A stretch of DNA of 64,000 bases. It comes from an uncultured bacterium (GTDB taxonomy: Bacteria; Krumholzibacteriota; Krumholzibacteriia; LZORAL124-64-63). Position 1 is the stretch's first letter; every line of letters begins with the position of its first letter. The translations under genes and the position numbers were made by a program. This document shows, one piece after another, positions 1-64,000 of the stretch. The stretch covers positions 79,625-143,624 of the forward strand of contig CAIWHK010000028.1 of the NCBI GenBank assembly GCA_903912525.1, written 5' to 3'. Below the pieces are notes generated by a model that was given only the letters and a program-made list of their open reading frames with translations, had not been told where the DNA came from and did no database searches.

Positions 1-12
1 TTCATCAACCGG

Positions 13-798
13 TTGCTGGGTCGCAGGGCCCGGCCAGCGTTCGTCTCGATCGTGGACGACGACGACCCTGCTGTCGATGAAGCGAGCCTGCGGGCCCTCG
101 AACAGAAGATCTGCCACACCTTCGTCGACCGCACGCTCCTGGCCAATGCCCTGCTGCACCGGTCCCACATCCACGTCACCGGCCAGGAACGCGGCAGCTC
201 GAACGAGCGGCTCGAGTTCCTCGGTGACGCCGTCCTGGGGCTGGTCGTCAACGAACATCTCTACCGCAGCTTCACCGACTGCTCGGAAGGCGACCTCACC
301 AAGATGAAGTCGCTGCTCGTCTGCGGCGCCTGCCTCTCGGAGGTGGCCGGCGAGCACGAACTGGGCGTCCACATCCGGATGAGCCGCAGCGAAGCGGCGA
401 CCGGCGGCCGCGAGCGGTCGTCCATCCTCGCCGACACCACCGAGGCGATCATCGGCGCGGTCTACCTCGACGGGGGACTCGAAGCCGCCCGCGGCACGAT
501 CCAGCGCATCCTCCTGGACGGAGCCGACCACGTCCTGGCCGACCGCTCCGAGCGCAACTACAAGAGCCGCCTCCAGGAACTGATCCAGGCCGAGCACAAG
601 ACGCCCCCGCGCTACCGCGTGGTCGCCGTCGAGGGTCCCGACCACGACCGCGTGTTCCGCGTCGCGGTGTCTTTTGACGGGCAGGTCCTGGGCACGGGGG
701 AGGGGCGCAACAAGAAGGCCGCCGAACAGCGGGCCGCCGAAGCTGCCCTCGAAACGCTGGAACGCGGTCAGGCTTTGCCGGGTTCTGCCGATTCCTGA
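13..798 (+). CDS. rnc: Ribonuclease III (5' end may lie upstream of window)
   Basis: ORF with RNase III signature [16 protein letters not shown] and C-terminal dsRNA-binding domain ([10 protein letters not shown]...[16 protein letters not shown]). The frame is open to the window edge, so the start is uncertain. Confidence 0.95.
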
Positions 799-848
799 CC
801 TGTCCGTCCCGCGGCTCCGGCCGCATCCCACGACGTGAAGGAGCCCGC

Positions 849-2702
849 GTGCGATCGTTCCTCCCGGCAGCCCTGTGCTGCCTGCTGCTGCCCGCGTTCG
901 CCATGGCCGCCGCGATCCCCGACGACCCGGCGACCGGGGCCGCCGAACTGGGCAAGCCCGACGAGGACGTCCCCTACGGCGTGGCCGCCAGCTGGCTCCT
1001 GGGCCATCGCCTGCTGGTGGACGGCCGCCCCGCGGACGCGCTGCCCCTGCTGCACCAGGCCTACCGCGCCCAGCCGGACGCCATGCCGATCGCGCTCGAC
1101 TTCCAGGCCGCCCTGGTCGCCGAGGGCTACGTGCGCGACGCGCTGGCGGTCATGGACAAGCTCGTCGAGGCCCACCCCGATTCGGCGTCCTTCCGCCTGC
1201 GCCGCTCGGCCCTGCTGGCGCGCAACGGCAACGAGGACGGCGCCATGGCCGACATCCGCGCACTGCGCGAACAGGGCCAGGACACGGCCCGGTTGCTGCT
1301 GACGGAAGCGGGCCTGCTCGATCGCGCGGGCAAGGGCGATCGCGCACTCGAACTCCTGCGCGCCGGCCTGCCGCGCTTTCCGGACGCCGCCGGCGAGATC
1401 TACCTGGAAATGGCCGGTATCCTCCAGCGCGCCGGCCGCGGCGCCGAGCTTGCCGACCTGCTTGCCGAGGCGGTGAGGGCCGACCCCGATCGCCCCGCCC
1501 TGTGGGTGTTGCAACTGCAGGCGCTGGTCGATGCAGGCCGCGACGAGGACGCCCTGGCGTTGGCACGCGAGGCGGACCGCCGGTTCGGCCTTGGCGCGCC
1601 CGGCGTTGAAGGCGACGCCGGCGACGGGAGCCCTGAGCAGGCGCGCATCGACGTCGGGCTGCCTGCCGATTCGTTCGTCGTCGAACTGGCGGACCACTAC
1701 GCGCGTCGCCAGAAGGTGGACCAGGCGATCACCCTGCTGCAGCCGCTGGCCGCGCGCGGGGAACTCGGGTTGAACGCGTCGCTGTGGCTGGGGCGCATGT
1801 TGTTGGGGACCGGCAAGACGGACGAAGGCGCGAAGCTCGTCGACGGCGTGACGAAGCGTTGGCCGAAGGCGCCGCGGGGCTGGTTCCTCAAGGGCAAGGT
1901 AGCCGAGGCGGCCAGCGACTGGCCGCAGGCGCTCGGCCTGTACCGCAAGGCCGTGGAACTGGGGCCGGACGACGGCGAAGTGCGCCTGTCCTGCATCCGC
2001 GCGCTGCTGGTTGCGCGCGAGAAGGCCGCAGGCGGAACCGAGGCCAAGGCCGCGCTCGCGACGCGCCGCAAGGAACTCGGCGAGCACTGCACCGCGGCGG
2101 CCGCGCTCATCACCGACCAGGACACCGGCGGCCACATGATCCTCGGCTACGGGTTCCGGGCCGGCGGCGACCTCATGCGTGCCGCCGAGCATTTCGGCAC
2201 GGCATCCGCCGACGAGGAGCTGCGCCAGAACGCCCTGATCCAGAAGAGCCTGTGCCACGACGAGCTGGGTGAGGATGCGCTCGCGCGGGCCGACCTCGAG
2301 CAGCTGGCCCGCGAGTTCCCGGACAATGCCGAGGTCGCCAACACGTTGGGCTACTGGCTGGCCGAGAAGGCGATCGAACTCGAACGCGCCGAGAAGCTCA
2401 TCCGCCAGGCGTTGGCCACCGATGTCGGCAACGGCGCCTACCTCGATTCGCTCGGCTGGGTACTCTACCGGCAGGGGCGCTTCGAGGCCGCACTGGACTT
2501 CCTGATCCAGGCCGTCAACGTGCTGCCGGAAGACCCGGTCATCCTCGAGCACCTGGGCATGGTCCTGAAGGCCGGAGGGCAGCCCGCGCAGGCCCTCGAC
2601 GTCCTGAAGAGGTCCTTGTCGTTCGGGGCCGACGAGAAGCGCGTCGGCGCCCTGGTTCGCGAACTGGAGGCGGGCCCGGCGCCCGCCAAGGCCAAGCGGT
2701 GA
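849..2702 (+). CDS. Secreted TPR-repeat protein
   Basis: Signal peptide-like N-terminus, multiple TPR-like helices (e.g. NTLGYWLAEKAIELERAEKLIRQAL, YLDSLGWVLYRQGRFEAALDFL). Confidence 0.8.
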   Translation: MRSFLPAALCCLLLPAFAMAAAIPDDPATGAAELGKPDEDVPYGVAASWLLGHRLLVDGRPADALPLLHQAYRAQPDAMPIALDFQAALVAEGYVRDALAVMDKLVEAHPDSASFRLRRSALLARNGNEDGAMADIRALREQGQDTARLLLTEAGLLDRAGKGDRALELLRAGLPRFPDAAGEIYLEMAGILQRAGRGAELADLLAEAVRADPDRPALWVLQLQALVDAGRDEDALALAREADRRFGLGAPGVEGDAGDGSPEQARIDVGLPADSFVVELADHYARRQKVDQAITLLQPLAARGELGLNASLWLGRMLLGTGKTDEGAKLVDGVTKRWPKAPRGWFLKGKVAEAASDWPQALGLYRKAVELGPDDGEVRLSCIRALLVAREKAAGGTEAKAALATRRKELGEHCTAAAALITDQDTGGHMILGYGFRAGGDLMRAAEHFGTASADEELRQNALIQKSLCHDELGEDALARADLEQLAREFPDNAEVANTLGYWLAEKAIELERAEKLIRQALATDVGNGAYLDSLGWVLYRQGRFEAALDFLIQAVNVLPEDPVILEHLGMVLKAGGQPAQALDVLKRSLSFGADEKRVGALVRELEAGPAPAKAKR

Positions 2703-3508
2703 TCGACCGACGCCGTACGCGGTGGCGGCTCGCGGGCGGCCTGCTCAGCGGGCTGGCGCTGCTGCTGTCGGCTCGCATGACCCTGGGGGAGGGAGCCCGG
2801 GATTCCGGCGCCGCCGACAGCGAAGCACTCTCGGTGGTGCTGGCGACCTGGCGGGCCGAGGCATTCGGCCGGGTGGCCACCGGCGCCGTCGGCTGGGTGG
2901 CCGCAGGTGACGGCACCGTTCGCCTGGACCTGGCGGTCGACGCCCAACCCGATCCGGTCCCGGGATCGAACCCGGACCCGTGGCCCGGGTTGCTCGCGCG
3001 CGAGGGCCGGGGCTGGACGCTGGTCGCGCCGCCGGCGGCCGAGGGCCTCTGCGGCGCCTGGGACCGCGAGTGGTCGGCCCCGCCGCCGGGGCTGGCGGCG
3101 CTCGCCCGCGGCGTGACGCACTGGGCCGAGGGGACCCGTGCCGACGGGACCAGCGGCGTCGGAGCCCGCGCATCCGGGGGCGGGGAGTCTTTCGTGCTGG
3201 CCGCGGCGGTTTCCGAAGCGGGCACAATGGACGCTGATCCCCTGCCGACCGGCCTGCGCCGCGAACTGGCCGGCCGGGCTCGCGGTGGCGGCGGCCCCGG
3301 CGAACGGGTCCACGTTGGCCCTCTCGCCGGCGGGGCCGTGGAGGTGCGCTCGTCGCGCCGCCCGGGCCGCCTGGTTGTGACCCCCCGCGAACAACGCCCG
3401 ACGTCGGCGACCCCCGAAGAGGTCTTCCTGCCCTGGTGGTCGCTGGGCGATATCCTGGACCTGCCGCCGCCCGCGGAATCGGGAACTTCGGGCGGACAGG
3501 CGCGTTGA
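2699..3508 (+). CDS. Hypothetical protein
   Basis: ORF overlapping the stop of the TPR gene; N-terminal hydrophobic segment; no recognisable domain. Confidence 0.55.
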   Translation: MIDRRRTRWRLAGGLLSGLALLLSARMTLGEGARDSGAADSEALSVVLATWRAEAFGRVATGAVGWVAAGDGTVRLDLAVDAQPDPVPGSNPDPWPGLLAREGRGWTLVAPPAAEGLCGAWDREWSAPPPGLAALARGVTHWAEGTRADGTSGVGARASGGGESFVLAAAVSEAGTMDADPLPTGLRRELAGRARGGGGPGERVHVGPLAGGAVEVRSSRRPGRLVVTPREQRPTSATPEEVFLPWWSLGDILDLPPPAESGTSGGQAR

Positions 3509-3551
3509 AGGACCTGCGGTTCCGTTTCCCGGTCGTCGTCAGGAGCGCAAG

Positions 3552-4259
3552 GTGAACCCGTCGCGCGACAACACCCCCTTCGAGGATCCCCGACAGCAGA
3601 GGGCCGCCCTGCGCGACCTCCGCGACGAGGATCTCATCGTCCTGGTCCAACAGGGGCAGAAGCGGGCTTACGACGAAATCGTCTCCCGCTACAAAGGCCG
3701 CCTGTTCAGCTTCATCATGCGCATGGTGAAGGATCCCGCCCTGGCCGAGGAACTCACGCAGGAGACGCTGATCCGCGTCTACATCCACGCGGCCAAGTAC
3801 CGCGAGATCGCGCGATTCTCGACCTGGGTCTTCACCATCGCCACGAACCTCGTGCGCAACAAGATGCGGCAGCGCTCGCGGCGGCCGCTCACGATCAGCC
3901 TGAACCCGGCGCCCGAGGACGACGAGATGCCCGTCGACCCGGCCGACCCGCGCGCCGACACGTCCGCGCGCATCGAGCGCGAGGAACTCGGCCGCCTGAT
4001 CGCCGAGGCCACCGCGAAGATTCCCGAGCGCTACCGCGTGCCGTTCCTGCTGCGCGAGGTGGAACAGCTCAGCTACGAGGAGATCCAGCAGGTGACCGGG
4101 CTGAAGCTCGGCACCGTCCGCTCGCGGATCAACCGCGCGCGCACGCGTTTCCGCCTGCTGATCAAGCCGATGCTCAAGAACGAGACGTTGCTTGCGGAAC
4201 TCGAGGAAATCGAGGCGCGGGCGGCCGCCGAGGACAACCGGCCGGCCACGGACGAGTGA
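3552..4259 (+). CDS. RNA polymerase ECF sigma factor (RpoE-like)
   Basis: Sigma-70 region 2 (AEELTQETLIRVYIHAAKYREIARFSTWVFTIATNLVRNKMR) and region 4 (PERYRVPFLLREVEQLSYEEIQQVTGLKLGTVRSRINRAR); GTG start. Confidence 0.92.
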   Translation: MNPSRDNTPFEDPRQQRAALRDLRDEDLIVLVQQGQKRAYDEIVSRYKGRLFSFIMRMVKDPALAEELTQETLIRVYIHAAKYREIARFSTWVFTIATNLVRNKMRQRSRRPLTISLNPAPEDDEMPVDPADPRADTSARIEREELGRLIAEATAKIPERYRVPFLLREVEQLSYEEIQQVTGLKLGTVRSRINRARTRFRLLIKPMLKNETLLAELEEIEARAAAEDNRPATDE

Positions 4260-4276
4260 TCGAAAGGAACCCCACG

Positions 4277-5050
4277 ATGCGCTGCAGCAAAGCCAGGGAT
4301 TACTTGAGTCGCGACATCGACGGACTGCTGCCTCCGGACGCGACGGCCGGTCTTCTGGTGCACCTCGACGCGTGCGAGGAGTGCCGTTCGTTCCGCGAAG
4401 ACCTGCAGACCGGGCGGCGCCTGCTGGCGGCCACCGAGCCGCAGTTGCCGGACAACTTCGACTGGAAGCTGCAGCTCAGGCTGAACCAGGCCCTGCAGCA
4501 GCGGGCGGGCGAGACGGCGTACCCGTGGCTGGAGGACGAGCCGGCGACCCGGCGCGGCGCGTGGTGGCCGGCGTTCGGCGCGGCGGCCTCGGTCGGCCTG
4601 GCGGCGGTGCTCGCGGTCGCCGTGTTCATGGGACCCCAGAGGGGAGCCCCGGTGATGACGGCGGCCGTCGGCCCGGCGCCCGTCGTGGCGACCGCGCCGG
4701 CGAACGAGCCTGCACTGGCGCCGTCGACGACGGCGACGTCGCCCGCCGCAAGCCTGGCCGGGCGTTCGGACCGGCGGTCCCTGTTCGGTGCGCCGCGCGG
4801 CGGCGGCCTCTACGACCAGGGCATCGGCCGCAGCGTCGCGACCGGCGCGCGCGTGGCGCAGCCGGGCGCGGTTATCGACCGCGGCTGGTCCGGCAACCGG
4901 CTCGAGGACCTGCAGACCATCCAGCGCCTGCGGGAACGCAACGACCAGCTCCTGCGCATGGTCTACCAGTACGAGATGCAGATGCGGACGCTCAAGGCCC
5001 GGCTTGACACCACCGGCACCCCGAACCTAGATACAGGCGACAACCATTGA
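4277..5050 (+). CDS. Anti-sigma factor with zinc-finger (zf-HC2-like) N-terminus and TM segment
   Basis: HLDACEEC motif, single TM segment, directly downstream of ECF sigma gene. Confidence 0.75.
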   Translation: MRCSKARDYLSRDIDGLLPPDATAGLLVHLDACEECRSFREDLQTGRRLLAATEPQLPDNFDWKLQLRLNQALQQRAGETAYPWLEDEPATRRGAWWPAFGAAASVGLAAVLAVAVFMGPQRGAPVMTAAVGPAPVVATAPANEPALAPSTTATSPAASLAGRSDRRSLFGAPRGGGLYDQGIGRSVATGARVAQPGAVIDRGWSGNRLEDLQTIQRLRERNDQLLRMVYQYEMQMRTLKARLDTTGTPNLDTGDNH

Positions 5051-6003
5051 GTCGAGCGGCGGGCTCCGGCCCGCCGCCGGCAGGTCCGCTTTCCCGAGGT
5101 CGCCGCGTCTTGATCCGATCGACCGCCTTCGGCCCGGCTGCATCCGCGCAGGACCCCGGCCGCCGCTCCCGCCGCCTGGTGGCCGCCCCGGCCCGGGTTC
5201 TCCTGTCCATCGCTACCCTGTCTTTCACTATTGTCGCTTTTGTCCTCCTGGCAGCCGGCCCGGCCGCCGCTCAGGATCGCGACAGTGGCCGCCGCAAGCC
5301 TCCGGTACCCAAGCCTGTCGCCAAGCCCCAGGAATCGCCTGCGGCCACCGTTGCCGCGCCCGTATTCACGGCCGGCGGCGAGCGCTGGTTTGTCGGACTC
5401 GGGGCCGGGTTGCTGGATGCCGGCGACCTCTTCCGGGTGGAGACGGTCAACCAGGTCGTCGTACCCTGGGGGCGCGCTGGCGCCACCTGGTTCATGGCGT
5501 CCCGTTTCACGGCCACGGTGGACCCCGGCAGCGTCGCGACGGTGTTCGTCGGGCGGCGCCTGGGGCAGGGACGCTGGTGGCTGCGGGGCGAACTGGCCAG
5601 CGGCGCCTGCGACGTCACGGCCGAAGCCCTGCTCGGCGAGGGTGGGCAGGTTTACCGGTACGATCGCTTGTCGCTGCTGAGCGCCTGTCTGGCCGCCGAG
5701 GCCCGTCTGACCGCCTGGCCATCGCATCCTTACGCGTCGCTGGGGGCATCGTTCTGTGACGTCTCGGGCGACCGGGTCCCGGAACTGGACCAGTCCGTGG
5801 TCGGCGTACGCGGCGCCCTTGGCTACCGCCAGGTCCTGGGACCCATGCGCCTGACGGGTGAGGCCGCGCTGTCCCGGATGACCTTTGATCTCAAGGACTT
5901 CGTGCCGACGACTTCAACCGGTTCCCAACCCGCGGTGATCTACGATCCGGCGGGCGACTTGTGGCTCCTGGAGGTCCGTTTGGCCCTGGCGGCCGCCTGG
6001 TAA
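5047..6003 (+). CDS. Hypothetical exported/outer-membrane-like protein
   Basis: ORF overlaps anti-sigma gene end; internal hydrophobic signal-like segment; start codon uncertain. Confidence 0.5.
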   Translation: MSRAAGSGPPPAGPLSRGRRVLIRSTAFGPAASAQDPGRRSRRLVAAPARVLLSIATLSFTIVAFVLLAAGPAAAQDRDSGRRKPPVPKPVAKPQESPAATVAAPVFTAGGERWFVGLGAGLLDAGDLFRVETVNQVVVPWGRAGATWFMASRFTATVDPGSVATVFVGRRLGQGRWWLRGELASGACDVTAEALLGEGGQVYRYDRLSLLSACLAAEARLTAWPSHPYASLGASFCDVSGDRVPELDQSVVGVRGALGYRQVLGPMRLTGEAALSRMTFDLKDFVPTTSTGSQPAVIYDPAGDLWLLEVRLALAAAW

Positions 6004-6148
6004 CCGGCATTAGCCTGCGCAAGTGTCCACCCTGGAGGACAACTCGGGGCGTTTTCCCGATTTTTCTTTCTGTCCGCCCCGATGACTCCTATATTGACCT
6101 TCTTCGCCCCTGAATCCTGCCAACCCGAGCCCGCGGGGGATATTGCCC

Positions 6149-6994
6149 ATGGGAAATGTGATCGCCGTCGTCAATCATAAGGGTGGGGTGGGCAAGACCA
6201 CCACGGCTATCAACCTGGCGGCGGGCCTGACCAGGTACAGCGATGTGACCTCGTCCTGCCTGATCATCGACATGGACCCGCACGGGTGCGCCACGAGCAC
6301 GCTGCTGGGCAAGCTCGACGGCGAGCCGCCGGCGCGCAGCGTTTTCGATGTGCTGCGCCGGGCCATCACGCCCCAGGACGGCATCGCCTCGACCATCTAC
6401 GACGAGAACATCGACCTGCTGCCGGCCAGCCCCTCGCTCGAGAGCATGGCCAAGACGCAGATCACCGACCGCCTGTCCAAGGTGGTGCAGGCCCTGTCGA
6501 CGTCGTACGGCTGGATCATCATCGACACGCCGCCGGACCTGGGCGTGCTGACCCAGAACGCGCTGGTGGCCGCCGACTACGCCCTGATCCCGACGCCCTG
6601 CACGGGCCTGGCGATCCCCACGCTGCACCAGATGAAGCAGCTCATCGAGCGCGTCCAGGAGCGCCAGAACATCTGGCTGCAGCTGATGGGCGTGCTGGTG
6701 ACGATGAAGGACGGGCGGACGCCCCTGCAGAAGAACATGAAGAAGGAGCTGGGCAACGTCTTCGGGCCGAATGACGTGTTCCGCACCATCATCACGACGA
6801 ACATCAAGATCGAGGAGGCGCCGGCCGCCTCGCAGAGCATCTACGCCTACGATTCGGGCTGCCTGGGCGCGTCGCTGTACCGCGACTGGATCAAGAAGGA
6901 ATTCCTGAAGAAGCACCAGAAGCTGGAGAAACGTAAGGTCGAGATGCGCGAGCACCTGGAACTGACCCGCGAGGCGGCGGCCGAAGAGGGCTGA
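6149..6994 (+). CDS. ParA/Soj-family ATPase
   Basis: Deviant Walker A NHKGGVGKTTTAINLA, IIIDTPPDLG; no parB adjacent. Confidence 0.85.
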   Translation: MGNVIAVVNHKGGVGKTTTAINLAAGLTRYSDVTSSCLIIDMDPHGCATSTLLGKLDGEPPARSVFDVLRRAITPQDGIASTIYDENIDLLPASPSLESMAKTQITDRLSKVVQALSTSYGWIIIDTPPDLGVLTQNALVAADYALIPTPCTGLAIPTLHQMKQLIERVQERQNIWLQLMGVLVTMKDGRTPLQKNMKKELGNVFGPNDVFRTIITTNIKIEEAPAASQSIYAYDSGCLGASLYRDWIKKEFLKKHQKLEKRKVEMREHLELTREAAAEEG

Positions 6995-7018
6995 TCCGCG
7001 CTCGCAGCCCCGCCGCGC

Positions 7019-7681
7019 TCAGCCGCGGACGAACGGGTTGGTGGTCTTTTCCCTGCCGACGGTCGTGTCCGGGCCGTGGCCACAGACGACGATGGTTTCA
7101 TCCGGGAGCGTGTAGATGCGCTCCCGGATGCTTTTTTCCAGGGTGGGGAAATCGCCGCCCGGCAGGTCGGTCCGGCCGACCGAGCCGGCAAAGAGGCAGT
7201 CGCCGACGATCGCCAGCCCCGGCAGGCGGAACATGAGCTGTCCGGCCGCATGGCCCGGCACGTGGACCACCTCGATCAGTCCGTCACCCAGCGGGATCGT
7301 CGCGCCGTCGACCAGGTCGGTCACCAGTTGCGGCACCTCGGTGGCCGCGAAGCCGTAGGCCTCCTGGATCAGCGGCATCTGGTGGATCATCGCGGCATCG
7401 TCCGGGTGGCAGCGCAGGGGCAGCCCGCAGGCGCGCCCGACGGCGGCCGCGGCGCCGACGTGGTCGAAGTGCCCGTGGGTGGCGATCAGGGCCGTCAGCC
7501 GGCAACCCGAGCGCTCGACCCAGGACAGCAGGCGCTCGGGCTCGTCGCCCGGGTCGATCAGGACGGCCTGGCCGCTGGCCGGCGCCGTCAGCAGCACCGC
7601 GTTCATCTGCAGGGGCCCGACCGGGCGCACGTCCCAGGTATAATCCGATGTGCTGAAGGCCATGGGGCGTCTCCCGGGCAA
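7019..7681 (-). CDS. Metallo-beta-lactamase-fold hydrolase (glyoxalase II-like)
   Basis: THGHFDHVGA motif, HVPGHAAGQ, VVCGHGPDTTVGREKTTNPFV. Confidence 0.88.
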   Translation of the reverse strand: MPGRRPMAFSTSDYTWDVRPVGPLQMNAVLLTAPASGQAVLIDPGDEPERLLSWVERSGCRLTALIATHGHFDHVGAAAAVGRACGLPLRCHPDDAAMIHQMPLIQEAYGFAATEVPQLVTDLVDGATIPLGDGLIEVVHVPGHAAGQLMFRLPGLAIVGDCLFAGSVGRTDLPGGDFPTLEKSIRERIYTLPDETIVVCGHGPDTTVGREKTTNPFVRG

Positions 7682-7694
7682 GCGGTCGTTGGTT

Positions 7695-7732
7695 CGTGAA
7701 AGAGCCGGCTCCAGGTTTCCGGAGCCGGCTCT
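7695..7732 (-). terminator. Intrinsic terminator-like hairpin downstream of inositol-phosphate synthase
   Basis: Perfect 12-bp inverted repeat AGAGCCGGCTCC/GGAGCCGGCTCT; on the minus strand followed by a short T-rich stretch (TTTC). Confidence 0.6.
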
Positions 7733-7758
7733 GTCTATCCCATCATCGCTCGGTCAGC

Positions 7759-9087
7759 CTATTCCTGCTCGTAGTCCTGACCCAGATGCGTGATGACATC
7801 CTCGCCCATCATCCAGCGCAGGGTGTTCTTCATCTTGGTCTGCTGGATGAACAGGTCGTGCTCCGCGTAGAGGCCGGGGGGCGACAGGGGCACCACCGGG
7901 CTCTTGAAGTAGAACGACAGCCACTCCTGCACGCCGCCGGGCAGCTTCGCCCGCGCGCCGAGATCCAGGAACAGCGCCAGGTCCAGGACCAGCGGCGCGG
8001 CCAGGATCGAGTCGCGGCACAGGAAGTCGACCTTGATCTGCATCGGCCGGCCACACCAACCGAAGATGTCGATGTTGTCCCAGCCTTCCTTGTTGTCGCC
8101 GCGGGGCGGATAGTAGTTGATCCGCACCTTGTGGAAGAGGTTCCCGTACAGGTCCGGGTACAGCTTGGGCTGCAGGATCGCGTCCAGCACGCCCAGCTTG
8201 GTCTCTTCCTTCGACTTGAAGGACTCGGGATCGTCCAGGACCTCGCCGTCCCGGTTGCCCAGGATGTTCGTCGAGAACCAGCCCGCGACGCCCAGCTGGC
8301 GGGCCTTGAAGCCCGGGGCCAGCACGGTCTTCAGCAGGGTCTGGCCCGTCTTGAAGTCCTTGCCGCAGGTACCGACGCCGTTGTCCTTGGCCAGCTGCTC
8401 CAGCGCGGGAACGTCGGCGCTCAGGTTCGGCGCGCCGTTGGCGTAGGGGACGCCCGACTTGATCGCCGCGTAGGCGTAGATCATGCTGGGCGGGATGTCC
8501 GGGTGGTTCTCCAGCAGGCCCTTCTCGAACGAGGCGAGGGTCTCGTGGACCGCGCTGCGCTTGAGGTAGATCTCGGTCGAACCGCACCAGACCATGACCA
8601 GGCGGTCGCACTTGTGGGACTTCTTGAAGTCCGCCATGTCCTTCATGACGGCTTCGGCCAGTTCCATCTTGTTGGCGCCCTGCTTGACGTGGGTGCCGGT
8701 GAGCTTCTTGACGTAGTACTGGTCGAAGACGGCCTTCATCGGCCGGATGGCCTCCAACTCGGGGCGGATCTGGGCCAGGAGGTCCTTTTCCAGCACGCCG
8801 GCGGTCATGGCCGCTTCATAGCAGGACACGTCGAAGATGTCCCAGCCGCCGAACTCGAGATTCTCGAGGTCAGCCAGGGGGACGAAGTTCTTCACGAGGG
8901 GCTGCCGGTCCTCCGTGCGCTTGCCAAGGCGGATATGGCCCATCTGCGTCGTACTGCCGATCGGCAGGCGCAGGCCGGCCCGGATCGCGAGCACGCCGGC
9001 CATGAAGGTGGAAGACACAGCGCCCATGCCGGGGGTCAGGACGCCCAGCTTCCCGGTGGCGGGCTGGATCTGTCGCTGCTCAGCCAT
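7759..9087 (-). CDS. Myo-inositol-1-phosphate synthase
   Basis: GVLTPGMGAVSSTFMAGV N-terminus, GSTTQMGHIRLGKR, GADSN-like region and NNKEGWDN...LDSILAAPLVLDL-like C-terminal features; ATG at 9087 preceded by GAGAGGAGCT. Confidence 0.88.
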   Translation of the reverse strand: MAEQRQIQPATGKLGVLTPGMGAVSSTFMAGVLAIRAGLRLPIGSTTQMGHIRLGKRTEDRQPLVKNFVPLADLENLEFGGWDIFDVSCYEAAMTAGVLEKDLLAQIRPELEAIRPMKAVFDQYYVKKLTGTHVKQGANKMELAEAVMKDMADFKKSHKCDRLVMVWCGSTEIYLKRSAVHETLASFEKGLLENHPDIPPSMIYAYAAIKSGVPYANGAPNLSADVPALEQLAKDNGVGTCGKDFKTGQTLLKTVLAPGFKARQLGVAGWFSTNILGNRDGEVLDDPESFKSKEETKLGVLDAILQPKLYPDLYGNLFHKVRINYYPPRGDNKEGWDNIDIFGWCGRPMQIKVDFLCRDSILAAPLVLDLALFLDLGARAKLPGGVQEWLSFYFKSPVVPLSPPGLYAEHDLFIQQTKMKNTLRWMMGEDVITHLGQDYEQE

Positions 9088-9473
9088 TCTGTAGCTCCTC
9101 TCAGGTTGCCCGGCCCTCGTGGTCGGGAGGCGGTCCACGATAGAGGGCCGTCCGGGGTTAGGCAAAAGAAATGTTCCGCCCGGCCATCTTGATGATATTG
9201 ACTCACTTTCGCAATTTCCGCGGTCTCCGGAAAGCAGTTTAAAGATTTTCCGAACGACATGAAAAAAATACAATTGGAGGGTAGACTAATTCGTAGCAAT
9301 GGTGCTATCATCAATCCCGTAGAGCCCCAGCCCCTCAACCAGACAGCTGGCTGGACAGGCTCTGGAGCCGAAAAGACCTCATCGAAAGGGCCGCATGACA
9401 CATCGCTAACGCGTTCTCAGCCTTTCAGGGCAACTTACAACGTCTTTGCTTCGGCAAAGGGAGATAGTGCACC

Positions 9474-10208
9474 ATGAAGGATGACGCGGCAGCGGTGGCA
9501 GTCGTTGGCGGCTCTTATACAGTAAGCGCTCCCCGACTCTTCATCCCGGCGGACACGACCAGGTATTACGGTAATCAGGGCCGGCTCAAGCGGGCTCTTG
9601 ATGTGCTGCTTGCCGGTCTGGCCCTGGCGTTCATTTCGCCCCTGTTCCTGGCGATCTCGTTCCTGATCAAGCGCAGCAGCCCCGGTCCGGTGCTGTTCGT
9701 GCAGGAGCGTCTCGGGCGTGATGGCCGTCCATTCAAGTTCTACAAGTTCCGCTCGATGGTCCACAACAGCGACGATGCCATCCACCGGCAGTTCGCGGCG
9801 ATGTTCATCGCCGGCGACGATGGCGGCTGCGCTGCGACAAATTCGGGCGACAAGGTCTTCAAGCTGAAGCGCGACCCGCGCATCACGCAGATCGGCGCCT
9901 TCCTGCGCCGCACCAGCCTGGACGAGCTGCCGCAGCTGCTGAACATCATCAAGGGCGACATGTCACTGGTCGGCCCGCGCCCGCCCATCGCCTACGAGAT
10001 CGAGAACTACCAGCCCTGGCACATGGAGCGCCTCAAGGCCGTCCCGGGCCTGACCGGCCTGTGGCAGGTCAGCGGGCGCAGCTCCGTCAGCTTCGACGAG
10101 ATGGTCCGGCTGGACATCCGCTACATCAACGAGTGGTCCTTCTGGAGCGACCTGGCGATCATTGCCAAGACCGTTCCTGTCGTCATTAGGGGCACCGGCG
10201 GGTACTGA
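9474..10208 (+). CDS. Exopolysaccharide-initiating bacterial sugar transferase
   Basis: KRALDVLLAGLAL...SSPGPVLFVQERLGRDGRPFKFYKFRSM...RRTSLDELPQLLNIIKGDMSLVGPRPP. Confidence 0.92.
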   Translation: MKDDAAAVAVVGGSYTVSAPRLFIPADTTRYYGNQGRLKRALDVLLAGLALAFISPLFLAISFLIKRSSPGPVLFVQERLGRDGRPFKFYKFRSMVHNSDDAIHRQFAAMFIAGDDGGCAATNSGDKVFKLKRDPRITQIGAFLRRTSLDELPQLLNIIKGDMSLVGPRPPIAYEIENYQPWHMERLKAVPGLTGLWQVSGRSSVSFDEMVRLDIRYINEWSFWSDLAIIAKTVPVVIRGTGGY

Positions 10209-10361
10209 CCCACCCGCGGCGGTCGAGCGCGTGGCTCGTGCTTGACCGCCCGCGGGTCGCGGTCCATCCTGCCACGGGGATTCGAACCACAAACAAACGG
10301 CTTGCGCGCGCTCGCCCCGCAGGGGCCGGCGTCCGCGACCGCGCGAGGAAGGCGGACGGGC

Positions 10362-11387
10362 ATGATCAAGATGGGCGTCATCGGCTGCGGATACTGGGGT
10401 CCGAACCTGATCCGGAATTTCGCGGCGCAACAGGGAGCCCAGCTGGCGTACATCTCGGACCTCGACGAGAAGCGCCTGAACCACGTCGGCCTGGTGTACC
10501 CCTCCGCGAAGAAGACCCTCAACTACCGCGAGATCCTCGAGGACCCCGAAGTGCAGGCCGTGGTCGTCGCCACGCCGATGTCGACGCACTTCCCCATTGG
10601 GCGCGAAGTACTCGAGTCGGGCAAGCACCTGTTCCTGGAAAAGCCGATGGCCACGACCAGCGATGACTGTCGCACGCTGAACCGGATCGCGAAAGAACGC
10701 GGGCTGCAGATCATGGTCGGCCACACCTTCGTCTACACGCCGGCTGTGCGTAAGATCAAGACGCTGATGGAAGCGGGCGAGCTGGGCGAGATCTACTACG
10801 TGAACATCTCGCGCGTGAACCTCGGCCTGTTCCAGAAGGACGCGAACGTGGTGTGGGACCTCGCGCCGCACGACGTGGCGATGCTGAACCATCTCTTCGG
10901 CGCCGACCCGGTCGCGGTCAGCGCCATCGGCCACTGCTACGTGCAGAAGGAACTGGGCATCGAGGACGTCGCCTTCGTGACGCTCGAGTACCCGGGCAAG
11001 CGCCTCGTGCACATCCACGTCAGCTGGCTGGACCCGAACAAGGTGCGCCTGTGCACGTTCGTCGGCAGCCGCAAGATGCTGGTCTACGACGACGTCTCGC
11101 CGTCCGAGAAGATCCGCGTCTACGACAAGGGCGTCGACGTGCAGCCGCACTACGAGAACTTCGGCGAGTTCCAGCTGCTCTACCGCTCGGGCGACGTGTT
11201 CATCCCGCGCCTCGACACGGTCGAGCCCCTGAAGGCCGAGACGACGCACTTCCTGGACGTCATCAAGGGCACGGCGACGCCGCTGAGCTCGGGCGAGCAT
11301 GGCCTGCGCGTGGTGCAGGTGCTCGAGGGCGCCTGCCGGTCGATGGCCGAGAGCGGGCGCCAGGTCGCCCTGAAGTACGACGCCTGA
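10362..11387 (+). CDS. Gfo/Idh/MocA-family oxidoreductase
   Basis: MGVIGCGYWGPNLIRNF Rossmann motif; VVVATPMSTHF; FLEKPMA. Confidence 0.92.
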   Translation: MIKMGVIGCGYWGPNLIRNFAAQQGAQLAYISDLDEKRLNHVGLVYPSAKKTLNYREILEDPEVQAVVVATPMSTHFPIGREVLESGKHLFLEKPMATTSDDCRTLNRIAKERGLQIMVGHTFVYTPAVRKIKTLMEAGELGEIYYVNISRVNLGLFQKDANVVWDLAPHDVAMLNHLFGADPVAVSAIGHCYVQKELGIEDVAFVTLEYPGKRLVHIHVSWLDPNKVRLCTFVGSRKMLVYDDVSPSEKIRVYDKGVDVQPHYENFGEFQLLYRSGDVFIPRLDTVEPLKAETTHFLDVIKGTATPLSSGEHGLRVVQVLEGACRSMAESGRQVALKYDA

Positions 11388-11388
11388 T

Positions 11389-12555
11389 TTGGACGCGGGT
11401 GCACAGGGCCCCGATGGGCGCTCCCTGATCCGCGTCGCGATGATCGGCCAGAAGGGCTATCCGCCGGTCCACGGCGGGATCGAGAAGCACGTGGCCGAGC
11501 TGGCGTCGCGCCTGCCCGGCCACGGCTTCGCGGTCGAGATCTACAGCCGGCCCCACTACAGCTCCCTGGACGGTGACAGCGGCCTGCCCGCAGTCACCGT
11601 CCGGAAGCTGCGCAGCATTCCCACCAAGCACCTCGACGCCATCTCGCACACCGTGGCCGCCACGTTCGACGTGCTGCGCCGGCCGGCGCCGCTGGTGCAC
11701 TACCACGCGCTGGGGCCGGGCCTGCTGGCGGGCGTGCCGCGCTGGCTGGGGAGGCGGCGCACCATCGTGACGGTGCACGGCCTGGACTGGCAGCGCGAAA
11801 AGTGGGGCCCCCTCGCGCGCGGCGTGCTGCGCGTGGGGGAGTGGGCGAGCGCGGCGCTGCCCGACCGCACCATCGTCGTCTCGCAGGCCCTGGCCGCGCA
11901 CTATCGCGAGCGTCATCACCGCGGCGTGACGTACATCCCCAACGGGATCGAGACGCCGGTCCTGCGCGCCCCGGCTCGCCTGGGCGAACTGGGCGTCGAC
12001 CGGCCGTTCGTCCTGTTCGTGGCGCGACTGGTGCCGGAGAAGGGGTGCCACCTGCTGGTGGACGCCTGGCGCGACCTGCCGGGCGACCTGCGCGACGCCT
12101 ACCAGCTGGTCGTGGCCGGCGACGCCGGCTTCACGCACGGCTATGCCGACCGGCTGCGGCGCGAAGCACCGCCGGGGATCGTCTTCCCGGGTTACGTGCA
12201 TGGCGAGTTGCTGGCCGAGCTCTATTCGTCGGCCGCGCTGATGGTGCTGCCGTCGACGCTGGAGGGGCTGTCGATCTCCCTGCTGGAAGCCATGGCCCAT
12301 GCCCGTTGCTGCCTGGTCAGCGACATCCCCCCGAACGTGGAGGCGGCCGGCGGCAACGCCGCGCTGTTCGCCAGCGGCGACGCGGGGGACCTGCGGCGGG
12401 CACTGGTCGAACTGCTGCGGGATGCCCCGCGGCGGGACCGCCTGGGCCTGGCGGCGGCCGCCCACGCGCGCGCCAACTACGACTGGGACCGGGTGGCTGC
12501 GCAGACAGCGGCCCTCTATCGGGAGGCGCTCTCGGGATCGCCAAAATCGATTTGA
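11389..12555 (+). CDS. Glycosyltransferase family 4-type
   Basis: GYPPVHGGIEKHVAELA; RLVPEKGCHLLVDA; STLEGLSISLLEAMAHA; TTG start. Confidence 0.88.
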   Translation: MDAGAQGPDGRSLIRVAMIGQKGYPPVHGGIEKHVAELASRLPGHGFAVEIYSRPHYSSLDGDSGLPAVTVRKLRSIPTKHLDAISHTVAATFDVLRRPAPLVHYHALGPGLLAGVPRWLGRRRTIVTVHGLDWQREKWGPLARGVLRVGEWASAALPDRTIVVSQALAAHYRERHHRGVTYIPNGIETPVLRAPARLGELGVDRPFVLFVARLVPEKGCHLLVDAWRDLPGDLRDAYQLVVAGDAGFTHGYADRLRREAPPGIVFPGYVHGELLAELYSSAALMVLPSTLEGLSISLLEAMAHARCCLVSDIPPNVEAAGGNAALFASGDAGDLRRALVELLRDAPRRDRLGLAAAAHARANYDWDRVAAQTAALYREALSGSPKSI

Positions 12556-12580
12556 CAATGCCCGGAGCCGCTATTATCTG
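12552..12580 (+). promoter_or_regulatory. Sigma70-type promoter of tRNA-Gly(GCC)
   Basis: TTGACA - 17 nt - TATCTG at end of the preceding glycosyltransferase gene. Confidence 0.6.
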
Positions 12581-12595
12581 TACTGGACGTTTCAA

Positions 12596-12671
<76 letters not shown>

Positions 12672-12675
12672 GATC

Positions 12676-12713
12676 GAAGGGGAGGACCAAGCGGTCCTCC
12701 CCTTCGCGTTTTT
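12676..12713 (+). terminator. Intrinsic terminator after tRNA-Gly
   Basis: 13-bp stem GAAGGGGAGGACC-AAGC-GGTCCTCCCCTTC followed by GCGTTTTT. Confidence 0.9.
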
Positions 12714-12765
12714 GCTGCCCGCGCGCCCGCGGGGGCGGGTTCGCTGCGGATGGCGCCTCGTGCGG

Positions 12766-12794
12766 TTGACATGACCGCCGGCAGCGAACATACT
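12766..12794 (+). promoter_or_regulatory. Sigma70-type promoter of tRNA-Cys
   Basis: TTGACA - 17 nt - CATACT. Confidence 0.65.
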
Positions 12795-12807
12795 TGCGCG
12801 CTATGGA

Positions 12808-12881
12808 GGCGGCATAGCCAAGCGGTAAGGCGACGGTCTGCAAAACCGTTATCCCCGGTTCGATTCCGGGTGCCGCCTCCA
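12808..12881 (+). tRNA. tRNA-Cys (GCA)
   Basis: GGCGGCA...TCTGCAAAA...TGCCGCCTCCA cloverleaf. Confidence 0.96.
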
Positions 12882-12889
12882 CTTCCACC

Positions 12890-12910
12890 ACGGCCCCAGG
12901 GCCGTTTTTT
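12890..12910 (+). terminator. Intrinsic terminator after tRNA-Cys
   Basis: CGGCCC-CA-GGGCCG then TTTTTT. Confidence 0.85.
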
Positions 12911-12981
12911 CGTGCCCGGCCCCGGGCCCCGGTCGCCAATGGTCGATGGGCACCGCCACTGGTGATACCGCCACTGGCCGA

Positions 12982-13010
12982 TTGACAGGGCCGCGCGCGC
13001 TCCCGATGAT
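12982..13010 (+). promoter_or_regulatory. Sigma70-type promoter of tRNA-Leu
   Basis: TTGACA - 17 nt - GATGAT. Confidence 0.55.
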
Positions 13011-13025
13011 GGTCGCCGTGCGGGT

Positions 13026-13112
13026 GCCGGGATGGCGAAACGGGTAGACGCAAGGGACTTAAAATCCCTCGGAGCCAGCTCCGTGCCGGTTCGAGTCCGG
13101 CTCCCGGCACCA
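13026..13112 (+). tRNA. tRNA-Leu (TAA)
   Basis: Class II tRNA with long variable arm; anticodon loop CTTAAAA; CCA encoded. Confidence 0.96.
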
Positions 13113-13159
13113 ACGGCGGCTCCGCGCCGCGCACCCTCGAGCCCCGGACGGAGACCCGC

Positions 13160-14308
13160 GTGCGCCTGGCCTTCCTTTCCATCGGACGCCACATCCACAC
13201 CGAGCGCTGGATCCGCTGGTTCAGCGACCAGGGCCACGAGTGCCACCTGCTGACGGTTCAGCCGGGCGACGTGCCGGGCGTGACGGTGCACGATATCCGG
13301 CGTGGTTTCGGGCCCAAGCCGCTGCGCTACGCTTTCTCTCTGGCCGAGGTGCGCGCCTGCCTGCGGCGCCTGCAGCCCGACCTGCTCAACACGCATTTCC
13401 TGACGGGCTACGGCTACTGGGGGCATTATTCGGGTTTCCATCCGAACGTGCTGACGGTGTGGGGCGACGACGTCTACGTGACGCCGTTCGAGAACGCGTT
13501 GAAGAACCGCCTCGCGCGCGCGGCGCTCGGCAGCTGTGACGCGCTGACCGGCGACTCGGCCGACATCCTGGCCGTCAGCGCCACGCTGGGCGCCGACCCC
13601 GAGCGCAGCTTCCGCGTGCTGTGGGGCGTCGATTTCGAGGTGTTCCGCCCGGCCGACGCCGAGGCGTGGCGCGTCGCGCACGGCTTCTCGCGCGAACAGA
13701 TCGTCTACTTCTCGCCGCGCAGCTACACGCAGCCCTACTACAACATCGACATCGTCATCGAGGCGGCCGCGCGGGTGGCGGCCGCCGAGCCGCGCGCGCG
13801 GTTCGTGTTCAGCGGTTACGAGGGCGACCCCGCGCCGTTCGCGGCATTGGTGGCGAAGGCCGGGCTCACCCACCGCGCGGTGGTTGTCGGTCGCCTGCCG
13901 CACGCGGAATTCGCGACGGCGCTGCAGGCCTGCGACGTGTTCATCTCGGTACCCTCGGTCGACGCGACGGCCGTCAGCCTGCTCGAGGCGATGGCAACCG
14001 GCCGCGCGGTGATCGTCTCGAGCCTGGCCTCGGCCTGCGAGTGGGTCGTCGACGGCGTGTCGGGACGTGTCGTGGCGCCGCGCAGCGCCGGCGAACTGGC
14101 CGTGGCGATGCTGGATTTGGCCGCGTCCGACGCGCGCCGCCGCGAACTCGGCGACGCCGCGCTCGCGGTGGCGCGCGAACACGCAGGCTTTGCGGCGAAC
14201 ATGCGCATCGTCGAACGCATCTTCGCGCATCTGCTCGAGGGTGCGCCGTGGCCCCGCGAGGCCAGCCTGGCCGCGCTGCAGGCGGGGAAGGGCGCGGGTT
14301 CGCGATGA
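13160..14308 (+). CDS. Glycosyltransferase family 4-type
   Basis: MRLAFLSIGRHIHTERWIRWF; PSVDATAVSLLEAMATGRAVIVS. Confidence 0.85.
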   Translation: MRLAFLSIGRHIHTERWIRWFSDQGHECHLLTVQPGDVPGVTVHDIRRGFGPKPLRYAFSLAEVRACLRRLQPDLLNTHFLTGYGYWGHYSGFHPNVLTVWGDDVYVTPFENALKNRLARAALGSCDALTGDSADILAVSATLGADPERSFRVLWGVDFEVFRPADAEAWRVAHGFSREQIVYFSPRSYTQPYYNIDIVIEAAARVAAAEPRARFVFSGYEGDPAPFAALVAKAGLTHRAVVVGRLPHAEFATALQACDVFISVPSVDATAVSLLEAMATGRAVIVSSLASACEWVVDGVSGRVVAPRSAGELAVAMLDLAASDARRRELGDAALAVAREHAGFAANMRIVERIFAHLLEGAPWPREASLAALQAGKGAGSR

Positions 14309-15267
14309 AGCTCTCGGTCGTCACGCCGACGTTCAACAAGCGCGCGCTGCTCGAGCGCACGCTCGCGGCGTTGCGCGCGCAGGAGCTGCCGAAGGGAACA
14401 GGATGGGAGATCGTCGTTGTCGACGACGGCTCCACCGACGACACGGCCGCGTGGCTGGCCGCGCAGGCGGCTGTGCCGGGGTCGCCGCAGCTGCGCGTCG
14501 TCTCGCCGGGCGGCAACGTCGGCCGCGCGCGCGCCCGCAACCTGGGTGCGCGCGCCGCGCGGGGGCAGTGGATCGTCTTCATCGACGACGACATCGTCGC
14601 CCCGCCCGGCCTGCTGGCCGCGCACCTTGACCTGCTCGAGAGGCACCCGGGCGATGGCACCATCGGCTATGCCGTCACCGAGCCGCGCCTGGTCGATGCC
14701 CCGCACCTGCACTACCTCGACACCCGCGGGACGGCGCGCCTGGGCCCCGGCCCGGCGCCCGGCCGCTACTTCGTCACCCAGAACGCGGCCGTGCCGCGCG
14801 AGGCGTTCCTGGCCGTCGGCGGCTTCGATGAGGCTTACCTCGGCTACGGCTTCGAGGACATGGAGGTGGCGTTCCGCCTGGAGGACCGGGCGCAGGTGCG
14901 GTTCCACTGCCTGCCGGCGCCGGTGCCGGTCCATGTGCACCACCACACGCTGGCCCAGTTGCTGGCCAAGCGGCGCGAGTGTGGGCGGGGCTCCCTGCGC
15001 CTGCTCGCGGCATCGCACCCGGGCCGCCTGCGCGAGATGTCCCTGCACCACGTCATCGACGGGCAGGGGTGCGGCCGGCCGGGCCCGGCCACGGTGCTGC
15101 TGCGGGCCTTCCTGGACGGCGGAGGCGCCGTCCTGCTGCCGCGCCTGCTCGCCCGCTGGCCCGAGGGCCCCGGGCATGGCCCCCGCTGGCGGGGCCTGTA
15201 CTTCAGGTTGATGAACCTGGCCGTGCTCGGCTGTTACCGACAAGGCGTCAGGGATTCCGCCGTCTGA
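14305..15267 (+). CDS. Glycosyltransferase family 2
   Basis: MKLSVVTPTFNKRALLERTL...IVVVDDGSTDDTAAWL...VFIDDDI; ATGA overlap with previous gene. Confidence 0.92.
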   Translation: MKLSVVTPTFNKRALLERTLAALRAQELPKGTGWEIVVVDDGSTDDTAAWLAAQAAVPGSPQLRVVSPGGNVGRARARNLGARAARGQWIVFIDDDIVAPPGLLAAHLDLLERHPGDGTIGYAVTEPRLVDAPHLHYLDTRGTARLGPGPAPGRYFVTQNAAVPREAFLAVGGFDEAYLGYGFEDMEVAFRLEDRAQVRFHCLPAPVPVHVHHHTLAQLLAKRRECGRGSLRLLAASHPGRLREMSLHHVIDGQGCGRPGPATVLLRAFLDGGGAVLLPRLLARWPEGPGHGPRWRGLYFRLMNLAVLGCYRQGVRDSAV

Positions 15268-15475
15268 TCTGCCAATCCGTCATTATTATCATGTCAAAAA
15301 GGCAGGCTGCTCTTCTGTCATTAGTGGCGCGCGTCTGTCGGGGACATCGTCGGGGCATGTAACCTATTGCTGGACAGTATCATAGATATTTTGCGCCGCG
15401 ATTGCCGGCGCGGCACGCGCCTTGTTATTGAGACCTTGCGAAAACAAATGGACCCTCGGCAACGGAGTGAGTGAC

Positions 15476-17437
<1,962 letters not shown>

Positions 17438-17506
17438 CCCGAAGCCGGGGGCCGGGCCCTTTCGGGGTCCGGCTCCAGCATGTTGATAAAATAGATCAAA
17501 ATTAGT

Positions 17507-17535
17507 TTGACGGGGTGGCCAGCATCGGCTAGAAT
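17507..17535 (+). promoter_or_regulatory. Sigma70-type promoter upstream of rpoD-like gene
   Basis: TTGACG - 17 nt - TAGAAT. Confidence 0.65.
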
Positions 17536-17814
17536 AGGGCCTGACTTGATGGGAACCAATTGCAAAATAAAGAGATGCATCACTGAAGGACAACGGCGAA
17601 AAACGCAGGTGGTCGGGAACTTTTTGCGGGTGCGCAACGTTTTCAAGTCTCCGGGGCTTTCGTGGTTTAAAGATGACTTGGAATGTCAAGTAAGAGGGCC
17701 GCAACGAAGGCGGCCGGCCTTTCGGGGAAGCCGCCCGGGGGCGGCAGAACCGATGGCAAATAATTCGGCAGCGGTGGGCCGCGGCCGGTCCGGGGAAGGC
17801 AAGGAGGACGCAGC

Positions 17815-18669
17815 GTGTACGAAGTCGAACTGAGCAGCGACCGCCGGGAGAGCCAGACCCTGCAGCACTACCTGCAGACGATCGGCAAGCATCGCCTGTT
17901 GACGCGCGAAGAGGAATTCGAGCTGGCGCGCCTCATCCGCGACGGGGACAAGGCGGCCCTCGACAGGCTGGTCAACAGCAACCTCCGCTTCGTCGTCAGC
18001 GTGGCCAAGAAGTTCCTCAACCAGGGCCTCAGCTACATGGACCTGATCGCCGAGGGGAACATCGGCCTGATCACCGCGGCCAAGCGCTTCGACGAGCGCC
18101 GCGAGTTCCGTTTCATTTCCTACGCGGTGTGGTGGATCCGCCAGGCGATCCAGAAGGCCATTGCCGAGCAGACCAACACCGTGCGCCTGCCGATCAACCG
18201 GTCGCAGCAGGCCCAGAAGATCAAGCGCCTGTCGCAGCGCCTGGAACAGAAGAACCTGCGGCCGGTGTACCAGCAGGAACTGGCCGACGCGATGAAGCTG
18301 GACCTGCGCAAGATGCAGCAGATCCAGGCCGCGAGCCGCCCGCTGGTGAGTATCGACCAGCCGCTGTACGAGGACGATGTGACGCTCGCCGATACGCTGA
18401 GCGATCCGGAGGCCGGGGATGCCGAGCAGTCCTACGTGGACGACGAGCTCGTCAAGGAGCTCGGGGAGGCCATGAGCCTGCTGACGCCGCGCGAGAAGGA
18501 CATCGTCTCGCGCTACTACGGCCTCGGCAGCGAGGAGACGGCCTCGCTGGAGACCATCGGCCAGGACATCAACCTGTCGCGTGAGCGCGTCCGGCAGATC
18601 CGGAACCAGGCGCTGACGAAGATGCGGCAGTTCGGCCGGGGCAGCCGCCTGGTGGACTACCTGAATTGA
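17815..18669 (+). CDS. rpoD: Primary-type RNA polymerase sigma factor (short, no region 1.1)
   Basis: 284 aa with SNLRFVVSVAKKFLNQGLSYMDLIAEGNIGLITAAKRFDERREFRFISYAVWWIRQAI and LTPREKDIVSRYYGL...INLSRERVRQIRNQALTKMR; GTG start with AAGGAGG. Confidence 0.93.
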   Translation: MYEVELSSDRRESQTLQHYLQTIGKHRLLTREEEFELARLIRDGDKAALDRLVNSNLRFVVSVAKKFLNQGLSYMDLIAEGNIGLITAAKRFDERREFRFISYAVWWIRQAIQKAIAEQTNTVRLPINRSQQAQKIKRLSQRLEQKNLRPVYQQELADAMKLDLRKMQQIQAASRPLVSIDQPLYEDDVTLADTLSDPEAGDAEQSYVDDELVKELGEAMSLLTPREKDIVSRYYGLGSEETASLETIGQDINLSRERVRQIRNQALTKMRQFGRGSRLVDYLN

Positions 18670-18699
18670 CGCGCGAATGCCGGGTCGCGGGGTTTTTCA

Positions 18700-18728
18700 T
18701 TGACTCCCGCGCCCCGGCGTCTTAGTTT
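18700..18728 (+). promoter_or_regulatory. Sigma70-type promoter of tRNA-Val
   Basis: TTGACT - 17 nt - TAGTTT. Confidence 0.5.
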
Positions 18729-18739
18729 CGCGCGCTGTT

Positions 18740-18818
18740 GGGCGATTAGCTCAGTTTTGGTTAGAGCGCTTGTTTGACAGACAAGAGGTCACTGGTTCGA
18801 GTCCAGTATCGCCCACCA
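18740..18818 (+). tRNA. tRNA-Val (GAC)
   Basis: GGGCGAT...TTGACAG anticodon loop...ATCGCCCACCA; D-loop slightly long. Confidence 0.93.
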
Positions 18819-18838
18819 CCAAGCTCTCGGATTCCGGG

Positions 18839-18871
18839 GCCCGTTGCCGCAGCGCGGCGGCGGGCTCTTTT
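18839..18871 (+). terminator. Intrinsic terminator after tRNA-Val
   Basis: GCCCGTTGCCGC-AGC-GCGGCGGCGGGC stem followed by TCTTTT. Confidence 0.75.
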
Positions 18872-18880
18872 CGAAAATGC

Positions 18881-18950
18881 GCCAGGAAGGCCGCAAACCA
18901 GGTAAGAAGGGCGCAAGCGCGGCAAGAAGGCCGCAAGCGCGGCAGCAACA
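18881..18950 (+). repeat. ~20-bp tandem repeat in thrS leader
   Basis: GCCAGGAAGGCCGCAAACCAG / GTAAGAAGGGCGCAAGCGCG / GCAAGAAGGCCGCAAGCGCG / GCAGCAACA. Confidence 0.75.
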
Positions 18951-19023
18951 TGTCATCGTTCCGCCTCATTTACCCGCGCCCCCTCGTCAGATCTCATTTG
19001 GGGCGGCAGGAAGGTAGCCAGCC

Positions 19024-20943
19024 ATGTCGGACCTGAATCTGACCCTTCCGGACGGACAGACCCTGACTCTCGAAGCCGGCCGCCCCTGGGCGGACGCCGT
19101 GCGCCAGATCGGCGAGGGCCTGCTGCGCAACGCGCTGGCCGTCACGGTCGACGGCGTCAACCACTCCCTGGCCGAGCCGGCCCGGGCGGGCGGACAGATG
19201 ACGGTCATCACGCGCTCGGGCAAGGGTGGAGCCGAGACGTTGCGGCACTCGACCGCGCACCTCCTGGCCTGGGCCGTGCAGGACCTCTTCCCGGGCACGA
19301 AGTTCGCGTTCGGGCCGGACATCGAGAACGGGTTCTACTACGACTTCGACCGCCCCGAGGCGTTCTCCGATGAGGACCTCGCGCGGATCGAAGTGCGCAT
19401 GCGCGAACTGGCCGGCGGCAAGGTCGCCATCGAGCGCGCCGAGGTCAGCTCGGCCGAGGCCCGCGAGCTGTTCAAGGACCAGCCCTACAAGCTGGAGCAG
19501 ATCGACGAGCTGGGGGACCGGCAGTTGTCGATCTACCGCATGGGCGGCTTCACCGACCTCTGCGAAGGCCCCCATGTGCCCGACACCACCGAACTGAAGG
19601 CGTTCAAGCTGCTGAGCGTGGCCGGCGCCTACTGGCGCGGCGACGCCAAGCGCGCCATGCTGCAGCGCATCTACGGCACCGCCTTCTTCAAGAAGAAGGA
19701 ACTCGACGACCATCTCGTGATGCTGGAAGAGGCGAAGAAGCGCGACCATCGCAAGCTGGGCCGCGAGCTCGACCTGTTCGGCATCATGGAAGAGGCCGGC
19801 CCCGGGTTGTCGTTCTGGTTCCCGCGCGGTGACTTGTTGCGCGAGCAGATCATCGACTACTGGAAGGCCGTGCACCGGCGGTGCGGCTACCAGACCGTGA
19901 CGACGCCGCACATCTCGCAGGCCGGCCTGTGGGAGACTTCCGGGCACATGGAGTTCTACAAGGAAAACATGTACGTGTTCGAGCAGGACGAACGTCCGTA
20001 CGTCGTCAAGCCGATGAACTGCCCGGGCCACATCCTGATGTACAAGCGCAAGACGCGCGGCTACCGCAACCTGCCGGTGCGCCTGGCCGAGCTGGGCACC
20101 GTCTACCGCGCCGAGCTGAAGGGCGCGCTGCACGGCCTGATGCGCGTGCGCGGCTTCACGCAGGACGACGGCCACATTTTCTGCACGCCCGACCAGCTCG
20201 AGGACGAGGTGAGCAACACCATCGACCTCGTGAAGGAGATCCTCGGCACGTTCGGCTTCAATGACTTCAAGGTCGAACTGTCGGTCCGCGACCCGCTGAA
20301 CAAGGAAAAGTACGCGGGCACGGACGAGGAGTGGGACGCCGCCGAGAGCTCGCTGGTCAAGGCGCTGGAGAAGCACAGCCTGGCCTACACGCGCGAGGAG
20401 GGCGAGGCTGTTTTCTACGGCCCGAAGATCGACGTCAAGCTGATCGACGCCATCGGCCGCCGCTGGCAGGCCAGCACGATCCAGTTCGACTTCAACCTGC
20501 CCCGCCGGTTCGACGTCCGGTTCACGGACCACGAGGGCCAGGAGCAGTACGTCTACATGGTGCACCGGGCGATCCTGGGGTCGCTCGAGCGCTTCATCGG
20601 CATCCTGACCGAGCACTTTGCCGGGGACTTCCCGGTGTGGCTGGCGCCGGAGCAGGTGCGCATCCTGTCGGTCAGTCGCGACCAGCACGAATACGCCGAG
20701 GCGACGGCCAACCTGCTGCGCGAAAAGGGCTTGAGGGCCGAGGCGGACGTTCGCGAAGAGAAGATCGGCTTCAAGATCCGCGAGGCCGAGGTCATGCGGG
20801 TGCCCTGGATGCTGATCGTCGGCGGGCGCGAGGCCGAAACCGGTCAGGTGTCGGTCCGGGTTCGCCACCAGGGGGACCTCGGGTCCCGGCCGGTGGCCGA
20901 CGTGGCCGACGATCTCCTTGACTTGGTGCGGAAACGGCAGTAG
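19024..20943 (+). CDS. thrS: Threonyl-tRNA synthetase
   Basis: TGS domain, HSTAHLLAWAVQDLFP, class II motifs (MNCPGHILMYK, RVRGFTQDDGHIFC). Confidence 0.98.
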   Translation: MSDLNLTLPDGQTLTLEAGRPWADAVRQIGEGLLRNALAVTVDGVNHSLAEPARAGGQMTVITRSGKGGAETLRHSTAHLLAWAVQDLFPGTKFAFGPDIENGFYYDFDRPEAFSDEDLARIEVRMRELAGGKVAIERAEVSSAEARELFKDQPYKLEQIDELGDRQLSIYRMGGFTDLCEGPHVPDTTELKAFKLLSVAGAYWRGDAKRAMLQRIYGTAFFKKKELDDHLVMLEEAKKRDHRKLGRELDLFGIMEEAGPGLSFWFPRGDLLREQIIDYWKAVHRRCGYQTVTTPHISQAGLWETSGHMEFYKENMYVFEQDERPYVVKPMNCPGHILMYKRKTRGYRNLPVRLAELGTVYRAELKGALHGLMRVRGFTQDDGHIFCTPDQLEDEVSNTIDLVKEILGTFGFNDFKVELSVRDPLNKEKYAGTDEEWDAAESSLVKALEKHSLAYTREEGEAVFYGPKIDVKLIDAIGRRWQASTIQFDFNLPRRFDVRFTDHEGQEQYVYMVHRAILGSLERFIGILTEHFAGDFPVWLAPEQVRILSVSRDQHEYAEATANLLREKGLRAEADVREEKIGFKIREAEVMRVPWMLIVGGREAETGQVSVRVRHQGDLGSRPVADVADDLLDLVRKRQ

Positions 20944-20959
20944 TTTTTGCGATTGCAGA

Positions 20960-21165
20960 ACCGTCGCGGACCGGGTGTCCCTGGCGGTACGGCCAAGCAG
21001 AGGTCCGCCCTCTCACCGTAGCCGTCCTGTGAGCTGACCACTGGACCCGCTTGTTCGGAGTCCAGTCAGGCGCCAAGCGCGCCGAAGGCCGGCCGGGATT
21101 GGAGCGGTTGCCAAACCCGGGGCCCATTCCAGGGGCCGGTGGCGGACCATTGTGTCCGCCTTTTT
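20960..21165 (+). promoter_or_regulatory. Putative attenuator leader upstream of infC
   Basis: Hairpin CTGGACCCG...CGGAGTCCAG (21041-21065); terminator GGCGGAC-CATTGT-GTCCGCC-TTTTT (21141-21165); GGTCCGCC at 21002-21009 is the exact complement of GGCGGACC at 21141-21148. Confidence 0.65.
21141..21165 (+). terminator. Intrinsic terminator (probable attenuator) upstream of infC
   Basis: 7-bp perfect GC stem, 6-nt loop, TTTTT tail. Confidence 0.85.
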
Positions 21166-21234
21166 GCGTCTGGTCGTCAGGACGGTCATGGGCCGGGACG
21201 GACGCGACGCGGTGGCATCCAGGAGGTCAGGCTT

Positions 21235-21756
<522 letters not shown>

Positions 21757-21793
21757 CCGCAAGGCGAAGCGGGACCGGCGGGCCGTCAGCGGC

Positions 21794-21835
21794 GAACCGG
21801 AACCAGCGAACCGGAAGCAGCGAACCGGAGAGAGA
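21794..21835 (+). repeat. 14-bp tandem repeat upstream of rpmI
   Basis: GAACCGGAACCAGC / GAACCGGAAGCAGC / GAACCGGAGAGAGA. Confidence 0.75.
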
Positions 21836-21843
21836 GTCGAGAC

Positions 21844-22041
21844 ATGGGCAACAAGATGAAGACCAACCGTTCGGCGGCGAAGCGACTGCGGCTTACCGGC
21901 AACGGGCGGGTCAAGCGGGCGAAGGCGTTCCAGGGTCACCTCTTCACGGCGAAGAGCCCCAAGCGCCTGCGCAACCTCCGCAAGGGGACCATGGTGGCCT
22001 CGGTTGACGAGGCGCGCGCCCGCCGGATGCTGGGCAAGTAA
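21844..22041 (+). CDS. rpmI: 50S ribosomal protein L35
   Basis: MKTNRSAAKRLRLTGNGRVKRAKAFQGHL. Confidence 0.96.
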   Translation: MGNKMKTNRSAAKRLRLTGNGRVKRAKAFQGHLFTAKSPKRLRNLRKGTMVASVDEARARRMLGK

Positions 22042-22101
22042 CGATCGATCCGCCGAATCCTGCCGTGGAGGCCGGGTGCGGACCTGACGAAAGGCCGAAC
22101 G

Positions 22102-22455
22102 ATGCCAAGAGCAACAAATAATCCGGCTGCGAAACAGCGGCGGAAGAAGTATCTCAAGCGGGCGAAGGGATTCGTCAGCGGCCGGCGCCGGCAGGCGATT
22201 ACGGCCCGCGAAGCCGTCGATCGCGCCCTGGTGTACGCGTATCGCGACCGCCGGAACAAGAAGCGCGATTTCCGCCGCCTGTGGATCACGCGCATCAATG
22301 CGGCCGCGCGCATCAACGGCATGAGCTACAGTCATTTCATCAACGGCCTGAAGAAGGCTGAGATCGAAATCGACCGCAAGGTGCTCGCCGACCTGGCCGT
22401 CTACGACGCCGGCGCTTTCGCCAAGCTGGCCGAGGCTGCCAAGAGCGCGCTCTGA
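22102..22455 (+). CDS. rplT: 50S ribosomal protein L20
   Basis: [58 protein letters not shown]. Confidence 0.98.
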
Positions 22456-22465
22456 TCGCCGACTG

Positions 22466-22499
22466 AAGGCCCCGGTACCGTTTGGCGCCGGGGCCTTTC
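22466..22499 (+). terminator. Terminator-like hairpin between rplT and pheS
   Basis: AAGGCCCCGG...CCGGGGCCTTT. Confidence 0.6.
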
Positions 22500-22547
22500 C
22501 TACGGCGCGCCGCAACAGCCGGCATCGCCCGGCGAAAGGGACCTCCC

Positions 22548-23573
22548 ATGCAGGAGATGATCGACCGCCTGCGCAGCGAGGCGTCGGCTGCGATCGCAGC
22601 CGCCGGCGACGACGCTGCGCTCGAAGCGGTGCGCGTCGCGGTCCTGGGGCGCAAGGGCAGCCTGACCGGCCTGCTGCGCGGCCTGAAGGACCTCGACGAC
22701 ACGGCCCGCCGCGAAGCCGGCGCGGCCCTCAATGTGCTTAAGGAAGAGCTGAGCGCGGCTATCGAGGCGCGCGTGGCGGTGCTGGGGGGCGGAACGCCCG
22801 CGGCCTCCAGCGGCTATGACCTGACGCTGCCCGGGCATGCGCCGGCGCCTGCCGGTTCGCGGCACCCGCTGCTGACCGTGCTCGAGAACATCTGCGACAT
22901 TTTCCACGGCATGGGCTTCAGCCGGGACGAGGGTCCCGAGGTGGAGCTCGACTACTACAACTTCACCGCGCTGAACTTCCCGGACGACCATCCCGCGCGC
23001 GACATCCAGGACACCTTCTACTTCAACGAGAAGGTGCTGCTGCGGACGCAGACGTCGCCGGTGCAGGTGCGGATGATGGAGCGCCGCGAGCCGCCGCTGG
23101 CCTGCATCTTCCCCGGGCGCGTGTACCGGAACGAGAACGCGGACGCATCGCACAGCTCGGAGTTCTTCCAGGTCGAGGGTCTCGTCGTCGATCGCGCCGT
23201 GAGCATGGCCGACCTCAAGGACACCGTCGACACGTTCGTGAAGAATTTCTTCGGCGCCTCGGCCCCGACGCGCTTCCGGCCGCACTACTTCCCGTTCACC
23301 GAGCCCTCGGTCGAGGTGGACATGCAGTGCATCCTCTGCGGCGGCAAGGGCTGCGGCGTGTGCAAGCAGTCCGGCTGGCTGGAGATCATGGGCGCCGGCA
23401 TGGTGCACCCCAACGTCTTCAAGTCCGCGGGCTATCCCGACGACCGCTACACCGGCTTCGCTTTCGGCATGGGCATCGACCGCATCGCGATGTTGAAGTA
23501 CGGCATCACGGACATTCGCCTGCTGTACGAGAACGACCTGCGGTTCCTGAACCAGTTCCGAGGTGTGCAGTGA
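22548..23573 (+). CDS. pheS: Phenylalanyl-tRNA synthetase alpha subunit
   Basis: HPLLTVLENICDIFHGMGFS...GPEVELDYYNFTALNFPDDHPARDIQDTFY; FGMGIDRIAMLKYGI. Confidence 0.98.
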   Translation: MQEMIDRLRSEASAAIAAAGDDAALEAVRVAVLGRKGSLTGLLRGLKDLDDTARREAGAALNVLKEELSAAIEARVAVLGGGTPAASSGYDLTLPGHAPAPAGSRHPLLTVLENICDIFHGMGFSRDEGPEVELDYYNFTALNFPDDHPARDIQDTFYFNEKVLLRTQTSPVQVRMMERREPPLACIFPGRVYRNENADASHSSEFFQVEGLVVDRAVSMADLKDTVDTFVKNFFGASAPTRFRPHYFPFTEPSVEVDMQCILCGGKGCGVCKQSGWLEIMGAGMVHPNVFKSAGYPDDRYTGFAFGMGIDRIAMLKYGITDIRLLYENDLRFLNQFRGVQ

Positions 23574-26029
23574 AGATCAGCCTCGATTGGCTTAGCGATT
23601 TCGTCGACTGGACCGACGAAACGGCCGTCCTGGCGGAGCGCCTGACCGCCGCCGGCCTGAACGTCGAGGGGATCGAGCAGATCAACAAGACGTTCCCCGG
23701 CGTCGTCGTGGCGCGGGTGCTCGAACGCGAAAAGCATCCCGACGCCGACCGCCTGAGCCTGTGCAAGGTCGACGACGGCACCGGTGCGCCGGTGCAGGTC
23801 GTCTGCGGCGCCCCGAACGTGCGCGCGGGACTGACCGTTCTGTTCGCGCGCGTCGGCGCCGAGCTGCCGGGCGATCTCCGCATCAAGAAATCGAAGATCC
23901 GCGGGATCGAGAGCTTCGGCATGATCTGCTCGGCCACCGAGCTGGACCTGGGCATCGACGGCGCCGGCATCATCGAGCTCGAGACGAAGCTCCCGAGCGG
24001 GACGCCGGCTGATGAACTGTTCGGCTTCAAGGACACCGTGCTCGAGGTGGAAGTCACGCCGAACCGCCCCGACTGGCTGAGCCATGTCGGCGTGGCGCGC
24101 GAGGTGGCCGCGATCTACGGCACGAAGATGTCGCTGCCGCCGGTGTTCAACGCCGTGCAGGGCGGCGAAAGCCTGGGCATGAAGGTCCGCGTCGAACACT
24201 ACGCCGACTGCGGCCGCTACACGGCGTGGGGGCTGCAACGCGTGAAGATCGCGCCGTCGCCGCGCTGGATGCAGAACCGCCTGCGGGCAATCGGCGCGCG
24301 GCCGATCAACAACGTCGTCGACATCACCAACTACGTGATGTTCGAGATGGGGCAGCCGCTGCACGCCTTCGATCGCGGGCAGTTGGCCGGCAACGCCATC
24401 ACCGTGCGGCGCGCGCCGAAGAACACGAGCGTGCAGACGCTGGACGGGCAGACGCGCGAGGTCGAGGCCGGCACGCTGATGGTCTGCGACGAGAAGGGCC
24501 CCGTCGCCCTGGCCGGCGTGATGGGCCTGGGCAACAGCGAGGTCAGCGAGAAGACGACCGAGGTGCTGCTCGAGAGCGCGTTCTTCAACCCGAGCCTCGT
24601 GCGCCGGGCCAGCCGGCGGATGGGCCTGATCAGCGAGAGCTCGTACCGCTTCGAGCGCGTCGCCGACTGGGACATGGTCGAGCGCGCGGCGCTGCGCGCC
24701 CTGCAGCTGCTGCAGGAACACGCGGGCGCGCGGATCGTGCCCGACTGGGCCGACCGCCACGACCCGGACCATCGCCCGGCCGACCCGCTGCCGTTGCGCG
24801 TGTGGCAGGTCAACCGCCTGCTGGGCACGGCCGTGAACACAGGCCAAGTCGCGCAGATCCTGCAGCGGCTGGGGCTGAAGGTGCAGCCGATGGGCAACGC
24901 CGAGTCGATCAGCGCGGGCGCCGTCAACATGATGGTGCACGTGCCGAGCCACCGGCGCGACCTGCTGCTCGAGGTCGACCTGATCGAGGAGATCGCGCGC
25001 ATCCACGGGCTGGACCAGCTGACCGGTCGCGGCGGCTACCGCGCGCCGGGCGGCGCGGTGCGGCGTCAGCCGGATGTCGTGCGCGAACGCCTGCGGGAGT
25101 GGCTGAGCGCGTGCGGCTATGCGGAGATCGTCACCTCGAGCTTCATGGAGTCGGGCGACCACGACAAGCTCGCGCTGGCAGCGGACGATGCGCGTCGCGC
25201 CACGCTCGCTGTGGTCAATCCGCGGCATGGCGGCGACACGCAGCTGCGGACGGTGCTGGCGCCGTCGGCCTTGGTCGTGTCGCGCCGCAACCTGAATGCC
25301 GGTGCGACGCCGCCGCTGCGGTTCTTCCAGATCAACCGCGTGTTCCGTCCCGGGCAGCCGCTCGGGCGCGAGATCCGGCACGCCGACGAGGCGCTGCTGC
25401 CGGCCGAGCACGAGTACGTGCAGGTTGCCGTCGCCGGCTGGCGCGACACCGGGCTGGGCGGTCTGCCTTGCGACCTGCTGGAGATCCGGGGCACGGTCGA
25501 GGCCCTGGCCGGACACCTGCGCCTGCCGCTGGTGCTGCAGCCGGGCGCCGACGAACCCTGGCTGGATGCCGGCGCGTCGTGGCGCGTGTGCACGGCGGAC
25601 GGCCGGGTGGTCGGTGTGGCCGGGCGGGTGGCTCCGGCGGTGCTGGCGGCCTTCGACGTGGACGGTCCGGTGGCGTTGGCGGAAGTCCGCCTGGACGACC
25701 TGGACCTGACCCCTGCTGCGGCCCGCTTCGTGCCCTTTACGCGGTTCCCGGCCGTCAAGCGCGACCTGTCGCTTCTGGTGCCCTCCGGGGTGGCCTTCGG
25801 GCAGATCCAGGACACGGTCACGGAGGTCGGCGGGGAGCTCCTGGAATTGTCGGAACTCTTTGATATTTATCGCGGCAAGGGCGTTCCCGAGGGGAACGCG
25901 GCGTTTGGAATTCGCTTGAAGTTCCGGTCGGGCACCGGTAGCCTCAAGGGAGAGACGGTTGACGCGGCGATCGGGGAGATCCTGGCCGCGCTCAAGGACC
26001 GATGGGCGATAGAAACCCGCGGCTTGTAG
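23570..26029 (+). CDS. pheT: Phenylalanyl-tRNA synthetase beta subunit
   Basis: MKISLDWLSDFVDW...; tRNA-binding domain, B3/B4, FDX-ACB C-terminus (FTRFPAVKRDLSLLVP); GTG start overlapping pheS stop. Confidence 0.98.
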   Translation: MKISLDWLSDFVDWTDETAVLAERLTAAGLNVEGIEQINKTFPGVVVARVLEREKHPDADRLSLCKVDDGTGAPVQVVCGAPNVRAGLTVLFARVGAELPGDLRIKKSKIRGIESFGMICSATELDLGIDGAGIIELETKLPSGTPADELFGFKDTVLEVEVTPNRPDWLSHVGVAREVAAIYGTKMSLPPVFNAVQGGESLGMKVRVEHYADCGRYTAWGLQRVKIAPSPRWMQNRLRAIGARPINNVVDITNYVMFEMGQPLHAFDRGQLAGNAITVRRAPKNTSVQTLDGQTREVEAGTLMVCDEKGPVALAGVMGLGNSEVSEKTTEVLLESAFFNPSLVRRASRRMGLISESSYRFERVADWDMVERAALRALQLLQEHAGARIVPDWADRHDPDHRPADPLPLRVWQVNRLLGTAVNTGQVAQILQRLGLKVQPMGNAESISAGAVNMMVHVPSHRRDLLLEVDLIEEIARIHGLDQLTGRGGYRAPGGAVRRQPDVVRERLREWLSACGYAEIVTSSFMESGDHDKLALAADDARRATLAVVNPRHGGDTQLRTVLAPSALVVSRRNLNAGATPPLRFFQINRVFRPGQPLGREIRHADEALLPAEHEYVQVAVAGWRDTGLGGLPCDLLEIRGTVEALAGHLRLPLVLQPGADEPWLDAGASWRVCTADGRVVGVAGRVAPAVLAAFDVDGPVALAEVRLDDLDLTPAAARFVPFTRFPAVKRDLSLLVPSGVAFGQIQDTVTEVGGELLELSELFDIYRGKGVPEGNAAFGIRLKFRSGTGSLKGETVDAAIGEILAALKDRWAIETRGL

Positions 26030-26063
26030 AGTCCCGGACGGTTCAGGGAAGGACGCGACGACG

Positions 26064-26333
26064 ATGGATGACAACCTGAACCTGCTGGAAGCCCGGGTGA
26101 CGGAGGCGGTGGCGCTGATCAAGGATCTGCGTGCCGAGAACCTCCGGCTGGCCACGCGCGGCGACGAACTCGCGGCCGAGGTCACGGAACTCGAAGCCGG
26201 CCGGTTGCGGTTGGCGCAGGAGCTGGCGGACGCGAAGGCGAACGCGGGCGACATCGAGCGTTACGAGGAAAAGAGGAAGGAAATCGAGGACAGGGTCGGA
26301 GGTCTCCTTCAGAAGCTGGCCGCGATCGGCTAG
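26064..26333 (+). CDS. Small coiled-coil protein, ZapB-like
   Basis: 89-aa heptad-rich protein directly upstream of zapA-like gene. Confidence 0.6.
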   Translation: MDDNLNLLEARVTEAVALIKDLRAENLRLATRGDELAAEVTELEAGRLRLAQELADAKANAGDIERYEEKRKEIEDRVGGLLQKLAAIG

Positions 26334-26422
26334 CGTGGGCGGGGGCCGTTCCGGGCCGGCGCGAGCCGGACGACCGGAGCCCTGGATGACCGGAATCACC
26401 GGCGTGCTGCGGAAAGCGGTCC

Positions 26423-26755
26423 ATGCAGGAACCAGAGAGCGTGACGGTCAACATCTTCGGCACGGAGTACACCCTCAGGGGCGCCGCCGACGCCGATTAT
26501 GTGCAGGAAGTGGCGGCATTCGTCGACCGGCGCATGAACGAGGTCGCGAAGGGCGCTTCCGTGGCGTCGACCGCGCGGGTGGCGATCCTGGCTGCGGTGA
26601 ACATTGCCGACGAACTCTTCCGTGAACAGCGCAAGCGGATCGAAGACCAGGCAACGCTCGAAGATAGATCCGAACAGCTGACCCGCATGCTGGTGCGGGG
26701 CATGGCTGGAGACCGACCTTCAGAAACCGGTGGTGATGCTCTGCCCGGCGCGTGA
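26423..26755 (+). CDS. zapA: Cell division protein ZapA-like
   Basis: VTVNIFGTEYTLRGAADADYVQEVAAFVDRRMNEVAKGASVASTARVAILAAVNIADELF. Confidence 0.88.
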   Translation: MQEPESVTVNIFGTEYTLRGAADADYVQEVAAFVDRRMNEVAKGASVASTARVAILAAVNIADELFREQRKRIEDQATLEDRSEQLTRMLVRGMAGDRPSETGGDALPGA

Positions 26756-26756
26756 T

Positions 26757-26898
26757 GGGTCGTACAAGTGAGCCAACACTTCCGCAATGGGACTCCGGAG
26801 TTCCCTGCCGAAGGACACGCCCCTCGGGGATGACCTGAAGCAGGGACAGGGGACCCACCTGGAGCAACACGGTTCAGTTGCTCCGACTCACACGACCG
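26757..26898 (+). ncRNA. ssrS: 6S RNA-like (SsrS) regulatory RNA
   Basis: Immediately after zapA; closing stem GGTCGT..GTGAG / CTCAC..ACGACC; inner rod TCCCTGC/GCAGGGA and TGGGACTCC/GGGGACCCA; central-bubble hairpin GGAGCAAC-ACGGTTCA-GTTGCTCC. Confidence 0.75.
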
Positions 26899-26965
26899 GG
26901 CGGAGCAGCTACCGGCCCCTCCGATTTTCGCCCCTCGTTTCCCATCACATAGGGAAGGGGAGGCC

Positions 26966-28528
26966 ATGACTCAGATGCAGGTCTATATCCCGGCGGTCAC
27001 CGCGGCCGTCGTGGCCGGCGTGATCGGTTGGCAGTTCGCGGCCCGGCGCGGGGCGCGACTGCACGGGCATTCGGTCGAGGCGCGCGCGCGCCTGCTCGAG
27101 GACGCGCGCAGGGAAGCTGCCGCCGTGCAGAAGGCTGCCGAACTGGCGGCGCGGGAAGAGGTCTTCCAGGCGCGCGAGCGATTCGAAGCCGAGACGGACA
27201 AGACGCGCCGCGAATCGCGCTCCCGCCAGGAGACGCTCGATCGCCGCGAGGACAGCCTCGACAAGAAGTCGGCCCTGGTCGACCAGAAGGAGGCGCGCCT
27301 GGTCCAGCAGGAAGACGACCTGCGCAAGCGTGCCGCCGAGGTCGACCGCGACCGGGCTGCGGCCGCGGCGCTGGTGGCGCAGCAGACGGCGAAGCTGGAA
27401 CAGGTCGCCGGCATGACCGCCGAGCGCGCGCGGGACACCCTCGTCGAGACCATGATCACCGACGCCCGCCACAGTGCGGCCATCGGCGTGCAGCAGGCCC
27501 GTGAAGAGGCCGAGCGCACATCGAAGCGCGACTCCATCAAGATCCTGAGCCTGGCGATCCAGCGCTATGCCGCCGACCACGTCGCGGAATCCACGGTGTC
27601 GGTCGTGGACCTGCCGGGCGACGACATGAAGGGCCGCATCATCGGCCGCGACGGCCGCAATATCCGCGCCTTCGAGCAGGCCACCGGCGTGGATGTCATT
27701 ATCGACGACACGCCCGGCGCCGTCATCGTCTCGGGCTTCGACCCCGTGCGGCGCGAGGTCGCGCGCCAGTCGCTCGAGAAGCTCGTGCGCGACGGCCGGA
27801 TCCACCCCGCGCGCATCGAGGAGGTCGTGCAGAAGACGACCGAGGAACTGCAGGAGCGCATCCGCGAGATGGGCGAGCAGTCCTGTCTGGAACTCGGCCT
27901 CAAGGGCATCAATCCCGAGCTGTTTCCGTACATCGGCCGCCTGCACTACCGCAGCAGCTACGGGCAGAACCTGCTCAAGCACGCGTCGGAAGTCGCGGCG
28001 GTGTCCGGCGTCATCGCCAGCGAACTGGGCCTGGACCCGAAGCTGGCGCGGCGGTGCGGTTTCCTGCACGACGTGGGCAAGGCCGCCGATCACGAGTTCG
28101 AGGGACCACATGCGGTGATCGGCGCGAGGCTGTGCAAGAAGTTCGGCGAGGATGCGACCGTGGTCAATGCCGTCGGCGGGCACCACCAGGACATCGAGGC
28201 CTCGTCGCCTTACACGTACATCACGGCCGCTGCGGACGCGGTGTCGGCCTCGCGGCCGGGCGCGCGGCGGGAGAGCGTCGACACGTACGTCGAGCGGCTC
28301 GAGCATCTCGAGAAGATCGCCGACAGCTTCGACGGCGTGGAGAAGTCGTACGCCATCCAGGCCGGGCGCGAGGTGCGCGTGATGGTCAACCACACGAAGG
28401 TTTCGGACGCCGAGGCGGCGCTGCTTGCCGAGGAAGTCAGCCGGCGCATCGAGGCCGAGATGGAGTACCCCGGGCAGATCCGCATTATGGTGATCCGCGA
28501 GACGCGGGCTATTGCGGTGGCCCACTAG
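26966..28528 (+). CDS. rny: Ribonuclease Y
   Basis: Coiled-coil N-terminus, KH domain (MKGRIIGRDGRNIRAFEQATGVDVIIDDTPGAVIVSGFDPVRREVA), HD domain (CGFLHDVGKAADHEFEGPHAVIG). Confidence 0.97.
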   Translation: MTQMQVYIPAVTAAVVAGVIGWQFAARRGARLHGHSVEARARLLEDARREAAAVQKAAELAAREEVFQARERFEAETDKTRRESRSRQETLDRREDSLDKKSALVDQKEARLVQQEDDLRKRAAEVDRDRAAAAALVAQQTAKLEQVAGMTAERARDTLVETMITDARHSAAIGVQQAREEAERTSKRDSIKILSLAIQRYAADHVAESTVSVVDLPGDDMKGRIIGRDGRNIRAFEQATGVDVIIDDTPGAVIVSGFDPVRREVARQSLEKLVRDGRIHPARIEEVVQKTTEELQERIREMGEQSCLELGLKGINPELFPYIGRLHYRSSYGQNLLKHASEVAAVSGVIASELGLDPKLARRCGFLHDVGKAADHEFEGPHAVIGARLCKKFGEDATVVNAVGGHHQDIEASSPYTYITAAADAVSASRPGARRESVDTYVERLEHLEKIADSFDGVEKSYAIQAGREVRVMVNHTKVSDAEAALLAEEVSRRIEAEMEYPGQIRIMVIRETRAIAVAH

Positions 28529-28575
28529 GGAGCGCATCGCGCCGCACGCACGGCGCGGGAAGGTAGGGCGGCAGG

Positions 28576-29457
28576 GTGGACACGCTGATGCTCAAGGGCG
28601 CGCCGGTGCGCGACGCGGTGTTTGCGGAACTGAAGGCGAAGGTCGCTTCGGTGCGGCGTCCGCCCGGACTCGCGGTCGTGCTGGTGGGTGACGACGCGGC
28701 CTCGGCCGTCTACGTCTCCCACAAGGAGAAGGGCTGCGAGGAGGTCGGATTCCACCACGTCACGCATCGCCTGCCGGCGTCGACCCCCGGTGGCGAAGTG
28801 CTGGCCCTCGTGGCACGGCTGAACGCGGACCCGGCCATCGACGGCATCCTCGTGCAGCTGCCGCTGCCGGCGGGCATCGACCAGGAGGCCGTCCTGCTGG
28901 CGGTGGACCCGCGCAAGGACGTCGACGGCTTCCATCCGGCCAATCTGGGGGCGCTCGTTTCGGGGCGGCCCCGCTTCGTCCCCTGCACGCCCAAGGGCGT
29001 CCTGCGCCTGCTGGCGCACTACGACATCACCACCCGGGGCAAGCGGGTGGCCGTGGTCGGGCGCAGTGTCATCGTCGGGCGCCCGGTCAGCCTGCTGCTG
29101 TCGCTCAAGGGCGTCATGGGCGACGCCACCGTGACGATGTGCCACTCGGCGACGCGCGACCTGCCGGCGGTGACGTCGGCCTGCGACATCGTCATCGCCG
29201 CGATCGGCGCGCCCCGTTTCCTGGGCGCCGATGCGATCGCGCCGGGGGCGGTTGTCGTCGATGTCGGCATCAACCGCATCGACGATCCCACGCGCCCGTC
29301 GGGGCAGCGGCTGGTCGGTGACGTCGACGAGGCGGCCGTGAAGGGGCGCGCCGCGGCGCTGACTCCCGTGCCCGGCGGCGTTGGGCCGATGACGATCGCG
29401 ATGCTGCTGGAGAACACGTGGGAAGCCTACGCGCGCGCGGAGGGCATCGATGTCTGA
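28576..29457 (+). CDS. folD: Bifunctional methylenetetrahydrofolate dehydrogenase/cyclohydrolase
   Basis: YVSHKEKGCEEVG; DGILVQLPLP; GRSVIVGRPVSLLL; PVPGGVGPMTIAMLLENT. Confidence 0.97.
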   Translation: MDTLMLKGAPVRDAVFAELKAKVASVRRPPGLAVVLVGDDAASAVYVSHKEKGCEEVGFHHVTHRLPASTPGGEVLALVARLNADPAIDGILVQLPLPAGIDQEAVLLAVDPRKDVDGFHPANLGALVSGRPRFVPCTPKGVLRLLAHYDITTRGKRVAVVGRSVIVGRPVSLLLSLKGVMGDATVTMCHSATRDLPAVTSACDIVIAAIGAPRFLGADAIAPGAVVVDVGINRIDDPTRPSGQRLVGDVDEAAVKGRAAALTPVPGGVGPMTIAMLLENTWEAYARAEGIDV

Positions 29458-30391
29458 CGCGGCGGCGGCGGAGCTGGCGCGCAGGTTGCGAAGCGAATGG
29501 CAGCGCGATTTCCAACGTGAGGCGCGCAGCGTCGAGCGCGCGCTGTCGCAATGCCTGAAGCAGGAACCGGGCGTGCCGCCGGTGCTGCGCCAGGCGATGG
29601 CGCACAGCCTTCTGGGCGGCGGCAAGCGGTTGCGGCCGGTGCTGCTGTTGTGGGCCTACGACGCGGTCGCGGCCAGGCGCCGGCCGCTGGTGGCCCGAGA
29701 GCAGGCCCTGGTGGCCGCGGCCGGGCTCGAGATGATCCATACCTACTCGCTCATCCACGACGACCTGCCGGCCATGGACGACGACGTGCTGCGCCGAGGG
29801 CGGCCGACCTGCCATGTGGTCTTCGGTGAGGCCACGGCGATCCTGGCCGGGGACGGCCTGCAGGCGCGCGGTTTCGGGCTGTTGGCGGCCGCGGGCGGGC
29901 CGGCGGCGGGGCGGCTGGTCGCGCGCGTGGCATCGGCGGTGGGACCGGCGGGGATGGTCGGCGGGCAGCAGTGCGACCTCGAGGCTGAGGGACAGTCCGT
30001 GACGGCGGCCGCAGTCCGGCGCATCCACCTGGGCAAGACCGCGCGCCTGCTGGCGGCGGCGCTGGCGGCGGGCGCCGACCTGGGCGGCGCGACGCCGCGC
30101 ACGGTGGCCGCGGTCGAGGCTGCGGGCCTGGACCTCGGGTTGGCCTTCCAGGGCGCGGACGACCTGCTGGACGTGACCGGGACGGCCGGTGAGCTGGGCA
30201 AGACCGCGGGCAAGGACGCGGCGGCCGGCAAGGCGACCTGGGTACGCGTGGAGGGGCTCGCTGCAGCGGAGCGCCGCACCAGGCGACTGGGCGAAAAGGG
30301 GCTTGCGGGGCTGGCGGCGGCGCTGCCCCCTGGGCCGGACCGCGAGCGCCTGACGGGCCTCGGGGCGATGATGTGGCGGCGGGACCGCTGA
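29450..30391 (+). CDS. ispA: Polyprenyl (farnesyl/geranylgeranyl) diphosphate synthase
   Basis: GGGKRLRPVLLLWAYDA; SLIHDDLPAMDDDVLRRGRPTCH; second DDxxD FQGADDLLDVTG. Confidence 0.94.
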   Translation: MSDAAAAELARRLRSEWQRDFQREARSVERALSQCLKQEPGVPPVLRQAMAHSLLGGGKRLRPVLLLWAYDAVAARRRPLVAREQALVAAAGLEMIHTYSLIHDDLPAMDDDVLRRGRPTCHVVFGEATAILAGDGLQARGFGLLAAAGGPAAGRLVARVASAVGPAGMVGGQQCDLEAEGQSVTAAAVRRIHLGKTARLLAAALAAGADLGGATPRTVAAVEAAGLDLGLAFQGADDLLDVTGTAGELGKTAGKDAAAGKATWVRVEGLAAAERRTRRLGEKGLAGLAAALPPGPDRERLTGLGAMMWRRDR

Positions 30392-30416
30392 CGGTCTGCA
30401 GTTCCGGACGGGGGGC

Positions 30417-30863
30417 GTGGTGGTCGACTGGCCGATCTGGGCGCAGGTGATGGCTTGCGCGGTGGCCGGGCAGGCCGCGAAATTCGTGGTGTACTCGGTG
30501 GTGGGCCGCAGGCCGGTGCCGGCGGCCCTGTTCCAGGGCTATGGGGCACCCAGCCTGCCGGCGGCGGGGTTGTCGTGCCTGCTGGCCCTCATGGTCATCC
30601 ACCGGGGCTGGCGGTCGCCCGAGGCCTCGTTCGCGCTGGTCCTGGTCGTGGTGGCGGTGCACGACACGGTGAAATTGAGGTTGGCGGCAACGCGGCAGCG
30701 CGAGATCGTGCATGCCATCGTCAGCGCCGAGCCGGAGGCCGGGCCCCTGCTGAAGCGCGTGGTGGGCTATCTCGACCCGCTGACGCACCACCCGGCGCAC
30801 GTGGTGGCCGGAGTGTTGTTCGGAATCCTGTTCGCGGTGGCCGTCGCGCCGGGACCGCGGTAG
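30417..30863 (+). CDS. Divergent PAP2-family membrane protein
   Basis: ~150-aa multi-TM protein with VHDTVKLRLAATRQ and LTHHPAHVVAGVLFGIL C-terminal motif; GTG start. Confidence 0.6.
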   Translation: MVVDWPIWAQVMACAVAGQAAKFVVYSVVGRRPVPAALFQGYGAPSLPAAGLSCLLALMVIHRGWRSPEASFALVLVVVAVHDTVKLRLAATRQREIVHAIVSAEPEAGPLLKRVVGYLDPLTHHPAHVVAGVLFGILFAVAVAPGPR

Positions 30864-30944
30864 TCTGGACGATCGGAGCCCGGTGGCTCACGCGGCTCGC
30901 GACACGGCGGCGGCGGCAGCCCCGGCCGGAGCAAGGAAGGCAGC

Positions 30945-32861
30945 ATGGGAGCGATCCTGCCCGGCATCCGCGGGCCCCAAGATCTGAAGAGCCTGGACGG
31001 CGAACAGCTGACCGGGCTGTGCGCCGAGCTGCGCGAGCAGATCATCTCGTCCGTCTCGCGCACGGGCGGCCACCTCGGGGCCAGCCTCGGTGTGGTCGAG
31101 TTGACGGTGGCGCTGCACCACGTCTTCGATTCGCCGCGCGACAAGATCGTCTGGGATGTCGGCCACCAGGCCTACGGGCACAAGCTGCTGACCGGCCGCC
31201 TGGCGGGGTTCGACACGCTGCGCAGGAAGGGCGGCGTTTCCGGTTTCCCGAAGCGCAGCGAGAGCGAACACGACATGTTCGGCGTCGGCCATGCCAGCAC
31301 GTCGATCAGCGCTGCTGTCGGTTACGCGGCCGCGCGCGACGCCCGCGGCGGCGACAACGCCGTTGTCGCGGTGATCGGCGACGGCGCGCTGACCGGCGGC
31401 CTGGCCTACGAGGGCCTGAACAACGCGGGCCTGCTCGGCACCAACCTCATCGTCATCCTCAACGACAACCAGATGAGCATCTCGCCCAACGTGGGCGCGA
31501 TCGCCAAGCACCTGACGCGCATCACCAGCGGTCGTCACTACCTGCGCATGGAAGCGGACCTGTGGCAGTTCCTCGGCAAGATGCCGAGCGGCAGCAAGGC
31601 GCAGAAGCTGGCCGGCCGCGTCAAGGAGAGCCTCAAGCAGCTGGTCGTGCCGACGGTGCTGTTCGAGGAACTGGGCTTCAGCTACTACGGCCCGCTCGAC
31701 GGGCACGACCTGCCGGTGCTGGTCGAGACGCTGCGCGCCGTGCGGAAGATCAAGGGTCCGATCCTGATCCACTTGATCACGGAAAAGGGCAAGGGCTATC
31801 GCTTCGCCGAAGAGGACGACCAGCGCTACCACGGCGTCGGGAAGTTCGACAAGTCCGAGGGCATCAAGGTCGTCGCGCCGGCGGTGCCTTCGTACACCGA
31901 CGTTTTCGGCGAGACACTGGCGGCGATGGCGGCAACCGACCCGCGCATCCACGGCATCACCGCCGCCATGCCTTCGGGCACCGGCCTGGAGAAGCTGTGC
32001 GCACAGGCGCCGAAGCGCTGCCACGACGTCGGCATCGCTGAGGGACACGCCGTCACGTTCGCCGCCGGCCTGGCCTGCGACGGCGCGCGGCCGGTGGTGG
32101 CCATCTACTCCACGTTCCTGCAGCGCGCGGTGGACCAGATCATCCATGATGTCGCGCTCCAGCACCTGCCGGTGGTGTTCGCGGTCGACCGCGGCGGTGT
32201 TGTCGGCGAGGACGGGCCCACGCACCACGGCGTCTTCGACCTCACGTTCCTGCGCATGGTGCCCGGCATGATCGTGATGGCGCCACGCGACGAGGACCAG
32301 CTGCGCCACATGCTGGCGACTGCGCTGGCCCGCGAGGACGGCCCGAGCGCGTTGCGCTATCCCCGCGGGGCCGGCGTCGGCGTGGCCATGGACGGTCCGC
32401 CGGTGGCGTTGCCGATCGGGCGCTCCGAGACGCTGCGGCACGGCAGCGACGCTTGCCTGCTGGCGGTCGGCACACTCGTGAACCCTGCCCTGGCGGCGGC
32501 GGAGGCGCTGGCCCGCCGCGGCATCGAGGTCGAGGTGGTGGACATGCGCTTCGTCAAGCCGCTTGATGAGGCTCTGCTGGCAAGCGTCTGGCTGCGGCAT
32601 CGCGAGGTCTTCACGCTCGAGGAGAACACGGTCGTCGGCGGCTTCGGGGCCGGCGTGCTGGAGTGGGCCGCGGCGTGCGAAGAGACATCGCCGCCTCACG
32701 TGACCTGCATCGGCATTCCTGACGTCTTCCAGGAGCACGCGACGCGCGCCGAACTGCTGGCGGCCATGGGGCTGGACGCCGGAGGGCTGGCCGAACGCAT
32801 CGCCACACGACTGGCGCACGCGCGCGACGGCGGCTCGCAGGCTGCCGGGAGCGCGTCTTGA
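30945..32861 (+). CDS. dxs: 1-deoxy-D-xylulose-5-phosphate synthase
   Basis: GGHLGASLGVVELTVALHHVFDSPRDKIVWDVGHQAYGHKLLTGR; GDGALTGGLAYEGLNNAG; DRGGVVGEDGPTHHGVFDL. Confidence 0.98.
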   Translation: MGAILPGIRGPQDLKSLDGEQLTGLCAELREQIISSVSRTGGHLGASLGVVELTVALHHVFDSPRDKIVWDVGHQAYGHKLLTGRLAGFDTLRRKGGVSGFPKRSESEHDMFGVGHASTSISAAVGYAAARDARGGDNAVVAVIGDGALTGGLAYEGLNNAGLLGTNLIVILNDNQMSISPNVGAIAKHLTRITSGRHYLRMEADLWQFLGKMPSGSKAQKLAGRVKESLKQLVVPTVLFEELGFSYYGPLDGHDLPVLVETLRAVRKIKGPILIHLITEKGKGYRFAEEDDQRYHGVGKFDKSEGIKVVAPAVPSYTDVFGETLAAMAATDPRIHGITAAMPSGTGLEKLCAQAPKRCHDVGIAEGHAVTFAAGLACDGARPVVAIYSTFLQRAVDQIIHDVALQHLPVVFAVDRGGVVGEDGPTHHGVFDLTFLRMVPGMIVMAPRDEDQLRHMLATALAREDGPSALRYPRGAGVGVAMDGPPVALPIGRSETLRHGSDACLLAVGTLVNPALAAAEALARRGIEVEVVDMRFVKPLDEALLASVWLRHREVFTLEENTVVGGFGAGVLEWAAACEETSPPHVTCIGIPDVFQEHATRAELLAAMGLDAGGLAERIATRLAHARDGGSQAAGSAS

Positions 32862-33766
32862 CGCCCGGGCCGGGCGCCGGCCCGGTTCGCGCGGTGGGGC
32901 TGCTGGGCAACGCATCGAAACTCGACCTGCCGCCGGCCATCGAGGTGGCCCTGGCCGCCTGCCGCGCACACGGCGTGAAACTGCTGGCGGGGCGGGAACT
33001 GGCGAACGTGGTGCCCGTGGGCGTCGACGTGCTGGAGCCCGACGCGCTGATCCGGGCCTGCGACGTGATCGTCGCCCTCGGCGGCGACGGGACCATGTTG
33101 CGCGCCACGCGCGTGCTGGGCAGTTCGGGCGTGCCGCTGCTGGGCGTGAACCTGGGCTCGCTCGGTTACCTCACCGACATTCCCGTGCCGGACCTGGCGC
33201 GCGCCTTCGAACAGCTCGTGGCGGGCGACTTCCACCTGGAGGACCGCACGCAGGTCAGCTGCCGGGTCATGCGCGCCGGCAGCGATGTGGCGCAGATGGC
33301 AGCGCTGAACGACCTCGTGATCAACATGGGTCCGCTGCCGCGCGCCATCGAGATGGAACTGCGCCTGGACGGCGACTCGCTGGGGCACTTCCTCGGCGAC
33401 GGCGTCGTCGTCAGCACGCCGACGGGCTCGACGGCCTACAACCTCTCGGCGGGGGGACCCATCTGCGCGACCGCCGTGCCCTGCCTGCTGATCGCGCCCA
33501 TTTGCCCGCACGCGCTGGGCATGCGGCCGCTGGTGGTGCCCGAGTCGACGGCGATCGAGATCATCGTCCTGCGGACCGGCGAAGGCGCCGTGCTGACCGC
33601 CGACGGCCAGGAGACGTTCACGCTGGCGGACGGCGACCACCTGATGCTGGGCATCGCCGACACGCGTGTGCGGCTGGTGAAGTTCCCGCAGAGCAGCTTC
33701 TACCGCGTGATGCGGCACAAGCTGAACTGGGGCGGGCCGCGACGTCGCGAGAGGAAGGGCCGCTGA
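32858..33766 (+). CDS. nadK: NAD kinase
   Basis: VIVALGGDGTMLRATR; GVNLGSLGYLTDI; DGVVVSTPTGSTAYNLSAGGPI. Confidence 0.97.
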   Translation: MTPGPGAGPVRAVGLLGNASKLDLPPAIEVALAACRAHGVKLLAGRELANVVPVGVDVLEPDALIRACDVIVALGGDGTMLRATRVLGSSGVPLLGVNLGSLGYLTDIPVPDLARAFEQLVAGDFHLEDRTQVSCRVMRAGSDVAQMAALNDLVINMGPLPRAIEMELRLDGDSLGHFLGDGVVVSTPTGSTAYNLSAGGPICATAVPCLLIAPICPHALGMRPLVVPESTAIEIIVLRTGEGAVLTADGQETFTLADGDHLMLGIADTRVRLVKFPQSSFYRVMRHKLNWGGPRRRERKGR

Positions 33767-35490
33767 TGCTGCGCGAGCTGAGGGTCGGGCACCTGGCGCT
33801 GGTCGACGAACTGGTGCTGCCGCTGGACGACGGCCTGACGATGCTGACGGGCGAGACCGGCGCCGGCAAGTCGCTGATCGCCGGCGCGCTGTCGCTGCTG
33901 GGCGGCGGCAAGGCCGACCCGCGGTTGATCCGCGAGGGCGAGGACCTGGCGTGGGTCGAGGGCGTGTTCGACCTGGTCGGCAACGACGCCGCGCTGGCGG
34001 CGTGCGCCGGGCTCGGCATCCGCGTCGGGCAGGACGGCGTGCTGGTGCTGCGTCGCGAACTGCGGCGCGAGGGCCGGGGGCGCGTGCTCATCAACGGGCT
34101 GGCCTCGTCGCAGGCGCTGCTTGAGGACATCGGCGGGCGCCTCGTGGCGATCCAGAGCCAGGACCAGCAGCGGCAATTGTCGCGGCCGGCCTTCGCGCGC
34201 GAGTTCCTCGACACCGCGCTCGGGCTGGACGCCGAATTGGCGGGGATGCACGGCGCGCTGGCGGCCCTGCATGCGGCGGGAGCGGCGCTGGCCGAACGGC
34301 AGCGCGAAGAGGAATTCGCCCGTCGCCAGACCGAGATCTGGGCCTACCAGCACCGTGAACTGACCGAGATGCGGCTGCAGGAGGGCGAGGTCGAGAAGCT
34401 GGACGAGGATCTCGGGGTGGGACGCAATGCCCGCGGCCTGCTCGAATCGGCGGCCCGCGCGCTCGAGGCGCTGGGCGAGGGGCAGCCGTCGGCGCGGTCA
34501 CTGCTCGGCGCCGCCGAAGGCGCATTGGCGTCCGTGGAATCGACCAGCGCGCGCCTGGGCGCCGTGGTGCGCATGATCCGCGATGCGGAGTCCCTGGCAG
34601 CCGAGGCGGCGAACGACCTGCAGCGGTTCCTGGACGGGCTCGAGGTGGATCCGTCGAAGTTGGACGAGTGGGAGGAGCGCCGCACGCAGTACCAGGCGCT
34701 GTGCCGCAAGTATCAGCGCGATGTGCCCGGCCTGATCGACCTGCAGGCGGAGCTGACGGAACAGTTGGAGCGCCAGCGCAGCGCCGCGGGCGACCTGCAG
34801 GCGCTGGAAGACGCGCTGTCGGCAGCCGGCCGCGCGGCCGCCGACGCGGCGCTGGTCCTGCGGCAGCGGCGGCGCGACGGCGCGGCCGGCATCGCCAAGC
34901 GTGCGGTCGAACTCATCCGCCCGCTGGCCCTGCCGGACCTCGAGCTGAAGTTCGTCGTCGAACCGGACCTGGACGCGGCCGGGCCGGCGGCGCTCGACGG
35001 CCGCCAGTGCCGACTGACCGGCCACGGCGCCGACATCGTTCGCCTGGAGGTGCGGACCAACCGCGGCGAGGCGCCCGGTGACGTCGCGAAGATCGCTTCG
35101 GGCGGCGAGCGGTCGCGGATCTTCCTCGGCCTGTCGGTGGTGGGAGACCGAGCGGCGGAACGGCCGCTGCTGCTGTTCGACGAGATCGATGCCGGCCTGG
35201 GCATGGACAACGCGCGTCCGGTGGCGGCGCTTCTGGCGAAGCTGGCGGCCGGCCGGCAGGTCCTCTGCATCACCCACCTGGCGACGGTCGCGGTGGCGGG
35301 GGGGCGGCATTGGGTGGTCCGCAAGGCCACCCGCAGCAAGCGGACCGCGCTTTCGGTGACGGAGGTCACCGCCGAGGAGAGGGTCGACGAGGTGGCGCGC
35401 CTGCTTGGCGGCGCGGCTGGGAAGCAGGATGCGGCCGAAACCCGTGTCGCCTATGCGCGTGAGCTGCTGGCCCGCGCCCAGGAAGGCTGA
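33766..35490 (+). CDS. recN: DNA repair protein RecN
   Basis: MLRELRVGHLALVDELVLPL..MLTGETGAGKSLI; IASGGERSRIFLGL; LLFDEIDAGLG; QVLCITHLATVA. Confidence 0.97.
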   Translation: MLRELRVGHLALVDELVLPLDDGLTMLTGETGAGKSLIAGALSLLGGGKADPRLIREGEDLAWVEGVFDLVGNDAALAACAGLGIRVGQDGVLVLRRELRREGRGRVLINGLASSQALLEDIGGRLVAIQSQDQQRQLSRPAFAREFLDTALGLDAELAGMHGALAALHAAGAALAERQREEEFARRQTEIWAYQHRELTEMRLQEGEVEKLDEDLGVGRNARGLLESAARALEALGEGQPSARSLLGAAEGALASVESTSARLGAVVRMIRDAESLAAEAANDLQRFLDGLEVDPSKLDEWEERRTQYQALCRKYQRDVPGLIDLQAELTEQLERQRSAAGDLQALEDALSAAGRAAADAALVLRQRRRDGAAGIAKRAVELIRPLALPDLELKFVVEPDLDAAGPAALDGRQCRLTGHGADIVRLEVRTNRGEAPGDVAKIASGGERSRIFLGLSVVGDRAAERPLLLFDEIDAGLGMDNARPVAALLAKLAAGRQVLCITHLATVAVAGGRHWVVRKATRSKRTALSVTEVTAEERVDEVARLLGGAAGKQDAAETRVAYARELLARAQEG

Positions 35491-35567
35491 CCACAAATGG
35501 CTTGACCACAAATGGCTTGACCACAAGTGGCTTGACCACAAGCGGCTTGACCAACCTGCATTTGACT
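35487..35567 (+). repeat. 15-bp tandem array of TTGACCACAAATGGC-like units ending in the tRNA-Arg promoter
   Basis: (C/T)TGAC boxes at 35487, 35502, 35517, 35532, 35547, 35562, exactly 15-bp phase. Confidence 0.9.
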
Positions 35568-35591
35568 GCGTCGGCCGGATGTCCCATTATA
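35562..35591 (+). promoter_or_regulatory. Sigma70-type promoter of tRNA-Arg(CCG)
   Basis: TTGACT - 17/18 nt - CATTAT/ATTATA. Confidence 0.6.
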
Positions 35592-35603
35592 CCGCTCCAC
35601 GGT

Positions 35604-35680
35604 GCGCCCGTAGCTCAGCTGGATAGAGCGTCTGCCTCCGGAGCAGAAGGTCGTGAGTTCGAATCTCGCCGGGCGTACCA
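35604..35680 (+). tRNA. tRNA-Arg (CCG)
   Basis: GCGCCCG...CTCCGGA loop...CGGGCGTACCA. Confidence 0.95.
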
Positions 35681-35702
35681 TCCCCAACCCCTGTCACGGG
35701 AC

Positions 35703-35885
35703 ATGAACATCCTCCTGCGCCTTATCCTGGTGCTGGCGACCTGGTGGGTCGCCCGAGGCTTCTATCGCGCCTGGCGCCTGAACGTCGCCAGGGACAAGGA
35801 ACGCCGCCGCGTTGTCGCGAACGGCCGTTTCACCAACCTGTCGGACCAGGAAGTCAGCGATGCTGATTTCGAAGAAATCCCCTAG
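35703..35885 (+). CDS. Small hypothetical membrane-anchored protein (60 aa)
   Basis: MNILLRLILVLATWWVARGFYRAWRLNVARDKERRRVVANGRFTNLSDQEVSDADFEEIP; hydrophobic N-terminus. Confidence 0.6.
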   Translation: MNILLRLILVLATWWVARGFYRAWRLNVARDKERRRVVANGRFTNLSDQEVSDADFEEIP

Positions 35886-35952
35886 GCCGAGTGAACGGTT
35901 CTTTACGGGCCCGGGTAACGGGAATCCCGGCGATTTCCCCCTGCGCCGGTAC

Positions 35953-36267
35953 ATGCGCCTGCGGGAGGACTTCGGCACCGGAGCGGCCCACGCCTCCCTG
36001 ACCATCCTCCTGATCGTCCTGGTGGTGGCTCTCGGCCGGGTGGTGGGGATCGTGTTTGCGAGGCACGGGAAAGGCCTGACCCCCTGGTACGGGCGTTGTG
36101 TATGGATGTTGATTGCCATTTTCACCCTTTCGGCCGGCCGGGTTTTGTATTACAAATTGAGGGAATTGCGCCGTATCCGGCGTGAGATGAGCCAGTTGCG
36201 GGCGACCTTCCGGAATTCCGGGGAGGTGGATGCCACCGCTGGCGGCCATGGGCAACGGCGGCATTAA
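35953..36267 (+). CDS. Small hypothetical two-TM membrane protein
   Basis: ASLTILLIVLVVALGRVVGIVFA and MLIAIFTLSAGRVLYY segments. Confidence 0.55.
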   Translation: MRLREDFGTGAAHASLTILLIVLVVALGRVVGIVFARHGKGLTPWYGRCVWMLIAIFTLSAGRVLYYKLRELRRIRREMSQLRATFRNSGEVDATAGGHGQRRH

Positions 36268-36376
36268 GTCGGGGCCCCCATGGTCGATGTCTTTAAGAAC
36301 CAAACCTTTGCCCGGTCTGCGCCCGTTTCCTGCGGCGCGGGGTGGGGCCACGCCTTCCAGATCCAAGAGGTGTCCC

Positions 36377-37681
36377 ATGCACCAGCAGGCTTTGATCGAG
36401 AAACTGAAGAACCGCAAGGCGCGCCTGAGCGTCCTGGGCCTCGGCTACGTGGGCCTGCCGCTGGCGGTCGCCTACGCCAAGGCCGGGTTCGAGGTCGTCG
36501 GCTTCGACCTGTCGGTCGAGAAGGTCGACCAGGTCAACCGCAAGCACAGCTACATCATCGACATCAGCGATGCGGAACTGGCCGAGGTCGTCAAGTCCGG
36601 CGGCCTGCGCGCGACGACCGACTTCTCGGAGCTTGCCGACTGTGACGCCTGCAACATCTGCGTGCCGACGCCGCTGGGCAAGACGCGCGACCCGGACATC
36701 TCGTACATCCAGTCCGCCGTCGCCTCGATCTCCGAGACCATGCACGCGGGCATGCTCGTGATCCTCGAGAGCACGACGTACCCCGGCACGACCGAGGAAG
36801 TCATCCTGCCCATCCTGTCGAAGGACGGCCTCGTGGTCGGCAAGGACTTCTTCCTGGCCTTCTCGCCCGAGCGCGTCGACCCGGGCAACGCCACCTACAC
36901 GACGATCAACATCCCGAAGGTCGTGGGCGGCGTGACGCCGGCCTGCACCGAGGTGGCCCGCAACCTGTACAGCCAGGTCATGAACACGGTCGTCCCCGTG
37001 TCGTCGGTGCGCGTGGCCGAGACGGTCAAGCTGCTGGAGAACACGTTCCGCAGCGTGAACATCGCGATGGTCAACGAGCTGGCGCTGATGTGCTCGGCGA
37101 TGGACATCGATGTCTGGGAAGTCATCGCCGGCGCCTCGACCAAGCCGTTCGGCTTCATGCCCTTCTACCCGGGCCCGGGCCTGGGCGGCCACTGCATCCC
37201 CATCGACCCGTTCTACCTGTCCTGGAAGGCCAAGCAGTTCGGGTCCGAGGCGCGCTTCATCGAGCTGGCGGGGCAGATCAACGGCGCGATGCCCAAGCAT
37301 GTCGTCGCGCTGACGGGCAATGCGCTCAATACGCGCAAGAAGGCGCTCAACGGCAGCAAGGTGCTGATCGTCGGCGTGGCCTACAAGCCGGCCATCGACG
37401 ACATCCGCGAGTCGCCGGCCCTCGACATCATCGAGCTGCTGACCAAGGCCGGCGCCGAGGTGTCGTGGTACGACCCGCACGTGCCGGCGCTGCCCGAGGG
37501 CATCCACGGCAAGCATCTCGAGACGTGGACGAAGGCTTCGCTGGCGGGCTTCGACGCGGCCGTCATCGTGACGCCGCACCCGTCGGTGGACCACAAGGTG
37601 CTCCTGGGCGCCGGGCCGATGGTCGTCGACAGCCGCAACGCGCTGCGCGGCGAGCATCACCCGGACCTCGTGAAGCTGTAG
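36377..37681 (+). CDS. UDP-N-acetylhexosamine 6-dehydrogenase-type nucleotide-sugar dehydrogenase
   Basis: LSVLGLGYVGLPLAVAYAKAGFEVVGFD; ESTTYPGTTEEV; PGPGLGGHCIPIDPFYLSWKA. Confidence 0.93.
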   Translation: MHQQALIEKLKNRKARLSVLGLGYVGLPLAVAYAKAGFEVVGFDLSVEKVDQVNRKHSYIIDISDAELAEVVKSGGLRATTDFSELADCDACNICVPTPLGKTRDPDISYIQSAVASISETMHAGMLVILESTTYPGTTEEVILPILSKDGLVVGKDFFLAFSPERVDPGNATYTTINIPKVVGGVTPACTEVARNLYSQVMNTVVPVSSVRVAETVKLLENTFRSVNIAMVNELALMCSAMDIDVWEVIAGASTKPFGFMPFYPGPGLGGHCIPIDPFYLSWKAKQFGSEARFIELAGQINGAMPKHVVALTGNALNTRKKALNGSKVLIVGVAYKPAIDDIRESPALDIIELLTKAGAEVSWYDPHVPALPEGIHGKHLETWTKASLAGFDAAVIVTPHPSVDHKVLLGAGPMVVDSRNALRGEHHPDLVKL

Positions 37682-37705
37682 GCCCGACCGGAGGAAACGA
37701 AGAAC

Positions 37706-38665
37706 ATGGCGAAGTACCTGGTGACCGGTGGCGCAGGCTTCATCGGCTCGCATCTGTCGAAAGCCCTGGCTGCCGCCGGCCACGAGGTCGTCGTGCTGGA
37801 CAACCTGTCCACGGGCCGACGCGCGAACCTCGATGACGCGACCGGGAAGCTGGAGCTGGTCGAGGGCAGCATCACCGACCTCGACACGGTCGAGCGGTGC
37901 TGCCGCGGCGTCGATTGCGTTTTCCACCAGGCGGCGCTGCCGAGCGTGCCGCGCAGCGTGGCCGATCCCATCGCCAGCGACGAGACGAACGTTGGCGGGA
38001 CCCTGCGCGTCTTCTGGGGCGCGCACCGCCAGGGCGTGCGTCGCGTGGTATACGCGGCCAGCAGTTCGGTCTACGGCAACACCGAGGAACTGCCCAAGCA
38101 CGAGGGGATGCCGCAGCGTCCGCTGTCGCCCTACGCGGTGAACAAGTGCGTGGGCGAGATGTACGGCGCCGTGTTCAACAACCTCTACGGCCTGGGCACG
38201 GTTGGGCTGCGCTACTTCAACGTGTTCGGCCCGTTCCAGGACCCGCAGAGCCAGTACGCGGCGGTGGTGCCGAAGTTCATCACCTCGTTCCTGAACGAAG
38301 AGGCGCCGATCATCCACGGCGACGGCGAGCAGTCGCGCGACTTCACGTTCGTGGCGAACGTCGTCGAGGCAAACATGGCTGCCTGCTCGGCCCCGGATGC
38401 GGCGGGCGGGCGCTCGTACAACATCGCGCTCGGCGGCCGTATTTCGGTCACGGACCTGTGCCTGAAGATCCGCGCGCTGGTCGGGGCCGAGGTCATGCCG
38501 CGGTACGACACGGAGCGCGCCGGGGACGTCAAGCATTCGCAGGCCGATGTCAGCCTCGCGCGCGAGCAGCTGGGTTACGTCGGCTCGGTCGACCTCGACG
38601 AGGGCCTGCGGCGCACGGTCGCCTGGTACCGCGACAAGTTCGCGGCCGGCGGCGGAAAGGCGTGA
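37706..38665 (+). CDS. NAD-dependent nucleotide-sugar epimerase (SDR family)
   Basis: MAKYLVTGGAGFIGSHLSKAL; YAASSSVYG; SPYAVNKCVGE (YxxxK). Confidence 0.93.
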   Translation: MAKYLVTGGAGFIGSHLSKALAAAGHEVVVLDNLSTGRRANLDDATGKLELVEGSITDLDTVERCCRGVDCVFHQAALPSVPRSVADPIASDETNVGGTLRVFWGAHRQGVRRVVYAASSSVYGNTEELPKHEGMPQRPLSPYAVNKCVGEMYGAVFNNLYGLGTVGLRYFNVFGPFQDPQSQYAAVVPKFITSFLNEEAPIIHGDGEQSRDFTFVANVVEANMAACSAPDAAGGRSYNIALGGRISVTDLCLKIRALVGAEVMPRYDTERAGDVKHSQADVSLAREQLGYVGSVDLDEGLRRTVAWYRDKFAAGGGKA

Positions 38666-38667
38666 AC

Positions 38668-39624
38668 ATGGGAAGGCGTGAGATGAAGGCAATGATCGTG
38701 GCGATGCTGCTGGTGCTGCTGGTTTCCGGCGGCGCGGCGGCTCAGGTGGTCGTCGAAGCCGGCGGCCCCATCGCTGCCGGCGACATGCTCCAGATGGTCG
38801 TGCCCGGGCGCCCGGACCTGGACCACGCGCTGGTGGTCAATGCCGCCGGCAGCGTCGAAGTGCCGCAGGTCGGCGAGGTCCGGTTGATCGGCCTGTCCAT
38901 CGGCGAGGCGAGCGTGCTGCTCAAGCAGCGGCTGCGCCTGATCGCGCCGACGCTCGACACGGTCGAACTGACCCGCGCCGCGGTCGTGTCGTTCCGCGTG
39001 TATGTGCTCGGCCAGGTGGGTCATCCCGGCGCCGTCGAATTCAAGCAGCTGCCCAGCATCTGGGAAGTCGTGCGTGCCGCGGGCGGCCCGGTGGCGTCGG
39101 CCGACCTGCGCTCGGCCCGGATCATCCGCGAGGTGCCCGGCGGCCAGCCGGTGACCCTGCCGGTGGACCTGGCGGGCGTGATGGACGGCTCGTCGTTCCC
39201 CGACGTGGAGCTGCGCGACGGCGACACCCTGGTCGTGCCGGCGCTCGCCGAGGGCGTCTCGGGCGTGCCGTCGACGCGGGGCGTGAAGGTGTTCGGCGGC
39301 GTGGGCGTGCCCTCGATCGTCGCGGTCGACGGACCGACCCCGTTGATGGACGTCCTGATGCGCGCCGGGGCGCCGACCGCCGCGGCGAACATGAAGAAGG
39401 TGGCGTGGGTGCACCAGGTGGACGGTGTCGACCAGGCGCGCGTGATCAACCTGCGCAGCTACCTGGAGCAGGGCAATCCCGAGGGCAACCCGCTGATCCA
39501 CCCCGGTGACACGGTGAACGTCACCCTGGCCAAGCCCGGCCGGATCCAGAGCGGCCTGGGCTTCCTGATCGGGACGGCCGCCTCGCTGGCCGCCGTCTAC
39601 ATCGTGATCAACAACGCCAACTGA
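38668..39624 (+). CDS. Polysaccharide biosynthesis/export (SLBB-domain) protein
   Basis: Signal peptide, Poly_export-like IAAGDMLQMVVPGRPDLDHALVVNAAGSVEVPQVGEVRLIGLSIGEASVLL and SLBB-like VYVLGQVGHPGAVEFK; C-terminal TM. Confidence 0.8.
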   Translation: MGRREMKAMIVAMLLVLLVSGGAAAQVVVEAGGPIAAGDMLQMVVPGRPDLDHALVVNAAGSVEVPQVGEVRLIGLSIGEASVLLKQRLRLIAPTLDTVELTRAAVVSFRVYVLGQVGHPGAVEFKQLPSIWEVVRAAGGPVASADLRSARIIREVPGGQPVTLPVDLAGVMDGSSFPDVELRDGDTLVVPALAEGVSGVPSTRGVKVFGGVGVPSIVAVDGPTPLMDVLMRAGAPTAAANMKKVAWVHQVDGVDQARVINLRSYLEQGNPEGNPLIHPGDTVNVTLAKPGRIQSGLGFLIGTAASLAAVYIVINNAN

Positions 39625-39655
39625 CCGGGGCACGAAACCGGCCAGGCCAGTTACG

Positions 39656-40660
39656 TCACGAGCCCGCCGGCGCCTCACGCGCCGGCGGCGCTGTTTCCAG
39701 CAGCAGGCGCCGCGACGGGAGCCAGAAAACGAGCCCGACGGCGACGGCCAGCCACAGTGTGACGATGCGGATGATCAGGGCCGCGGCCGCGGCGGGGGCG
39801 CTTGCCACGGCCAGCTTTCCCAGCAGCCAGACAATGGCCGCCTCGGTGCCGCCCAGGCCGCCAGGCAGGAAGCTGAGCGAGCCCAGCAGCGTGGCGGTCG
39901 CGTAGATGAAGCAGGCCGGCCCCACCGGCACCGCCAGGCCCAGCCCCCGGCACACCAGCCACATGCCGAGCCCCTCGCAGGCCCAGGCGGCCGTGGAGAG
40001 CACGATCGACCAGGCGGCGTTCCTGGGACCCAGGAGCGTGCCGAGGCCCGTGGCGGCGCCCTCGAGGCCATCCTTGTAGCGCGCCAGGCGTGGACGGGCT
40101 GCCAGGCGCGCGAGCAACCGCTCACGGACCGGCCGGATGTGGAACAGGGCCAACAGCAGCGGCACGCAGGCCGCTGCGGCCAGGCCGCCACCGACGCCGG
40201 CCAACGGGCCTTCCCAGGTGGCCAGGCCCGCTGCCGCGAGCAGGAGCACGCCCATGAAGTCGTAGATGCGCTCGCTGAGCACGATGGGCATGCCGCGCGA
40301 CAGCGGCACGCTGAAACGCTCGCGCAGCAGGGCAGCCTTGAAGACCTCGCCGATCTTGCCCGGTGTGATCACCATCAGGAACGACGCGAAATAGAGGATG
40401 GCCGAATCCCTGACGGGGATCGCGACCTTCAGGCACCGCAGGTACAGTTCCCAGCGGAGCCAGCGCAGGAGGTAGTTCATGAGCGACAGACCGACCAGCG
40501 GCGCCAGCAGCGCGACGGGGAAATGGCTCAGGTTCTCCCGCAGGTGACCCCAGCCCACGATGGCGGCCCCGGCCACGTAGACCACGGCCGTGGCGGCCAC
40601 CACGAGGAATGTCCGGGCGATCCACTGGCTCGGCCTGTGCATGAATAAACGCCTTCCCAT
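39656..40660 (-). CDS. Lysylphosphatidylglycerol synthase TM-region (UPF0104/AglD-like) membrane protein
   Basis: Multi-TM, LRWLRWELYLRCLKVAIPVRDSAILYFASFLMVITPGKIGEVFKAALL; FLPGGLGGTEAAIVWLL. Confidence 0.85.
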   Translation of the reverse strand: MGRRLFMHRPSQWIARTFLVVAATAVVYVAGAAIVGWGHLRENLSHFPVALLAPLVGLSLMNYLLRWLRWELYLRCLKVAIPVRDSAILYFASFLMVITPGKIGEVFKAALLRERFSVPLSRGMPIVLSERIYDFMGVLLLAAAGLATWEGPLAGVGGGLAAAACVPLLLALFHIRPVRERLLARLAARPRLARYKDGLEGAATGLGTLLGPRNAAWSIVLSTAAWACEGLGMWLVCRGLGLAVPVGPACFIYATATLLGSLSFLPGGLGGTEAAIVWLLGKLAVASAPAAAAALIIRIVTLWLAVAVGLVFWLPSRRLLLETAPPAREAPAGS

Positions 40661-40795
40661 TCCGCAAAACCGTTGGATTCATGGAAGTTGCGAGACGGGA
40701 GCATTATGACCGATATCACTCAATCTGGCAACCGTTAAGGCGCTTTGCGCTATTGAGGATGTATGTAAATTCACGCATAATAAGGAAAATAGCTG

Positions 40796-40824
40796 TTGCC
40801 AACCTGACCCCCGGGGTTTACAAT
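40796..40824 (+). promoter_or_regulatory. Sigma70-type promoter upstream of second sugar transferase
   Basis: TTGCCA - 17 nt - TACAAT, overlapped by inverted repeat GACCCC...GGGGTC. Confidence 0.5.
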
Positions 40825-40910
40825 CATGGGGTCGTCAGGGCTGTGCGGTCTGGTCCGGGGGGTCCAGTCCATATCATGCACGCCAACATTTATTTTCAGG
40901 CAGACCCACA

Positions 40911-41759
40911 ATGGCGTCGCATACGCCGATGGTGAGGACTATGGGCAAGAGACTCGCGAGTGGGGACATCGATCCCGTCAAGCATGCGGCAGTCGGCATT
41001 GGTGGCGGCTCCGGTAGTGCTTCTGCGGCCTTTGCGGCGGCTCCGGCCGGCGCGCAGGTTGCCGATGGCGTCGTTGCGGTCCCTGCTTATTCGGGGACGT
41101 TGCGCGTTCCCGGTGTGCTGTTCCTGGCGGTCAAGCGTGGGTGCGACGTCACCCTTTCGCTGGTTGCCCTGGCCTGTTTCGGCCTTGTGCTGCCCCTGCT
41201 GGCGATGATCATCAAGCTTGATTCGGCGGGCCCGGTGTTCTTCTCGCAGGAGCGCGTGGGCATCAACCGTCGCCGCACCCGCAGCGCGCATGACGGTTCC
41301 GAGCGCCGCAAGATCCTGCAGCCCGGTCGTCCGTTCAAGGTGATCAAGCTGCGCACCATGGGTGTCCACGCCGAGGCCGGTGGCCCGCAGTGGGCGTCGA
41401 AGAACGACGTGCGCATCACGCGCGTGGGCCGCTTCCTGCGCAAGACGCGCCTGGACGAGGTGCCCCAGTTCCTGAACGTGCTGCGCGGCGAGATGAGCCT
41501 GGTCGGCCCGCGCCCCGAGCGCCTGGTCTTCGTGCGGCAGCTGGAGAAGGAGATCCCCTTCTACCGCGACCGCCTGCTGGTCCTGCCCGGCATCACCGGC
41601 CTGGCCCAGGTGATCAACGGCTACGACGACGGCGTCGAGTCGGTGCGCCGGAAGATCGAACTGGACCGCCAGTACATCCACTCAGCCGGCTTCGTGACCG
41701 AGTTCAAGATCCTGCTGGCGACCGTCAGCGTGGTCCTGAAGGGCGAGGGCGCCCGCTAA
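40911..41759 (+). CDS. Exopolysaccharide-initiating bacterial sugar transferase (second copy)
   Basis: VKRGCDVTLSLVALACFGLVLPLLAMIIKLDSAGPVFFSQERVG...RKTRLDEVPQFLNVLRGEMSLVGPRPE. Confidence 0.93.
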   Translation: MASHTPMVRTMGKRLASGDIDPVKHAAVGIGGGSGSASAAFAAAPAGAQVADGVVAVPAYSGTLRVPGVLFLAVKRGCDVTLSLVALACFGLVLPLLAMIIKLDSAGPVFFSQERVGINRRRTRSAHDGSERRKILQPGRPFKVIKLRTMGVHAEAGGPQWASKNDVRITRVGRFLRKTRLDEVPQFLNVLRGEMSLVGPRPERLVFVRQLEKEIPFYRDRLLVLPGITGLAQVINGYDDGVESVRRKIELDRQYIHSAGFVTEFKILLATVSVVLKGEGAR

Positions 41760-41880
41760 CAAGGCACGCAAGCCGGGAATTCCAGACGGGGGCTGCGGCG
41801 ACGCGGTCCCCGTTTTCCATGCGCGGCGGATTCGCGTGCCCGGCAGGTTCGCGTGTGACGGCGGCCGAATCCGATCGACC

Positions 41881-41909
41881 TTGCCTCGCCCCGGCACCCG
41901 GTGCATAAT
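41881..41909 (+). promoter_or_regulatory. Sigma70-type promoter upstream of response regulator
   Basis: TTGCCT - 17 nt - CATAAT. Confidence 0.45.
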
Positions 41910-41976
41910 GCGCCCGGAGCGGGGGAGCCCGCTTGCCCGCGACGCCGTCGGACCCGTGATCCCCCGCAAGGACACC

Positions 41977-43377
41977 ATGAAGCCCCTCATCCTGGTCATC
42001 GATGACGAAGAGGCTATCCGCCTGTTCCTGGAATCGACCCTGGAGGACGAGGGCTACGACGTGCGCACCGCCGCCACCGGCGCCGACGGGCTGCGCGAGG
42101 CCTTCGCGCGCGTGCCGGACCTGGTGCTGCTGGACCTGATGCTGCCGGACATGAGCGGCCTGCAGGTCCTCGGCAGCATCAAGGAGAAGATCCCGCACAT
42201 GTGCGTCATCATGCTGACGGCCTACCGCGAGGCGGACACGGCTGTCAAGGCGATGAAGCTCGAGGCGTTCGACTACGCCACCAAGCCGATCCAGCTCAAG
42301 CACCTGATGTCGGTCGTGCAGAAGGGCCTTGAGTCGACGGCCGACGCGCGTGAACGATACCGGCGCGTCACGCAGTCGGACCTCTTCGGGGGCATCGACG
42401 ACGTGGTGCCCAGCCAGAGTCCGGCGATGATGGAGGTCTACGACACCGTCCGGCGGGTCTCCGCCGGGGGCGCCACCACCGTCCTGATCGAGGGCGAGTC
42501 CGGGGTGGGCAAGGATGTCGTGGCCGGCCTGATCCATCGGACCTCGCCCCGGCGGGATTTCCCGTTCCTGGACATCAACTGCGCCGCCCTGCCCGAGCAC
42601 CTGCTCGAGAGCGAGCTGTTCGGCCATGAGAAGGGTGCCTTCACCGACGCCGTGAGCCAGAAACTGGGCCTGCTGGAACTGACCAACGGGGGCACGCTGT
42701 TCCTGGACGAGATCGGCGAGATGGCCCTGACGGTCCAGGTCAAGCTGCTGCGGGTGCTCGAGAAGATGGTCTTCCGCCGGGTGGGCGGCCTGCAGGATAT
42801 CGGGGTCGATGTGCGGATCGTCGCAGCGACCAATCGCAACCTCGCATCTCAAGTCAAGGCAGGCACTTTCCGCGAAGATCTCTACTATCGCCTTAACGTG
42901 GTGCGCCTGACGGTGCCCCCGCTGCGGTCGCGACCCGAGGATGTCATCCCGCTGGCGGAATTCTTTCTCCGGAAGTTCAGCGGGCGGTTCGGGAAAATTT
43001 TCAAGCAAGTTGGCAAAGATGCTGCCGTATCGCTGGTTGGCTATCGGTGGCCTGGAAATATACGCGAGCTGCGCAACGTTGTGGAGCGCGCGGTGCTGCT
43101 GGAGGAGGGGCCGGTCCTGACGGCGGCGCACCTGCGGCTTGGCGAAGGGGGCGGCGAGGTCGATGTGGACCTGCCGACGACCCTGGCGGATGTGTTGGCG
43201 GGCCCGCTGCCGGCCGACGGCGTGGACCTGGAGGTGCTCGTGGGGCAGTTCGAGGAAGCGTTGGTCCGCAAGGCGTTCGCCGCCGCGGACGGCAACCAGA
43301 GCCTGGCGGCCCGGCTGCTGAAGCTGAACCGGGACAAGTTCCGGTACCGGCTGCGCCAGTACGGGATCCGGTCATGA
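41977..43377 (+). CDS. Sigma54-dependent response regulator (NtrC family)
   Basis: Receiver domain (LVIDDEEAIRLFLESTLEDEGYDV), AAA+ (GESGVGKDVVAGLIHRTSPRRDFPFLDINCAALPEHLLESELFGHEKGAFTDA), Fis-type HTH C-terminus. Confidence 0.95.
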   Translation: MKPLILVIDDEEAIRLFLESTLEDEGYDVRTAATGADGLREAFARVPDLVLLDLMLPDMSGLQVLGSIKEKIPHMCVIMLTAYREADTAVKAMKLEAFDYATKPIQLKHLMSVVQKGLESTADARERYRRVTQSDLFGGIDDVVPSQSPAMMEVYDTVRRVSAGGATTVLIEGESGVGKDVVAGLIHRTSPRRDFPFLDINCAALPEHLLESELFGHEKGAFTDAVSQKLGLLELTNGGTLFLDEIGEMALTVQVKLLRVLEKMVFRRVGGLQDIGVDVRIVAATNRNLASQVKAGTFREDLYYRLNVVRLTVPPLRSRPEDVIPLAEFFLRKFSGRFGKIFKQVGKDAAVSLVGYRWPGNIRELRNVVERAVLLEEGPVLTAAHLRLGEGGGEVDVDLPTTLADVLAGPLPADGVDLEVLVGQFEEALVRKAFAAADGNQSLAARLLKLNRDKFRYRLRQYGIRS

Positions 43378-43901
43378 GGGCCGCCTTCGGGCGTCCGCGG
43401 GGCTTGGTGGGCGTGTTGGCGATCGCGCTGGCGGCGGCGTGCCTGGCCGGCTGCGGCATCTACACGGCGACCAGCGGCCGGGTCGACGAGAATCGCAAAC
43501 GGGTGTTCGTGTCTTTCCTGGAGAACGACACGCCCGAGGCCAATATCGGGGTCGAGCTCAGCGACGCCATCGTGACGGCGCTGCAGCGGGACAACACGCT
43601 GAAGGTGGTCGGCGAGGACGTCGCCGACGCGACCATCACCGGCAAGGTGACGCGCTACCTGCTGCGTGAGATGGCCACGCGGGCCGACCTGACGGTGAAC
43701 GAGTACCAGGTGCAGATCGCCGTCTCGCTGACCTTCACGATTCGCAGGACCGGTGAGACGATCTTCGAGAAGCGCACCTTCAACGGGGCGGGCAACTACG
43801 TGCTGAATGACCCGCAGGGCACGTCCGAGCAGACGGCGCGGGCCGAGGCGGCGGGCGAGATCGTGCGCGACATCCTCGCGCAAGTGGTGGAAGACTGGTA
43901 G
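43374..43901 (+). CDS. lptE: LPS-assembly lipoprotein LptE-like
   Basis: Lipobox LAGCGIYTATSGR; IGVELSDAIVTALQRDNTLKVV...ADATITGKVTRY. Confidence 0.75.
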   Translation: MRAAFGRPRGLVGVLAIALAAACLAGCGIYTATSGRVDENRKRVFVSFLENDTPEANIGVELSDAIVTALQRDNTLKVVGEDVADATITGKVTRYLLREMATRADLTVNEYQVQIAVSLTFTIRRTGETIFEKRTFNGAGNYVLNDPQGTSEQTARAEAAGEIVRDILAQVVEDW

Positions 43902-43921
43902 CGCATGAAGGACGGCGACTG

Positions 43922-44989
43922 ATGGCGGTGCGTGGAGGGCGTGGGGAGCAGTCCGACCCCGGGTTCCAGGACCTGGTGCGCGACGACCTCAAGACGGGGA
44001 AGTTCCGACCGGTCTACCTGCTGGCCGGCGAAGACATGCTGCGCGTCGAGGGCGTGGTTGAGAAGATACGCAAGGACGCGCTCGGGGAGTCCGGCGCCAT
44101 CTTCAATTACCACATCCTGCGCGGCGACCAGGCGCCTATCTCGAGGGTGATCCAGCAGGCCCTGGCGCTGCCCATGCTCGGCAACCGCCAGGTGATCTGG
44201 CTGAAGCAGGCCGACCACTGCGTGGGCGATGCGGACAGCCAGGCCGCGCTCGAGAAATACCTGGCCCGCCCGGTGCCCGAGACCATCCTGATCATGTCCG
44301 CGGACAAGGCCGACAAGCGCAAGCGTTGGGTGAAGCTGTGCCAGTCAGAAGGCTGGTACTTCGACTTTTCGCCGCCGACCGGCGACGCGCTCATGCAGTG
44401 GATCCAGAAAGCCGCGCAGAAGGAAAGCCTGCCGCTGACGGCGGACCAGGCGCGCCTGCTGGTCGAGCTGGTCGGCAACGATTTGATGAGCCTCAAGAGC
44501 GAGATCGACAAGCTGGCCCTGATGGTCGAGGACCGCGGCCGTGCACTATCGGCTGAGGAGTTGAACGAAATCATCATGGACCAGGCCGCGCTCGAAGGGT
44601 ACGAGATCACCGCGGCGCTCGAGCCCGGACGCGCAGGCGAAGTCCTGCGCACCTGGTTCCGGCTGGCGGAGTGGGGGCGCAGCGCCCATGAGATCGCCCC
44701 CCTGCTCCTGTCCCGCGTGCGCAAGGGGGCCCTCCTGGCCGCCTGTCGCGACGAGGGCATGCGTGACAACGAGATCGCCTCGTTGAGCGCCCAGAATCCG
44801 TACAGTTTCCGTTTCCTTGAGCCCATGGTACGCGGGATGGGCCTCGAGGGCCTCAGCCGCGGCCTGGACGTGGCGCTGGACGCCGACCGGCGGCTCAAGG
44901 GCTCGCCGATGAAGCCGGATCTCGTGGTCGAATCGACCATCCTGGAACTTTGCCGCCAGCCGGGCCGGTCGCGACCCGGCGCGCGCTGA
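43922..44989 (+). CDS. holA: DNA polymerase III delta subunit
   Basis: PVYLLAGEDMLRVEGVVEKIRKDAL; LLVELVGNDLMSLKSEIDKLAL. Confidence 0.9.
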   Translation: MAVRGGRGEQSDPGFQDLVRDDLKTGKFRPVYLLAGEDMLRVEGVVEKIRKDALGESGAIFNYHILRGDQAPISRVIQQALALPMLGNRQVIWLKQADHCVGDADSQAALEKYLARPVPETILIMSADKADKRKRWVKLCQSEGWYFDFSPPTGDALMQWIQKAAQKESLPLTADQARLLVELVGNDLMSLKSEIDKLALMVEDRGRALSAEELNEIIMDQAALEGYEITAALEPGRAGEVLRTWFRLAEWGRSAHEIAPLLLSRVRKGALLAACRDEGMRDNEIASLSAQNPYSFRFLEPMVRGMGLEGLSRGLDVALDADRRLKGSPMKPDLVVESTILELCRQPGRSRPGAR

Positions 44990-45043
44990 CCGGACAGCCG
45001 AACGCAGGACAGCCCCTGAGACAACCCCTGAAAGGATTCGGAC

Positions 45044-45373
45044 ATGTCGACGACGCTGATGGATTTCACGGACGACGATTTCATGACCACGGTCATGCAC
45101 AACCCGCAGCCCGTGCTCGTCGATTTCTGGGCGCCGTGGTGCGGACCCTGCAAGGCGCTGACGCCGACCATCGAGAAGCTCGCCGCGGAATTCGCCGGCA
45201 AGGTCATCGTCGGCAAGATGGACATCCAGTCGCAGCCGAAGTCGGCCGGCGAGCTCGGGATCCGGAGCATCCCGACGTTGCTGTTCTTCAAGGGCGGGCG
45301 CGTGGTCGGCCAGCTGACCGGCGCGGTGAACGAGAGCCGCATCCGGGAAAAGCTGGAGGAGATCGCCGGCTGA
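45044..45373 (+). CDS. trxA: Thioredoxin
   Basis: PVLVDFWAPWCGPCKALTPTIEKLA. Confidence 0.96.
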   Translation: MSTTLMDFTDDDFMTTVMHNPQPVLVDFWAPWCGPCKALTPTIEKLAAEFAGKVIVGKMDIQSQPKSAGELGIRSIPTLLFFKGGRVVGQLTGAVNESRIREKLEEIAG

Positions 45374-45448
45374 GGTCGCCGGGCGTGATCGTTTCGGGGT
45401 CATAACCGCTACTTAACATAATATACATTATGCGCAATGCGTGAAATG

Positions 45449-45483
45449 AGCCGCGCAAGCCTTTGGGGATGCGCGGCTTGTTT
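45449..45483 (+). terminator. Terminator-like hairpin downstream of thioredoxin
   Basis: AGCCGCGCA...TGCGCGGCT followed by TGTTT. Confidence 0.55.
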
Positions 45484-45510
45484 CGAAGGGTGGTTTCGGC
45501 TGGGCGGCGC

Positions 45511-45861
45511 TCAGCGCCCGAACGGGATGCGCTCGGCCAGGTCGTCGAGATACGGGATGCGCCAGTACTCGCCGAAGAGCGCGCGCGTGAAGCCCATGAC
45601 CGACAGGCCGAGGAAGGCCAGGTAGACGGCGAGTTTCAGCACGATGGTGACCAGGCCGCCGACCAGCCAGATGCGGCCGATGGTGTGCTGGATGATCAGC
45701 AGGAAGAGGGCCCCCACCACCTCGACGAACAGCAGGGCGAACCCCTGCCGGCAGTGGCGGTCGACGAAGGGGCTGCGTTCGGTGGCCATCATGGGGACCA
45801 CGACCAGGAACGCAGCGTAGCTCATGGCGCCGAGCCAGCGGTCTTTGGCGGTGATTTCCAT
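45511..45861 (-). CDS. DUF4870-like small membrane protein
   Basis: KDRWLGAMSYAAFLVVVPMMATERSPFVDRHCRQGFALLFVEVVGALFLL. Confidence 0.7.
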   Translation of the reverse strand: MEITAKDRWLGAMSYAAFLVVVPMMATERSPFVDRHCRQGFALLFVEVVGALFLLIIQHTIGRIWLVGGLVTIVLKLAVYLAFLGLSVMGFTRALFGEYWRIPYLDDLAERIPFGR

Positions 45862-46056
45862 GGCGCTCTCCCCCTGCGGCTGGCGCGGGTCGGCCGGGTG
45901 GTCCGGCAGGGCGTTCGCTGGCGGGCGTGGCCGCGTTGCGGAACGCTGTCGACGGGTTCTTGTTGCTGCCGGGGACATATTAGCGTCCCGGCAGCCGAAT
46001 GGAAACACGGTGTTTGAGAAGGCCGCGCCGAATGCGGGTGTGCGGCGGAAGGTTGC

Positions 46057-46503
46057 GTGATCGTGGGCCTGTTCAGCGGCAAGCGCGGCGGCGGATCGAA
46101 GTGGGACGACGTCGACTACCTGGACCTGGTGCCGACGCGGCGCGTGGCGTTCGAGGAGCGGCCAGACGGCGGTGAGGATGCCGACGGGATGCAGGTCGAC
46201 CTTCCACAAGTCGTCCTGCTGGTGCCGCGGTACCGCGACGCCGTCTGGGGCCGGATCCTGCAGCCGCGGCTGGGCCCGGGCAAGCGGTTCGTGCGGGTGC
46301 CGCTCGAGGCCCGCGGGTCGGCGCTGTGGCGCGGCATGGATGGCAAGGCCACCGTGCGGGACCTGCTGACGGTCGCGGAATCGGCCGCGCCCGGCGACGG
46401 GGAGGACCTCGCCCGTCGCGTCTGCCTGTACCTGCAGGCGTTGGTGGACAACGGGTTCGTGGCGGTGGCTCTGCCGGCCGGAACGGAACGGCCCGGAACC
46501 TAG
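46057..46503 (+). CDS. Stand-alone PqqD-like protein
   Basis: VPTRRVAFEE... LWRGMDGKATVRDLLTVAE..DLARRVCLYLQALVDNGFV; GTG start. Confidence 0.65.
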   Translation: MIVGLFSGKRGGGSKWDDVDYLDLVPTRRVAFEERPDGGEDADGMQVDLPQVVLLVPRYRDAVWGRILQPRLGPGKRFVRVPLEARGSALWRGMDGKATVRDLLTVAESAAPGDGEDLARRVCLYLQALVDNGFVAVALPAGTERPGT

Positions 46504-46562
46504 AAAAAGCGTTAATAGTTAACGGTATTGTGTTGTCATTTGACAATTTAGTGATTCGTTTG

Positions 46563-46590
46563 TTGACAGGTATCCCGTTTGTGCCATGAT
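46563..46590 (+). promoter_or_regulatory. Sigma70-type promoter upstream of GT39-type gene
   Basis: TTGACA - 16 nt - CATGAT. Confidence 0.5.
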
Positions 46591-46682
46591 GTCGCCTCGG
46601 CAATTCTGCCCGTCGTCCGGGCCCCATCGAGACCGTGCGCTCCTGACTGTTGCCGCGCCTGGGGGGTGATCGCCACGTCGCC

Positions 46683-48428
46683 ATGCTAACGCTGAGAGCT
46701 TTCCTGGACATCGTCATCTTCCTGGCGCGCAACCTCGTCGTGGCGTTCGCGGTCTTCTACGCGCTGGCGTGGGTGATCGGCCGGCGCCTCCCCCTGTCCC
46801 GGCTGGCGTGGCGCGGTCCACAGACCTGGGCCGTGTCACTGGTCCTGCTGATCCTCTACACGGGCATCGCCGCGTGGTACGTGACGCTGGAGGGATTCTC
46901 CGGCGAGGTGGAACCGATGGTCTCGACGCTGTCGTGGCTGGTCGGCCATGGGCGTCCCCTCTACACGCAGTTCGACGCCGCCGAGCAATACAGCGTCCTC
47001 TACGGGCCTTCGGTGTTCCTGACCAACGGATTGTTCCTGCGCGTCCTGGGGCCCTCGCTGGTGGCGGTGAAGCTGGCCTCGGCGCTCGCTGCCGTCGGCA
47101 GCCTGCTGCTGCTCTACGCCTCGTTGGCGCGGCGCGGGCGCGACACGCTGGCGGTGGGCCTGACGGCCGGTGCCGCGATGTACTTCTGGGCGCAGGGCTT
47201 CTCGGTGTATGCGGTCAGGCCCGATGCGTTGATGGTGTGCGCGCTGGCGCTCGGACTGTACGGCGCGGCGCGGCTGCGGCCGCTGTTCGCCGTGGCGGCG
47301 GTCGCGGTGACGGCCGGCTTTGCGGTGAACCTGAAGATCCACGGCGCGCTGTACTTCGTGCCGGTGCTGGCGCTGCTGGCCTCGCGCCACGGTCGGCGCA
47401 GCGTGTGGGCCGCCGTGGCCGGCGCGGCGCTGGTGACGGCGCTGCCGTTCGTGTTCAACCCTCAGGTGTCCCTGACCAACTACCTGTCCTGGCTGCAGAG
47501 CGCGACGCGCCACGGGCTCTCCACCGAGTTCCTGACGCTGGACCTCGGCTACTGCGCGGCCATGGTGCTGCCACTGGCGGGCGTGCTCCTGCTGTCCGGT
47601 TGGCGACGGTGGCGCGCGATGCCCGAGCAGTCGCTGCTGCTGTCGCTGTTCGCCGTGATGCCGGCGGTGCTGGTCATGGCCTCGAAGCCGGGCGCGGGCA
47701 TGGTGCACCTGATGCCGCTGGCGCTGCCGACGATCTACATCCTCGGCCGCCTGTTGATGCGGCTGCAGGAAGAGGGTTTCGACTGGCACCAGCGCACGCG
47801 CGGCGCTGCGGCCGTCGCCTTCGGCCTGGCGCTGCTGCTGGCCGGCTCGGTCAACGCGTACCGCGCGGTGCGACTGCTGGAGTGGGAAGTGGCGCAGGTG
47901 CCGGATGTCGCCAGCGATGTGCGCGGCATCATGGCGCGCCACGAAGGCCTGACGCTGGCGATGGCCTGCGGCGGCGAGAAGAACGCCTTCCTCAGCACGT
48001 GGGCGCGACCGCTGCTGGCCTTCGGCGACAACCCGGTGCTGATCGACCCCGTCTCGGTGATGGACGCCTCGCTGTCGGGCCACGCGCTGGCGCCGTCGAC
48101 CTACGAGGCGATCGCCGACGGCGCCATCCAGGTCTGGCTGGTGCCGAAGGGGCAGGAGCCGTTCCGCAAGGCGAACTGGTACGCTCCCCACTCCCCCATC
48201 TTTCCCGATGCGTTCGTGCACCACTTCGAGGACTGGTATGCGCCGCGCGAGCAGTCGCGCTACTTCGACCTGTGGTACTGGAAGGGATTGCCTGACGTGG
48301 CGGCGGGCGGCGTTCCCGACGTCACCGACGTCACGGATGTCACGGATGTCATGAAGGGCGGCGTCGACAAGCCCGGCGCGCCGGGCGGCGGCTCGGGGGC
48401 CAGCGGCGGGATGATGCTGTCGCGGTAG
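46683..48428 (+). CDS. GT39/ArnT-type membrane glycosyltransferase
   Basis: Multi-TM with extracytoplasmic EGFSGEVEPMVSTLSWLVGHGRPLYTQFDAAEQYSVLYGPSVF; start inferred. Confidence 0.7.
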   Translation: MLTLRAFLDIVIFLARNLVVAFAVFYALAWVIGRRLPLSRLAWRGPQTWAVSLVLLILYTGIAAWYVTLEGFSGEVEPMVSTLSWLVGHGRPLYTQFDAAEQYSVLYGPSVFLTNGLFLRVLGPSLVAVKLASALAAVGSLLLLYASLARRGRDTLAVGLTAGAAMYFWAQGFSVYAVRPDALMVCALALGLYGAARLRPLFAVAAVAVTAGFAVNLKIHGALYFVPVLALLASRHGRRSVWAAVAGAALVTALPFVFNPQVSLTNYLSWLQSATRHGLSTEFLTLDLGYCAAMVLPLAGVLLLSGWRRWRAMPEQSLLLSLFAVMPAVLVMASKPGAGMVHLMPLALPTIYILGRLLMRLQEEGFDWHQRTRGAAAVAFGLALLLAGSVNAYRAVRLLEWEVAQVPDVASDVRGIMARHEGLTLAMACGGEKNAFLSTWARPLLAFGDNPVLIDPVSVMDASLSGHALAPSTYEAIADGAIQVWLVPKGQEPFRKANWYAPHSPIFPDAFVHHFEDWYAPREQSRYFDLWYWKGLPDVAAGGVPDVTDVTDVTDVMKGGVDKPGAPGGGSGASGGMMLSR

Positions 48429-48432
48429 CCGC

Positions 48433-49020
48433 CTAGCGGAAGATGCTCTTCACCTGGCCCCAAGTCGTGGGTTGCTCCGCCACGGGCGTCGCGCCGTTGA
48501 TGACGGCGACCGGCGACGACGCCGACCCCGACGCGGGACTCAGTGACACCCCGCTCCCTGAGACCGACATGTTGAGTCCCTCCACATACAGCCACGTCGG
48601 CCCGCCTGACTCGTAGAGGCCCACGTAGACGTTCGCGAGGATGAGCGTGTCGGTGACCGGAAACGGCGTCGAGACCCACACGCGGAAGGACCAATGCTGC
48701 TCGCCCATCATGTTGTCCGCGATGTTCTGCCCCGCGGTGGCCATGCCGACGATGTTCCCGTAGGCGCCGCTCGTGCGGATGTCGCCCTCCCAGTAACTGA
48801 TCAGGCCTGCGAGCGAGACGTGCCGCGCGATCAGCCAGGCGCGCACCTCCACGGGATGCTCGGGCGTCGGCGCGGCGGAGGGCGTCGCGATTTCCGTGGC
48901 CGCCTGGTCGAAGTAGATGCCGACTGAGTTGGGGCCGGGGTCGGGTTGGGCGAAGAGGGCGGCGGGCAGGAACGCCAACGCCAATGCCGTCGCGAGCGCA
49001 GCATGCAGTGTCATCTTCAT
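48433..49020 (-). CDS. Secreted hypothetical protein ending ...WGQVKSIFR
   Basis: Signal peptide MKMTLHAALATALALAFLPAALFAQ; short C-terminal TTWGQVKSIFR tail. Confidence 0.6.
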   Translation of the reverse strand: MKMTLHAALATALALAFLPAALFAQPDPGPNSVGIYFDQAATEIATPSAAPTPEHPVEVRAWLIARHVSLAGLISYWEGDIRTSGAYGNIVGMATAGQNIADNMMGEQHWSFRVWVSTPFPVTDTLILANVYVGLYESGGPTWLYVEGLNMSVSGSGVSLSPASGSASSPVAVINGATPVAEQPTTWGQVKSIFR

Positions 49021-49114
49021 GGCGCGACTCCGTCCGTTACTGTCGACAGGTAAGGCAAGTTCTATCAGATGGAGCATCAGCGAGCAAGAGGCGGAACGTA
49101 GGTGGCACGGGGCG

Positions 49115-49132
49115 ACTTGTGCCGGCGCAAGT
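49115..49132. repeat. Near-perfect palindrome ACTTGTGCCGGCGCAAGT (same family as copies in DUF512 gene)
   Basis: One mismatch to ACTTGCGCCGGCGCAAGT. Confidence 0.85.
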
Positions 49133-49422
49133 TGCCGGTGGAAAGCGCGAGAATCGATCATGAGGCTGATCCATCTTGATGGTACCTCCAAACAGCAGGT
49201 AGCGGAACTGGACTTGACTCGAGATTCGAGCAGTGGATATGCTCATTCTGCGCCTGAAAGAGGTTCCGCTTGGTGGGGTATTGATTTCCTGATGCCCACG
49301 ATTATGAGGCGCCTTGCATGATTTCGTACCCCTTCTCTTGGGATCCGCAGATGGCTTGCGCCCAAGCGGAATCCAAAGGACCATGGCCGATGTATGCAGC
49401 CAGAAAGCTAAAGGAGTCATCG

Positions 49423-49881
49423 ATGAGGAAATCCGGATTGTTGCTTGTCATATTGGCAGTCGCATGTGCGGGCTGTGCGACCGCTCCTGCCCCGAGAACG
49501 ATTATCAACGCATTCAGCTTCAGTACAAGTCTCGACACCGTCTGGTCTGCCACGGTCGAGACTTTTGCCGAATTGAACCTGCCAATTGATAACATGGAAA
49601 AAGACTCCGGACTGATCACAACCGATTGGATAAATTTTACGGGCACGGGAAATAAGGAATGGTGTGACTGTGGCGGCCTGGGGATTGCCGTCGAGAACTC
49701 GCGGCGCGGCAAATTCAACGTTTTCGTCAAGCAGACTGGCGCCACGGTTTCGGTCCGGGTCAATTGCCAATTCCAACAGGTGGCCAGCCTCGGTGGTACT
49801 GTCGTCAATCGCGAGTGTGTTTCCACGGGATCGCTGGAATCGCGCATCAATAGCTTGATTGCGAGCAAGGTCGGGAATTAG
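49423..49881 (+). CDS. Hypothetical lipoprotein
   Basis: MRKSGLLLVILAVACAGCATAP lipobox; AAAGGAG RBS. Confidence 0.7.
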   Translation: MRKSGLLLVILAVACAGCATAPAPRTIINAFSFSTSLDTVWSATVETFAELNLPIDNMEKDSGLITTDWINFTGTGNKEWCDCGGLGIAVENSRRGKFNVFVKQTGATVSVRVNCQFQQVASLGGTVVNRECVSTGSLESRINSLIASKVGN

Positions 49882-50258
49882 CGCGATTCGATGCGGAGCG
49901 AATTTGGGCGCGGATGCACTGTGGTCCGTGCCCCACTTTTGTTCAGCGCACGAGGATCGTGCGCAGTCGTCAATTGCGCGGCGGTTCTGAATAGCGCTTG
50001 GCACAGAATGTCGGGTTCCTGATGCCGGTATTCCTGCTTAATGCCTCGGACTCTTGGGGGTTAGAACTGGCTTGAAGCAAGTTGCCTGCGCACCTATGGT
50101 TTGCGAAAGCTCGGCTCGGAGAATTGTCTGCGGCTTCAGGGAGCGTCAAAAGCCCATTTTGGGGGTGATTGACCCCTGTTGACCGGAGCGGATATTGGTT
50201 CTAAGCTTGAACCGAGTATCAGCCTTTTTGGGTCTTGTCGCACGAGAATCTGTCATTC

Positions 50259-51050
50259 ATGGGGGCAAGCGACGACATGACAAGCCGCGAAAATCAAATT
50301 GCAAGTGACTCGCAAAGCGCGGTTTATATGGTCTATATACTTGCAATCAGTGTTCTCAGTCTCGTCTTTCTCGCCGCGGGAGTCATTCTGGACGGCAATT
50401 CCGACGTCGCTAGTATCTTGAACGTCGCGGATACAGCGCTCTGCGCCCTCTTCTTCATTGACTTCGTGATCACGCTTACGCGCAGCAAAAGCAAACGCCA
50501 GTATTTGGCGACATGGGGTTGGCTCGATTTGGTCTCGAGCCTGCCCATGGTTCCAGCACTCAGAATTGGGCGCCTGGCACGCGTCGTCCGTGTTGTTCGT
50601 GTGCTTCGCGGGATTCGGTCCGTACGAGTGCTGTCGTCGTTCTTCTTGGAAAGGCGTGCCCAAAACACCGTCGTTGCGGCGGTATTGGTGACCATTCTCT
50701 TGATGGTGTTTGGGAGTATTGCCATCCTGTCATTCGAGACTGGGCCGGATGCAAACATTAAGGGCCCAGAGGACGCTCTGTGGTGGTCGGCGGTCACCCT
50801 TACCACTGTCGGGTATGGAGACCGTTTTCCCGTCACCACCGAAGGCCGCGCCGTGGCGGTGCTATTGATGGTGGCCGGCGTAGGACTATTTGGAGCGCTA
50901 TCGGGGTTCATCGCGTCATGGTTCCTAACTCCAAGCGGCCAGCATCAGGATGATGAGATCTCCCAGCTTAGGTCCGAGATCGGTGCAATTCGTGAGATGC
51001 TGGTTGAGCAGCAAGCGAGCGAATCTGGCCGCGGCGAGGGGAATGCCTAA
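50259..51050 (+). CDS. Voltage-gated-type potassium channel
   Basis: S4-like RIGRLARVVRVVRVLRGIRSVR and selectivity filter TTVGYGD. Confidence 0.92.
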   Translation: MGASDDMTSRENQIASDSQSAVYMVYILAISVLSLVFLAAGVILDGNSDVASILNVADTALCALFFIDFVITLTRSKSKRQYLATWGWLDLVSSLPMVPALRIGRLARVVRVVRVLRGIRSVRVLSSFFLERRAQNTVVAAVLVTILLMVFGSIAILSFETGPDANIKGPEDALWWSAVTLTTVGYGDRFPVTTEGRAVAVLLMVAGVGLFGALSGFIASWFLTPSGQHQDDEISQLRSEIGAIREMLVEQQASESGRGEGNA

Positions 51051-51156
51051 CCTCAGTTTGCGGCAGACGGCACGGCCCTTGACGACCGCGACCATCTGCT
51101 ACAAGCTCTGGTATTATTGCCGGTGTGAACATGATTCCTGCAGGAGGCACAGAAAG

Positions 51157-51966
51157 ATGGCGTTGCCGAAGAAACTCGAAGAACGCATTAGCGGCGGGCT
51201 CAAGCGGTTTCAGCCGATTTTGAGCGCAGCCAAAGCGCGCGATGTGAATGAATCGGATACGGTGGTGATCATCACTGACGTTCTGCAGGACGTCTTTGGC
51301 TACGACAAGTACTCGGACATCACTTCCGAGCACATGATCCGAGGTACGTTCTGCGATCTCGCGATCAAGATCGATGGCAGCCTCGCACTGCTGATCGAGG
51401 CGAAGGCCATTGGCCTTGACCTCAAGGAGCAGTTTGTAAAGCAGGCAGTGGACTATGCGGCCAATCAGGGCGTCGAATGGGTAGCGCTGACCAACGGTGT
51501 TGTATGGCGCGTGTATCGAGTGGCATTCAAGAAGCCAATCGAGCATGAGCTGGTTGTGGAATTCGACCTGCTGACGATGAATTGTCGGAAGGCTGATGAC
51601 CTGGAAGTGCTGGCGTTGTTGTCAAAAGAGGGCTGGCTGAAGGCTCGCTTGGGCGATTACTACACGCAAAAGCAAGCTCTCAATCGATTCACGTTAGCGG
51701 CCGTCCTGTTGAGCGACACGGTCCTTGAAGTGACCCGGCGCGAGGTGCGGCGGCTTGCGCCCGAAGTGCGGGTGGATGTGGACGGATTGCGGCAGGCGCT
51801 ACTTACCGAGGTTTTCAAGCGCGAAGTTGTCGAAGGCGAAAAAGCCGATATGGCGCGGAAGCAAGTCGCAAAGGCTTCCGGTCGGGCGCTGCGGGCCGTG
51901 AAACCGGCTGAAGATAGGGCGCAGGGCAACCTTCCGGAAGATTCATCAAACGAGTCGGGCTCGTAA
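51157..51966 (+). CDS. Orphan type I restriction HsdR N-terminal-like (PD-(D/E)XK) protein
   Basis: RGTFCDLAIKIDGSLALLIEAKAIGLDLKEQFVKQAVDYAANQGVEWVALTNGVVWRVYRV; no helicase domain. Confidence 0.75.
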   Translation: MALPKKLEERISGGLKRFQPILSAAKARDVNESDTVVIITDVLQDVFGYDKYSDITSEHMIRGTFCDLAIKIDGSLALLIEAKAIGLDLKEQFVKQAVDYAANQGVEWVALTNGVVWRVYRVAFKKPIEHELVVEFDLLTMNCRKADDLEVLALLSKEGWLKARLGDYYTQKQALNRFTLAAVLLSDTVLEVTRREVRRLAPEVRVDVDGLRQALLTEVFKREVVEGEKADMARKQVAKASGRALRAVKPAEDRAQGNLPEDSSNESGS

Positions 51967-52230
51967 TAGAACTACGGGGCCGAGCGGGATTGCCGAAGCG
52001 ACGGCGTGCTTTGCGTTCTTGAAGAAATGGAAGCAGCCAGCGCTATGCCTGCCGAAGTCCGGCGATTGCCGGCGGGTAGCGGGTCGCCTCTTGTGCCTAA
52101 GTATCTGGCAATCAGGCCCTTACCGACTCCACTGCCGCCAATTCCGGCATGCAGCAGACGGTGGTCGCGTCCGCGAAATATCGGGACGTGCCGCCGTCTA
52201 GATACGGCAGCGACGGAAAAGTGCGTGGCA

Positions 52231-52262
52231 AAGAAAACCGGCCATTTGAGGCCGGCTTTCTT
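52231..52262 (-). terminator. Intrinsic terminator after tRNA-Arg(CCT)
   Basis: AAAGAAAACCGGCC-ATTTGA-GGCCGGCTTTCTTT inverted repeat; T-rich on minus strand. Confidence 0.7.
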
Positions 52263-52265
52263 TTC

Positions 52266-52342
52266 TGGTACCCCCGACAGGGATCGAACCTGCGACCCCC
52301 AGATTAGGAATCTGGTGCTCTATCCAACTGAGCTACGGGGGC
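52266..52342 (-). tRNA. tRNA-Arg (CCT)
   Basis: Reverse complement GCCCCCG...TTCCTAA...CGGGGGTACCA. Confidence 0.95.
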
Positions 52343-52377
52343 ACCGAAACGCATCTGATGCGGCCAAATAAGGCCGG

Positions 52378-52902
52378 TCAGTCGTACTTCACAAGGGAAA
52401 ACACCGGGCCCAGCGGCGCCAGCGCGGCGCGTCCGGGCAGGAACTCAAGTTCGACCAGGAACAGGAAACCGGCCACGACGGCGCCGGCCTCGCGCACCAG
52501 TTGCGCGGTGGCCGCGGCCGTGCCGCCGGTGGCCAGCAGGTCATCGACGATGATGACGCGCTGGCCGGGCTTGAAGCTGTCGAGGTGCGCCTCGATCGTG
52601 GCGGTGCCGTACTCCAGCGCGTAGGTCACCTCGCGCGTGGCGGCCGGCAGCTTGCCCTTCTTGCGCACCAGGGACATCGGCAGGTTCATCCGCAGCGCGA
52701 GCGGGCCGCCGAAGATGAAGCCGCGCGATTCGATCGCCGCGAAGCTGTCGAAGGCCACGCCTGCGAGCAGGCCCTGCAGGCCGTCGATGGCCGCGGCGTA
52801 GGCGGCCGGGTCTTCCATCACCGGGGTGATGTCCTTGAACAGGATGCCCGGCTTGGGGAAGTCCGGCACATCGCGAATCACCTTGCTGATGTCCATAGCC
52901 AC
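52378..52902 (-). CDS. apt: Adenine phosphoribosyltransferase
   Basis: IRDVPDFPKPGILFKDITPVM; ESRGFIFGGPLA; VIIVDDLLATGGTAAA. Confidence 0.97.
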   Translation of the reverse strand: MAMDISKVIRDVPDFPKPGILFKDITPVMEDPAAYAAAIDGLQGLLAGVAFDSFAAIESRGFIFGGPLALRMNLPMSLVRKKGKLPAATREVTYALEYGTATIEAHLDSFKPGQRVIIVDDLLATGGTAAATAQLVREAGAVVAGFLFLVELEFLPGRAALAPLGPVFSLVKYD

Positions 52903-52917
52903 CCCTTTCGCGCGCCT

Positions 52918-53595
52918 TCAGCGGAGCAGGCGGTCCGGCGAGACCGCCTTGTCGTCCTTGCGCAGTTCGACGTGCAGGTGCGGTGAATCGCCCGACGATT
53001 CGGGCGCCGCGGTCAGGCCCAGCAGTTCGCCGCGGACGACGATCTGCCCCACCTCGACATCGATGGTCGCCGGGTCGAGCGGCGCCAGCACCGACGTGTA
53101 CGAGCCGCCGTGCTCGAGGATGAGGACCATCCCCACCCCGTCCGTCGTCTGGCAGTGGCGCACGATGCCGTGCGCCGGCGCCGTCACCTTGGTGCCGACC
53201 GGGCAGGAGACGTCGACGCCCGTGCTCGGCAGCACGAGCTTGCCCTGCGCGTAGTTGCCGAACGGGCGCAGCAACTTGCCGCCCTTGGGCAGCGGGCGGC
53301 TCCAGCGCACATCGCCCGGCCGCAGGGCCTTGAAGGCATCGGGCACTTCCAGGACCTGGCCCTGGTGGATGACGTCGCCCTCGAGGTCGTTCTTCTTGCG
53401 CAGGTGGGCCAGGGTGACCCCCAGGCGCTTGGCGATCAGCGACAGGCTGTCACCCTTGCGCACCGCGTAGTGGGGCGTCTTGGCCTGCACGGGGACGGCC
53501 GTGACCAGGCACGCAACCAACGCGCACAGGGCGCACAATTGCACGAACGGCAGGGGCCGGCGCGGGCGATGGGTGCTGCTGCGGGTGGTGGTCAT
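52918..53595 (-). CDS. LysM + M23 (NlpD-like) protein
   Basis: HYAVRKGDSLSLIAKRLGVTLAHLRKKN; PVGTKVTAPAHGIVRHCQTTDGVGMVLILEHGGSYTSVLAPL; SGDSPHLHVELRKDDKAVSP. Confidence 0.88.
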   Translation of the reverse strand: MTTTRSSTHRPRRPLPFVQLCALCALVACLVTAVPVQAKTPHYAVRKGDSLSLIAKRLGVTLAHLRKKNDLEGDVIHQGQVLEVPDAFKALRPGDVRWSRPLPKGGKLLRPFGNYAQGKLVLPSTGVDVSCPVGTKVTAPAHGIVRHCQTTDGVGMVLILEHGGSYTSVLAPLDPATIDVEVGQIVVRGELLGLTAAPESSGDSPHLHVELRKDDKAVSPDRLLR

Positions 53596-53606
53596 CGGAA
53601 AAAAAG

Positions 53607-53684
53607 TGGTCGGGGCGGAGAGATTTGAACTCTCGACCTCCTGCTCCCGAAGCAGGCGCGCTAACCGGGCTGCGCTACGCCCCG
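53607..53684 (-). tRNA. tRNA-Pro (CGG)
   Basis: Reverse complement CGGGGCGTAGCGCAGCCCGGTTAGCGC...TTCGGGA...CGCCCCGACCA. Confidence 0.94.
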
Positions 53685-53862
53685 ACCCAAGCAGAGGATT
53701 GTCGGCGGTGAAGGCCTGGGCCCGGACCGTTGATCTCGCAAGTGTATTTACCACAACGAGATGGTCCCTTCGGGCGCCGGGCTGATCGCGTTGCCGACGA
53801 TCAGGACGCCAAGAATGATACACCGGCGCCGCAACCGCAAGGGAAGATTGGCGCTCGGGCGA

Positions 53863-54597
53863 TTACGCACGACCGGCCCGGGTACCGTCGGGATCGTCGC
53901 GGAGTTCCGGATTGTCGGCGGCGGTCCCGGCGGCGTCCTGTCCCGGCTCCTCCTCCACGGCCTCCTGGATGCCCGGCAGCAGGGGCACGAAGCGGCACGA
54001 GATGGAGCGCTCGATGACGACCTCCTCGCCCCGGCGCTGGTAGCGGTAGAGGATCTGCTCGCGGCCCTTGTCGACCGGCAGGAGCAGGAAGCCGCCGTCG
54101 ACCAGCTGCGAGACCAGGGCCGTCGGGACGTGCGGCGCGCAGGCGGTCACGACGATGGCGTCGAAGGGGGCGCGGTCGGGCGCGCCCTGGCTGCCGTCGT
54201 CGGCGCGCACCTCGACGTTGTCCAGGCCCAGGCCGGCCAGCAGCTGGCGGGCGCGGCCGGCCAGCGGGGCCACGCGCTCGATGGTGACGACCTCGCGGCA
54301 GAGCGCGGCCAGCACGGCGGCCTGGTAGCCCGAGCCGGTGCCGATCTCGAGCACGCGCTCGTGGCCCTTCAGCTCGAGCAGGCAGCTCATCAGGCCGACC
54401 GTGAACGGCTTGCTGATGGTCTGGCCGAAACCGATGGGCAGCGCGCAGTCCTGGTGGGCGCGGTGGTGCAGCAGGCGCGGCACGAACTGGTGGCGCGGGA
54501 CGACCTCCATCGCGTGAAGGACGCGGCGGTCGTCCAGGCCGGCGGCAGCCAGCTGCTCGCGCACCATCCGGCGCCGCGCGACGGCGTAGTCGTTCAT
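53863..54597 (-). CDS. pcm: Protein-L-isoaspartate O-methyltransferase
   Basis: MVREQLAAAGLDDRRVLHAMEVVPRHQFVP; VLEIGTGSGYQAAVLAAL. Confidence 0.94.
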   Translation of the reverse strand: MNDYAVARRRMVREQLAAAGLDDRRVLHAMEVVPRHQFVPRLLHHRAHQDCALPIGFGQTISKPFTVGLMSCLLELKGHERVLEIGTGSGYQAAVLAALCREVVTIERVAPLAGRARQLLAGLGLDNVEVRADDGSQGAPDRAPFDAIVVTACAPHVPTALVSQLVDGGFLLLPVDKGREQILYRYQRRGEEVVIERSISCRFVPLLPGIQEAVEEEPGQDAAGTAADNPELRDDPDGTRAGRA

Positions 54598-55403
54598 CGC
54601 GCGGCGTCCTCGGCGGGCGCGGCCGCCGGCGGGCCGTCGAACTCGAGCACCTTCATCTCCTGGTGCAGGCCGTAGTGGGTCAGGTCGACCATCAGCGGCG
54701 TGACGCTGACGTAGCCCTCGTTGACGGCCGCGTAGTCGGTGCCCAGGTCGCGCGTCCAGGTGACGCCCTTGCCGCCGATCCACAGGTACGGCTTGCCGTG
54801 CGGGTCGACCTGGTCGGTGATGACGTTCTGGTAGACGCGGTTGCCCAGGCGCGTGACGCGTACCCCCTTGTAGTCGGCGAGCGGGCCGTCGGGGATGTTG
54901 ATGTTCAGCAGCGTGCCGCGCCGCAGCGGGAATGTAAGGATCTGCGGCAGCCAGCTGCGCAGGAACGCGATGGCGCCGCTGAAGTCGGTCGGGTGCCAGT
55001 TGACCGTCGAGAACGCGTAGCTGGGCACGCCGCACATCGTGCCTTCCATGGCGGCGGCGACGGTGCCCGAGTAGATGACGTCCTCGCCCATGTTCGGCCC
55101 GTGGTTGATGCCGCTCATGACGTAGTCGGGCGGGTCCGAGCGCAGGATCTTCTCCATCGCCACCAGCACGCTGTCCGTCGGCGTGCCCGTCACGGCGAAG
55201 CGGCCGGGGCCGTGGTCGATGATCCGCAGCGGCGAGGTCAGGGTCAGGCTGTGGCTGGAGGCGCTCTGCTGGTCGTGCGGCGCTACGACAGTGACGCGGT
55301 AGCAGCCGAGCGAGCGCACGGCTTCTTCCAGCGCGGCGATGCCGGCGGCGTTGATGCCGTCGTCGTTGGAGATCAGGATGTGCTTGCGGAGGTCTTGAGT
55401 CAT
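54594..55403 (-). CDS. surE: 5'-nucleotidase SurE
   Basis: ILISNDDGINAAGIAAL; MSGINHGPNMGEDVIYSGTVAAAMEG. Confidence 0.97.
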   Translation of the reverse strand: MTQDLRKHILISNDDGINAAGIAALEEAVRSLGCYRVTVVAPHDQQSASSHSLTLTSPLRIIDHGPGRFAVTGTPTDSVLVAMEKILRSDPPDYVMSGINHGPNMGEDVIYSGTVAAAMEGTMCGVPSYAFSTVNWHPTDFSGAIAFLRSWLPQILTFPLRRGTLLNINIPDGPLADYKGVRVTRLGNRVYQNVITDQVDPHGKPYLWIGGKGVTWTRDLGTDYAAVNEGYVSVTPLMVDLTHYGLHQEMKVLEFDGPPAAAPAEDAAR

Positions 55404-55457
55404 GTCGTCGTTTCCGCCTGCTGCAGGCTTGTCGTTGCTTGTGTCGCCTCGCGGCTG

Positions 55458-56141
55458 TCAGCGCTCACGATCGCGCGTGAAGGTCAGCATCGCCACCAGG
55501 CGCAGGAAGCGGCCGGTGTCGACCAGCGGCCGGATGGAACTGACCTGGTCCCCGTACACCGTGCTGATGGGCACGGCCCCGATGCGCGCGCCGCCGCGGG
55601 CCAGGCGCACCAGGATCTCCGACTCGGCATCATAGCGCGTCGTGCGCAGGCGCAGGCCGCGCAGTTTCGCGACGCGGTAGAGGCGGTAGCCGCTCTGCGA
55701 GTCGGGGATCGCGCAGCCGGCCAGCCCGCTGATGACCCGGCTGGTCGTGATGTTCGTCCACTTGCGCAGCCACGGCATGTTCGTGGTGCTGGCCATGCGG
55801 GTGCCGACCAGGGCGTCCCACTTGTCGGTGGCCGCGGCGTCCAGGAAGGCCTGCATCTCGCCGGGCAGGTGCTGGCCGTCGCTGTCGAGGGTGAAGACCC
55901 AGTCGAGGCCCTTCTCCTGCGCCCAGGTGTAGCCGGTGCGCAGGGCCATCCCCTTGCCCTGGTTGTGCGGGTGGCGCTTCACTTCGGCACCCGCCTTGAG
56001 GGCCGCCTCGGCCGTGCCGTCGGTGCTGCCGTCGTCGACGACGAGGATCCGGCAGTCCGGCTGGGCGACGCGGATCTCCCCGATGACATCCGGGAGGAAG
56101 CGCGCGGCGTTGAGGGCGGGCAGGATGGCGCCGGGTTGCAT
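55458..56141 (-). CDS. Glycosyltransferase family 2 (dolichol-phosphate mannosyltransferase-like)
   Basis: ILPALNAARFLPDVIGEI...ILVVDDGSTDGTAEAAL; VFTLDSDGQHLPGEM. Confidence 0.92.
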   Translation of the reverse strand: MQPGAILPALNAARFLPDVIGEIRVAQPDCRILVVDDGSTDGTAEAALKAGAEVKRHPHNQGKGMALRTGYTWAQEKGLDWVFTLDSDGQHLPGEMQAFLDAAATDKWDALVGTRMASTTNMPWLRKWTNITTSRVISGLAGCAIPDSQSGYRLYRVAKLRGLRLRTTRYDAESEILVRLARGGARIGAVPISTVYGDQVSSIRPLVDTGRFLRLVAMLTFTRDRER

Positions 56142-56555
56142 GGGGCGGGACTCTTCCGGAACCGGATGGGTCTGGGGCTGCGGGTGGCTGGTCTGGGGTG
56201 AACGTGGAGACTAGCCTGTCGGTGCGTTGGGCGCAAGGGGCCTTGCCGCAGGTGTTTTTCGGGGGTTGGCTGACTTAGCAACCAATCGACGCGGCCTGAT
56301 CCGGTCCCGGGAGTTCGAGCGTTCTACCGGATCAGCGCCAATCGCCAGGCGGCGTGCCACGCGATGGGGGCATCGGTGGCCATGAGTTGGCCCGGCCCGT
56401 TTGCGGCCTAAGCGCGGGCCGGTCACATCCTGACTATCGCTTTTTGGATATTGCCAATCAATGGGGCCGCGAAAGGATCTGACCATCACCGGTGCCGGGA
56501 TGGTACAATGCCTACTGCTTCAGGGGTTGATCCACGCCGTTGGCAGGAGTGCCCG

Positions 56556-58094
56556 ATGAAACACCCGATCCGCCGCCCATTGGCCGTGTCGAACCTCGTG
56601 ACCTCGGCCCTGGCGCTGTTCCTGGCCCTCGGCGCCTCGTCAACGGCATCCCGCGCCGAATTGGTCGTCGTTTCCACCGGTCCCGTTGCCGGTCTCGTGC
56701 AACTGCCCGCCGATCGACCGGTTTCCGCAGCGCAGGGCTTCTGGAACCCGAACCAGGACGACCCCTGCGTCACGCCCGAACAGCACGCGGAGATCGCAGC
56801 CTACCTGGCGGCGAACGTTGCGGACCTGAAGGCGCGCGGCCTGTTGCCTGAGGCGCCCGACAAGGCGGCCGGCGTCCTGCTGCAGTGGCCGGTGCAGGCG
56901 GCGCCGGGCCTGGATGATCCGGGCGTGCACGGGATCTCGAATTACGTCGACGAGAACCTGGCCTATCCCAACCAGCTGCGGGATTACAACTGCGGCACGC
57001 GCACCTACGACAATGCCAGCGCCTACAACCATGCGGGCACCGACATCTTCTCGTGGCCGTTCTCATGGTACCGGATGGACCATGACCAGGTGCAGATCGT
57101 GGCCGCGGCGCCCGGCGTGATCATCGGCAAGTACGACGGCAACTACGATCGCCGATGCAGCGGGTCGGGGCTCCTGTGGAACGCCGTGTATGTCCAGCAC
57201 GCCGACGGGTCGGTCGCCTGGTACGGTCACCTGAAGAAGCTCTCGCTGACGGCCAAGAACGTGGGCGATCCCGTGGCGGTCGGCGAATTCCTGGGCATTA
57301 TGGGCAGCAGCGGCAACAGCAGCGGGCCGCACCTGCACCTGGAGATCTACGACAACGCCGGCCACCTCGTCGATCCCTGGATGGGCGCCTGCAACACGAT
57401 GAATCCGGACGGCTGGTGGGCCGCGCAGCGCCCGTACTACGATTCAGCGATCAACGCGCTGCGCACGCACTCGATCGCTCCGGTGTTCCCGGCCTGCCCG
57501 AACACCGAGTCCATCAACGAGAACCGCTACTTCGCGCCGGGCGCACTGGCCTTCTTCTCCACCTACTACCGCGACCAGCGGCAGGGGCAGCTGAGCACCT
57601 ACGAAATCCTGCGCCCGAACGGCACGGTGTGGCAGCAGTGGACCGGCTCGCTCGGGGTTCCGCACTACGCGGCGTCCTGGTGGTACTGGAGCTGGTACCT
57701 GCCGGTGGATGCGGAGACGGGCACGTGGACCTTCCGGGTCAGCTACGAGGGACAGACGGTCACCCGGACCTTCGGCGTGGGCGTCGTGGCGGACGCGCCG
57801 CCCCCGGCGGCGGACGACGTCACCGTGCTTCACGTGGCCGAACCCAACCCGTTCAATCCATCGACCACGATCCGCTTCCATCTGGGTGCGGCTGGCCCGG
57901 CAAAGTTGAGTGTCCACGACCTGCAGGGGCGTCGCGTCGCGACATTGTGTGATGGTGAGCTGCCGGCCGGTGAGCAGTCGGTGGTCTGGAATGGACGCGG
58001 CGTCGACGGAGCGTTGATGGGCAGCGGCGTTTACCTGGTGCACCTGCGCAGCGGCGGCCGTGAACTTGTGCAGCGGGTTGTGTTGCTGAAATGA
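56556..58094 (+). CDS. Secreted M23 peptidase with C-terminal FlgD-Ig-like/sorting-type domain
   Basis: M23 motifs (HAGTDIF..., GSSGNSSGPHLHLEIYD); C-terminal AEPNPFNPSTTIRFHLGAAGPAKLSVHDLQGRRVATL...GSGVYLVHLRSGGRELVQRVVLLK. Confidence 0.88.
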   Translation: MKHPIRRPLAVSNLVTSALALFLALGASSTASRAELVVVSTGPVAGLVQLPADRPVSAAQGFWNPNQDDPCVTPEQHAEIAAYLAANVADLKARGLLPEAPDKAAGVLLQWPVQAAPGLDDPGVHGISNYVDENLAYPNQLRDYNCGTRTYDNASAYNHAGTDIFSWPFSWYRMDHDQVQIVAAAPGVIIGKYDGNYDRRCSGSGLLWNAVYVQHADGSVAWYGHLKKLSLTAKNVGDPVAVGEFLGIMGSSGNSSGPHLHLEIYDNAGHLVDPWMGACNTMNPDGWWAAQRPYYDSAINALRTHSIAPVFPACPNTESINENRYFAPGALAFFSTYYRDQRQGQLSTYEILRPNGTVWQQWTGSLGVPHYAASWWYWSWYLPVDAETGTWTFRVSYEGQTVTRTFGVGVVADAPPPAADDVTVLHVAEPNPFNPSTTIRFHLGAAGPAKLSVHDLQGRRVATLCDGELPAGEQSVVWNGRGVDGALMGSGVYLVHLRSGGRELVQRVVLLK

Positions 58095-58190
58095 CCCGGG
58101 GCGGGTTGACCCGCGGTTGACCCGCGCGGTTTTCGGCAAAAAAAGACGAGCCGCCGACCCCGGCAACTCGTTGCATCTTAAAAAATTAAG

Positions 58191-58267
58191 TGGTCGGGAC
58201 GGCGAGATTTGAACTCGCGACCCCTTGCCCCCCATGCAAGTGCGCTACCGGGCTGCGCTACGTCCCG
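58191..58267 (-). tRNA. tRNA-Pro (GGG)
   Basis: Reverse complement CGGGACGTAGCGCAGCCCGGTAGCGC...ATGGGGG loop...CGTCCCGACCA. Confidence 0.94.
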
Positions 58268-58326
58268 ACCAGATCAGTTCAGCGTGCCGGCCCGAAGCCG
58301 GCGGGGGTTCTCCGCTGGGAGGCGAC

Positions 58327-58355
58327 AATCTAATACGGCCCCCCGGCCGGGACAA
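58327..58355 (-). promoter_or_regulatory. Sigma70-type promoter of tRNA-Pro(GGG)
   Basis: On minus strand TTGTCC - 17 nt - TAGATT. Confidence 0.5.
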
Positions 58356-58389
58356 GCACCAATCCCACCCCGGGCCGTCGCGAAGGGGT

Positions 58390-58836
58390 CTAGCTCTTGC
58401 CCGCCATCTTCTTGAGCGGAGCGGCTTTGCCCGGCCCCAGTTGGCGCACCATCTCCAGGATGGATTCCAATTCGGCGCGCACCATCGCCAGCTGCTCGCG
58501 GGCCTGGTCGGAGAGGGCCACCTCGCCCTCAGCGTGCAGGTCGAGGTCGATCTGCGGGTCGCCGACCGGGGCGGCCTCGACGGCCTTCTCCTCGCGCAGC
58601 GCCCGCCGGGCGCCGGCGATCTTGAAGCCCTTGTCGTAGAGCAGTTCCTTGATCGCGAGCACGGCCTCGATGTCGACCGGGCGGTAGCGGCGGCTGCCCG
58701 CGCGGGTCTTGCGCGGGTGCAGGGAGGGGAATTCCGACTCCCAGTAGCGCAGCACGTGCGCCTTGACGCCGGTGATCGCGGCGACCTCGCTGATCGAATA
58801 GTAGAGCTTCTTCGGGTAGTCCATCGTGGCGGTCAT
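58390..58836 (-). CDS. MerR-family transcriptional regulator
   Basis: [48 protein letters not shown]. Confidence 0.9.
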
Positions 58837-58894
58837 TCTCCGGTCTCCCCCCTGCCCGGGATCCTGGGACGCCAGCCTCTGTCGGCCGTGAGAC

Positions 58895-59929
58895 CTAGTC
58901 GGACTCGGGCCGCAGCTCGCGCTCCATCAGTTCCCGCATCGCCTGCCTAGGCGGCTTTCCGGAAAATAGCACATCGTGAACCTGTTTGGTAATCGGAAGT
59001 TCGACATTGTGCTTCTGACCCAGCTTCAAGGCGGCCTTGGCCATCTCGACGCCCTCGACGACCTGCACCCAGCCCGCCAGCAGCTCTTCGGGAGTGCGGT
59101 CGCCCGCCGTGACGGCCTGGCCGAAATTGCGGTTACGGCTGTGGTGGCTGATGCAGGTGGTGATCATGTCGCCGATGCCCGCCAGCCCGGCGAACGTGTC
59201 CGGGCGGCCGCCCAGGGCCTTGCCCAGGCGCGCCAGCTCGACCATGCCGCGCGTCATCAGGGTGCCGCGGGTGTTGTCGCCGGCCCCCAGGCCGTCGGCC
59301 ATGCCGACCGCCAGGGCGATGATGTTCTTGAAGGCCGACGCGAACTCGACGCCCGCCATGTCCGGATTGGTGTAGACCCTGAAGTAGGGGCCGGAAATCC
59401 ACGCCTGCCAATGGCCCCAGTCGCCGCCCTCCTGGCCCGACAGCACGACGGCCGTCGGCAGTTCGAGCGCCACTTCCTCGGCGTGGCTGGGCCCCAGCAG
59501 CACGGCGATGGGGTGCGGGGACGGCGGCGCGAGTGTGGCCAGTTCTTCGATGATAACCTCGCTCAGGCGTTCGAGGGTGTCGACCTCGAAGCCCTTGGCC
59601 AGGTTCACCAGCGGGATCGTCGGCGGCAGCGCGCCCGAGGCCACGACCTGCTTCATCACCGAGCGCACGGCCTGGCTGGGCACGACGATGAAGACGATGT
59701 CGGCGCGGACGAGCGCATCGCTCAGGTCCAGCGTCGCGCGCAGGTTCGGCGGCAGCACGATGCTGCCCAGGTAGTCGGGGTTGGTCCCGGTCTGGTTGAT
59801 GCTGCGGACCTGCTTCTCGTCGATGCCCCACAGCACGACCCTCTCCCACTTGTGGCAGAGGTGGCGGCCGAAGGCGCTGGCCCAGCTGCCGGTGCCCAGG
59901 ATGGCGGCCTTGCGCGGCATGTTTTCCAT
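58895..59929 (-). CDS. gpsA: Glycerol-3-phosphate dehydrogenase [NAD(P)+]
   Basis: AAILGTGSWASAFGRHL; VLLGPSHAEEVALELPTAVVL; FASAFKNIIALAVGMADGLGAGDNTRGTLMTRGM. Confidence 0.96.
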   Translation of the reverse strand: MENMPRKAAILGTGSWASAFGRHLCHKWERVVLWGIDEKQVRSINQTGTNPDYLGSIVLPPNLRATLDLSDALVRADIVFIVVPSQAVRSVMKQVVASGALPPTIPLVNLAKGFEVDTLERLSEVIIEELATLAPPSPHPIAVLLGPSHAEEVALELPTAVVLSGQEGGDWGHWQAWISGPYFRVYTNPDMAGVEFASAFKNIIALAVGMADGLGAGDNTRGTLMTRGMVELARLGKALGGRPDTFAGLAGIGDMITTCISHHSRNRNFGQAVTAGDRTPEELLAGWVQVVEGVEMAKAALKLGQKHNVELPITKQVHDVLFSGKPPRQAMRELMERELRPESD

Positions 59930-59959
59930 GAGGGGTCCCCCGTTCAGGTGGGCCGGCGG

Positions 59960-60652
59960 CTACTTCTTCGCCGACTTCTTCGCCGACGCGGATGGCGGCG
60001 TCGCTTCGTCCTTGTGGTGGCGCAGCGTCTTTTCGGTGCCGTCGCGCAGCCGGGCCAGGTTGGCGCGGTGCTTCCAGATCACCAGGCCGCACATCAGGAA
60101 CGTGAACGTGATGATGGTCTTCGACGTTTCGGCGTGGCGCCACTCGAAGAACAGCACGCCCAGGGGCAGCACGCAGGCGGCCACGATGCTGGCCAGCGAG
60201 ACGATGCGCTTGACGGCGACGACCGTCGCGAAGGCCACGACCGTCACCAGCAGCGCCCAGGGCTCCAGGACGGCGAACGCGCCGCCGGTGGTGGCCACGC
60301 CCTTGCCCCCGTGGAAGCTGACGAACGGGCTGAACGTGTGGCCGAGGCCCGCCAGGACGCCCGCGAAGATGCGGAACAGGTCGGGCGTGATGTGGAACGG
60401 GGTCGCCATGTGGGCGGGCCAGTGATTCACCAGGCTTGTCATCAAGGCGACGGCCGCGGCGCCCTTGGCCATGTCCAGCAGCATGCAGGCGACGCCCCAG
60501 CGCGGCCCCAGCGTGCGGAAGACATTCGTGGCGCCGAGGTTCCCGGAGCCGTGGCGGCGAAGGTCGATGCCCTTGACCGCGCGGCCGATGATGAAGCTGA
60601 AGGGGATGGCCCCCAGCAGGAATGCGAGGACGAGATAGGCGATGATCTGCAT
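59960..60652 (-). CDS. plsY: Glycerol-3-phosphate acyltransferase PlsY
   Basis: LLGAIPFSFIIGRAVKGIDLRRHGSGNLGATNVFRTLG; FHGGKGVATTGG. Confidence 0.96.
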   Translation of the reverse strand: MQIIAYLVLAFLLGAIPFSFIIGRAVKGIDLRRHGSGNLGATNVFRTLGPRWGVACMLLDMAKGAAAVALMTSLVNHWPAHMATPFHITPDLFRIFAGVLAGLGHTFSPFVSFHGGKGVATTGGAFAVLEPWALLVTVVAFATVVAVKRIVSLASIVAACVLPLGVLFFEWRHAETSKTIITFTFLMCGLVIWKHRANLARLRDGTEKTLRHHKDEATPPSASAKKSAKK

Positions 60653-60688
60653 GGAACCGTTCCGTGAGTGGGTTCGGACGCCGCCGTT

Positions 60689-62002
<1,314 letters not shown>

Positions 62003-62092
62003 GGGCAGACTCCCGGTCCGGTGGAAGCCCGACGGGTTCGCCGGGTGAGGTGGCGGCGCCGCTATCGGTCAGCAGGGCCGCAGGGGCCGAAA

Positions 62093-63748
62093 TTAGCCCA
62101 ATTGACGCCAAAAATCAATGAACCCGTCCTCCTCGCCCACGTGGACCCGGTGGGGCTGGCCGGACGTCAGGTCGTCGAAGGTCAGGCCGTCGAGGGTCAG
62201 GCCGTCGGCATTGAAGACCCGCGGCGAGAGAACCACATCGCGGACAGGGGCTTGCGGAAGTTCCAGGAGGGCTTTCCTGAGGTCGCCGCCCGAAAGCAGG
62301 CCGGCCACGGTGACGGAGGCGCCGTAGAAGGTGTTGGGGACGCCGATGATGTCCACTTTGGGCGCTTGGGCTGCCTCGAGGACCGGGGTGAATTCGCGGC
62401 GCCAGGCGGTGGCGGCCAGTTCGCCGGTCAGAACGGTCAGGGGCCTGGTGGGCATGTCCTGGTCCCGGGCGGCCCATTCGAGTTCCTCGCGCCAGGTGTC
62501 CCTGAGGCGGCAGGTCAGGCCGATGGCGTTGTCGATCTGCCAGAACTCGTCATAGTCGTCGGCGGGCGGGAAGGGCCGGCCGGTCTGCAGGAAGAACTCG
62601 TCGCTCAGGTAGACGAAGCCGTAGCCCAGACTTGCGCGGGCCTCTTGCTGCCACGCCGCAACCTGGTCGATGGTGGCGTTGGCCACCTCGGGCGTGACCG
62701 GGTCCAGCTTGGTGAGGCCTTCACGGTGGTTGCTCAGGCCGACCGGGACGATGGCCAGCGAGCGGATGCCGCCGATGCGGGGTTCGCCGTCGTCATCCGG
62801 TTGCGCCGGCGCAAGTCCGGTGAGGTCGTCGTCTTCGTCTGTGACCGCGAATGCGGGCTCGCCGCAGGGCAGTTGCGCCGGCGCAAGTATCCCGAATTCG
62901 TTATTTGTGGCGCAAGTCGTGGCGGCGCCCGGGCGCACTTGCGCCGGCGCAAGTGGTTGATCGTCGCCGTTCAATTCGCTGTCGCGCGCGCCGTCGACTT
63001 GCGCCGGCGCAAGTGGTTGATCGTCGCCGTTCAGTTCGTCGGCGTCCTCCCCCATCCCGCCCTCTTCATATCCGTGCCCGCGGCGGCTGACGGCCGTGAA
63101 GGCGGCTTCATCATCATCCTTGGGCGCGGCCAGCGTGAGCAGGTCGCGGAAGGTCTTCTCCAGGATCAGGCCCTCGTTCCAGCCCGGGCACAGGACGACC
63201 TGCGTGTGGATCTCGATGCCGGCTTCAACCAGTTGCTTAAGGATGACCATCACGTCGAAGCGGCGCTTGATCCCCAGCATGCGCGTGCGCACGTCGATGT
63301 CGGTGGCGTGCACCGAGACGTACAGCGGCGACAGGCGCTGGCGGATGATGCGCTCGAGGCCGCGGCGGCCGAGGCTGGTCAGCGTGATGTAGTTGCCGTA
63401 GAGGAAGCTGAAGCGGTAGTCCTCGTCCTTCACGTAGATCGGCTCGCGCATCCCCTTGGGATTCTGGTCGATGAAGCAGAAGACGCAGTCGCAGGCGCAG
63501 GTCTTGAACTCCATCGGCGCGAAGCACTCGGTCACGGCGTGGATGTCGCCCGGGTCAAGGCGCACGACGAGTTCGCCGCCGTCGGCGCGGCGGATGCCGA
63601 GCGCGGTGGTGCTCTCCTCGGGCGCGTAGTAGTAGAGGTCGAGGATGTCCTCGAGGGGGCGGCCGTCGATGGTGGCCACGGCGTCGCCGGGCCGCCAGTC
63701 GTGCAGGCGGTCCAGGGGCGGCGGGAAGGGGCGCGTCAGTGGGATCAT
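62093..63748 (-). CDS. DUF512/radical-SAM PDZ-containing protein with repeat-bearing insertion
   Basis: N-terminal PDZ-like GDAVATIDGRPLEDILD, CACDCVFCFIDQNPKGMREPIYVKDEDYRFSFLYGNYITLTSL; C-terminal GTFYG-like VIGVPNTFYGASVTVAGLLSGGDL; insertion with four LAPAQ units. Confidence 0.9.
   Translation of the reverse strand: MIPLTRPFPPPLDRLHDWRPGDAVATIDGRPLEDILDLYYYAPEESTTALGIRRADGGELVVRLDPGDIHAVTECFAPMEFKTCACDCVFCFIDQNPKGMREPIYVKDEDYRFSFLYGNYITLTSLGRRGLERIIRQRLSPLYVSVHATDIDVRTRMLGIKRRFDVMVILKQLVEAGIEIHTQVVLCPGWNEGLILEKTFRDLLTLAAPKDDDEAAFTAVSRRGHGYEEGGMGEDADELNGDDQPLAPAQVDGARDSELNGDDQPLAPAQVRPGAATTCATNNEFGILAPAQLPCGEPAFAVTDEDDDLTGLAPAQPDDDGEPRIGGIRSLAIVPVGLSNHREGLTKLDPVTPEVANATIDQVAAWQQEARASLGYGFVYLSDEFFLQTGRPFPPADDYDEFWQIDNAIGLTCRLRDTWREELEWAARDQDMPTRPLTVLTGELAATAWRREFTPVLEAAQAPKVDIIGVPNTFYGASVTVAGLLSGGDLRKALLELPQAPVRDVVLSPRVFNADGLTLDGLTFDDLTSGQPHRVHVGEEDGFIDFWRQLG
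62801..63012. repeat. Four copies of palindrome TTGCGCCGGCGCAA inside the DUF512 gene
   Basis: Cores at 62801-62814, 62873-62886, 62939-62952, 62999-63012; the last two lie in a 60-bp-period direct repeat. Confidence 0.95.
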
Positions 63749-63819
63749 GGTCGGGTCAAGAAAGCACAGATCGGGCGGGCGGGCAACTTGTGCGGGTATT
63801 GGGCGTTGCGGGCGCGGGG

Positions 63820-63848
63820 TTGACAGGGTGCTGGGACCGGGCTAATTT
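63820..63848 (+). promoter_or_regulatory. Sigma70-type promoter of tRNA-Gly(CCC)
   Basis: TTGACA - 17 nt - TAATTT. Confidence 0.65.
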
Positions 63849-63874
63849 GGGCGCCTGCCAAGCGGATATCTGGA

Positions 63875-63950
63875 GCGGGCTTAGCTCAGTTGGTAGAGCA
63901 TCAGCTTCCCAAGCTGAGGGTCGCGAGTTCGAGCCTCGTAGCCCGCTCCA
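63875..63950 (+). tRNA. tRNA-Gly (CCC)
   Basis: GCGGGCT...TTCCCAA...AGCCCGCTCCA. Confidence 0.96.
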
Positions 63951-64000
63951 ATCTTCTTCACGTTGTTACGGATGCGGCCGCAAACCCTCACCCTGTTCAA

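Follow-up and report, generated by a model that had tools for sequence, protein, structure and literature searches.

The leader between thrS and infC in the window (the whole 64,000-nt stretch of DNA that was analysed) is very probably an autogenous attenuator of the L20 type, a reading in which the ligand (L20), the termination event, the direction of regulation and the point where transcription begins are inferred from sequence and from analogy with studied leaders. Pfam matches give the gene order thrS, infC, rpmI, rplT, followed by a pheS-like gene recognized from its translation, and the presumed ligand L20 is encoded within the same operon (Table 1). The distance from the thrS stop codon to the inferred infC start was 291 nt, close to the approximately 290 nt given in a preliminary description of this DNA, which had proposed attenuation with a matched antiterminator before infC-rpmI-rplT. 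Phylum-wide conservation, covariation in the leader scaffold and an arm-swap test argue for that proposal. Two points absent from the preliminary description are that the antiterminator strand belongs to P1 of the proposed L20 site and that a putative promoter lies at the thrS stop codon.

Table 1. Features of the thrS-infC leader and the genes behind it, in window positions
Feature	Position	Strand	Basis or remark
Inferred promoter of the infC operon, -35 box TTGACT, within the thrS coding end	20918..20923	+	Phylum-wide TTGAC
-10 box TAGTTT, which begins with the thrS stop codon	20941..20946	+	Phylum-wide alignment of thrS ends
Leader 5' end (inferred start ~20953) and 5' hairpin P0	20953..20990	+	Fold; start from the -10 box only
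Proposed L20 site, first half: AAGC, P1 hairpin (20999-21003 with 21009-21013), CACC	20995..21017	+	72/72 loci
Antiterminator strand GGTCCGCC	21002..21009	+	Overlaps both P1 arms and the P1 loop
P2 helix, ACCG 21015-21018 with CGGU 21105-21108	21015..21108	+	Pairs conserved; carries genus-specific insert
Intrinsic terminator GGCGGAC-CATTGT-GTCCGCC-TTTTT	21141..21165	+	Antiterminator partner at 21141-21148
Shine-Dalgarno AGGAGGT, with the inferred ATC start of infC (21235-21237)	21221..21237	+	Sequence; phylum comparison
infC (IF3), first gene of the operon	21235..21756	+	Pfam IF3_N, IF3_C
rpmI (L35)	21844..22041	+	Pfam Ribosomal_L35p
rplT (L20), presumed regulator	22102..22455	+	Pfam Ribosomal_L20, 1e-42

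Leader layout and pairing with the terminator arm

The canonical intrinsic terminator of the preliminary description is present and ranked at the top of nine terminator-like sites in 8 kb (shuffles: 5.1). The exact complementarity reported between GGTCCGCC (21002-21009) and GGCGGACC (21141-21148) also held. Several further 7-8-nt complements are present in the same 360 nt of GC-rich DNA, and a single 8-nt complement there is weak evidence alone; it rises above chance because it is conserved, as judged by the arm re-pairing tests described below. The single-sequence fold z-score of the window leader was only -1.5 to -1.7, which is uninformative by itself. An intervening hairpin previously placed at 21041-21065 is real (21040-21066) and is a genus-specific insert within P2. 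It can be ruled out as a core part of the leader because it varies or is missing within the same genus (its length differs in locus L002 and it is missing in L004).

For comparison, sequence upstream of infC was gathered across Krumholzibacteriota, the uncultured phylum to which the window belongs, from genomes that fell into eight families (f1-f8). The same layout, AAGN, hairpin P1, CUCACC, helix P2, terminator and then infC, occurred in all 72 loci with an intact upstream region. No leader was found in L158, where the match is an internal part of infC only, or in L184, where the gap is 43 nt. The first four pairs of P1 were standard in 72/72 loci, with AU, GC, UA and GU among the pair types, and the first three pairs of P2 were unbroken in all loci scored (72/72, 72/72 and 68/68), with GC, UA, CG and UG at the fourth. 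P1 and P2 covary: in two alignments the covariation was above all 500 shuffles and every slid version (0.217 and 0.178, with shuffled means of 0.151 and 0.115, respectively), with the relatedness among loci left in place by the shuffle control. A comparable terminator hairpin was found in 72/72 loci, two of which (L151 and L163) have no good U-tract. The P0 hairpin characterizes f1, the family of the window (mean z -1.97), and is absent from f3.

P1 co-evolves with the terminator arm. In 38 genus representatives, none of 20,000 re-pairings between genera reached the strength with which P1 paired with its native terminator 5' arm (0/20,000), and 11 of 40,320 re-pairings at the family level were as good as the native combination. 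The energy of this pairing was -13.1 kcal/mol for native arms vs -11.1 kcal/mol for re-paired ones, and as the swap-test control the upstream 25 nt had no such affinity for the terminator arm. Substitutions on both sides that still pair, the compensatory changes named in the preliminary description as a check, occurred in f1-g6, f2, f4 and f5 (L013, L018, L022, L023 and L024). The altered pairs include CGGUCC with GGACCG in L013, GAACUGCUUC with GGAGCAGUUC in L018, AGGCAGUC with GGCUGCUU in L023 and AGGUGUCACC with GGUGGCACCU in L024. These 72 natural variants, with changed yet matched switching strands, make a good data set on the rewiring of RNA switches.

Because the antiterminator strand overlaps both P1 arms, its pairing with 21141-21148 opens P1 and blocks the terminator; the antiterminator fold excludes both the proposed L20 site and the terminator. 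For the window leader, the antiterminator fold was 7 kcal/mol better than the terminator fold (-100.5 vs -93.5), as equilibrium rather than co-transcriptional values, and this modelled preference is consistent with the need for a ligand to terminate. Other members of the window's family were nearer balance, and in some the terminator fold was preferred. Pairing of P1 with the terminator was weak in f3 and f7 (approximately -8 to -9 kcal/mol vs -17 in f1), so the antiterminator probably differs there. In these families the terminator arm finds its match instead in the CUCACC joint or the 3' strand of P2, with GGGUUUCA as a candidate alternative partner of the 5' arm. We hypothesize that the antiterminator of f3 and f7 has been rewired and uses the P2 strand or the CUCACC joint as its partner.

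Relation to known L20 leaders

In Bacillus subtilis, L20 stabilises a terminator ahead of infC-rpmI-rplT by binding at the H1/H2 junction (PMC6097659; review PMC10931766). Such L20 leaders have been reported from Firmicutes and Thermotogales (PMC3766115) or from Firmicutes only (PMC6097659), and a narrow literature search found no paper on them in Krumholzibacteriota. The preliminary description could name no matching leader. The Rfam model L20_leader (RF00558, gathering score 58.7) gave no match in the window at E<=10 and no score above the gathering score in any of 28 genomes; the layout nevertheless follows the RF00558 plan in diverged form. Across gathering and permissive thresholds, the only Rfam matches at the window leader, isrK (17 bits, E 0.36) and H19_3 (E 7), were dismissed as chance. 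Searched genome-wide, RF00558 gave mostly low-scoring chance matches elsewhere, and at a loose threshold it also matched 13 of 14 control genomes, so we counted only matches at infC. There, leaders of sister families matched collinearly (53.0 bits, E 1e-7, in L026; 40.0 in L027; 31.2 in L019; 29.2 in L021), the first of these being the best score in the phylum and below the cut-off.

We also built a covariance model, R1, from families f3, f6, f7 and f8 only, leaving out the window's family. At E<=0.25, R1 detected leaders at 34 of the 35 loci in the excluded family, 31 of them below 0.003. Its single match in the 64-kb window was at the thrS-infC leader; the match was partial and weak (10.2 bits, E 0.1), probably due to the large P2 insert in the window's genus. 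Outside the phylum, R1 found infC leaders in Hydrogenedentes (L053, E 7e-8), Eisenbacteria (L029, 5e-7) and Gemmatimonadota (L035, 3e-7; L046, 0.0075). A leader of the same plan is possibly present upstream of infC in an actinobacterial MAG (L072, 247-300; R1, E 0.0012), and most Streptomyces infC loci have a T-run approximately 105 nt ahead of the infC match.

Like RF00558, the Krumholzibacteriota leader stands before infC-rpmI-rplT, in the 5' UTR and upstream of infC in 72/72 loci, and consists of AAGN, the P1 hairpin, CUCxCC and P2, then a terminator. AAG with P1 was found in 72/72 loci and the C-G pairs of P2 in 72/72 and 68/68. It is our own reading that these correspond to the AA dimer and two consecutive G-C pairs described for L20 sites (PMC7247131). 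Judged by sequence only, a terminator would alternate with an antiterminator after this site, with the weaker U-tract of L151 and L163 and a less certain antiterminator partner in f3 and f7. The RF00558 consensus likewise has a P1 loop complementary to the terminator arm (-14 kcal/mol). Differences from RF00558 are the phylum, the inner sequence of P2, the large P2 insert in the window's genus and, possibly, the Krumholzibacteriota stop-codon promoter. Formally, by score threshold, the window falls outside RF00558; by layout and the chain of homologues it appears to be a divergent relative, and the leader is best read as a divergent L20 leader of the RF00558 type below the Rfam threshold. This kind of switch is already known; what is new, as far as we checked, is its occurrence in this phylum, its divergence, the possible rewiring and the putative promoter at the stop codon.

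Two other L20-related elements were compared. The L20-Deltaproteobacteria leader (RF03126) is a distinct proposed L20 leader with an AA dimer and two G-C pairs (PMC7247131), and it differs from the window leader in being another scaffold (59 positions). Even at permissive thresholds it matched neither the window nor any of the scanned infC leaders from Krumholzibacteriota; its matches were in Geotalea and a Desulfuromonadaceae MAG (L056 and L045), both downstream of the infC match. The Escherichia coli operator is under autogenous control by L20 with rRNA mimicry (PMC10931766). It shares autogenous L20 control with the proposed switch but differs in being translational, in using a pseudoknot and in acting on rpmI-rplT, with infC outside L20 control. 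The window's genome contains no 23S rRNA. The 23S rRNA of a relative (L186) has GUCACCGAAGCUACGG, which may resemble CUCACCGUAGCUGG of the leader. In further 23S comparisons, G021 gave a partial match, and no copy of the fixed motif turned up in L185.

An attenuator of the same layout might instead sense another ligand such as IF3, L35 or a small molecule, since infC and rpmI share the operon and the binding site was likened to a model, not to a measured complex. We consider this very unlikely because the leader shares its AAG-hairpin-CC scaffold with RF00558, in which the B. subtilis member binds L20, and IF3 already has a plausible control of its own through the infC start codon. No ATG occurs at the expected place of the infC start in the window. 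Across the 72 loci the start codon was ATC in 55, ATT in 12 and ATA in one, and four were unresolved; ATT is also the infC start codon in B. subtilis (PMC6097659), so that a near-cognate start is a further likeness between the two systems. Near-cognate starts in 68 of 72 loci suggest autoregulation by IF3 at the start codon on top of the attenuator.

For the L20 attenuator more broadly, we see the case as evenly balanced that it is a widespread device of Firmicutes, Krumholzibacteriota, Gemmatimonadota, Eisenbacteria and Hydrogenedentes, in which the sensor is fixed and the antiterminator is rewired between lineages (the P1 hairpin in most families, probably the P2 strand or CUCACC joint in f3 and f7), with the Krumholzibacteriota promoter in the thrS stop codon. 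That one sensor recurs throughout Krumholzibacteriota and in Gemmatimonadota, Eisenbacteria and Hydrogenedentes suggests that this control of ribosome assembly, missed by the Rfam model, is either old or has spread repeatedly.

Putative promoter at the thrS stop codon and proposed mechanism

Alignment of thrS ends pointed to a conserved element upstream of the leader. In 54 of 60 thrS-linked loci, TTGAC lies exactly 17 nt upstream of TA[AG]nnT, and the remaining six have TATCAT or TATCTT at the same 17-nt spacing with the stop codon moved further down. The codon overlapping the -35 box was xTT (CTT, GTT or ATT) in 60/60 loci, across Leu, Val and Ile; in the neighbourhood, CTT makes up approximately 10% of Leu codons and GTT approximately 14% of Val codons. 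This bias points to constraint at the nucleotide level. We infer a sigma-70-type promoter at 20918-20946 that is conserved phylum-wide and has the thrS stop codon in its -10 box, which would be a clear case of overlapping codes. A promoter scan missed it because the -10 box matches in only 3/6 positions. The Gemmatimonadota locus L035 likewise has TTGACG-17-TAGATT, as read from its sequence.

These observations bear on the idea that the hairpin is a plain terminator of thrS, with infC transcribed from a separate promoter after it and the complementarity incidental. The hairpin does lie downstream of thrS and has a U-tract, but it stands approximately 200 nt beyond the stop codon, preceded by a folded scaffold that is conserved, and P1 and the terminator arm co-vary. 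The scan found no promoter-like site between the terminator and infC, whereas a conserved promoter is predicted upstream of the leader. We therefore regard this idea as highly improbable. A role of the leader in translation or RNA stability, with a constitutive terminator, might be suggested by the long structured 5' UTR and the non-standard infC start codon but is extremely improbable: approximately 55 nt separate the terminator from the ribosome binding site, the terminator arm and the antiterminator strand co-vary, and the proposed L20 site is not adjacent to the Shine-Dalgarno sequence.

In the L20 attenuator, transcription would start approximately 7 nt past the promoter that has the thrS stop codon in its -10 box, giving a leader of approximately 210 nt. 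When free L20 is scarce, the P1 region GGUCCGCC would pair with the terminator 5' arm, so that the terminator is blocked and infC-rpmI-rplT are transcribed. L20 in excess would bind the AAG-P1-CACC-P2 site and keep P1 closed; this would free the terminator arm, and transcription would end at approximately 21165. That excess L20 closes P1-P2 and causes termination is proposed by analogy with B. subtilis. Further downstream, past the pheS-pheT region, a 6S RNA (RF00013, 74 bits) was found at window positions 26735-26910.
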